A DNA stretch of 34,836 bases from Planctomycetota bacterium (GTDB lineage: Bacteria; Planctomycetota; Planctomycetia; Pirellulales; Thermoguttaceae), in assembly GCA_029550925.1 (NCBI GenBank), contig JAKPGL010000116.1:1-34836 (forward strand), given 5' to 3'. The notes beneath the pieces were generated by a model that had not been told where the DNA came from, ran no database searches, and saw nothing but the letters and a program-made list of their open reading frames with translations. Shown here piece by piece: positions 1-34,836 of this stretch. Numbering within the stretch: the first letter of the stretch is position 1; every line of letters starts with the position of its first letter. The translations under genes and the position numbers were made by a program.

Positions 1-1
1 C

Positions 2-115
2 AATTTCGCCTACCTGTTGGCCGTGGTCTTTGCCGCCGCCGGAACCCTGGGCATGATCTGGCTCTACCAACAAGCCGTCCACACCCTTCAGGCCTTGTTT
101 TTGCCCGGCCGGTAG
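2..115 (+). CDS. C-terminal end of a membrane protein, possibly MFS transporter (partial)
   Basis: An open frame runs in from the left edge and stops with TAG at 113-115, giving the last 37 residues of a protein. The fragment is strongly hydrophobic over its first 22 residues (AYLLAVVFAAAGTLGMIWLY), consistent with a final transmembrane helix, followed by a short cytoplasmic-looking tail ending in PGR. This arrangement fits the last helix of a transporter such as an MFS permease, but nothing in 37 residues identifies the family. Coding frame is supported by the GC-rich third positions and by the absence of another plausible frame. Confidence 0.5.
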   Translation, partial: NFAYLLAVVFAAAGTLGMIWLYQQAVHTLQALFLPGR

Positions 116-148
116 CGCTTTAGCCGAGCGATAAACCCTATCCTCTCT

Positions 149-175
149 GCGCACGCAGAAATCCAACTCCTCGCC
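149..175. repeat. Dispersed short palindromic repeat, copy 1
   Basis: The stretch contains GCGCACGCAGAAATCCAAC, which resembles GCGCAGGCGGAAATCCAGAAC at 29018-29038 and, inverted, the stretch at 10131-10166. The rest of the gap 116-333 between the membrane protein and the ThuA gene shows no gene, promoter or terminator that I can support. Confidence 0.4.
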
Positions 176-333
176 CACCCGGTCTTCGGCCAACCCTCGT
201 TCTGGCGGAAGAAGCTCAAAAGACAACCTGAGCCGGGAGCCGCTCAAAGAACACCTGGGGCCGGCGTCACACGCCAAATAGCAACAGGCGATCCCTTGCC
301 GCTGCTAGATGAGCGATCAGGTTGGAATTCAGG

Positions 334-1104
334 TTATTTTTTGGCTTCCCGTTCCGCCGCCGCCCAGCGGATACCCTGGGCCAGTAACTTCCGAAACGCC
401 GGATTCTCATAAGCAAACCGGTCGTGGCCGAGCATCAGGTAAAAGACCGGACTCTTCCCGTAACTCCAGGTCCAGGCAATCACAGGATTGTTCTTCGGAT
501 GTTCTGTCCGAAGCAATACGTGGACGCCCTCGGCGGTGTAGAACGGCCCATAGGTCTCGTCTTTAATGTCGAAATCTTCGACGCCTCGGGTGATGGGGTG
601 TTTTTTGTCGGCCACTAGGACCCGGATGGTTTGGCCGTGGACGGCCTGGGATTGTTTATACTCTTTGCCGTCGATCTGGTAATCTCGCAGGAGGAACCGG
701 CCGCCGACGATTTTGCGGAACTCATCCCACTCGAAATGGGCGGCCAAATTGTGATGAAGCGAAATCAGGCCGATCCCCTGCTTCGCCAGGTCCGCAAACG
801 CCTGACGCTGCGCAGGGGTGAGCTTTTGGCACATGTCATACATCACCACCACGTCGTACTTCTTTTCCAGGCCCGGTTGAAGCAGGTCGGCCTGTTTGGG
901 TAGTTCTGCTTTGTCCCAGACCACGTCCGGCATGGCATCGAACATGGCCCAGAACTCTTTTTCATCGAATCCGTGGCCGCCGTAGGTTACCAGCACCCGG
1001 ATTTTCTTCTCCGCCGGTTGCCCGGCCGGTTCGGCGGCAAAAACACTCCCCGCCATTCCAACAAGCCACAACGCTCCCAACACCATTCTGCCAACAGGCT
1101 TCAT
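334..1104 (-). CDS. ThuA-domain protein, exported
   Basis: 256 residues. Residues 1-24 form a signal peptide with a basic start (MKPVGR), a hydrophobic core and an AxA-type end (VFAAEP), so the protein is probably secreted. The rest matches the ThuA-like fold (trehalose-utilisation family, glutamine-amidotransferase-like topology): a leading beta strand KIRVLVTYGGHGF, then YDVVVMYDM, GIGLISLHH and a late SYGKSPVFYLMLGHD. Such proteins are abundant in planctomycetes, often near carbohydrate genes; the biochemical activity of the family is poorly defined, so no reaction is assigned. The start is supported by GAGGAG upstream of the ATG on the minus strand. It is transcribed divergently from the malate dehydrogenase gene. 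Confidence 0.85.
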   Translation of the reverse strand: MKPVGRMVLGALWLVGMAGSVFAAEPAGQPAEKKIRVLVTYGGHGFDEKEFWAMFDAMPDVVWDKAELPKQADLLQPGLEKKYDVVVMYDMCQKLTPAQRQAFADLAKQGIGLISLHHNLAAHFEWDEFRKIVGGRFLLRDYQIDGKEYKQSQAVHGQTIRVLVADKKHPITRGVEDFDIKDETYGPFYTAEGVHVLLRTEHPKNNPVIAWTWSYGKSPVFYLMLGHDRFAYENPAFRKLLAQGIRWAAAEREAKK

Positions 1105-1251
1105 CGCAGCGTCTCCTCATGGAAAAACAGACCGATAGGAAATTCGCGGTTCCATTTCTTCCGCGCGCCGGAGAGCAGAACGCCCTTGGTTTTCCAAACC
1201 GCCAAGGACTCCCCTCGTCCTTTGCCCTCTATCATAGCACCCTGTTCGCCG

Positions 1252-1268
1252 CTTCGCTACCAGCGAAG
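1252..1268. other. Hairpin in divergent intergenic region
   Basis: CTTCGCT and AGCGAAG form a perfect 7-bp stem around a 3-nt loop. It lies in the 291-nt gap between the divergent ThuA and malate dehydrogenase genes. No T-tract follows, so it is not a typical terminator; an operator is possible but unproven. I could not support a promoter with good boxes in either direction in this gap. Confidence 0.3.
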
Positions 1269-1308
1269 GGCGCCTGGAAACCAAACCGGGAAGATGGATG
1301 TCCCATGA

Positions 1309-2355
<1,047 letters not shown>

Positions 2356-2393
2356 GGGCGGTTGGAAGATGCGGAGGGGAAAGGCGAAACCAG

Positions 2394-2414
2394 GTGCTAG
2401 CAGTGCTAGCAGTG
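2394..2414. repeat. Tandem 9-bp repeat
   Basis: GTGCTAGCA occurs twice head to tail (2394-2402, 2403-2411) followed by GTG. Each unit contains the palindrome GCTAGC. It lies between mdh and a good sigma-70-like promoter, about 60 nt upstream of the -35 box, so it could be an operator, but could equally be a chance duplication. Confidence 0.5.
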
Positions 2415-2474
2415 TTTGGGGATGTGCAGCCCGAGCTGTTCTCCCCAGCAAAAAGTTTCTCGAGGAGGATTCGG

Positions 2475-2503
2475 TTGACAGATCCCGGGGCTTGGGGTAA
2501 AGT
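2475..2503 (+). promoter_or_regulatory. Sigma-70-type promoter for the hydrolase-fold gene
   Basis: A perfect -35 box TTGACA (2475-2480) is followed after exactly 17 nt by TAAAGT (2498-2503), matching four of six positions of the -10 consensus. Transcription would start near 2510, leaving a leader of about 100 nt before the ATG at 2611. Prediction only. Confidence 0.5.
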
Positions 2504-2610
2504 TTTAGTCATTCCAGAAGTGAAGTCGTCCGAGGCGGCGCCTCCGAGCGACTTTGCTCCCAACGGGGACGAGGGACAAAAATCGTTTTCTCTTCCTAAG
2601 ATTTTTTCTT

Positions 2611-3396
2611 ATGAACCCTTTTAAGCCAGTTGAACGGCGTTCAGTGGAGATTCCGCTGAACCAACCGAGGCGTCTGCAGGGGGATTGGTTTTTCCAGAAA
2701 AAGTCTGCTGCCGAAACGCTCCCCCATCTGCTTTTTACCCCGTTGCACTATGAACCGGGGTATGCCTATCCGCTTCTGGTTTGGCTTCATGGACCAGGAA
2801 CGGATGAACGACAACTGATCCGGATCATGCCCCAGATCAGTTGCCGAAACTATGTGGCCATTGGGGTCCGGGGGATAGCGAGGGAAAACGGCGCCGACAG
2901 AAAAGCCCCAGGGTTGCATCGAGAAAAACTCCGCTATGACTGGCCTGCGAACGCGGATTCGATTGCAGAGGCGACCGAACGGGTCTTTCGGGCCATTGAA
3001 CTTGCTTCCCGCAAACGACATGTGCATCCAGGCCGGATCTTTTTAGCCGGTTCCCGAAGCGGCGGCACGATGGCCTTTCGGATCGCCCTGCAACAGCCCA
3101 GTTATTTCGCCGGGGTGATTTCTTTGGGGGGGCCTTTGCCCAGGGGGGAACCTTTTTTAAGGCGTTTTTCGGATCTGAAGCATTTGGAGGTATTGGTAGC
3201 CGTTGCCCGACAATCCCCATCTTACCCAAGTTCTCTAGTTTGCGAAAACTTACGGCTTCTCCATCGAGCTGGTCTTTCCGGAATTATGCTCCGGGAGTAT
3301 CCGGCCGGCTGGCATCTTTCGCTGCCCATGCTTAGAGACGTGGATCGCTGGCTGATGGAGCGAATCACTCAGGGGGTCTCTTCCCCCCACAAATAA
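2611..3396 (+). CDS. Alpha/beta-hydrolase-fold protein with altered nucleophile elbow
   Basis: 261 residues. The layout is that of the carboxylesterase/phospholipase branch of alpha/beta hydrolases: strand and oxyanion loop LLVWLHGPG near residue 55, a nucleophile elbow near residue 147, and a C-terminal YPAGWHLS...DVDRWL that resembles the catalytic-histidine region of these enzymes. The elbow, normally G-x-S-x-G, reads LAGSRSGGT: the central position is R149 with serines on both sides, and the segment that usually carries the acid (AVARQSPSYPS) has no aspartate. Catalysis in the usual manner therefore looks doubtful. ATG 2611 is preferred because the conserved region begins there, but no strong ribosome binding site precedes it. 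It lies 255 nt after mdh and has its own promoter. Cytoplasmic; no signal peptide. Confidence 0.75.
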   Translation: MNPFKPVERRSVEIPLNQPRRLQGDWFFQKKSAAETLPHLLFTPLHYEPGYAYPLLVWLHGPGTDERQLIRIMPQISCRNYVAIGVRGIARENGADRKAPGLHREKLRYDWPANADSIAEATERVFRAIELASRKRHVHPGRIFLAGSRSGGTMAFRIALQQPSYFAGVISLGGPLPRGEPFLRRFSDLKHLEVLVAVARQSPSYPSSLVCENLRLLHRAGLSGIMLREYPAGWHLSLPMLRDVDRWLMERITQGVSSPHK

Positions 3397-3419
3397 TCGC
3401 GTGCCGGAACATCTTCCTT

Positions 3420-3455
3420 AGCCGGAACGTCTATTGACATCCGGCTTTCTTTTTA
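3420..3455 (+). terminator. Rho-independent terminator after hydrolase-fold gene
   Basis: AGCCGG (3420-3425) and CCGGCT (3441-3446) form a 6-bp stem with a 15-nt loop, followed by TTCTTTTTA. It stands 24 nt after the stop codon of the hydrolase-fold gene. The stem is short and the loop large, so efficiency is uncertain. A -35-like TTGACA lies in the loop. Confidence 0.45.
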
Positions 3456-3463
3456 GGTACAAG
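3434..3463 (+). promoter_or_regulatory. Possible sigma-70 promoter for TPR/two-component block
   Basis: TTGACA (3434-3439) is followed after 18 nt by TACAAG (3458-3463), four of six -10 positions. It would drive the TPR, FlgN-like, kinase and regulator genes from 3680 with a leader of about 210 nt. The gap 3397-3679 also holds a 6-bp hairpin AAGGGA/TCCCTT at 3482-3498 and no gene. Confidence 0.3.
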
Positions 3464-3679
3464 GTCGCTGCCTTTTCCTCGAAGGGATGGAGTCCCTTTT
3501 CCGGGCGCAACGAACGACTCATCTTTTGCGCGCCGGTCGCGGCGGCAGAGAGGGCGTCCGGGATTGGGTGAGATACGGTGTTGTAATCCCCTCTGTTCCA
3601 GGGGTTTGACTACCTCTGGGCAGAAGACGTTACCGTGTAACAGACGGTGCTACAAGGGTTTGTAGGTCGGGAGGCGCGG

Positions 3680-6265
3680 ATGGCAGCGACGCCGTCTAAA
3701 GTGGTTGGTAAACCGGCTTCTTCGGAAAAGGAGCCGTCGCAGCCCCGAGGGGGGCCGGCCCAACCTCCCGGTGCGTCGGGCGGGGAACAGCCGGAACCTG
3801 CCAAGGGCGCTGAGGACCAGGCCGCCGCTCCCGAAGGGGCCCAACCTTCGTCGGCGCAAAAGGCCGCCCCGGTCGGCTGGCCGAGACGTTTTGCTCAATG
3901 GGCCGCCGCCAGTCGGCGTCGGCTGATCACTCTGTTGGTGGGAGGATTTCTCGTCGTTAGCCTTCTGACGACGGGAATAGTGATTCTCATTATCCGTTCT
4001 TCCCGGGAACCGCCGCCGATTACTTTGGAAATGGCCCTAGCAGTGTTGGATCAAGGGGCGTATCCCGAAGCGAGGTATTTGGCGGAAAAGTTGGCCCTCC
4101 GAAGCGATCTGCCGGAGGCGGACTTGGGTGGTCCGGTGTTTATTCTCGGCGCGGTAACCGCCTATGAAGCCCGAGAACTTCCGGAAAAGGAACGCAAATC
4201 CCAATACTTAGTCGCCGCTGCCTATTTAGAAGAAGCCCGAGTACGGGGGTTTCCGACCGGCCGTCGGGCGGAAGGGCTTTTCCTGTTGGCCGAAAGTCTT
4301 TTCCACAGCGGTCAGTGGGTGGCGGCCCGTCCGGTGCTGAAAGAGGCTCTTCCGGCCAATCCCCAGCGGAAGACCCTGTTACACGACATGCTGGTCCAAG
4401 CCTGCGCCGAAGCGGTCCCGCCTCTGCTGAAAGAAGCCCTCCAGTACAACACGGCGTACTTGGCCGATCGCTGGCTGCCGCAAATCCGAAAGCACCAGGG
4501 AATCCTTCGGCAAGCAGACTTGCAATTCCGATTGGGCGACCTGGAGGGATGTCGGAAGACGTTGGCCGGCTTGCCAGCCGATCCTGCCCTAAAAGCAGGA
4601 CGGAAATGGATCGAAGGGCAAATGGTTTTGGCAGAAGCGCGGGCAGCTCGAACCAAAGGGGATGCAGCCGCCGCCCAGCAGAAGTACCAAGAGGCGATCC
4701 AATTGTTTCGGCAAGCCCAGACGGACGAGTCGATCGGCCTGTGGGCGATGCGGCGGGCGCAGTATCATATTGGGCTTTGTCTGGAGGAGATGGGCGATCT
4801 GAAGGCGGCGGCGTTGCATTTGGAGCGGGTTCGGGCCGCCTTTCCCGACACCCCCGAAGCCACGGCCGCTGCTTGGCAAGAGGCTGAACTGGTCCGTCAA
4901 CTCCGGGACCCTCAGGAGGTACTGGCCGCTTACCGCCGGGCCGTCCAAGCCGTCGGCCTTCCGAAGAGCTTTCATAATCCCTGGCTGAGTCTGGAAGATA
5001 TCCGAACTCGGTGTTTGAAAGCGCATCAGGACTACCTCGGTCGGGCCGACTTTGCGACGGCCTTTGCGTTGGCCGAGACGTTTGCCCCCTTGTTTTCTCC
5101 GGAGGCAAAGACCCGGCTTGTGGCCGAGACGTTGGAGCAGTGGGCCCGTGCCGAAGCCGCCAAAGCGGAATCGCTTCCCTATCCCCAACGGACCCAACAA
5201 GAGCGACATGCCCGGAAACTATTCCGTCAGGCAGGCTGGGCGTACCAACAACTGGCCGAGCTAGAAAAAGAAACCCGCCGCTATACGGACCTGCTCTGGC
5301 AGAGCGCAGAGAATTACATGGCCGGGCAAGATTATCCCCACGCCGTGTTGGTGCTCCAAGAATACTTGAAGAACGAAAGCCGGGCGCGCCGAGGCGCCGC
5401 CTTGGCCCGTCTGGGAGAAGCCCTCCTGGCGCTGAATCGGATCGACGAAGCGATGGAAAACCTGACGGATTGCATCGATTTCCATCCGCGGGATGTGGCG
5501 GCGTTTCAGGCCCGGCTCTTGGCCGCCCGCGCCTTCGTGGAAAAAGCCGAGCCGGATAAGGCCGCCCAAATGCTCCAGGCCAATCTGGACGGTCGGCTGG
5601 CCCCTTCGAGTGTGGAATGGCGGCAGACGTTGTTTGCGATGGGCCGACTGCGGCATCTGGAAGCCGACTACCAAAAGGCCGTCCCCCTGCTCGAAGAAGC
5701 CCTCCAGCGGTATCCCAACGATCCGGAAGCCCTAGAAGCCCGGTATCTACTGGCCGACAGTTACCGACGGATCGGACTCCAGTTGCGAGAACAATTGTCG
5801 GCCTCTCAGGTTCGGCATATTCGGCTCAGTCGTATGCAAGAAAGCCAAACCGCATTCCAAAAGGCCCTGGCTCAATATAGAGAACTTTTAAATATCCTAA
5901 GCCGAACGCAGATCAATCGGCCCTTGACCCCGTGGGAGAAGGTGCTTCTGCGAAATACCCTGTTCGGCATGGGCGAGTCGGCCGTTCGGTTAGGCGATCA
6001 TACGGCGGCGCTGGAGGCCTATACCGCCGTGGCCAACCGATTCCAGAGCGAGCCGGTCGCCCTGATGGCGTATTTTCAGATGGCCGGCGTGTATCGAGAA
6101 TTGGGCCAGCCGGAGCGTGCCCGCCAAATGCTCCGACAAGCCCAACTTGTATTGAACCGATTGCCGGACGACCCGGCCTTTACCAAAACCACCCCCTTCG
6201 CCCGCGCCGAATGGGTCCGACTGTTGGATCGCCAATTGGCCGAGTTAGAAACCCCTGGGTCTTAG
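3680..6265 (+). CDS. Membrane-anchored tetratricopeptide-repeat protein
   Basis: 861 residues from the ATG at 3680, chosen because GGGAGG lies 5 nt before it. Residues 1-80 are rich in Pro, Ala, Gly and Glu and probably disordered; residues 82-106 are one hydrophobic transmembrane helix (RRLITLLVGGFLVV...). The remainder is helical with many TPR-like pairs, clearest near 550-620 (YPHAVLVLQEYL, LARLGEALLALNRIDEAMENL), 640-690 (YQKAVPLLEEALQRYPNDPEAL) and 765-830 (LGDHTAALEAYTAVANRF, QMAGVYRELGQPERARQML). It should be a single-pass protein with a large TPR region acting as a protein-protein scaffold, probably on the periplasmic side. It begins the block leading into the flagellar genes, which suggests a flagellar or envelope assembly role, but no specific partner can be named. 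Confidence 0.8.
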   Translation: MAATPSKVVGKPASSEKEPSQPRGGPAQPPGASGGEQPEPAKGAEDQAAAPEGAQPSSAQKAAPVGWPRRFAQWAAASRRRLITLLVGGFLVVSLLTTGIVILIIRSSREPPPITLEMALAVLDQGAYPEARYLAEKLALRSDLPEADLGGPVFILGAVTAYEARELPEKERKSQYLVAAAYLEEARVRGFPTGRRAEGLFLLAESLFHSGQWVAARPVLKEALPANPQRKTLLHDMLVQACAEAVPPLLKEALQYNTAYLADRWLPQIRKHQGILRQADLQFRLGDLEGCRKTLAGLPADPALKAGRKWIEGQMVLAEARAARTKGDAAAAQQKYQEAIQLFRQAQTDESIGLWAMRRAQYHIGLCLEEMGDLKAAALHLERVRAAFPDTPEATAAAWQEAELVRQLRDPQEVLAAYRRAVQAVGLPKSFHNPWLSLEDIRTRCLKAHQDYLGRADFATAFALAETFAPLFSPEAKTRLVAETLEQWARAEAAKAESLPYPQRTQQERHARKLFRQAGWAYQQLAELEKETRRYTDLLWQSAENYMAGQDYPHAVLVLQEYLKNESRARRGAALARLGEALLALNRIDEAMENLTDCIDFHPRDVAAFQARLLAARAFVEKAEPDKAAQMLQANLDGRLAPSSVEWRQTLFAMGRLRHLEADYQKAVPLLEEALQRYPNDPEALEARYLLADSYRRIGLQLREQLSASQVRHIRLSRMQESQTAFQKALAQYRELLNILSRTQINRPLTPWEKVLLRNTLFGMGESAVRLGDHTAALEAYTAVANRFQSEPVALMAYFQMAGVYRELGQPERARQMLRQAQLVLNRLPDDPAFTKTTPFARAEWVRLLDRQLAELETPGS

Positions 6266-6302
6266 TCCTAGGATCGCCATTCCACAGAAAAGAAACCTTT
6301 CC

Positions 6303-6773
6303 ATGACGAGAACATTTCCTATGACGTTAGACACGGATCGGCTGGCGGAGTTGGTCGCCCAAAAACGCCAACTCCTCCAGAGCGTACAGGAGTTGGTCGT
6401 TCGCCAAGAGGAAATGGTCGAGCGAAACGAGATGACGGCCCTGCTGGAGGCGTTGACGGTTAAGCAAAAACTGCTCGATCAGTTGCAGGCGGTGGAACGA
6501 TGTTTGGCGCCGTTTCGAGAGCAAGACCCGGCAGCGCGCTCCTGGCGAACAGAGCAATTGCGGGAACAAACCGCCGCCCATCTGGAAACCTGTCAACACC
6601 TGTTGGCCGACATCCTCCAGAGGGAGAAACGTTGCGAGGCGGCGCTCCTTCAGCGTCGGGAGGAGACGGCCGCCCAGTTGAGAAATCTGTGTACCAGCGG
6701 TCAGATGTTGGCCGCCTATCGCACTGCAGAAGCCTACCCTCAAAACCACCTGGACCTAGTTTCTGGAGAATAA
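6303..6773 (+). CDS. FlgN-like coiled-coil protein, putative flagellar export chaperone
   Basis: 156 residues, almost wholly helical with heptad-like spacing of Leu (LLQSVQELVVRQEEMVERN, KQKLLDQLQAVERCL). The size, the two long antiparallel-type helices and the KQKLLDQL segment resemble FlgN/FliT export chaperones, which hold hook-associated proteins in the cytoplasm before secretion. Sequence identity within that family is always low, so the call rests on pattern plus location between the TPR gene and a flagellar-type two-component pair. The start is uncertain: ATG 6303 or ATG 6321, neither with a strong ribosome binding site. Its TAA overlaps an in-frame ATG (TAATG) of the kinase gene, pointing to one transcript. 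Confidence 0.5.
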   Translation: MTRTFPMTLDTDRLAELVAQKRQLLQSVQELVVRQEEMVERNEMTALLEALTVKQKLLDQLQAVERCLAPFREQDPAARSWRTEQLREQTAAHLETCQHLLADILQREKRCEAALLQRREETAAQLRNLCTSGQMLAAYRTAEAYPQNHLDLVSGE

Positions 6774-6838
6774 TGTTTTCCCTATCAAACACGCATCCCT
6801 GTCAACAACAAGGCGATGAAACCAGCGAGGGTTTTCCC

Positions 6839-7705
6839 ATGACAGAAGCAGGAAATTTGCCGCCGTTGGTTCTGCCAGGGCCTAGGGCCGATCTGGAAAC
6901 TGTGTTGGCCGCCTGGCATGAAGCCACCGTGCGATTGGAAAAGACCCACGAAGCGTTGCAGGAAGAGGTGCAACGGCTTACGGAAGAGCTGGCGGCCAAG
7001 AATCGAGAACTGGCCCGCAAGGAGCGGCTGGCCCTGATCGGCCAGATGGCCTCGCATATCGCCCATGAGGTCCGGAACAGTTTGATGCCGGTTACCTTGT
7101 ATTTGAGTTTGCTGCGGCGGCGATTGGCCGACGACCCCACAGGGCTGGACATGCTCGATAAACTTCAGGCCGGGTTGCGGGCCTTGCAAAGTGCAGTTAC
7201 CGATCTGTTGCATTTTAGCGCCGATCGGGACCCGCAACGTCGGCCGTTTTTGCTGCGTCGGCTGATCGAGCAAATCCTCAGCGACCTGGCCCCCCAGCTC
7301 CATGCGCAGAACATCCGATGCGAACTGGACATACCCGGCGACCAGCTCCTGGTCGCCGATCAGGAGATGATCCGTCGGGCGGTGATGAACCTGGTGCTAA
7401 ACGCCCTGGACGCCATGCCCGAAGGCGGCCTGCTCTCCATCACCTCAGCGGCCGGCCCAGAAGCGATCGAACTCGAGGTAGCCGACTCGGGTCCTGGACT
7501 TTCCGACGAAGCCAAACGTCGGGCAATGGAACCTTTTTATACTACTAAACCGGGGGGCACCGGCCTGGGACTGGCCATCGTCAGCCGAATCGCCGAAGCC
7601 CACGGCGGCGAAGTGCTGCTGATGAATTGCCCCGACGGCGGCGCCGCCGTGACCTTGAGAATCCCCTATGCAGAGAATCTTTCCCTTCAGGAGGCGGCGG
7701 CATGA
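6839..7705 (+). CDS. Soluble sensor histidine kinase (NtrB/FlgS type)
   Basis: 288 residues from ATG 6839, which has GAGGG at good spacing. An alternative ATG at 6773 would add 22 residues and overlap the upstream stop as TAATG. A coiled coil (about 20-65, LEKTHEALQEEVQRL) leads into the H-box AHEVRNSLMP with phospho-acceptor H76, then the N-box NLVLNALDAMPEGG, G1 DSGPGLS, F-box PFYTTKPGGTG and G2 GLGLAIV. There is no transmembrane segment or PAS domain, so the input must be cytoplasmic, as in FlgS of epsilon-proteobacteria, which senses the flagellar export apparatus. The stop overlaps the regulator start by 4 nt (ATGA), so the two form a translationally coupled pair. Location suggests it times flagellar gene expression; this is inference. 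Confidence 0.88.
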   Translation: MTEAGNLPPLVLPGPRADLETVLAAWHEATVRLEKTHEALQEEVQRLTEELAAKNRELARKERLALIGQMASHIAHEVRNSLMPVTLYLSLLRRRLADDPTGLDMLDKLQAGLRALQSAVTDLLHFSADRDPQRRPFLLRRLIEQILSDLAPQLHAQNIRCELDIPGDQLLVADQEMIRRAVMNLVLNALDAMPEGGLLSITSAAGPEAIELEVADSGPGLSDEAKRRAMEPFYTTKPGGTGLGLAIVSRIAEAHGGEVLLMNCPDGGAAVTLRIPYAENLSLQEAAA

Positions 7706-9198
7706 ACTGCTTGAAACTCTCGCATGGGATTGCAGCGACAAAAGGTGCTTCTGCCGGAGCAAAGGCTTCGGAAGGGCTGAAAATCGCTTCCGCCGTTTCC
7801 TTGGAGGCTTGCCCCGGCATGGTCTTGGTGGTGGACGATCATCCCCAGTCCCGGCAGTCGATGGTCGATATTCTTCGCCAAGCCGGGCATACGGTCGATT
7901 CCTGCTCCAGCGCCGCGGAAGCCTTGCAACAGATCGAGCGGCGGGCCTACGACTGCATCGTAACCGATCTGAAAATGCCGGGCATGAACGGATTGGAATT
8001 GATCCTGCACCTGGAGGCCCGGCGGTATCCGGCCCAGGTGGTCATGGTAACCGCCTATGGGACGGTGGCCTCGGCGGTGGAAGCGATGCGTCACGGGGCC
8101 TTCGATTACATCGAAAAGCCGTTCGACGTGGACCGCCTGGAACAGATGGTCTCCAAGGCCATTTTCCATCGGCGCGTTTTGGAAGGCGGTTTGATCGGCG
8201 CAGCGCCGGGCGGCCCGATCGACCCGCCGGTCATGGTGGGCGTAAGCCCCCAGATGCAGATGCTGCGGGCAAAGATCGCTCAGGTAGCTCCTACATCGGA
8301 AACCGTGCTGATCACCGGCGAAAGCGGCGCCGGCAAGGAACTGGTGGCCCGGGCCATCCATGCGGCCAGCCGACGCAAAGAAGGCCCCTTCGTCAGCGTC
8401 AATTGCCCGGCGCTATCGGCGCAATTGATGGAAAGCGAACTGTTCGGCCATGAGAAGGGGGCCTTTACGGGAGCGGACGCCGCTCGGATAGGCCGATTCG
8501 AACTGGCGAACAGCGGCACCCTGCTTTTGGACGAGGTTACCGAAATCGACTTGCCTTTGCAGGCAAAACTGCTTCGGGTGTTACAGGAACGATGTTTCGA
8601 ACGGGTGGGATCGAGCAAAACCATATACGTCGATGTGCGCGTGCTGGCCACCACAAACCGAAACCTTCAGCAGGAAACCGCCGAGGGACGATTCCGCGAG
8701 GACCTGTATTATCGGCTCAACGTGGTGCCGATCCACACCCCGCCGCTCCGCGAGCGGCGAGAAGACGTGCCGGTGCTGGTGGACCACTTTTTGCACCGGA
8801 TGGCTCGCCGATTGGGCCAGCCGCCCTGCCAAATCGCCCCAGACGCCTTGGACCTGATGCTCCACTACCATTGGCCGGGCAATGTGCGGGAATTGGAAAA
8901 TATCATCACCCGGGCCAGCGTCCTTTATACCGGCCAGACCGTTACGGCCGACGAAATCCGGCGCTGGCTGATCGCGCCGCCGGAAAAGGACGGCGTCGCT
9001 TTCCCTCCGCCGAGCGTCCCCGTCGGCCTGAGCCTCCAGGAAATGGAACGCCGTCTGATCGAAGCCACCTTGCAACACTTTGGCGGCCACCGGGCCAAGA
9101 CCGCCCAGGCCCTCGGCATCGGTCTGCGTACCCTGACCAGCAAACTGCGTCAGTACGGATACGCCCCTCGGGAAAAGAGCTACCGAAAGGCGTCGTAA
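7702..9198 (+). CDS. Sigma-54-dependent response regulator (NtrC family), putative flagellar activator
   Basis: 498 residues in three domains. A receiver (about 35-150) has D89 in CIVTDLKMPG and a late EKPFD lysine. An AAA+ sigma-54 activator domain (about 175-400) has Walker A GESGAGKE (206-213), the sigma-54-contacting GAFTGA loop (253-258) and Walker B LLLDE (274-278). A Fis-type helix-turn-helix lies at the C-terminus (HRAKTAQALGIGLRTLTSKLRQYG). All active motifs are intact, so it should be a working RpoN activator. Start ATG 7702 follows AGGAGG and overlaps the kinase stop. An exact sigma-54 promoter lies about 300 nt downstream in front of flgB, making it the likely target. An N-terminal extension of about 35 residues before the receiver is unusual. 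Confidence 0.93.
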   Translation: MNCLKLSHGIAATKGASAGAKASEGLKIASAVSLEACPGMVLVVDDHPQSRQSMVDILRQAGHTVDSCSSAAEALQQIERRAYDCIVTDLKMPGMNGLELILHLEARRYPAQVVMVTAYGTVASAVEAMRHGAFDYIEKPFDVDRLEQMVSKAIFHRRVLEGGLIGAAPGGPIDPPVMVGVSPQMQMLRAKIAQVAPTSETVLITGESGAGKELVARAIHAASRRKEGPFVSVNCPALSAQLMESELFGHEKGAFTGADAARIGRFELANSGTLLLDEVTEIDLPLQAKLLRVLQERCFERVGSSKTIYVDVRVLATTNRNLQQETAEGRFREDLYYRLNVVPIHTPPLRERREDVPVLVDHFLHRMARRLGQPPCQIAPDALDLMLHYHWPGNVRELENIITRASVLYTGQTVTADEIRRWLIAPPEKDGVAFPPPSVPVGLSLQEMERRLIEATLQHFGGHRAKTAQALGIGLRTLTSKLRQYGYAPREKSYRKAS

Positions 9199-9235
9199 CC
9201 AGAGTCGTAAGTAAGAAAGGACTTGTCGGAGACCG

Positions 9236-9246
9236 GCAAATTTTGC
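9236..9246. promoter_or_regulatory. Possible upstream activator site upstream of flgB promoter
   Basis: GCAAA-T-TTTGC is a perfect 5-bp dyad located about 270 nt upstream of the sigma-54 promoter. A related imperfect box GGCAAACATTTTGG is at 9378-9391. NtrC-type activators bind paired dyads at such distances. Assignment is speculative. Apart from these and the promoter, the gap 9199-9639 shows no gene. Confidence 0.22.
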
Positions 9247-9503
9247 GCATCCGGTTCGGCGAAATCTGCCAGTTGCCTATCCAAAGGAGCAGTTCTTCTC
9301 CAAAACTAAAAATTTTCCTCCGAGCGTTTCCTAGGCGGTTCGTCGCCGCGATGGAAGAACAAGGGGATTGCACTATAGGCAAACATTTTGGGGAGTTAGG
9401 AAAAATGGGCGACCCGCGGCGATCCCGGAAATGAAAAAGAGATGACCGCTTTCCGCGGGCAGTTTTTCGGAAACAGAAGGTTTGTATTGGAGTAATCCAG
9501 ACT

Positions 9504-9519
9504 TGGCACGCCAGTTGCA
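9504..9519 (+). promoter_or_regulatory. Sigma-54 (RpoN) promoter of the flagellar operon
   Basis: TGGCAC (9504-9509), five nucleotides GCCAG, then TTGCA (9515-9519) match the -24/-12 consensus TGGCAC-N5-TTGCW at every specified base. Transcription should start about 12 nt after the GC, near 9530, giving a leader of about 110 nt before flgB at 9640. The NtrC-type activator gene ends about 300 nt upstream, which supports the assignment. Confidence 0.85.
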
Positions 9520-9639
9520 AAAACACAGGACGACTACAAATACCTTAAAAGTCCGCTGCTAGATAAAAGGGGTAAAATACAGGACGGCAGGAAAGTTAGG
9601 CAAAAAAGGGGAAAAACGTTCCGGGCGAGAGGATCGGCC

Positions 9640-10062
9640 ATGTACGAAAGCCTGTTTAACGCCACCACGTTGCCGGTGCTTCAGCAGGTGGTCAGTTTCA
9701 CGCAGGCGCGGCATCAGGTGTTGGCCAGCAACATCGCCAACCTAGATGTGCCGGGCTACCGCGCCCGCGACCTGCCGGTCAGCGAATTCCAGCGGCAATT
9801 GGCCGAGGCCATTCGGCAACGGGATGAGCCGCCGGCGTTCCGCTCGCCCGGAGAACCGGAAACGACTTTGCCGTCCCGCCGGCTGGAACCGGTGGAGTTG
9901 GAAGACCTGCCCGAAACGATCCTCTACCACGACGACGGCACGAAGGGTCTGGAATATCAAGTGAGCGAAATGCTCAAAAACCAAATGCAACACAACATGG
10001 CCGTCAGCCTGATGACGCATCAGTTCAACCTGCTCCGTGCGGCCATTAACGAAAGGACGTAA
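9640..10062 (+). CDS. flgB: Flagellar basal-body rod protein FlgB
   Basis: 140 residues, the usual FlgB length. The conserved rod signature lies near residue 25 (RHQVLASNIANLDVPGYRARD), equivalent to the NNIAN..TPGY motif of axial proteins; the end EYQVSEMLKNQMQHNM...NLLRAAI matches the C-terminal helix of FlgB. It forms part of the proximal rod in the periplasm and is secreted by the flagellar export system without a cleaved signal. GAGAGGA precedes the ATG. It is the first gene after the sigma-54 promoter and is followed by flgC after a 158-nt gap full of palindromes. Confidence 0.95.
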   Translation: MYESLFNATTLPVLQQVVSFTQARHQVLASNIANLDVPGYRARDLPVSEFQRQLAEAIRQRDEPPAFRSPGEPETTLPSRRLEPVELEDLPETILYHDDGTKGLEYQVSEMLKNQMQHNMAVSLMTHQFNLLRAAINERT

Positions 10063-10077
10063 GGCGCGACGGTGATC

Positions 10078-10123
10078 GCCTCTCCCCTCGCGGGAGAGGC
10101 CGGCCAGGCGGAAAGCCTGGCCG
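10078..10123. repeat. Twin 9-bp hairpins between flgB and flgC
   Basis: GCCTCTCCC/GGGAGAGGC (10078-10086 and 10092-10100) and CGGCCAGGC/GCCTGGCCG (10101-10109 and 10115-10123) are two perfect adjacent 9-bp stems with 5-nt loops. The first resembles the hairpins at 14571-14601 and 34493-34515, and GCCTGGCCGGGTGAGG recurs near 34432-34447, indicating a dispersed repeat family rather than a gene-specific element. Confidence 0.6.
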
Positions 10124-10130
10124 GGTGAGG

Positions 10131-10166
10131 AGAACCTGGATTCCTGCCTACGCAGGAATGACATTC
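10131..10166. repeat. Dispersed short palindromic repeat, copy 2
   Basis: AGAACCTGGATTCCTGCCTACGCAGGAATGACATTC-type stretch is the inverted counterpart of the repeat at 29008-29040, with inner arms ATTCCTGC and GCAGGAAT. The widespread TGGATTCC...GGAATGACA short repeat of bacterial genomes has this form. It is followed by two direct copies of ACATTCGGAAAC (10161-10172 and 10180-10191). Confidence 0.6.
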
Positions 10167-10220
10167 GGAAACAAGAATAACATTCGGAAACGAAACACGT
10201 TTCGGCAGAAAGGTGCGGCG

Positions 10221-10640
10221 ATGTGGAATAGTTTGGATGTTAGCACCAGCGCCTTAGTGGCGCAACGGATTCGGCTTCATGCGATTACGAGCAATCTGGC
10301 CAACATCTCGACCACCCACAATGAGGAAGGTGAACCGACGCCGTATCAGCCGCGGTTTGTGATTTTCCAGACCGCCGAGGAGATCGGCTCGCCAGGGACG
10401 CCGGGGGTTCGGGTGGCCTCGGTGGAGGAGGAGCAAAAAGAACCTCTCTGGAAATACCAGCCAGGCCATCCGGACGCCGTTCGAGAAGGCCCTATGACCG
10501 GATACGTGGCCTATCCCAATATCAATATGATGACCGAGATGACCGACGCCTTGGAGGCGGCCCGAGCGTATGAGGCCAACCTGGGCGCCATCGAAATCGC
10601 CAAAGACCTGCAACATCAGACGTTACGAATCATCGCCTGA
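10221..10640 (+). CDS. flgC: Flagellar basal-body rod protein FlgC
   Basis: 139 residues. The N-terminal axial signature is ALVAQRIRLHAITSNLANIS followed by TT, and the C-terminus has the FlgC hallmark PNINMMTEMTDALEAARAYEANL. It builds the proximal rod together with FlgB and FliE. ATG 10221 is chosen because AGAAAGG lies just before it and the conserved N-terminal helix begins there; a longer frame upstream only translates the repeat. fliE follows after 75 nt. Confidence 0.95.
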   Translation: MWNSLDVSTSALVAQRIRLHAITSNLANISTTHNEEGEPTPYQPRFVIFQTAEEIGSPGTPGVRVASVEEEQKEPLWKYQPGHPDAVREGPMTGYVAYPNINMMTEMTDALEAARAYEANLGAIEIAKDLQHQTLRIIA

Positions 10641-10715
10641 AAAGGAAACCTTCAGCCTGGTAGGGGAGAACTCCTTTTCCCTGACCCCACGGAGACTTAA
10701 AAGGACCAGGAAACT

Positions 10716-11015
10716 ATGGACCCGATTTATGGCGTGAACTTTTCCGCCGGAGAGCTAGGCCGGGTCGCTTCGACCGGCGCTTCGACCACGCCAAGCCGAT
10801 CCTTTCAAGACTTCCTGTTGGACTCCATTCGGCAGGTCAACGCCATGCAGCAGGAGGCGGACCAAGCGGTCGAACAGTTGATGACGGGCGGCCAGACCGA
10901 CCCGGCCGAAGTGCTCACCGCCGTACAAAAGGCCGACCTGGCTTTTCGCATGATGATGCAAATCCGCAATAAACTCCTCCAAGCGTTCCAGGAAATACAG
11001 AACATTCGGATTTAG
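10716..11015 (+). CDS. fliE: Flagellar hook-basal body protein FliE
   Basis: 99 residues. The C-terminal half, VLTAVQKADLAFRMMMQIRNKLLQAFQEI, is the diagnostic FliE segment. FliE joins the MS ring to the rod and is among the first exported subunits. The middle (SFQDFLLDSIRQVNAMQQEADQAV) also fits the family. It lies between flgC and fliF in the classic flgBC-fliEF order. Confidence 0.95.
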   Translation: MDPIYGVNFSAGELGRVASTGASTTPSRSFQDFLLDSIRQVNAMQQEADQAVEQLMTGGQTDPAEVLTAVQKADLAFRMMMQIRNKLLQAFQEIQNIRI

Positions 11016-11084
11016 AAGAGATCGCCCCGAGGGTGTAGGAAAGGAATCCTTCTCGAACAAGGACGGACGTAGGAGCAGCCACGG

Positions 11085-12734
11085 ATGGACTTTCTGAACC
11101 GTGCTTGGATTCAGATTCGAGACCTGTTTTTGTCGATGACGCCGGCGGCCCGGGTTACCACGGCGGTGCTGCTAGGAGTGATCGTGGTAAGTCTGGGCTA
11201 TCTGTTCACCTCTCGTGTTTCCACCACCGAGTCGTATCTGATGGGAGGCGAGTCCTTTTCGCCGTCGGACCTGAAGGCGATGGAGGCGGCCTTCGGCAAA
11301 GCCGGGCTGAGTTCCTATCAGATCGAAGGCAGCCGAGTACGCATCCCCCGCGGCCAAGAGGCCAAATACATGGCCGCTCTGGTCGATCATAACGCCCTGC
11401 CCCCGGAGTTCGGCGAGTTTCTGGCCAAAGCGGTAGAGACGAGTAGTCCGTTCCTGACGGCTAAACAGATAGAAAGCCGCAAAATAGCGGCTAAAGAAAG
11501 GGAACTGGCCCTGATCATCCGCTCCTTGCCGGGCATCGAGAAGGCCGCGGTGCTTTTCGACGCCCAGACCGAGGGCGGTCTGCGCGCCGGCGTGGTCAAA
11601 ACGGCGTCCGTGGCCGTCAAGGCCCTGGGTGCTCAGCCTCTGGACCCGGAACAGGTGCGGAAAATCCGGCATCTGGTGGCGGCCTCGTTTGCCGGCATGA
11701 AGCCGGACAATGTAACCGTCGCCGACCTGAACGGCCAAACCTATACGGGCTCCGGCGACCCGGCCTCTGGCGGCAGCGCCGCCGACGACCCTTACATCGC
11801 CCGAAAACGGGAACACGAAAAAGATTGGCAACTGAAGATTCTCAAGGCGTTGGCCTATGTGCCGGGAATTACTGTAACCACCAATGTCGAATTGGATCGT
11901 CAGCAAATCCTCCGCAAAGAAGACATCAAACACGATCCCAAACCCGTGCCAATTCGCGTTTCGGAAACCGAAAGCAGCCGAACCCGAGAAGGCGGCGGCC
12001 CTGGAGGTCGGCCCGGCTATGTGGCCCAACAACCCAAGGCCAACGCCCCCACGAGCGTTTCCGGCCGAACCGGCACTTCGGAACAAGAAGAACAATCCAA
12101 AAGCGAAACGGTCAATGCGCTGTCCACGCAGCGGTCGATGGTCGAAGAAATTGGACTGACGCCCAAGCGGGTCACGGCGGCCATTGGGGTGCCGATGAGC
12201 TACTTTGCCCGGGTGTGGGAGGAGCGGAACCCAGCCGCCCCAGGCGAAGCCCCTAAACCGCCCGACGCCGCTCAACTGGCAAAAATCCGGGACGAAGAGC
12301 TCAAGAAGATTCGGGACCATGTGGCGGCGATATTGCCTTCCGCCGAAGGAGTGGCGGATAAAACCGAACTGGTTACGGTAACCGAGTTTCAGGACATTCC
12401 TGGGCCGGAAATTCCCACGCCCAGTTGGCTGGAACGGTTTTGGGAGTTTTTGGCGACTTCGTGGGCCACGTTGGGGATGCTGGGGTTGGCGGCGATGAGC
12501 TTGTGGATGATTCGATCCCTGAGCCGGGCCAGTTTGCCGCCGCTGCCAAGTACGCCCAACCTGCCCGGTTTGCCGACATCGGAAAAGGAGGAAGAGGAAG
12601 CCCAAAAAGGTCCCCGGTTCGCACGTTTTGCCGCCGGCGGACCTTCGCTCAAAGACGAATTGGCCGACCTAGTCCGCGAGGACCCCGAAGCGGCGGCCAA
12701 CATCCTCCGGGCCTGGATCGGCACACCGCAGTAA
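11085..12734 (+). CDS. fliF: Flagellar M-ring protein FliF
   Basis: 549 residues, typical of FliF. A first transmembrane helix lies at about 22-41 and a second near 450-475 (LATSWATLGMLGLAAMSLW). Between them are the YscJ-like ring-building domains (SYQIEGSRVRIPRGQEAKYM, ALIIRSLPGIEKAAVLFD, ASVAVKALG) and a Pro/Gly-rich loop. The C-terminal tail SLKDELADLVREDPEAAANILRAW is the FliG-binding peptide. AGGAG precedes the ATG. It forms the MS ring in the inner membrane, which is the base for rotor and export gate. Confidence 0.96.
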   Translation: MDFLNRAWIQIRDLFLSMTPAARVTTAVLLGVIVVSLGYLFTSRVSTTESYLMGGESFSPSDLKAMEAAFGKAGLSSYQIEGSRVRIPRGQEAKYMAALVDHNALPPEFGEFLAKAVETSSPFLTAKQIESRKIAAKERELALIIRSLPGIEKAAVLFDAQTEGGLRAGVVKTASVAVKALGAQPLDPEQVRKIRHLVAASFAGMKPDNVTVADLNGQTYTGSGDPASGGSAADDPYIARKREHEKDWQLKILKALAYVPGITVTTNVELDRQQILRKEDIKHDPKPVPIRVSETESSRTREGGGPGGRPGYVAQQPKANAPTSVSGRTGTSEQEEQSKSETVNALSTQRSMVEEIGLTPKRVTAAIGVPMSYFARVWEERNPAAPGEAPKPPDAAQLAKIRDEELKKIRDHVAAILPSAEGVADKTELVTVTEFQDIPGPEIPTPSWLERFWEFLATSWATLGMLGLAAMSLWMIRSLSRASLPPLPSTPNLPGLPTSEKEEEEAQKGPRFARFAAGGPSLKDELADLVREDPEAAANILRAWIGTPQ

Positions 12735-12793
12735 TCCCGCGGTAAAGAAAAACAACGACAACCCTTTTGAACGTTTTACCAAACCATGACGCC

Positions 12794-13801
12794 ATGAACA
12801 GCACGCCTGACGGAATCCGAAAAGCGGCCATTTTGCTCCGGGTTTTGGATGGGCCGGCCGCCCAGTTACTTTGGGGACGATTGACGCCGGCTCAAGCAGA
12901 ACTGATCCGAAAGGCCCAGACCAAGTTGGGCGAGGTGAACCCCGCGGAGGAACGCCGGGTTTTGGACGAATTCATGCGATTAGGGGTGCTCACCCCGAAA
13001 CAGGCAACGGGCGTCGATTTGGGGGCGTCCGCCGCCGAGCATCGCCGGGCGGGCGGCGAAATGCGCCTGCCGGCGCCTTCCGCCAATGGGGCCCCGTTTG
13101 GCAGTTTGCACCATGTGGAGGTAGATAGTTTGGCGCGGGCGTTGGCCGGTGAACGGCCTCCGACGGTGGCAGTGGTGTTGGCCCATTTGCCGCCCCGTCA
13201 GGCAGCCGGGGTGCTCCAACGTTTAGACCCGAACCTTCAGAAGGAGGTGGTCTGGCGTTTGGTCCAACTAGAAGAGACCTCGCCGGACATTTTACAGGAG
13301 GTAGAGGCCGTCCTGCGGGCTCGGTTGGCTCAAGAGATATCCATCCCGCGGCGTCGAGTGGCCGGCCTGGCTACTCTGACGGGCATCCTCCAGACGGTCG
13401 ATCTCCAAACCAGCCGACGCATCCTGGCTCAACTGGACGCCTTGGACCCGGCTTTGGCGGACCGCCTCTCCGCAAGCCGAACTGGTCGGTTGGATTTCGA
13501 GGACCTGATCGACCTGGATGCGGCCTCGCTGCGGCGGTTGATGGCCGCGGCCGACTTCGAGGTGGCTGTTTTGGCCCTGACCGGCGCAGATTCCCTGTTG
13601 GTGGATCGCGTACTGGAGGTCGTCCCGGAGACGGACGGGCGAGCGTTGAAAAGCCGGTTGCAGAATCCTGGTCCGATCCGGCTTCGCGATGTGGAAGAAG
13701 CGAGGCGTCGGTTGGCCGACTTGGCCGAACGATTGGCCCACCACGGTCATATCCGCCTGCCTGGGGAAGGGAAAAGGTCGGAATTGCCCTTGGCAGCGTA
13801 A
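12794..13801 (+). CDS. fliG: Flagellar motor switch protein FliG
   Basis: 335 residues. The three FliG domains are visible: N-terminal FliF-binding (GIRKAAILLRVLDGPAAQLLWGRL), middle (TVAVVLAHLPPRQAAGVLQRLDPNLQ with the EHPQ-like region replaced by a variant) and C-terminal torque domain (DLDAASLRRLMAAADFEVAVLALTG, then LKSRLQNPGPIRLRDVEEARRRLADLAERL). FliG transmits torque by contact with MotA. ATG 12794 is preferred over a TTG nine codons upstream, although neither has a clear ribosome binding site, which may mean translational coupling to fliF across 59 nt. Confidence 0.92.
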   Translation: MNSTPDGIRKAAILLRVLDGPAAQLLWGRLTPAQAELIRKAQTKLGEVNPAEERRVLDEFMRLGVLTPKQATGVDLGASAAEHRRAGGEMRLPAPSANGAPFGSLHHVEVDSLARALAGERPPTVAVVLAHLPPRQAAGVLQRLDPNLQKEVVWRLVQLEETSPDILQEVEAVLRARLAQEISIPRRRVAGLATLTGILQTVDLQTSRRILAQLDALDPALADRLSASRTGRLDFEDLIDLDAASLRRLMAAADFEVAVLALTGADSLLVDRVLEVVPETDGRALKSRLQNPGPIRLRDVEEARRRLADLAERLAHHGHIRLPGEGKRSELPLAA

Positions 13802-13822
13802 AGGAGGCGCCTGTTGGAGAAC

Positions 13823-13842
13823 GGCGGGCCTTCGGGCCTGCC
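13823..13842. other. Very stable UUCG-tetraloop hairpin between fliG and fliH
   Basis: GGCGGGCC and GGCCTGCC pair over eight positions (one G-U) around a TTCG loop closed by C-G, the exceptionally stable cUUCGg form. GTTG and CAAC flank it and could extend the stem with a 5-nt bulge. No T-tract follows on the plus strand, so it is not a normal terminator; it may protect or process the mRNA. Confidence 0.6.
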
Positions 13843-13918
13843 CAACCAGAAAAAAATCCAAACCGCCCATAACAAAGAAGTAAGAAAAAAATTTTCCTCT
13901 TTTGTAAAGTAGTTCCTT

Positions 13919-14566
13919 ATGCCAGTCATCAAAGCTGGGGACCATCAGACGGCCCAATGTGTGGCGTTTAATTTCGAGGACATGGCCGGCCAAGCGAACC
14001 GGTATTTGGAAAAGGTGCGGGCAGAAGCGGCGCAGATCGTGGCGCAGGCCAAAAAAGAGGCCGCCGATATCCGCCGCCGCGCCGAAGTCGAAGGCCGACA
14101 GGCCGGTCAACAAGCCGTGGCTGAAACCGTGCGCCAACAATTGGCTCAGAAACTGACCACGTTGATCCCCGCGTTGCAGCAAGCGGTTGGGCAGATTCAA
14201 GACGCCCGCCAGGCCTGGCTTCGGCATTGGGAGAAGACGGCGGTGCATCTGGCCGCCCAAATGGCCGCTCGTATCCTTCGCCGCCAGTTGCCCCAACAGC
14301 CCGATCTGCCGTTGCAACTAGTCCGCGAGGCCCTGGAATTGGCCGCCGGCGGCAGCCAGATTCGGCTTCTGCTCCACCCGACCGATTACCAAACCCTTCA
14401 ACCTCAGGTGGAGATGGTGCTCCGGGAGTTTGCTCCCTTGGGACAAGCGGAAGTCGTCGCCGATCCGACGATCAGCCCCGGGGGCTGCCGGGTAGAAACC
14501 CGTTTCGGCGCAATCGACCAGCAACTGGAGACCCAACTTCGACGCATTGAAGAAGAACTGACGTAA
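13919..14566 (+). CDS. fliH: Flagellar assembly protein FliH
   Basis: 215 residues. An N-terminal coiled coil rich in Ala, Gln and Arg (LEKVRAEAAQIVAQAKKEAADIRRRAEVEGRQAG, given here as its start at about 34) is followed by the FliH/HrpE-like globular end, with LAAQMAARILRRQL and the typical final segment VVADPTISPGGCRVETRFGAIDQQLE. FliH is the peripheral stalk-like regulator of the FliI ATPase. The gene follows fliG after 117 nt containing an AT-rich stretch and a stable hairpin; no strong ribosome binding site is visible. Confidence 0.9.
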   Translation: MPVIKAGDHQTAQCVAFNFEDMAGQANRYLEKVRAEAAQIVAQAKKEAADIRRRAEVEGRQAGQQAVAETVRQQLAQKLTTLIPALQQAVGQIQDARQAWLRHWEKTAVHLAAQMAARILRRQLPQQPDLPLQLVREALELAAGGSQIRLLLHPTDYQTLQPQVEMVLREFAPLGQAEVVADPTISPGGCRVETRFGAIDQQLETQLRRIEEELT

Positions 14567-14570
14567 AATG

Positions 14571-14601
14571 ATCGCCTCTTCCGCCGCCGGGGAGAGGCGA
14601 T
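14571..14601. repeat. 12-bp hairpin between fliH and fliI
   Basis: ATCGCCTCTTCC (14571-14582) pairs with GGGAGAGGCGAT (14590-14601) over 12 positions with one G-U pair and a 7-nt loop, starting 5 nt after the fliH stop. Its GATCGCCTCT start is identical to that of the hairpin after flgB (10074), so both belong to one repeat family. No T-tract follows. Confidence 0.6.
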
Positions 14602-14646
14602 AGTGGAACTGTCAGGAAAACCTTTTCCCACGAGGCAACACTTCGG

Positions 14647-16050
14647 ATGCAAGAGAACGAATTGTTAGAACAGATTTTACCGACCGCCTTATACGGCAGC
14701 GTGGTCCGCACGGTGGGCATGACCGCAGCGGCAGCGGACTTTCCTGCGCCGGTAGGGGCGTTGGCGGAGATTCATCGCGAGACCGGCCCGCCGCTATTGG
14801 CCGAGGTGATCGGCTTTCGCGATCAGCTCACCTTGCTTTACCCTTTGAGCCGACTGAGCGGCGTGCGACGCGGCAATCAGGTCCGCCTGGTGCGGACGGC
14901 TCGCTGGCTCCGGGTGGGGCGGGAGTTATTGGGCCGGGTCATCAACGCTCATGGCGAGGCGATCGACGGTAAACCCCAGCCGATGTTGACCGATCGCGTC
15001 CCCTTCGACCGCAAACCGCCGGAGCCGTGCAGCCGACCTCGCATCGACGCCCCGCTGGCTACCGGCATCCGGGCCATCGACGCCATGCTCACCTGCGGCC
15101 GAGGCCAACGGCTGGGCATCTTTTCCGGGGCCGGGGTGGGCAAAAGTATTCTGCTGGGAATGATGGCCCGTTTCACCGCCGCCGATGTCATCGTCATCGG
15201 CCTGATCGGCGAACGAGGTCGCGAGGTAAAAGACTTCATCGAACGAGACCTAGGACCGCAGGGCTTGGCCAAAAGCGTCGTGATAGTAGCCACCAGCAAT
15301 GAACCGGCCGTGGTGCGGGTACAGGCCGCCAGCACGGCAACCGCCGTGGCCGAGTATTTCCGAGACCAAGGCGCCGATGTCCTATTGCTGATGGATTCCA
15401 TCACGCGGTTTGCCATGGCGCAGCGGGAGATCGGTTTGGCCGCCGGGGAACCGCCCACTACACGAGGTTACACGCCTTCGGTGTTTGCGCTATTGCCTCG
15501 ACTGGTGGAACGGACAGGACGAGCGCCCGAAGGAAGCATTACGGCGTTTTATTCCGTGCTGGTGGAAGCAGACGATCCGACGGAACCAATCGCCGACGCC
15601 ATGCGGGGAATTTTGGACGGACATATTTGGCTCTCCCGCAGCCTGGCTAGCCGAGGGCATTATCCGGCAGTCGATGTCCTGGAAAGCCTCAGCCGACTGA
15701 TGCCCGAAGTGGTCCCCCCCCGACACCTGAAAGCCGCCCATACCATTCGGGAACTGCTGGCCGCCTACCGCGATCAAGAAGACCTCATCTCCATCGGAGC
15801 GTATCGGCGCGGCAGCAACCCGACGGTGGATACGGCCATCGAACTTCGAGAAGACATCCATCGGCTGCTTCGGCAAGGGATGGAAGAACGAAGTGTGTTC
15901 GAGGAGGCGCAGAAGAGTCTATTGGAACTGGCCGACCGGGCCGAACAGATGCGCCAGGGTAAAAAGAGCGCCGGCGGAGGCGGCCCAGCGCCGGCGGCGT
16001 CTGGAGGCCGACCGGCCCAGCAAAGACCCGCCGCCCCCTCGCCGAGTTGA
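14647..16050 (+). CDS. fliI: Flagellum-specific ATPase FliI
   Basis: 467 residues. ATPase of the flagellar type III export apparatus, related to the F1 beta subunit. Walker A is GAGVGKS (161-167); Walker B lies at LLLMDSITRFA with D250, and IGERGREVKDFIERDLG and PPTTRGYTPSVF are diagnostic of the FliI/YscN family. The C-terminus carries a Gly/Pro/Ala-rich tail of about 40 residues after ADRAEQMRQGK that is not part of the usual fold. It acts in the cytoplasm with FliH and FliJ encoded on either side. Confidence 0.96.
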   Translation: MQENELLEQILPTALYGSVVRTVGMTAAAADFPAPVGALAEIHRETGPPLLAEVIGFRDQLTLLYPLSRLSGVRRGNQVRLVRTARWLRVGRELLGRVINAHGEAIDGKPQPMLTDRVPFDRKPPEPCSRPRIDAPLATGIRAIDAMLTCGRGQRLGIFSGAGVGKSILLGMMARFTAADVIVIGLIGERGREVKDFIERDLGPQGLAKSVVIVATSNEPAVVRVQAASTATAVAEYFRDQGADVLLLMDSITRFAMAQREIGLAAGEPPTTRGYTPSVFALLPRLVERTGRAPEGSITAFYSVLVEADDPTEPIADAMRGILDGHIWLSRSLASRGHYPAVDVLESLSRLMPEVVPPRHLKAAHTIRELLAAYRDQEDLISIGAYRRGSNPTVDTAIELREDIHRLLRQGMEERSVFEEAQKSLLELADRAEQMRQGKKSAGGGGPAPAASGGRPAQQRPAAPSPS

Positions 16051-16086
16051 GAAGGAAACAGAAAACACCACGAACCGCCGCCAGAA

Positions 16087-16129
16087 CAGGTAATGACAAC
16101 GAACATGCCGATTTTACGGGCATAACCTG
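16087..16129. other. Two-part inverted repeat between fliI and fliJ
   Basis: An inner stem ATGCC/GGCAT (16104-16108 and 16119-16123) sits inside an outer stem CAGGT/ACCTG (16087-16091 and 16125-16129). It lies in a 166-nt gap without a gene. No T-run follows, so it is more likely an mRNA structure than a terminator. Confidence 0.35.
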
Positions 16130-16216
16130 CCGCCGCTTTTGCGGGAAAGACACGGAGAGGTCGCCCAACGACAAGGATTCAACTTTCCAGAAGCTCCGAG
16201 AGCCATCCGAACACCG

Positions 16217-16714
16217 ATGAGTAGGTTTAAGTTTCGACTTGCGACGCTAAAGAAACTCCGGGAAGCGGTCCGAGACCAGCGTCGGGCAGAGCTTGGCGAG
16301 GCACTGCGGGCGGACGCCGTGTTTGAAGAACAGCTTGCCGCCCTGGACCGGGCCATGTGGAGTATGTTGGAGGAGTGTCGGGCGGCCTCGGGACCGGGAC
16401 CGGTAGATGTGGATCGACTCACCCAAGCCCATTTGCATAGCCTGCTTTTGGAAGGACAAAAACAGTTTTTGGAGCATCATCGGCGGCGATTGGCCGAAGA
16501 GATCGAACGCCGCCGCCAATCCCTGGCGCAGGCGGATCGAGAGGTAAAGATTTTGGACCGGCTGGAAGCCAAACAGGCTGAACGTTGCCGACGCCGAGAA
16601 CTTCAACAGGAAATCCGCCAACTGGACGAAGTCGGCGTCCGGCAGACCCTCAGCGCCTCCGATAGGGCCGATCAGGAAATCTTGCTCGCCGCAGACGAGG
16701 AGTCTCGGACATGA
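16217..16714 (+). CDS. fliJ: Flagellar protein FliJ
   Basis: 165 residues, nearly all helical with high Arg, Glu, Gln and Leu, beginning MSRFKFRLATLKKLRE, the typical FliJ start (FxFxLexLLxlRe). FliJ is the coiled-coil central stalk of the export ATPase and an escort for chaperones. The ATG at 16217 is used because the family motif begins there, though only a weak GAGAG precedes it. The TGA overlaps the next start as ATGA, so the downstream gene is translationally coupled. Confidence 0.88.
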   Translation: MSRFKFRLATLKKLREAVRDQRRAELGEALRADAVFEEQLAALDRAMWSMLEECRAASGPGPVDVDRLTQAHLHSLLLEGQKQFLEHHRRRLAEEIERRRQSLAQADREVKILDRLEAKQAERCRRRELQQEIRQLDEVGVRQTLSASDRADQEILLAADEESRT

Positions 16715-17397
16715 TCGGTCGGCTGATACGAGTTTTGATGATCTTGGTGATTTGCGTGTGCGTAAGCACCTGCATTGCCGAGAGCATCCTGCTCGGTTTG
16801 GCGTTCGCCAAGGGAAAATTGACCCGTCAGAAACTGATCCAAATGCTGGCCGTCTATTACGGGATCGAAACCAAATCGGAACAAAAACCCGCGGAATCGA
16901 CGCCGCCGTTACAGGAACATGTGTCGTTGGAAGAGATCGCCCAGCAACGGGCGGTCCATTTGCGAAATATCGAGCTTCGCGAGCAAATGCTCCGGACCCT
17001 CCACGAACAAGTCCAATCCCAAGAGCGACAATTGGCCGAGGAAAAACGCCGCTATGAAAAACAACGCGAAGACTTCGAGACCAAACTGCTGGCCCTTCGC
17101 AAAGAGGCCGAAAGCGAAGGCGCCGCCCAAACCGCCGCCATCCTCCAGCGGCTTAAACCCGCCCAGGCCAAACAACAAATCCTCCGAATGCTCCAAGACA
17201 ATCAAGTGGATCAAGTGGTGCTGCTTTTGAGCGAAATGCAGGAAAGCAAACGGGCCAAAATCCTCAACGAGTTCAAAACGCCCGAAGAGACGGCCCAGTT
17301 GGCCGAGGTCCTCCGGCGCCTCCGCCAAGGCGACCCGACGGCCGATCTGGCCGAGCAAACCCAAAAACAAATCCCTTCCGGAACGCCGCGCCCATAG
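16711..17397 (+). CDS. MotE-like flagellar protein (MgtE-N-like domain)
   Basis: 228 residues. One transmembrane helix at about 4-30 contains three cysteines (C15, C17, C21). A charged coiled coil occupies about 75-145 (EQMLRTLHEQVQSQERQLAEEKRRYEKQ in part) and the C-terminus (AAILQRLKPAQAKQQILRML, then KRAKILNEFKTPEETAQLAEVL) resembles the MgtE N-terminal helical fold. Proteins of this layout between fliJ and fliK are called MotE or FlbB-like; MotE is reported as a periplasmic chaperone for the stator-linked protein MotC/FliL-associated assembly in alpha-proteobacteria. The role here is inferred from layout and place. It overlaps fliJ by 4 nt and precedes fliK by 10 nt. Confidence 0.65.
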   Translation: MIGRLIRVLMILVICVCVSTCIAESILLGLAFAKGKLTRQKLIQMLAVYYGIETKSEQKPAESTPPLQEHVSLEEIAQQRAVHLRNIELREQMLRTLHEQVQSQERQLAEEKRRYEKQREDFETKLLALRKEAESEGAAQTAAILQRLKPAQAKQQILRMLQDNQVDQVVLLLSEMQESKRAKILNEFKTPEETAQLAEVLRRLRQGDPTADLAEQTQKQIPSGTPRP

Positions 17398-17407
17398 GAG
17401 AAGAGGC

Positions 17408-19003
17408 ATGACCGCCTTGAACAGTCTGGAAATCTTAAAAAAGTTTTTCGGAAACAATTCTACGCCCGGAATCGCCCTGGAAATGGTACGCAACGGCCTT
17501 TTCGAGGAACAATTGAAACTAGCCAGCCAATGGGGGCAGTCGGCCCAAGAAAAACCCCCAAAAGAAGATTCCTTGCCGATGATCAAAAAAACCCTTCCGG
17601 TCGGGCCGCTGGTTCCCGTCCAGACGCCGGAACAGACCAATGCCGCCCAAAGGGAAGAAAAGCCCCCAGCCGATTCGGCCAGTCCAACCTCCAACGCCGC
17701 CTCCGCGCCCCCTTCTGGGGCTTCGGAGAAGCCGACGTCGGAACCCACGGGCCGAGAAGTTCCTTCGGCCAATGCGCCGCCTACCGGGCAAAAGCAAACG
17801 CCGAGTTCCGGAGAGCACCAGCCAGCCGACGAGAACCAGTCCTCGGAGTTGGCCGACCTGGGCTTTTCGGAAGATTCTTTCGGATCGGCGGAAGAAGGTT
17901 CAGCGGGTATGCCCGCCTCGGCTCTTCTGAAAGAGACTTCCCCAAAGGAAGAACCAAAGACCGAAGAAACTTCCGACGAGAATTTCCCGGCGGTCGCCGT
18001 CGGGGAGGGGACGCCGTTGCTGGTCGCCCCGGCCCAAGCCCCCATCCCTTCCGAACCGGCCGGTACAGAAGACCAATCGCCCACAGAACAGGCATCCTCT
18101 GCACCTCCCGTGGAGGCTAATCATCAGCACAGCGGAACCCTCCCGAAAGGGCCTGTCCCTGGGCCGTTCCCAGCCGATCTCCTTCCGGGGAAGGAAACAT
18201 TTTCCGAAAGCCGGATCGTTTCGCCTCCGGCCAGCCCTGGATCAGAGCAGACCGGGCAATCGACGGCAACGGGAAGCCAGACGCCTCCGAATGCTTCCGG
18301 CCCAGCGATTCCTCCTGGGCTGGATCCCCTGGCCGGAACGCCCCAAGCCGTCGCCGTTTCGACGCCGGCCGCTCCTTCGGTTTCCGAGGGGGCGTCGGCT
18401 GGAGGGGGCAGGTCTGCGGTTTCTGGGAGTGTTTCGGCGGTCGGTTCCGAAAATGCCTCCGGCGTCGGACATGCGGCGGATCGAGGCGGCGTCAGCTCTT
18501 CTGCCGCCAACCCAACCAAAGCCAAACCCGCCGCCGGTCCCGAAGGTTCCTCGCAGGAAGCGGGTGTACAACGGGTGCGATTTGTCCAGCGGGTGGCTCG
18601 GGCCTTTCAGTCTCTCCAGGACGGCGGCGGCAGTGTGCGATTGCGTCTGCACCCGCCGGAACTCGGCTCGTTGCGGGTAGAACTGATAGTGCGGGAAGGC
18701 GCCATGCGGGCCCGCATGGAAGTGGAAAACGCCTCTGCCCGAACCACTCTTTTGGAACACCTGCCGATGCTCCGGGAGCGGTTGGCCCAGCAGGACATCC
18801 GCATTGAACAATTCGAGGTGGAAATCGGCGGCCAGTCGGGTGGCGGCTCTTCGCACCAGTCGGACAATCCCGCCGCCGAACAACGCAACGCCTCTTTTTC
18901 GCCGCCCAGCAACCGATCTCGGCCTGCGGAACCCGGCGGCAAACCTACCGGCGCCAATCCCCTGGCGGCTTCGGAAAGTACGAAACTGAACGTCGTGATC
19001 TAA
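17408..19003 (+). CDS. fliK: Flagellar hook-length control protein FliK
   Basis: 531 residues. The first 50 residues are helical; about 50-375 is a low-complexity Pro/Ser/Ala/Glu-rich linker as expected for a molecular ruler; the C-terminal Flg_hook domain is at about 395-475 (GGSVRLRLHPPELGSLRVEL, then MRARMEVENASARTTLLEHL and RLAQQDIRIEQFEVEI). FliK is exported during hook growth and switches FlhB specificity when the hook is long enough. GAGAAGAGG precedes the ATG. The gene is followed by flgD (20 nt) and then the hook gene. Confidence 0.92.
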   Translation: MTALNSLEILKKFFGNNSTPGIALEMVRNGLFEEQLKLASQWGQSAQEKPPKEDSLPMIKKTLPVGPLVPVQTPEQTNAAQREEKPPADSASPTSNAASAPPSGASEKPTSEPTGREVPSANAPPTGQKQTPSSGEHQPADENQSSELADLGFSEDSFGSAEEGSAGMPASALLKETSPKEEPKTEETSDENFPAVAVGEGTPLLVAPAQAPIPSEPAGTEDQSPTEQASSAPPVEANHQHSGTLPKGPVPGPFPADLLPGKETFSESRIVSPPASPGSEQTGQSTATGSQTPPNASGPAIPPGLDPLAGTPQAVAVSTPAAPSVSEGASAGGGRSAVSGSVSAVGSENASGVGHAADRGGVSSSAANPTKAKPAAGPEGSSQEAGVQRVRFVQRVARAFQSLQDGGGSVRLRLHPPELGSLRVELIVREGAMRARMEVENASARTTLLEHLPMLRERLAQQDIRIEQFEVEIGGQSGGGSSHQSDNPAAEQRNASFSPPSNRSRPAEPGGKPTGANPLAASESTKLNVVI

Positions 19004-19023
19004 TTTTTCGGAAGGACTTCTGT

Positions 19024-19461
19024 ATGAGCACTGCCCCGACCAACGCCGTAACAGGCGCCTCCAGTTCTTCGACGGAAAACAACAACGAAAACACCAAACT
19101 CCTGTTTAACGACCTGGGAGCGGATACGTTCCTGAAACTTTTGATCGCAGAACTTCAAAATCAGGACCCGCTCAATCCGATGGAAAATAGTGAAATGGTC
19201 CAACAGCTCAATCAGATTTACCAGCTTCAGGCCAATATGAAACTGGTGGACGCCTTCGAGGCGCTGGGAATGACGCAAAACGTCGCCAGCGCCATGAGTC
19301 TGTTGGGAAAAACAGTCCAGGGGATGACCGACGACGGCCAGCCCGTCAGCGGCCAGGTGGAACGTGTTACCTTTGAGGACGGCGTTACGAAGCTCCATAT
19401 CGGGTCGGATATTGTGCCGTTGAAAAATGTTACGGAAGTGGCGGTTTCCGCGGAAGGATAA
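19024..19461 (+). CDS. flgD: Flagellar hook capping protein FlgD
   Basis: 145 residues. The diagnostic motif is near residue 36 (FLKLLIAELQNQDPLNPMEN), followed by EMVQQLNQIYQLQ. Length matches the short Gram-positive type rather than the roughly 230-residue enterobacterial protein, so only a small beta domain (VQGMTDDGQPVSGQVERVTF) follows the export region. FlgD caps the growing hook and is exchanged when the hook reaches length. AAGGA precedes the ATG. Confidence 0.93.
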   Translation: MSTAPTNAVTGASSSSTENNNENTKLLFNDLGADTFLKLLIAELQNQDPLNPMENSEMVQQLNQIYQLQANMKLVDAFEALGMTQNVASAMSLLGKTVQGMTDDGQPVSGQVERVTFEDGVTKLHIGSDIVPLKNVTEVAVSAEG

Positions 19462-19490
19462 TTTTTCGGTTCCAAAGCAAATACCCGCTC

Positions 19491-19544
19491 CCTGCGATGA
19501 AGAAGGTTCCTGGCGTTACGAAACCGGACGCCTACCGTCGCAGG
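19491..19544. promoter_or_regulatory. Structured leader upstream of flgE
   Basis: CCTGCGA (19491-19497) and TCGCAGG (19538-19544) form a 7-bp outer stem enclosing GGCGT/ACGCC as an inner stem (19512-19516 and 19528-19532). The 134-nt flgD-flgE gap thus contains a nested hairpin, then an AT-rich run and a strong AAGGAGG before flgE. It could set hook protein levels; this is a prediction. Confidence 0.35.
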
Positions 19545-19595
19545 AAAACCCACAGGTGAGGTTATCTTTCTAGGATATTTCAAGGAGGAAAGACG

Positions 19596-22028
19596 ATGGG
19601 TCTTGCATCGGCATTGAGCACCGCACTGACCGGATTGACGGCGGCGGAAACCACGATCGACGTGGTGGGCAACAACCTAGCCAATACGAATACGGTTGGG
19701 TTCAAGGCGTCCCAGGCGGCGTTTGCGACCCAGTTTCTGCAAACCCGCAGCTTGGGCGCCGCCCCGACGAGCAATTCCGGCGGCTCGAATCCCCGTCAAG
19801 TCGGCCTGGGTACCATGGTCGCCAGCATCACGCCGGATTTCTCCCAGGGCACCATCGAGATCAGTTCCAGTCCCACTGACTTGGCCATCCAGGGGCAAGG
19901 ATTCTTCATTGTCCAGGCCACCAGCGGCGAAGACCTCTACACCCGTAACGGTATCTTCAAACTCAATTCGGAAAGCCAATTGGTTACGATCACCGGCAAT
20001 CGGCTGTTGGGTTATACGGTGGACGACCAGTTTGAGATTCAATCCACCGTATTGCAACCGCTGGTGATTCCGTTGGGGGCGGCGGCCGTGGCGGAGGCCA
20101 CCCAAAACGTGTATCTCGAAGGCACCCTTTCGCCCTCGGGCGACCTGGCCGACACCTCCGAAATCATCCAAACCCAAGTGCTCGGCGACGCCGCCCGCAC
20201 CGCCCCGGACGCCGACGCCGCCGGAACCGACGCCCACTTCTCCGCAGTTCCCACGGCCCTGACCAATTTTACCCTCGGCGCCGGCGGAAGCCTCAATCCG
20301 GCGGGCACGTATCGTTACCGGGTCGTTTTCGCCAACGGCACGGTCGGCTCCGATTTCGATACAGAAAGCACCCCATCGCCGGCCAGCGTGGACGTCGTCA
20401 TGGGAGGCAATACCCAAGTTACCATCGACGATATCCCGACCGACGCCACCGGCTACTATACCACTCGGCGAATTTACCGCACGGATGATACCGGCACCGG
20501 TCCCTTCTATTTCATTGCCGAAATCCCGGATAATGTCACCACGACCTGGGTGGACGACGGGACCCTCCCGCCGGGAGATCCATTGGACGAAACGGTGCTC
20601 ACGGGCAACTATAGCTACTACATTACCTTTGCCCAGCAGCCCGGCCCCCCGCCTGCCGGGGAAGAAAGCCGACCCACCAAACTCCTCGGCCCGGTGAACG
20701 TTGTCAATGGCCGCATCCAAATTTCCAACATTCCCGTGCCGGCCGGGGAATGGTCGTATGTGCGGATTTACCGCAACCTGGCCGACGATGAAAACAGTTT
20801 CCATTTCGTAGATTGGATCGATACGCCGACTTTCTCCGGAGGTTGGACCGACAACTTTACCGACGAAGATATCGAAGGCAACCCGACCATCGACTTAGAT
20901 GGCCCGCGCATCGGGTACAACACGCTCCTGGTCGATGTGTTGCGGCGGGACGGCCCCAATTATCTCCATGTGTTTGAAGAGGGGACGCTGCAATTTACCG
21001 GTCGGAAGGGCGGCCGCTCGCTGGCCACCAAAGAGTTCACCATCACTGATACGACAACCGTGCAAGAACTGCTGACCTTTATGGAGGAGGCCTTGGGCAT
21101 CCAACGACCGCCTGGACCGGATACGGACCACCCGATCCTTTACGACGGCGTTACCGGCGAAAGCCCCGGCGGCTCGATCCAGAACGGAAGAATCCGTATC
21201 GTGAGCAACACCGGCACGGCCAATGCAGTGAGCATCGGGCTATCTGGTATGCAATTAGAAGTAGGCGGTATTCAGTCGAACATCAATCTGCCGTTTTCAT
21301 CGGCCCAAACCGCCAGGGGCGAAAGTGCGGTGGCCGACTTCATCGCCTACGACTCGTTGGGCATCCCGATCAGCGTACGGATCACCGCCACCTTGGAAGC
21401 ACGAACGAGCACCACCACGGTTTATCGCTGGTACGCCGACTCGCCCGACAACCAACCCGCCACCGGCGTGGACATTGCCGTGGGAACCGGACTGATCACC
21501 TTCGACGGCGAAGGCAACTTCGTCTCCGCCACCAATTCCACCGTTTCCATCGAACGGCGAGAAGTGGCCTCTCAGTCCCCGTTGGAATTCCAATTGGACT
21601 TCGGCCAACTGTCCGGTCTGGCCGTGGACACCAGCACCTTGGCCGTCTCCCGGCAGGACGGCTCCGCGCCGGGCGTACTGACCAGTTTCATCGTGGGGGA
21701 AGACGGCTGCATTCGCGGCGTGTTTTCCAACGGGGTGACGCGGGATTTGGGGCAGATCATCCTGGCCCGATTCGCCAACCCGGCCGGTCTGGAACAGCGC
21801 GGCCAGAACCTTTTCGCCGCGGGCGTCAACTCCGGCCTGCCGGTCATGGGCAGACCCAATGAACAAGGTCTAGGGCAGATCATCTCCGGCGCCGTGGAGC
21901 TGTCGAACACCGACATCGGCGGCAACCTGGTGGACCTCATCCTGGCCGCCACCATGTACCGCAGTAATACTCGAGTGATCAGCACCTCGCAGCAGATGCT
22001 AGATGAACTACTTTCCATCAATCGGTGA
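19596..22028 (+). CDS. flgE: Flagellar hook protein FlgE, with duplicated FN3-like insertion
   Basis: 810 residues, twice the enterobacterial length. The N-terminus has the axial export motif (VVGNNLANTNTVGFKASQ) and DLAIQGQGFFIV; the C-terminus closes with NEQGLGQIISGAVELSNTDI and VISTSQQMLDELL, as in FlgE/FlgF/FlgG. Residues about 225-425 hold two copies of an Ig/FN3-like unit: first GTYRYRVVFANG...RRIYRTDD, second GNYSYYITFAQQ...VRIYRNLADD, each with ES.P, a short IP turn, RIYR and a final W.D. About 450-560 is another insert typical of long hooks. It polymerises into the hook; the inserted units should be exposed on its surface. Start: AAGGAGG 8 nt before ATG. Confidence 0.95.
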   Translation: MGLASALSTALTGLTAAETTIDVVGNNLANTNTVGFKASQAAFATQFLQTRSLGAAPTSNSGGSNPRQVGLGTMVASITPDFSQGTIEISSSPTDLAIQGQGFFIVQATSGEDLYTRNGIFKLNSESQLVTITGNRLLGYTVDDQFEIQSTVLQPLVIPLGAAAVAEATQNVYLEGTLSPSGDLADTSEIIQTQVLGDAARTAPDADAAGTDAHFSAVPTALTNFTLGAGGSLNPAGTYRYRVVFANGTVGSDFDTESTPSPASVDVVMGGNTQVTIDDIPTDATGYYTTRRIYRTDDTGTGPFYFIAEIPDNVTTTWVDDGTLPPGDPLDETVLTGNYSYYITFAQQPGPPPAGEESRPTKLLGPVNVVNGRIQISNIPVPAGEWSYVRIYRNLADDENSFHFVDWIDTPTFSGGWTDNFTDEDIEGNPTIDLDGPRIGYNTLLVDVLRRDGPNYLHVFEEGTLQFTGRKGGRSLATKEFTITDTTTVQELLTFMEEALGIQRPPGPDTDHPILYDGVTGESPGGSIQNGRIRIVSNTGTANAVSIGLSGMQLEVGGIQSNINLPFSSAQTARGESAVADFIAYDSLGIPISVRITATLEARTSTTTVYRWYADSPDNQPATGVDIAVGTGLITFDGEGNFVSATNSTVSIERREVASQSPLEFQLDFGQLSGLAVDTSTLAVSRQDGSAPGVLTSFIVGEDGCIRGVFSNGVTRDLGQIILARFANPAGLEQRGQNLFAAGVNSGLPVMGRPNEQGLGQIISGAVELSNTDIGGNLVDLILAATMYRSNTRVISTSQQMLDELLSINR

Positions 22029-22065
22029 TCCGCCAAAGAAGTTCCCTAGGAGGTTTACTGGAAAA

Positions 22066-22155
22066 ATGAATTCTTCCGAAGGCTTGTCTCCCTCAGAGGA
22101 CCATCGCCTCCTTTGGATTGGCCCAACCGTAGCGCCCGAGGAGAACAACCGATGA
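22066..22155 (+). CDS. Putative 29-codon small ORF coupled to flbD
   Basis: An ATG at 22066 opens 29 codons (MNSSEGLSPSEDHRLLWIG followed by PTVAPEENNR) and stops with a TGA that overlaps the flbD ATG as ATGA. An AGGAGG lies upstream at 22048-22053, with a long spacing of 12 nt. The overlap with flbD is the classic form of translational coupling. The peptide has no recognisable motif. It may be a real small protein, a leader peptide, or chance; the gap 22029-22151 otherwise lacks features. Confidence 0.3.
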   Translation: MNSSEGLSPSEDHRLLWIGPTVAPEENNR

Positions 22156-22367
22156 TCAAAGTAACCCGTTTGGACGGGGAGGTGTTTGTACTAAACGCCG
22201 ATTTGATCCAATTTGTCGAAGCCCGACCGGATACCTTCGTCACCCTAACGACCGGTCAACGCATCGTAGTGGCCGAAACGATCGATGAGGTGCTCCGTCG
22301 TGCAGTCGCCTATCAACAAGCCAAACACCTCATCCCAGCCCCATCGGTTTCCAAAAGAACTTCTTAG
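22152..22367 (+). CDS. flbD: FlbD-family flagellar protein
   Basis: 71 residues. It begins MIKVTRLDGEVFVLNADLIQ, then VEARPDTFVTLTTGQRIVVAE, which is the full FlbD-family (SwrD) pattern. SwrD in Bacillus raises stator power output; the family is always next to motAB or fliL. GAGGAG precedes the ATG at 22152, which is preferred over an in-frame upstream frame lacking a site. motA follows after 24 nt. Confidence 0.92.
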   Translation: MIKVTRLDGEVFVLNADLIQFVEARPDTFVTLTTGQRIVVAETIDEVLRRAVAYQQAKHLIPAPSVSKRTS

Positions 22368-22391
22368 TGCGGCTTGCAAGGAGGCAGAACA

Positions 22392-23168
22392 ATGGATATT
22401 GGCACCATCGTCGGCCTAATCGGCGGTGCAGGCGTGTTGCTGTTGAGCTTGTCCATGGCTCAGGGAGGAGGAATTCAGGCCTTTATTGACTATCCTTCCA
22501 TTATGGTCGTTGTCGGCGGTTCCTTTGCGGCGGTGCTTCTTTCCTCGCCGGTTCCAGATTTTTTCAATCTCCTTCGGGTGGTCAAGGTCTTGTTCAAAAA
22601 CAAACTGGAAGAGCATCGGAACTTGATCGCCCAAATTGTCTCCTTGGCGGAAACCGCCCGACGGGACGGCCTGTTGGCCCTCGAGGCCCGACTGGAAGAA
22701 ATCCATGACCCCTTCTTGATCCTGGGCATCCAAATGGCCGTCGATGGCGCCCGGCCAGAAGTCATTCAAGACGTGCTGAACAATGAAATGGCCACCGTGG
22801 CCGCCCGACACCAAAAAGGCAAACTCCTTTTCGAACTCTTTGGAAAATATGCTCCCGCTTTTGGAATGCTTGGGACGTTGATCGGGCTGATCATCATGCT
22901 CGGCAACATGAAAGACCCCGACGCCATCGGCCCTGGAATGGCGGTGGCCTTGATTACGACATTTTACGGCTCCATCATCGCCAACGTCTTCGCCTTGCCG
23001 ATGGCCGATAAACTTTCTAGCCTCAGCAAACATGAATTGCTCGGGATGGAAATCATCCTCCGAGGCGTGATGAGCATCCAGTCGGGCGATAACCCTCGGG
23101 TCATCGAACAGAAACTCAGTACGTTCCTTCCGCCTCGCCAACGAGGCAACCTCCGTAAGGCGGCCTGA
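22392..23168 (+). CDS. motA: Flagellar motor stator protein MotA
   Basis: 258 residues with four hydrophobic helices (about 3-20, 32-50, 150-170, 180-205). The stator signature is present: EMATVAARHQKGKLLFELFGKYAPAFGMLGTLIGL in part, then PGMAVALITTFYGSIIAN, with the charged cytoplasmic loop that contacts FliG. Together with MotB it forms the ion channel that drives rotation. AAGGAGG precedes ATG 22392. motB follows after 3 nt. Confidence 0.95.
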   Translation: MDIGTIVGLIGGAGVLLLSLSMAQGGGIQAFIDYPSIMVVVGGSFAAVLLSSPVPDFFNLLRVVKVLFKNKLEEHRNLIAQIVSLAETARRDGLLALEARLEEIHDPFLILGIQMAVDGARPEVIQDVLNNEMATVAARHQKGKLLFELFGKYAPAFGMLGTLIGLIIMLGNMKDPDAIGPGMAVALITTFYGSIIANVFALPMADKLSSLSKHELLGMEIILRGVMSIQSGDNPRVIEQKLSTFLPPRQRGNLRKAA

Positions 23169-23171
23169 ACC

Positions 23172-23942
23172 ATGCCTCTGCCTCCGGAAGAACCCCCTAA
23201 AGGTGCTCCCGAATGGGTCGTTACCTACGGCGATATGATGTCGCTGCTTCTATGCTTTTTTATCATGCTGGCCTCCATGAGTGAAATCCGCAATAAAGAG
23301 CAGTTTCAAATGATTTTGGAGTCCCTGCGGCGTCAGTTCGGGTATGAACGATCCATGATAAGTCCTATTCCCGGGCCGGTGCGACCGCTGAAGGCGACCC
23401 TCAAGCTGGCGGCAATGGCTGCCACCGGACGAGCACGCCGGTTGGACACCATGAACGGCGGGGATCGCATCCGGGCGCCGGTGGGCGATTTTGCCCGAGC
23501 CCAATCCATCCGCCGCTCCGGCGATCGCACCTTGGGCGGACGCATTCGCTTCGAGGAAACCTCCGCCCAGATAGACCAAGACAACCTCCAACGCTTGGAA
23601 GAAATCGCCCGCTTTCTCCAGGGAAAGCCCCAAAAGATCGAAATCCGCGGCCATACCACTTCTCGTCCCTTGCCTCCCGACTCCCCGTTCAAAGACCACT
23701 GGCAATTGGCCTACGAACGCTGCCTCCGAGTCAAGGGAGAACTGGAGCGGCTGGGGATTCCTCCGAAACGGATTGTGTTGACGGTAGCAGCCGACAACGA
23801 ACCCCTCGAAAGGGGGGAAGACCCTCTCAAACTCCAAGAGAATTCCCGGGTTGAAATCCATCTGTTAAGCGAACTGGCGGATATGGGGGAACCTAAGTCA
23901 GAAATTCCCTCAAAATCTAGCAAAACACCCCCCCAAAATTAG
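23172..23942 (+). CDS. motB: Flagellar motor stator protein MotB
   Basis: 256 residues. A short cytoplasmic start (APEWVVTYGD) leads into the single helix with the ion-binding aspartate D21 (YGDMMSLLLCFFIMLASM), then a plug/linker region and an OmpA-like domain near 140-235 (KIEIRGHTTSRP, ENSRVEIHLL) that anchors to peptidoglycan. The usual GHTD is GHTT here, so the conserved aspartate of that motif is replaced. Ion specificity cannot be told from sequence. It stops 259 nt before fliL. Confidence 0.93.
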   Translation: MPLPPEEPPKGAPEWVVTYGDMMSLLLCFFIMLASMSEIRNKEQFQMILESLRRQFGYERSMISPIPGPVRPLKATLKLAAMAATGRARRLDTMNGGDRIRAPVGDFARAQSIRRSGDRTLGGRIRFEETSAQIDQDNLQRLEEIARFLQGKPQKIEIRGHTTSRPLPPDSPFKDHWQLAYERCLRVKGELERLGIPPKRIVLTVAADNEPLERGEDPLKLQENSRVEIHLLSELADMGEPKSEIPSKSSKTPPQN

Positions 23943-24145
23943 TTATTTCGCCATTTAAGACCTACCACCTCTGAAATCCCTCTTTGGGGGAGCTTCTCGG
24001 TTTAAGGGGGAAAGGTTCGAGAGAACCAAATTGGGCACTTCCCACCTGTCCATAAGCTATATTAAATGTAGGGGGAAAAGAGGGCATATTTACTTTTCTC
24101 TTAGAACCTGTTTCCCTTTTTTTGCCCCCGATCTCCAATCTCTTC

Positions 24146-24170
24146 AGAATCTATATTTTACTTAGATTCT
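24146..24170. promoter_or_regulatory. Perfect 8-bp inverted repeat upstream of fliL
   Basis: AGAATCTA (24146-24153) and TAGATTCT (24163-24170) are exact inverse copies with a 9-nt AT-rich centre, ending 31 nt before the fliL ATG. The 259-nt gap 23943-24201 is visibly AT-rich relative to its neighbours and also holds GGTTC-GAGA-GAACC near 24014. No gene is seen in it. A transcription-factor operator or RNA hairpin is possible. Confidence 0.45.
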
Positions 24171-24201
24171 CCATTTCCTAGTTTTTAACACTTAACCCAT
24201 T

Positions 24202-24789
24202 ATGTCCGAGTCAACTGCACCTGAGGTAACAAGCACTCTGACAGGGCACGAAAAACCCTCGGGAATGGGCCTGTTAGGAAAGGCCCTGGTAGGGGTTTTT
24301 CTGGCGGGGATTGTGACGGCGGAATGTGTGACGGTTTATCTGTTCCTCCCAGGAGAAGCAGAAACAGCCGCCCTAGCGGCCGGTACCTCGTCCACAGACC
24401 AAAATACTTCTACTTCCCAAAATGCCTTCCCCAATCCCACAGACCCCATTGCCCCGGACGTAACTGTCCCCCAAGTGGAGGTAGATCTCGGAGAATTTAC
24501 GATTACAGCCTACCAACCCATCTCCAATACCACGTTACGGATCGACTTCCATTTGTATGGTACCGTGGCTACGGAAGATCAACAGGCCTTCCAGGAGGCG
24601 CTGCAAACCAATATCCATCGGTTCCGGGATCAAGTGATCGTCATTGTTCGTTCGGCGGAACTTACGGACCTCACCGATGCAGGTTTGGGCTTGATTAAAA
24701 GGAAGATTTTAGAGAAAACTAACGCGATGTTTGGCAAGCGGTACTTAAAGGCCGTCATCTTTAGCGATTTTTCTTTCGTGGAGCAGTAA
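24202..24789 (+). CDS. fliL: Flagellar basal body-associated protein FliL
   Basis: 195 residues. One transmembrane helix at about 27-49 (KALVGVFLAGIVTAECVTVYLFL), a disordered Ser/Thr/Pro linker, then the SPFH-like periplasmic domain with VEVDLGEFTITAYQ, FHLYGTVATEDQQAF, RDQVIVIVRSAELTDL and the end KRYLKAVIFSDFSFVEQ. FliL surrounds the stator and stabilises it. The start is ATG 24202; no ribosome binding site is visible upstream, which is unusual in this operon. Confidence 0.9.
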   Translation: MSESTAPEVTSTLTGHEKPSGMGLLGKALVGVFLAGIVTAECVTVYLFLPGEAETAALAAGTSSTDQNTSTSQNAFPNPTDPIAPDVTVPQVEVDLGEFTITAYQPISNTTLRIDFHLYGTVATEDQQAFQEALQTNIHRFRDQVIVIVRSAELTDLTDAGLGLIKRKILEKTNAMFGKRYLKAVIFSDFSFVEQ

Positions 24790-24842
24790 TTTACGACTTT
24801 TAGGGGGAACGGGTGTAGCATAACAGAAGGGAAAGGATTCCC

Positions 24843-25640
24843 ATGCCGGACGAAAACCAACTAAGTCAGGATGAAATTGAGCATCTGCTCTCCCAAGCCG
24901 GAATGAAGGGTTCCGGAGGTTCCGCCCCTGCTTCTCCATCTACCCCAGGAGCAGAGTCTTCTTCCGCACCCCCCGTTTCCGGCAATGCGCCGTCCCCCTC
25001 CTCGGCGGAAAGCCAAGGCGCTCCGGTTTTGGACCAAAAAGAGATCGAAGCCCTGATCAGTGGGGCAGGGACGGCTAAGGCAACCGCCTTCAAACCTGCC
25101 CCATCCGCTGCACCCGACGCAGAAAAGGTACTCAGTCAAGAGGAAATTGAACGGCTTTTGGCCCAAACAGGCCGAACCCCTACACCAGCCCAATCCCCTC
25201 CTCCACGGGAAACCAAGCTGGAAATCCAACCTGCCGAGCAGGAGATTGCCCCCGCGGATATGGAATACCTTTTACATCAGGCCCAGCAGGCCTTAGCATC
25301 TCTGGATCAGCCGGTGGAGAACGTCCCTGACGGGGTCGCCGCTTTTCGTCTGGAAGAGTTTTCCGGTGCACCGCCTTCGACCGAGGCGGCCACGTTGGAC
25401 CTTATCCGCGACGTCGAACTCGATCTGCGGATCGAACTCGGCCGGACCCACATGTATTTAGAAGACGTACTTCGGCTTCGGCGTGGCTCCGTAGTCCCGT
25501 TGGATAAGCTGGCCGGCGATCCCGTCGATATCTATGTCAACGACCGCTTGATTGCTCGAGGCGAGGTGCTGGTGCTCAACGATAACTTCTGTGTGCGGGT
25601 GGCGGAATTGTTGGCCGGTATGGGGCCGGAAACCAAGTAG
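24843..25640 (+). CDS. fliN: Flagellar motor switch protein FliN/FliY-like, with repeated FliM-type N-terminal motifs
   Basis: 265 residues. The C-terminal SpoA domain (about 185-260: [54 protein letters not shown]) identifies FliN. The N-terminal 150 residues are Pro/Ser/Ala-rich and carry four copies of a short helix motif: [14 protein letters not shown] (7-20), [14 protein letters not shown] (63-76), [14 protein letters not shown] (97-110) and a weaker [14 protein letters not shown] (135-148). This motif is the CheY-P-binding peptide of FliM and FliY (LSQxEIDxLL). A typical FliN is about 130 residues and has none. fliM is not in the cluster, where it normally precedes fliN. AAGGA precedes the ATG. 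Confidence 0.9.
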
Positions 25641-25759
25641 GCAACCGCCGGAAAGAAGGGATGTATTCTACTGGAAATGGTCGCCCCGATTCCTCCCTAA
25701 AAAAGGAATACGGAACTTTTTCTTAGCCCAAAGAACCTGAACACCCAGAAAGGGCAAGG

Positions 25760-26662
25760 ATGCCCAGGTGGATGTGCTTTTGGATATGGGGGGGGGCATT
25801 GCTGGCCGGCGTTTTCTGTCAGGCCGCCGAGGGTATTTGGCCAAGGCAGAGCGGGTTGTCGGGTGGGGATCCGCGTCGATTGTCCGCCGCTGTGCGGGAA
25901 GCGGAAACCTCTGGGTTTTTGCCGACGACGACGGATACTTCTTCGAACCGGCAAGCTTTGCAAGACGAGGCCTCGACCCGTCGGCCCGTTCCAAGTGAAC
26001 ATCTCCAGGGGAACTCGGCCTCTTCCATAGTTTCGGGTTCTGCCGAGCGGTCGGAATCGGCCAGCGGCCCTGCGGGCGGCGATGCGGATCGCCCTGTGCG
26101 TCCTACCGAGGAAAAGTCGGTTTCTACCGGATCGGCGTCCGGACGCCCAGAACCGATTCGTTTCGGGCCAACCGCCAAGTCGCCGCCGCTTTCGGGCGTT
26201 TCTGGCCGCACTTTTGATCCTGCCGCCTCGACGCTTACGGTGCTTAGCAGTTTGGCGGTTGTTTTGGGCGTCTTTTTGCTCCTGATCTGGGCGATTCGGC
26301 GGGCGATGCCTCGCAGCGCCCAGATTCTCCCTACGGAAGTGGTAGAAATACTAGGCCGGGCGCCGCTGATGGGAAAACAGCAGATGTATCTTCTCCGCTG
26401 CGGCCCGAAATTGCTCCTGGTGTCTGTTACGCCGGAAGGGGCGGAAACGCTCACCGAAATCGAGCATCCGGACGAGGTAGCCCGCATTACCGCCCTGTGT
26501 CGCCAAGGCCAGCCGGGAAGCATTCCAGGGGCGTTCCGTCACATTCTGGATCAAATGGCCCATCCGAAACCGGCCCAGCGATGGTTCCGGCGGTCTGCGG
26601 AAGCCTTGGAGGATTCGGTTGCGGCGGAAGCATCTCTTCAAGAGGAGTCGGCCCGTGTCTAG
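25760..26662 (+). CDS. fliO: Flagellar biosynthetic protein FliO
   Basis: 300 residues. An N-terminal signal sequence (1-23, [21 protein letters not shown]) and a roughly 130-residue low-complexity periplasmic segment precede one transmembrane helix at about 157-180 ([21 protein letters not shown]). The cytoplasmic end has the FliO pattern [20 protein letters not shown] followed by [14 protein letters not shown]. FliO helps assemble the FliP core of the export gate. The periplasmic part is much longer than in enterobacterial FliO. fliP begins inside its last codons (8-nt overlap). Confidence 0.88.
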
Positions 26663-27728
26663 GGGTGTTTCTCGTTCCGTGGAACCCCAAGTCGATCCGC
26701 TCCGGCCGAAAGACGCCCGGCAACCGGCGGTTGCCGCCGGGAAATGGCGTCTTTTAATTCCCTGGCCTTTCCCGAATCGGTTGCGCAAGGGCCGGGGCGA
26801 TCTTCCCGGAAGACCGGTTCCGATAGTGGGGCGACTTTTGGCGGGATTGGCTTTGTTGGCTGCCTGCAGCGGGCTGGTCGCCGCCGCTTTCGCTCAGACG
26901 GGCGGTTCCTCCCAGGCGGAGCGTGAATCCACCTCCAGGGGTTCCGGCTTGGAGAACTTTTCCAGCGCATCCACGTCCCGCCAGTCCGCGGCGCCGGCCA
27001 ATCAGCCTATGGCGGTACAGTCGGACGATTGGTCTCAAGCGCTTTTGGGTGGGCCCCGCCAGTGGACCAGCCCTGAAGGGCTTAGCTCCGCCCTGCAAAT
27101 CCTGCTGCTTTTGACGGTCCTGAGCCTAGTGCCTGCCATTCTGCTCATGACCACGTGCTTTGTGCGGATTGTGGTGGTCTTGGGGCTATTGCGGCAGGCT
27201 ATTGGGGCGCAAAATTTGCCGCCTAGTCAAGTGATCACCGGACTGGCGCTCTTTGTTACCCTACTAATCATGGCGCCGGTATGGAAGGAGACCTACGATC
27301 GGGCTGTCGTCCCTTACACCCAACGGCAGATCGGACTGGAAGAAGCCTGGAACGAAGGAATCGCACCGATCCGGCGATTCATGAGCCTTCAGATCGAGCG
27401 GACCGGCAACCAAGCCGACGTGTATCTATTTTTGAAATACTCCGGCCAGCAAACCGAACCGACCAGTTACGATGAGGTGTCCTTGGGCGTGCTGCTGCCG
27501 GCCTTTATGCTCAGCGAACTGAAGACGGCCTTTTTGATCGGCTTCCAATTGTACTTGCCGTTTATGATTATCGACATGGTCGTTTCCAGCGTAATGGTGT
27601 CGATGGGGATGTTGATGCTGCCGCCGGTGATGATCTCGATGCCGTTGAAATTGCTCCTGTTTGTTCTGGTGGATGGCTGGCGGCTTGTGGTCGGGATGCT
27701 CCTGGAAAGTTTTCAGCCGTATGGATAG
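26655..27728 (+). CDS. fliP: Flagellar biosynthetic protein FliP
   Basis: 357 residues from GTG 26655, chosen because GAGGAG lies 7 nt upstream and it overlaps the fliO stop. The conserved core begins near 120 with [23 protein letters not shown], followed by the FliP signature [35 protein letters not shown] and [21 protein letters not shown] signal-peptide-like segment at about 57-80 ([20 protein letters not shown]) precedes a Ser/Gln-rich linker, so the N-terminus is about 110 residues longer than usual. FliP forms the export gate with FliQ and FliR. Confidence 0.93.
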
Positions 27729-27804
27729 GTGATCTTCCGATTGCCTTTTCGACTCCTAGAGTCTTTAGTTTCTTTTGCCTCGCCCTCTGCCGAAGAGGTG
27801 TCGC

Positions 27805-28080
27805 ATGGACAGCCAACATGTCGTCGATTTGGGTCGGGAAGCCATTTGGATGGCCCTGCTCATGGGCGGCCCGGTGTTGCTGGCCGGGATGCTGGTCGGT
27901 CTGGTGATTGGACTTCTCCAGGCCCTTACCCAAGTCCAGGAACAGAGCGTCTCCTTCGTGCCGAAGTTGCTGGCCATGTTTTTAACGGTAAGCCTGCTTT
28001 TGCCTTGGCTTTTGGCCCGCATGATGGAATACTGCAGGGAGTTGATTTCCAGCATCCCAGAACACCTGAGTCCCCTGTAA
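27805..28080 (+). CDS. fliQ: Flagellar biosynthetic protein FliQ
   Basis: 91 residues with two hydrophobic helices (about 15-40 and 55-75) and the FliQ pattern VVDLGREAIWMALLMGGPVLL followed by GLLQALTQVQEQSVSFVPK. It is a small helical-hairpin subunit of the export gate. GAGG precedes the ATG at 27805; an upstream in-frame ATG lacks a good site. fliR follows after 108 nt. Confidence 0.93.
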   Translation: MDSQHVVDLGREAIWMALLMGGPVLLAGMLVGLVIGLLQALTQVQEQSVSFVPKLLAMFLTVSLLLPWLLARMMEYCRELISSIPEHLSPL

Positions 28081-28188
28081 ACGAGGGCCTTAAAGAACAC
28101 CCTGAAAAGATGCGTCCTCTGCCAGAGGGATAGCCTGGGTTGCCTACTTCCTTCCGCAGGGCGGGTTGAACCAGAAGGATGGAATACG

Positions 28189-28986
28189 ATGCAGTGGCTG
28201 ATGGCGTTGGCGCCGGGTCAGTTTTTGGCGTTGATGCTGCTATTTGTTCGGATGAGCGGCCTGGTGTTTACGGCGCCGGTTTTTGGCGGGCCGGAAATCC
28301 CGGCCCAGGTGCGGGGTCTGATGAGTCTGGCCCTGGCGGCAGTCTGTTGGCCTATGGTTCATGGGGCGGCTATTCCGCAGGGATTGACGTTGGTCGATTT
28401 TTTCATCCTCGTCGCCCAAGAACTCCTGATCGGGCTTTTTCTGGGCGTGGGAGTAAGCATTTTTTTATCCGGCGCCTATACGGCCGGCGAAGCGATCGGT
28501 CGGATGGGTGGGTTGATGGCGGCGGACCTATTCGACCCAAGTACGGAATCCTATGTGCCCCTATTTTCGCGGCTTTTGAGCCTGGCGACGTTGGCCTGTT
28601 TGGTTCTGCTGGGCGGTCATCGCATGATCATCGGGGCGCTGTTGGATACGCTGGAAAGCCTTCCGCCGGGGGGCGGCCTGCCGACCGACTCGCCCGGCAA
28701 AGCCTTGGTGTTGCTGTTGGATCAGAGTTTCCATCTGGGAATGCGGGCGGCGCTGCCGACCTTGTGCGCCCTGATGTTGGCGACGGTGCTGTTGGGCCTG
28801 ATCGGTCGGGCCGTCCCCCAACTGAACATCTTGCTTTTAGGTTTCGGCGTCAATTCGCTTTTGACCTTTGGGGTATTGGCCTTGACCTTTGGGGCGGCCT
28901 TGTGGGTGTTCCAGGACCAGTGGGAATGGGCCGTCGATTTCCTCCTGGAAGCCCTGCAAAACGCCTCGTCCCCAGTCATCCGATGA
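28189..28986 (+). CDS. fliR: Flagellar biosynthetic protein FliR
   Basis: 265 residues with several hydrophobic segments. The start LMALAPGQFLALMLLFVRMSG, the GGPEIPAQVRGLMSLALA motif, FFILVAQELLIGLFLGVG and GRAVPQLNILLLGFGV are diagnostic. FliR is the single-copy subunit of the export gate. AGAAGGA lies upstream of ATG 28189. Its stop overlaps an ATG that opens a 41-codon frame leading to flhB, which appears to be repeat-derived. Confidence 0.94.
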   Translation: MQWLMALAPGQFLALMLLFVRMSGLVFTAPVFGGPEIPAQVRGLMSLALAAVCWPMVHGAAIPQGLTLVDFFILVAQELLIGLFLGVGVSIFLSGAYTAGEAIGRMGGLMAADLFDPSTESYVPLFSRLLSLATLACLVLLGGHRMIIGALLDTLESLPPGGGLPTDSPGKALVLLLDQSFHLGMRAALPTLCALMLATVLLGLIGRAVPQLNILLLGFGVNSLLTFGVLALTFGAALWVFQDQWEWAVDFLLEALQNASSPVIR

Positions 28987-29007
28987 AAACCTTCCGAACA
29001 TTCCACT

Positions 29008-29040
29008 TGTCATTCCCGCGCAGGCGGAAATCCAGAACTC
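29008..29040. repeat. Dispersed short palindromic repeat, copy 3
   Basis: The stretch reads GTCATTCCCGCGCAGGCGG and then AAATCCAGAACTC; the inverted form matches 10131-10166. Bacterial genomes often carry this repeat, whose translated forms look like SFPRRRxSR. It lies in the fliR-flhB gap of 114 nt. Confidence 0.55.
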
Positions 29041-29100
29041 GACTGGCGGAACGAGAAACAACCCATCGCCGCACAAAGCAATGGAGTGTAAAGACCGACC

Positions 29101-30189
29101 ATGCCTGAATACGGCGGCGAAAAAAGCCACGAACCAACTTACCATCGTCGGCAAAAGGCCCGAGAAGAAGGCCATGTGGCCCGCAGCCACGATTTTAGCT
29201 CCGCGTTGCTTCTGGTGGTTGGCGTAGTGCTGCTGGCGCTATTGGGCGATGGGATGGTTCAGTGGACGGTGCGGTTTGCCCAGCGTCTTTGGGGGTCGGC
29301 CATCGAACTGCAAGGGGACGCCGCCTGGGCAATTCAGTGCTGGAACGGCGTCTGTGTGGAATTGGCCAAGGCGGTGTTGCCGTTTCTGGGGCTGATGATG
29401 GCGGCGGGCGTTTTGGTTCATCTTATCCAGACCGGCCTCCTCTTCACGCCGCAAAAACTTGCCCCGGACCTAGAGCGCATCGACCCCTTGCAGGGAATGC
29501 GGCGGATTTTTTCTTTTGCCAATCTCCTGCGGATTGTCTTCGGCGTGTTCAAAATCGTAATCATCGGAGCGATTGCCTGGGCCGCCTTGGCCGCCGAGTG
29601 GGAGACCATTTTAGGACTGGCCGGCATGGAGCTTCTGCAAGGGGCCGGCTACATGGCCCAAATTATCCTGAGCACTACTTTCAAAATCGCCCTGGCCATG
29701 CTGATCCTGGCCATCTTGGACTACGGGTACCAAAAGTGGCGCTATGAACAAGACCTGAAAATGACCACCCAGGAACTGCGGGAAGAAATGCGCAATCTGG
29801 AGGGGGACCCGCATGTGATCGCCCGGCGCAAGGCGGTGCAGAGGCAATTGGCCTTGCAGCGGCTTTCCAGTGCCGTGCCGAAGGCGGATGTGGTCATTAC
29901 CAACCCGACCGAATTGGCCGTCGCATTGCGCTACGACCCGGAAGAGATGGCGGCCCCGATCGTAACGGCCAAAGGCGCCGGCGTGATTGCCGAGCGGATT
30001 CGCCGTTTGGCCCGGGAGCACGACATCCCGGTGGTCGAACGGAAAGAGTTGGCCCGGGCCTTGTATCGGGAGGTAGAGGTAGGCCAACCGATCCCCGAAG
30101 ACAAATACGCGGCCGTGGCCGAGGTGCTGGCCTACGTCTATCAACTCAAAGGCAAACCTCTCCCCACCCCGCCCAGCCAAGCCGCCTAA
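29101..30189 (+). CDS. flhB: Flagellar biosynthetic protein FlhB
   Basis: 362 residues. Four hydrophobic helices lie in the first 215 residues, and the cytoplasmic domain carries the autocleavage site N268-P269-T270-E271 (VVITNPTELAVALRYDP). N-terminal KSHEPTYHRRQKAREEGHVA is the usual TP..R..AR.EG.V start. Cleavage between N268 and P269 lets FliK switch substrate class from hook to filament proteins. NPTE replaces the enterobacterial NPTH, a known variant. It is the last recognisable flagellar gene of the block. Confidence 0.95.
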   Translation: MPEYGGEKSHEPTYHRRQKAREEGHVARSHDFSSALLLVVGVVLLALLGDGMVQWTVRFAQRLWGSAIELQGDAAWAIQCWNGVCVELAKAVLPFLGLMMAAGVLVHLIQTGLLFTPQKLAPDLERIDPLQGMRRIFSFANLLRIVFGVFKIVIIGAIAWAALAAEWETILGLAGMELLQGAGYMAQIILSTTFKIALAMLILAILDYGYQKWRYEQDLKMTTQELREEMRNLEGDPHVIARRKAVQRQLALQRLSSAVPKADVVITNPTELAVALRYDPEEMAAPIVTAKGAGVIAERIRRLAREHDIPVVERKELARALYREVEVGQPIPEDKYAAVAEVLAYVYQLKGKPLPTPPSQAA

Positions 30190-30439
30190 AACTTCCGCCT
30201 CGGAACGGCGTCGGACATGGCCTCTTCCGGCGTCAGAACGATTCTTTCCCTGGGGGAGAAATGTTCGTGCAAACCCCCCCAAACACCCCTCCAGCGTCCA
30301 CAGGCTCATCCAGGCCGAATACATCGGTATCTACCCAGGTCGGCGTCGCCGAGGGGGAGGTTCTTTTTGGCCCGCGGCGGCAAAAGGCCGACAAGGCCCG
30401 GCGACCCCGCTTTGTCCCCCCGAACCTTCTCCTGGAGGG

Positions 30440-30469
30440 TTGACCGAACACCCAAGGCGGCGGTATCTT
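30440..30469 (+). promoter_or_regulatory. Sigma-70-type promoter for LamG-domain gene
   Basis: TTGACC (30440-30445) is followed after 18 nt by TATCTT (30464-30469). Transcription would start about 40 nt before the ATG at 30518. It suggests the LamG gene is separate from the flagellar operon. No gene is seen in the rest of the gap 30190-30517, which is GC-rich with several G/C runs. Confidence 0.4.
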
Positions 30470-30517
30470 AAATGCGCTGATGTTCGAGTTTCCAGTCTTT
30501 TCCGGAAGGAGGCCAAT

Positions 30518-31711
30518 ATGCGGAAACTGGTTTTGCTCTGGACGGTAGTCTGGTTGGGGATTGGGCTGACGGGGCAGACGGCTGAGGGGGAAAAATATCC
30601 GCAGCCGAAAACCGCGGAGTTGAGCCGGGCGGAAAAACTCGTGGACGAAGTGTTCGGCAAGGATATGGCTAAGGCCAAGTCGGCCCAGGAGAAGGCCAAG
30701 CTGGCCCAGGAGATTTTGAAGTCGGCTCGTGAAGAGCAGGACATGGCGGTTCGGTTTGCGGCCTTGCAGTCTGCCCGGCGGCTGGCCGTCGAGGCCCTGG
30801 ACGGTCGGCTGGGACTGGAAATTGTTCGGGAGATTGTCCAGACGTATGAGCCGCTAGAGGAAATGACCAAGGAGGATCGCTTGTCCGAAGCGGATCGCCT
30901 TTGGGCACAGGGTGAAAAGGCCCAAGGCCGAGCGAAACTGGCCAAACAACTGGAAGCCGCCGAGGGATACCTATACCTGCTACCCGCCACAGGAATTGTG
31001 CAAACCAAAATCGAACGCCGTCTAAGTGAACTGGGGGAGGTTCCCACCGATATTGATATTCGACAAGTGCTCAAAGAAGCGTGGTGCCTCATATCTTTTG
31101 AACCAAAACGTCCTGTTTGGCCGCCTAATTTTGTTTTGGTGCCGCATGGCCGGGTTATGACAAGACCAGGATTGGTCGGTTCATGCATCTATGTAAACGA
31201 GGAAGCCAGCCTCGAAGTCAAATCCCCAAAGCGGTTTACTGGAGAGCAAGGCTTTACGGTTATGTGTTGGTTTTGTCCGATAGAGTTCCCTCCCGAAAGC
31301 CCTTTGGTAACTACAGAGGATTTACTAGATGGCCCGGACGAACGGGGCTTTGTTTTGCGGCTGGACAGAGATCGACCGCTGTTTCAAATCGGATGCGGAC
31401 TGCGGCGGTGGCACGGATCCCCTGCAAACGTGCCAATCGAAACCAACAAGTGGTATCATTTTGCCGGAGTGTACGACACAAAGCAGATTATTTTCTATAT
31501 CAACGGGGAAGAGGCCTCCCGTCGAGACGTCCAGCCATTTTCGCCTAGTTCGACGTCCCTCTGGATCGGGAGACGACCTCCCGGCCGTCTACTGCCGACA
31601 AAAGCTAACGCTTTGATAGACGAAGTGCTTATCCATCCTACGCCGCTAAGCGTCAAAGTTATAACGGCGATCTATCAATTGCGAGTCCCGCTGATCACGA
31701 CAATTAAATAG
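30518..31711 (+). CDS. Exported LamG-domain (concanavalin-like) protein
   Basis: 397 residues. A signal peptide lies at 1-23 (MRKLVLLWTVVWLGIGLTGQTAEG). Residues about 30-180 form an alpha-helical, Lys/Glu/Ala-rich region (AEKLVDEVFGKDMAKAKSAQ). From about 215 to 390 is a LamG-like jelly roll: LVGSCIYVNEEASLEV, FTVMCWFCPIEF, FVLRLDRDRPLFQIG, NKWYHFAGVYDTKQIIFYIN, SLWIGRRPP and ALIDEVLIH, with W and G at expected places. LamG domains bind carbohydrate or protein ligands in secreted proteins. AAGGAGG precedes the ATG. No link to flagella is shown beyond adjacency. Confidence 0.8.
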   Translation: MRKLVLLWTVVWLGIGLTGQTAEGEKYPQPKTAELSRAEKLVDEVFGKDMAKAKSAQEKAKLAQEILKSAREEQDMAVRFAALQSARRLAVEALDGRLGLEIVREIVQTYEPLEEMTKEDRLSEADRLWAQGEKAQGRAKLAKQLEAAEGYLYLLPATGIVQTKIERRLSELGEVPTDIDIRQVLKEAWCLISFEPKRPVWPPNFVLVPHGRVMTRPGLVGSCIYVNEEASLEVKSPKRFTGEQGFTVMCWFCPIEFPPESPLVTTEDLLDGPDERGFVLRLDRDRPLFQIGCGLRRWHGSPANVPIETNKWYHFAGVYDTKQIIFYINGEEASRRDVQPFSPSSTSLWIGRRPPGRLLPTKANALIDEVLIHPTPLSVKVITAIYQLRVPLITTIK

Positions 31712-31752
31712 AGTTCTTTCATTCGTCCAGGATTCTCCCCACACACCAAGAC

Positions 31753-31799
31753 ACATTCGGATGAGCCCTTACGTCTACTAAAGTACCTAATCCGAATGT
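31753..31799. other. Perfect 10-bp inverted repeat downstream of LamG gene
   Basis: ACATTCGGAT (31753-31762) and ATCCGAATGT (31790-31799) are exact inverse copies with a 27-nt loop, 41 nt after the LamG gene stop. No T-tract follows. It may form a hairpin in the mRNA end or be a protein-binding site. Confidence 0.5.
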
Positions 31800-32302
31800 T
31801 GCTTCCTAAACCGTAAGTTCAAATGGGATGGCACTTCAGCCGACGGAAGGGGGAGACAGTATAGCCTCTTTCTCCTGCTGGGAGATTGCTCCTCAGCTAT
31901 CATTGTTAGCGTCAAGTGGAGCAAACAGAGGAACCTCCATCTCAAAAGGGGGGTAGAAACGCATTTTGGGGGCCAGATTGCTGATGGATTTGGCAAATCA
32001 GGAAAGATGAAAGACGAGGGTTTTAAAAAAACTTGGAGATGCTAAGCCGGCTTCTGATATGGCTTCCCTTAAGGAAGCGGCATTCAATTAAAAAGCCGAT
32101 CTAAAATACACTAAGAAATATCTTGCAACCCCACCGGAGATCGCATCTCCGATTCAACGCCGGCGTTTTCCTTTTACTGAGTGTTCAAACGCTCTCCTTA
32201 AAGCCTTCTCGGAAGCCAGAAGGATTCAAAGATATCCTATAGCCTTAGAAAGCCATAAAAAGATAGTTTCTCCAGAGGAGGGACACATTTCGGTATTTTT
32301 CA
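31800..32302. other. Non-coding or decayed intergenic stretch
   Basis: About 500 nt of lower-GC sequence between the LamG gene and the dehydratase gene, which face each other. Stops interrupt every frame with protein-like segments between them (for example VLKKLGDAKPASDMASLKEA before a TAA near 32090). Small hairpins are CGGAGAT/ATCTCCG (32135-32151) and CCTTCT/AGAAGG (32204-32223). It may hold remains of a lost gene, but nothing is identifiable. Confidence 0.3.
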
Positions 32303-33466
32303 TCATTTCCAAAACGGCCCGGCGTCCGGCGGACGGATTTCTGTTAGATCGCCTCGGTAGTGACGCAGTTCTCTGGGTTGGTAGGGATGGGCCTGGATGG
32401 CCTCTTCGCACAGGTCGATTCCTAGTCCGGGCGACGAGGGGATGGCCATTTTGCCGTTTTGAAACTGCACCTTTTCCGTGCATATTTCCGTCCGGTACGG
32501 CACATCGCTTGCCATGGTCTCCAGCAGATAAAAGTTGGGGATACAGGCGGCCAGTTGCAATGTTGCCGCATTGGCGACCGGCCCGCTCGGATTATGGGGA
32601 CAGAAAGGCAGATAGTAGCACTCGGCCATGGCGGCAATTTTTTTCATTTCCATGATTCCCCCGGCATGGCTTACGTCGGGCTGCACAAAGTCCGCGCAGC
32701 CTTTAGCCAGGAAGGAGCGATAGTCCCATCGGCTATACATACGTTCTCCAGCAGCCACGGGGATACGGATGCGGCGTTTGACCTCGGCCAGGGCATCCCA
32801 ATTGTCCGGCGGGACAGGTTCTTCGAACCATAGCGGTTCCAGTCGTTCCAGAGCACGTCCGAACCGCACCGCCGTCGGTATATTGAACCGGCCGTGGCCT
32901 TCGATGAGGAGGTCGGCCCGGCCCTGTACGGCGTCGGCCACCGCCTCGACGCATTCGATCGCCCGGGCGAATTCTTCCCGGCTCAGGTTCATGTAGGCCG
33001 ATCCAAACGGGTCCCATTTCAACGCCCGGAAACCGGCCTCCACCGCCTGCCGGGCCTTGGCCGCAAACTGCTCGGCCGTCTTCGCCCCCGCAAACCACCC
33101 GTTGGCGTAACAATCTACCTCTTGCCGAACCGGCCCGCCCAACAGTTCATAGACCGGAACGCCAAGGGCCTTGCCTTTGATGTCCCAAAGGGCCATTTCT
33201 ACCCCGGCCAAGGCGCTCATCAGCACCGCTCCGCCCCGCCAATAGGCGTCCCGATAGGCCTGATGCCAAAAGGCTTCGATTGCCCGGGGGTCTTTGCCGA
33301 CCAACTGCCGCTCCAATTCCTGCACCGCCTGGGCGACGGTCAGTTCTCGCATTTCCAGCGTGGCCTCCCCCACCCCATACAGCCCCTCGTCCGTCAGCAC
33401 CTTCACAAACACCCAATTGCACCGATACGCATGACAGAGAAACGTCTTGATGGCGGTAACTCTCAT
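32303..33466 (-). CDS. Enolase-superfamily acid-sugar dehydratase (galactonate dehydratase-like)
   Basis: 387 residues. Mandelate-racemase-type subgroup: N-terminal capping domain (VFVKVLTDEGLYGVGEATLE), barrel with LKW near K150, metal-ligand glutamates in LIEGHGR (E189), WFEEPVPPDN (E215/E216) and AAGERM (E241), then QPDVSHAGGI (D264) and the catalytic histidine in CPHNPSGP (H291). This set suits a sugar-acid dehydratase removing water from an aldonate to a 2-keto-3-deoxy acid. The GHGR with a preceding E instead of D is a variant, so the exact substrate is not assigned. It lies downstream of an SDR gene and an MFS gene on the same strand. GAGAG is the only candidate ribosome binding site. 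Confidence 0.85.
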   Translation of the reverse strand: MRVTAIKTFLCHAYRCNWVFVKVLTDEGLYGVGEATLEMRELTVAQAVQELERQLVGKDPRAIEAFWHQAYRDAYWRGGAVLMSALAGVEMALWDIKGKALGVPVYELLGGPVRQEVDCYANGWFAGAKTAEQFAAKARQAVEAGFRALKWDPFGSAYMNLSREEFARAIECVEAVADAVQGRADLLIEGHGRFNIPTAVRFGRALERLEPLWFEEPVPPDNWDALAEVKRRIRIPVAAGERMYSRWDYRSFLAKGCADFVQPDVSHAGGIMEMKKIAAMAECYYLPFCPHNPSGPVANAATLQLAACIPNFYLLETMASDVPYRTEICTEKVQFQNGKMAIPSSPGLGIDLCEEAIQAHPYQPRELRHYRGDLTEIRPPDAGPFWK

Positions 33467-33522
33467 GGCGAAAACTCTCAGAAAGGGAATACTGAAAATT
33501 TTAGCTATCCCGGAGGCGGGCC

Positions 33523-34275
33523 TTATCGCATGTACAAGCCGCCGTTCACGTCAATGGTGGCGCCGGTGATATATCGGCCTCCTTCGCCGCAGAGAAAGGC
33601 GACGGCTAGCCCCACATCTCGCGGCGTTCCTAAGCCAAGTGGGATGCTGGCACTAAGCTGAGCGATCCGTTCTTCGCCCAGGGTTTGATGCAGAAGTTCG
33701 GTGTCGATGACGCCCGGCGCCACGGCGTTTACGGTGATTCCCCATCGGGCGGCGGTTCGGGCCAGGGTCTTGGTAAACCCGAGGATAGCGCTTTTGGTCG
33801 CCGCATAGTGGACATGGCCGAAAAGGGCGCCCTGGTGGCCGACCACAGAACTGATATTCACAATCCGACCACCCCCTTGTCGGCGCATCATCTCCATGGC
33901 CGCCTTAGAACAAAGAAAGCAACTCTTCAAGTTCGTGCGAATCAAAAAGTCCCAGTCTTCTTCGGTGATCTGGAAGATGTCCTGCGGTCGGGACAGCCCG
34001 GCGTTATTGACCAGGATGTCCAGTCGTCCCCATTCCGCCTGAATCCGCTCGAACAGTCGGTGGACCTGATCGGCCTGGCCCACATCGGCTTGGACCGTGA
34101 TGGCCCGTCGGCCCATCGCCCGGATCGCCTCGGCGACTTCTTCTGCCTCGGATTGCCGCGTGTGATAGTTGACCGCCACGTCGGCCCCTTGCTCCGCCAA
34201 CACCAGGGCAATGCCCCGCCCCAAACCGCGAGACGCCCCGGTTACTAAAGCCACTTTGCCGGTCAGATCGTTCAT
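33523..34275 (-). CDS. SDR-family oxidoreductase (FabG-like)
   Basis: 250 residues. Classical SDR fold: TGASRGLG (12-19) for NAD(P), NNAG at 90-93, catalytic S142/S143 in NISSVVG and Y157-K161 in HYAATKSA, and PGVIDTELL. The Rossmann domain has NYHTR after strand 2, more like NADPH-using enzymes, but cofactor preference is not certain. ATG 34275 follows GGAGAAG on the minus strand; an upstream TTG (34299) is less likely. Between a dehydratase and an MFS transporter gene it probably oxidises or reduces a sugar or sugar acid rather than taking part in fatty-acid synthesis. Confidence 0.9.
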   Translation of the reverse strand: MNDLTGKVALVTGASRGLGRGIALVLAEQGADVAVNYHTRQSEAEEVAEAIRAMGRRAITVQADVGQADQVHRLFERIQAEWGRLDILVNNAGLSRPQDIFQITEEDWDFLIRTNLKSCFLCSKAAMEMMRRQGGGRIVNISSVVGHQGALFGHVHYAATKSAILGFTKTLARTAARWGITVNAVAPGVIDTELLHQTLGEERIAQLSASIPLGLGTPRDVGLAVAFLCGEGGRYITGATIDVNGGLYMR

Positions 34276-34415
34276 CGGTTCTTCTCCGTTTTTCGGCAAC
34301 TTTGCCGTTGTTTCTCCTCCAGCAGTTGGAAATCCTCCGTTGGGTTTCGGGTCTAGAAAATGGGTAACACTTCAGCCGAGTGAAGCACATTCGCCGCTGC
34401 CCTGGCCGTCGAGAG

Positions 34416-34515
34416 GCCGGGTGAGGCCCTAGCCTGGCCGGGTGAGGGGGCTAAAAAGGCTGCTTTGTCTCCTTCTTTCCCCCTCACCCTAACCCTCTCC
34501 CGCCAGGGGAGAGGG
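34416..34515. repeat. Dispersed palindromic repeat cluster
   Basis: Two direct copies of GGCCGGGTGAGG (near 34416 and 34436) are followed by GGGTGAGGGGG (34440-34450) with its inverse CCCCCTCACCC (34479-34489), and by the hairpin CCCTCTCCC/GGGAGAGGG (34493-34501 and 34507-34515). The same elements occur after flgB. The gap 34276-34560 between the SDR start and the transporter stop holds no other feature. Confidence 0.6.
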
Positions 34516-34560
34516 ATAACCTAGGCCCAACTCCATTCGGCTAAAATGTTACGAAAAAGG

Positions 34561-34836
34561 TTAGGCAGAGGAGGCCTGGGCTTTTGTCCGGTCCTGATCG
34601 AAGCAGACTCCCCAGGCCGCCAGCAGGGCGACCGCCCCTATCAAAAAGGCGACGGCCAGCCCGGCCAATCCGACGGCCAGCCCAACCTGTTCTTTAATCA
34701 TGCCCAACAGGAGCGGCGAGGCTCCCCCTGTCAAAAAGGCCATCATAATCATCACCCCTGAGGCCGAGGCCCGTAGCCGCTGCGGGATCACCTCGTAGAG
34801 CGAAGCGTAGATGTTGGCTTCGTACACGCCGCGGAA
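34561..34836 (-). CDS. MFS transporter, C-terminal part (partial)
   Basis: An open frame enters from the right edge on the minus strand and ends at 34561 (91 codons before the stop). It begins FRGVYEANIYASLYEVIP and then RLRASASGVMIMMAFLTGG, which is the loop and helix pattern of sugar or sugar-acid MFS permeases (RGxYEANIYA). Two to three hydrophobic segments follow (LLLGMIKEQVGLAVGLAGLA, VAFLIGAVALLAAWGV). Likely carries the substrate for the adjacent SDR and dehydratase. Confidence 0.8.
   Translation of the reverse strand, partial: FRGVYEANIYASLYEVIPQRLRASASGVMIMMAFLTGGASPLLLGMIKEQVGLAVGLAGLAVAFLIGAVALLAAWGVCFDQDRTKAQASSA

Follow-up and report, generated by a model that had tools for sequence, protein, structure and literature searches.

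An array of FliM-type motifs on planctomycete FliN as candidate CheY-docking peptides beside FliM

In the flagellar cluster of a Planctomycetota bacterium, a FliN protein carries several copies of a motif that resembles the CheY-docking peptide of FliM, raising the question of what such an array does on this C-ring subunit. The window, i.e. the whole stretch of 34,836 nt analyzed here, is an entire contig (G000:C7) of a 4.9-Mb assembly (233 contigs, 97.5% complete) and harbors the gene order motA-motB-fliL-fliN-fliO-fliP-fliQ-fliR-flhB. The ORF at 24843–25640 on the + strand encodes a 265-aa protein with a C-terminal SpoA domain at aa 187–257 (25401–25613, +; Pfam FliMN_C, E 3.5e-24, 85 bits against a cut-off of 23.8) and a match to the NCBIfam fliN model TIGR02480 (101 bits, cut-off 84.05). 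A SpoA match over the cut-off and flagellar export genes as neighbors together place it in the FliN family, and a structure search found its folded end to resemble solved FliN and C-ring structures (8umx, 9n49, 1yab). fliL (24202–24789, +) lies immediately 5′ of fliN, with no fliM between the two, and fliO (25760–26662, +) immediately 3′. Further downstream, fliQ (27775–28080, +) and fliR (28189–28986, +) were recognized by the Pfam domains Bac_export_3 and Bac_export_1, respectively; longer ORFs overlapping the frames of these two genes had no Pfam match.

The 186-aa linker preceding the SpoA domain contains four motifs, whose starts are 56, 34 and 38 residues apart: three distal ones (aa 7–16, 24861–24890; aa 63–72, 25029–25058; aa 97–106, 25131–25160; all +) and a proximal one (aa 135–144, 25245–25274, +) ~54 residues from the SpoA core. 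On a hand-made 10-position matrix, the distal motifs score 12.7–13.5 of a maximum of 13.5, a maximum also reached by planctomycete FliM motifs and by that of E. coli FliM; as the matrix was built after the motifs had been seen and with the FliM consensus in mind, such absolute scores mean little. Shuffling provides a better yardstick. Among 20,000 shuffles of the window linker, 34 contained one site scoring at least 11 and none contained two, as compared to four such sites in the real linker, the weakest at 11.2. Over 298 FliN ORFs (including duplicate records of the same genome), 606 sites scored at least 9 vs. 4.6 expected from shuffled linkers, a very large contrast. When a profile of the distal motif was run against the 4.9-Mb genome, only three places were hit at E <0.1, namely the window's distal motifs; the search missed both FliM's own motif and the proximal motif and is thus not exhaustive for other proteins. 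The four FliM-type motifs that an earlier, sequence-only reading of this DNA had described ahead of the SpoA domain are hence confirmed in position and spacing, and additionally by the shuffles.

An AlphaFold2 model built on 60 sequences (the window FliN plus 59 relatives) predicts helices at residues 9–22, 65–74, 99–109 and 137–155, the proximal motif opening the last and longer of them; elsewhere the arm is predicted to have neither helices nor strands. The 10-residue blocks at motifs 1 to 4 have pLDDT values of 88, 77, 84 and 95, making the proximal helix the most confidently predicted of the arm, and the 24–46 residues between motifs are predicted to be mostly disordered, with pLDDT <50 for most spacer residues. 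As expected of a protein with a disordered arm, the model as a whole is loose (mean pLDDT 66.8, pTM 0.30), and it says nothing on binding. The three distal motifs combine the two features looked for in a docking peptide, an LSQxEIDxLL-like sequence and a predicted helix.

The gap between fliL and fliN had been read as a missing fliM, with FliN standing in for the absent protein. This is true of the window's cluster but not of the genome: an intact fliM on contig C127 encodes a 351-aa protein (304.5 bits vs. a cut-off of 219.6) with the middle domain PF02154 (225.8 bits), and the N-terminus of this FliM, MSGEVLTQAEVENLLKAM, contains a docking motif of its own. The adjoining ORF resembles proA. 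An absence of fliM is therefore ruled out, and a FliN that takes its place is not supported; a complete fliM with its own motif elsewhere in the genome was, moreover, one half of what the sequence-only reading had named as evidence against itself. Up to 5 kb into each flank of 80 named FliN loci, no FliM match was found at E 1e-20, and the absence of fliM from the fliN cluster looks like a clade trait. For example, the one-contig relative G030 encodes FliN at 1.79 Mb and has two further SpoA places, one at 5.96 Mb and one, FliM, at 6.07 Mb.

A chemotaxis signal pathway is encoded as well. Contig C152 harbors an unbroken run of cheW, cheR, cheA (1061 aa), cheC-like, cheD and cheY genes, and the nearest PDB structures to the CheY encoded there are 1tmy and 4iga (T. 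maritima CheY; E 7e-31). With a motif-bearing FliM, a CheY and the kinase all encoded, the FliN motifs come on top of the FliM sites. The presence of CheC-like and CheD genes within the che run, together with a third, motif-free SpoA protein in the genome, would fit an array that binds several CheY-like response regulators, or a CheC-like CheY-P phosphatase, rather than one CheY; the three distal motifs of the window FliN are much alike, though, as would be expected if they shared a single kind of ligand, and we regard this explanation as very improbable. The third SpoA protein is a product of 299 aa (L003, G000:C70:3–899, – strand). Its C-terminal part recurs at the end of contig G000:C158 (L005), so the assembly seems to be broken within or beside the L003 gene, and a scan of five nearby ORFs on C70 revealed no flagellar domain.

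Relatives with FliN loci belong to Thermoguttaceae and other Pirellulales, including Blastopirellula, Botrimarina, Lacipirellula, Aeoliella and Adhaeretor. For the order, we assembled 121 FliNs with a complete 5′ end, leaving out those with an ORF that runs off the end of its contig (G034, G443, G477, G460, G468, G439 and G441) and three without a FliN core (L242, L248 and L250). Motif number per FliN ranges from 0 to 5 in this set: 83 FliNs have at least two motifs, 65 at least three, 18 at least four, and 21 have none. The comparison across planctomycetes that the sequence-only reading had proposed thus finds the array recurring in the order, ruling out an oddity or frameshift product of the window's genome. 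Two FliNs from named planctomycete MAGs (L122 and L141) contain near-identical motif-plus-spacer tandem units, two VDQ-x-EIEALLSGNAPAA units in L122 and a looser pair in L141; these look like recent duplications of a motif unit, a likely route of array growth.

Within the phylum, a FliN match was present in 192 of 392 genomes, 180 of them outside the order, of which 79 were examined, mostly from the top of the score list, biasing this sample to better matches. Eight of the 16 FliNs of family f17, from the same class, carry three motifs. The 63 FliNs examined from other classes comprise 40 with no motif, 13 with one and ten with two (some of the second motifs being weak). Among the FliNs examined, arrays of at least three motifs were thus confined to the window's order and f17. 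For other phyla we relied on plasmid records, reading 15 of the 106 that had a match: none of 13 FliN or FliN-like proteins contained a FliM-type motif, and the two FliY-type proteins (one called by annotation, the other by layout) had one each.

Alignment on the SpoA core separates two kinds of motif. In the order set, 87 motifs start at –53 to –55 relative to the core start (13, 44 and 30 cases, respectively), few are found at –52 or between –56 and –62, and nearly all the rest lie at –72 or beyond, with no equally sharp position. Proximal motifs follow the consensus D-[IVM]-[ED]-[LYF]-L-L-x-Q-A-[EQ]-x-A-[LI]-A-S, similar in genomes with CheA (72 motifs) and without (24), as opposed to L-x-Q-x-[ED]-I-E-x-L-L for distal ones, in which the near-invariant Q is in part a product of selecting them at a score threshold of 12. 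The window's proximal motif has P at position 3, where 26 of 72 proximal motifs from CheA-containing genomes have Q, and keeps the nearly fixed offset. This fourth motif had been called a weaker one: it is present, but it is not simply a weaker copy, and its nearly fixed distance to SpoA, own consensus and most confident helix of the arm exclude a decayed copy. Probably, the proximal motif does something partly different from the distal ones. It may have a structural role, act as an altered docking site, or combine the two.

Several FliNs outside the class (G279, G164, G298, G067) have a canonical LSQ-type sequence as their sole motif, at –49 to –59. This points to an ancestral docking site at the proximal place, to which distal copies were added towards the N-terminus; the proximal helix may derive from the single CheY site of an ancestral planctomycete FliN and may now also, or instead, be structural. 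A position-fixed helix would also suit an element of assembly or export, with the arm helices binding a C-ring or export protein (FliM, FliN, FliH or cargo–chaperone complexes) instead of CheY and their likeness to FliM being convergent or inherited from FliY without its function. Besides the 87 sites at –53 to –55, such a role would be in keeping with the persistence of the proximal motif in 25 of 42 FliNs from CheA-less genomes (21 of 26 when FliN is intact) and with the description of FliN, in a passage of PMC8809382, as docking place of the export ATPase complex. It should, however, be independent of chemotaxis, whereas the distal copies stay close to the FliM consensus, are variably spaced, differ in number between FliNs and are associated with CheA (see below). 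We consider it unlikely as an account of the array.

In the two same-genus relatives G001 and G002, 36 and 35 of the 40 motif residues of the window FliN are kept, but only 45 and 41 of the 98 spacer residues. At the codon level, silent and replacing changes number 17:4 and 17:5 in motifs vs. 28:53 and 24:57 in spacers. Within the window's genus, motifs are therefore conserved while spacers drift. This is hard to square with distal copies that are near-neutral, loosely kept leftovers of a repeat-prone, low-complexity linker, the proximal helix alone being essential as part of the ring structure. That FliNs of the order have anything from 0 to 5 motifs, that several FliNs have one or none, and that L122 and L141 contain tandem units could all be accommodated by such a division; the conserved motif codons beside drifting spacers cannot easily be, and neither can the retention of at least two distal copies in 58 of the 79 FliNs from genomes with CheA. 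We rate it as improbable.

Docking of CheY by the distal motifs predicts that they go with the chemotaxis kinase. The 58 of 79 FliNs just mentioned compare to 8 of 42 from CheA-less genomes in the order set (within-family permutation p 5e-5); at least one distal motif was present in 68 of 79 vs. 20 of 42. Considering only the 100 intact FliNs (core E <1e-30), the figures for at least two distal motifs were 58 of 74 and 8 of 26 (p 1.5e-4). CheW was detected in 11 of 43 genomes without a CheA match, several with at least three CheW domains, and in several of them a CheW domain in a long ORF may represent an unrecognized CheA. These 11 genomes are part of the first count and were set apart in a second, in which FliNs from genomes with neither CheA nor CheW had at least two distal motifs in 6 of 31 cases (6 of 21 intact ones; Fisher p 4e-5 vs. 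CheA-containing genomes). Because the SpoA core is short (~72 aa), we used family-stratified permutation and genus collapse in place of a tree-based test, a design that falls short of a full phylogenetic model. After the data had been collapsed to a single value for each genus and CheA state (46 and 34 values), within-family permutation yielded p 0.0009 to 0.008 for distal motifs over four variants. The proximal motif was also tied to CheA, yet more weakly (p 0.003–0.007; genus-collapsed p 0.04–0.10).

By family, mean distal motif numbers with and without CheA were 2.16 and 0.38 (f1), 1.84 and 1.0 (f7), 2.0 and 0 (f10), 1.38 and 0.33 (f16), and 2.25 and 2.0 (f13); they were equal in f2 (1.67) and reversed in f3 (0 with, 0.5 without). 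Outside the order, FliNs averaged 1.13 motifs with CheA (n = 47) and 0.45 without (n = 29). Family f8 of the order has many genomes with CheA, but none of its genomes appears in the list of FliN matches, so that chemosensory genes occur there with no FliN recognized. Exceptions run both ways: 11 of 79 FliNs from CheA-containing genomes (6 of 74 intact) are devoid of distal motifs, and at least one is retained by 20 of 42 from CheA-less genomes. The one-contig genome G507, with no match to CheA or CheW, has retained the proximal motif alone.

FliM gives a further view on these exceptions. Of 20 stretches searched for FliM, 14 contained an intact and three a diverged protein, and three (L253, L267 and L270) gave no match at E 1e-20. 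The FliM motif was kept in all 17 intact FliMs examined, four of which stem from CheA-less genomes; either motif loss does not strictly follow loss of CheA or a CheA was missed, and those cells may still use a CheY. Linkers are also shorter in CheA-less genomes, where FliN or FliM is sometimes degraded, so that part of the motif loss may reflect general decay. Some CheA-less relatives encode a strongly diverged FliM or a short FliN (L268 of G006, L269 of G004, L266 of G037 and L031 of G019), and the FliM N-termini had no motif in G006, a degenerate one in G004 and, within the portion covered, a partial one in G037; these are possibly flagellar systems that are decaying or being reused. Taken together, distal motif number tends to go with the chemotaxis kinase, which supports, but does not prove, a role in CheY docking.

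How does this FliN compare with known switch proteins? Its distal motifs share the 10-residue pattern L-S/T-Q-x-E-I/V-D/E-x-L-L with the CheY-binding peptide at the start of FliM, the genome's own FliM included. FliM, however, has one copy per subunit and the PF02154 middle domain, whereas the window FliN has three to four copies and lacks that domain, and a passage on E. coli puts FliN at about four times FliM (PMC4161238). The closest NCBIfam match of the window protein is to the FliY model PRK08119 (aa 98–257, 111.9 bits, under the cut-off of 218). Like the window protein, FliY of the B. subtilis type joins an N-terminal motif of the CheY-docking type to a SpoA domain, and a section of PMC9126983 states the EIDALL motif for both FliM and FliY; but FliY has a single motif (in both FliY-type proteins of our sample) and a CheC-like middle domain (PMC7355467), in contrast to the several motifs and sole FliMN_C domain found here. 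Given the single-motif FliNs outside the class, the window protein could possibly be a FliY from which the CheC-like domain has disappeared. Canonical FliN (E. coli, Salmonella, T. maritima) shares the SpoA domain, and an excerpt on E. coli says that CheY binds FliN after FliM (PMC4161238); the 13 FliN or FliN-like proteins from other phyla differ by having no FliM-type motif. Among FliNs of other planctomycete classes, several have a sole LSQ-type motif 49–59 residues before the SpoA core, and none of the 63 examined has an array of at least three.

Our preferred reading, to which we assign a probability of roughly 0.65, is that the distal FliN motifs are CheY-docking peptides beside those of FliM, next to a proximal helix fixed in position near SpoA. 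FliN, a C-ring subunit, would thus display three FliM/FliY-type docking peptides on a long, mostly disordered arm, with one position-fixed helix beside the SpoA domain. CheY would be phosphorylated through the CheA pathway, whose genes lie on another contig, and the distal peptides would most likely form short helices upon docking to it, acting alongside the single motif of each FliM. Each motor would then offer docking peptides at several times the number of FliM subunits, holding CheY near the ring. What is inferred here is that CheY binds, that binding depends on phosphorylation, how many sites a motor has, and any effect on switching, such as a changed sensitivity or cooperativity. Phosphorylation dependence in particular may not apply to FliN, as T. 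maritima FliY is reported in a review to bind active and inactive CheY alike, its affinity for activated CheY being not above that for inactive CheY (PMC7355467). If the E. coli figures from PMC4161238 (in the section concerned, FliM:FliN 1:4 and ~120 FliN per motor) applied, ~360 distal peptides would face ~30 on FliM, and it is conceivable, though we hold it only tentatively, that avidity would serve to buffer, integrate or sharpen the CheY-P signal.

Among the best matches in the open-licence PMC literature, we found no report of FliN motif arrays or of planctomycete switch complexes; EIDALL-type motifs are known on FliM and FliY, and an array on FliN is new as far as these matches show. 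It bears on two standing questions, namely how ~30 FliM subunits convert slight shifts in CheY-P into all-or-none switching, and what role the flexible FliM tether plays. A natural series of FliNs with 0 to 5 docking peptides, differing between relatives, would allow one to probe directly whether sensitivity, cooperativity or buffering depends on the number of sites, and whether switching can be triggered by a ligand bound to FliN.
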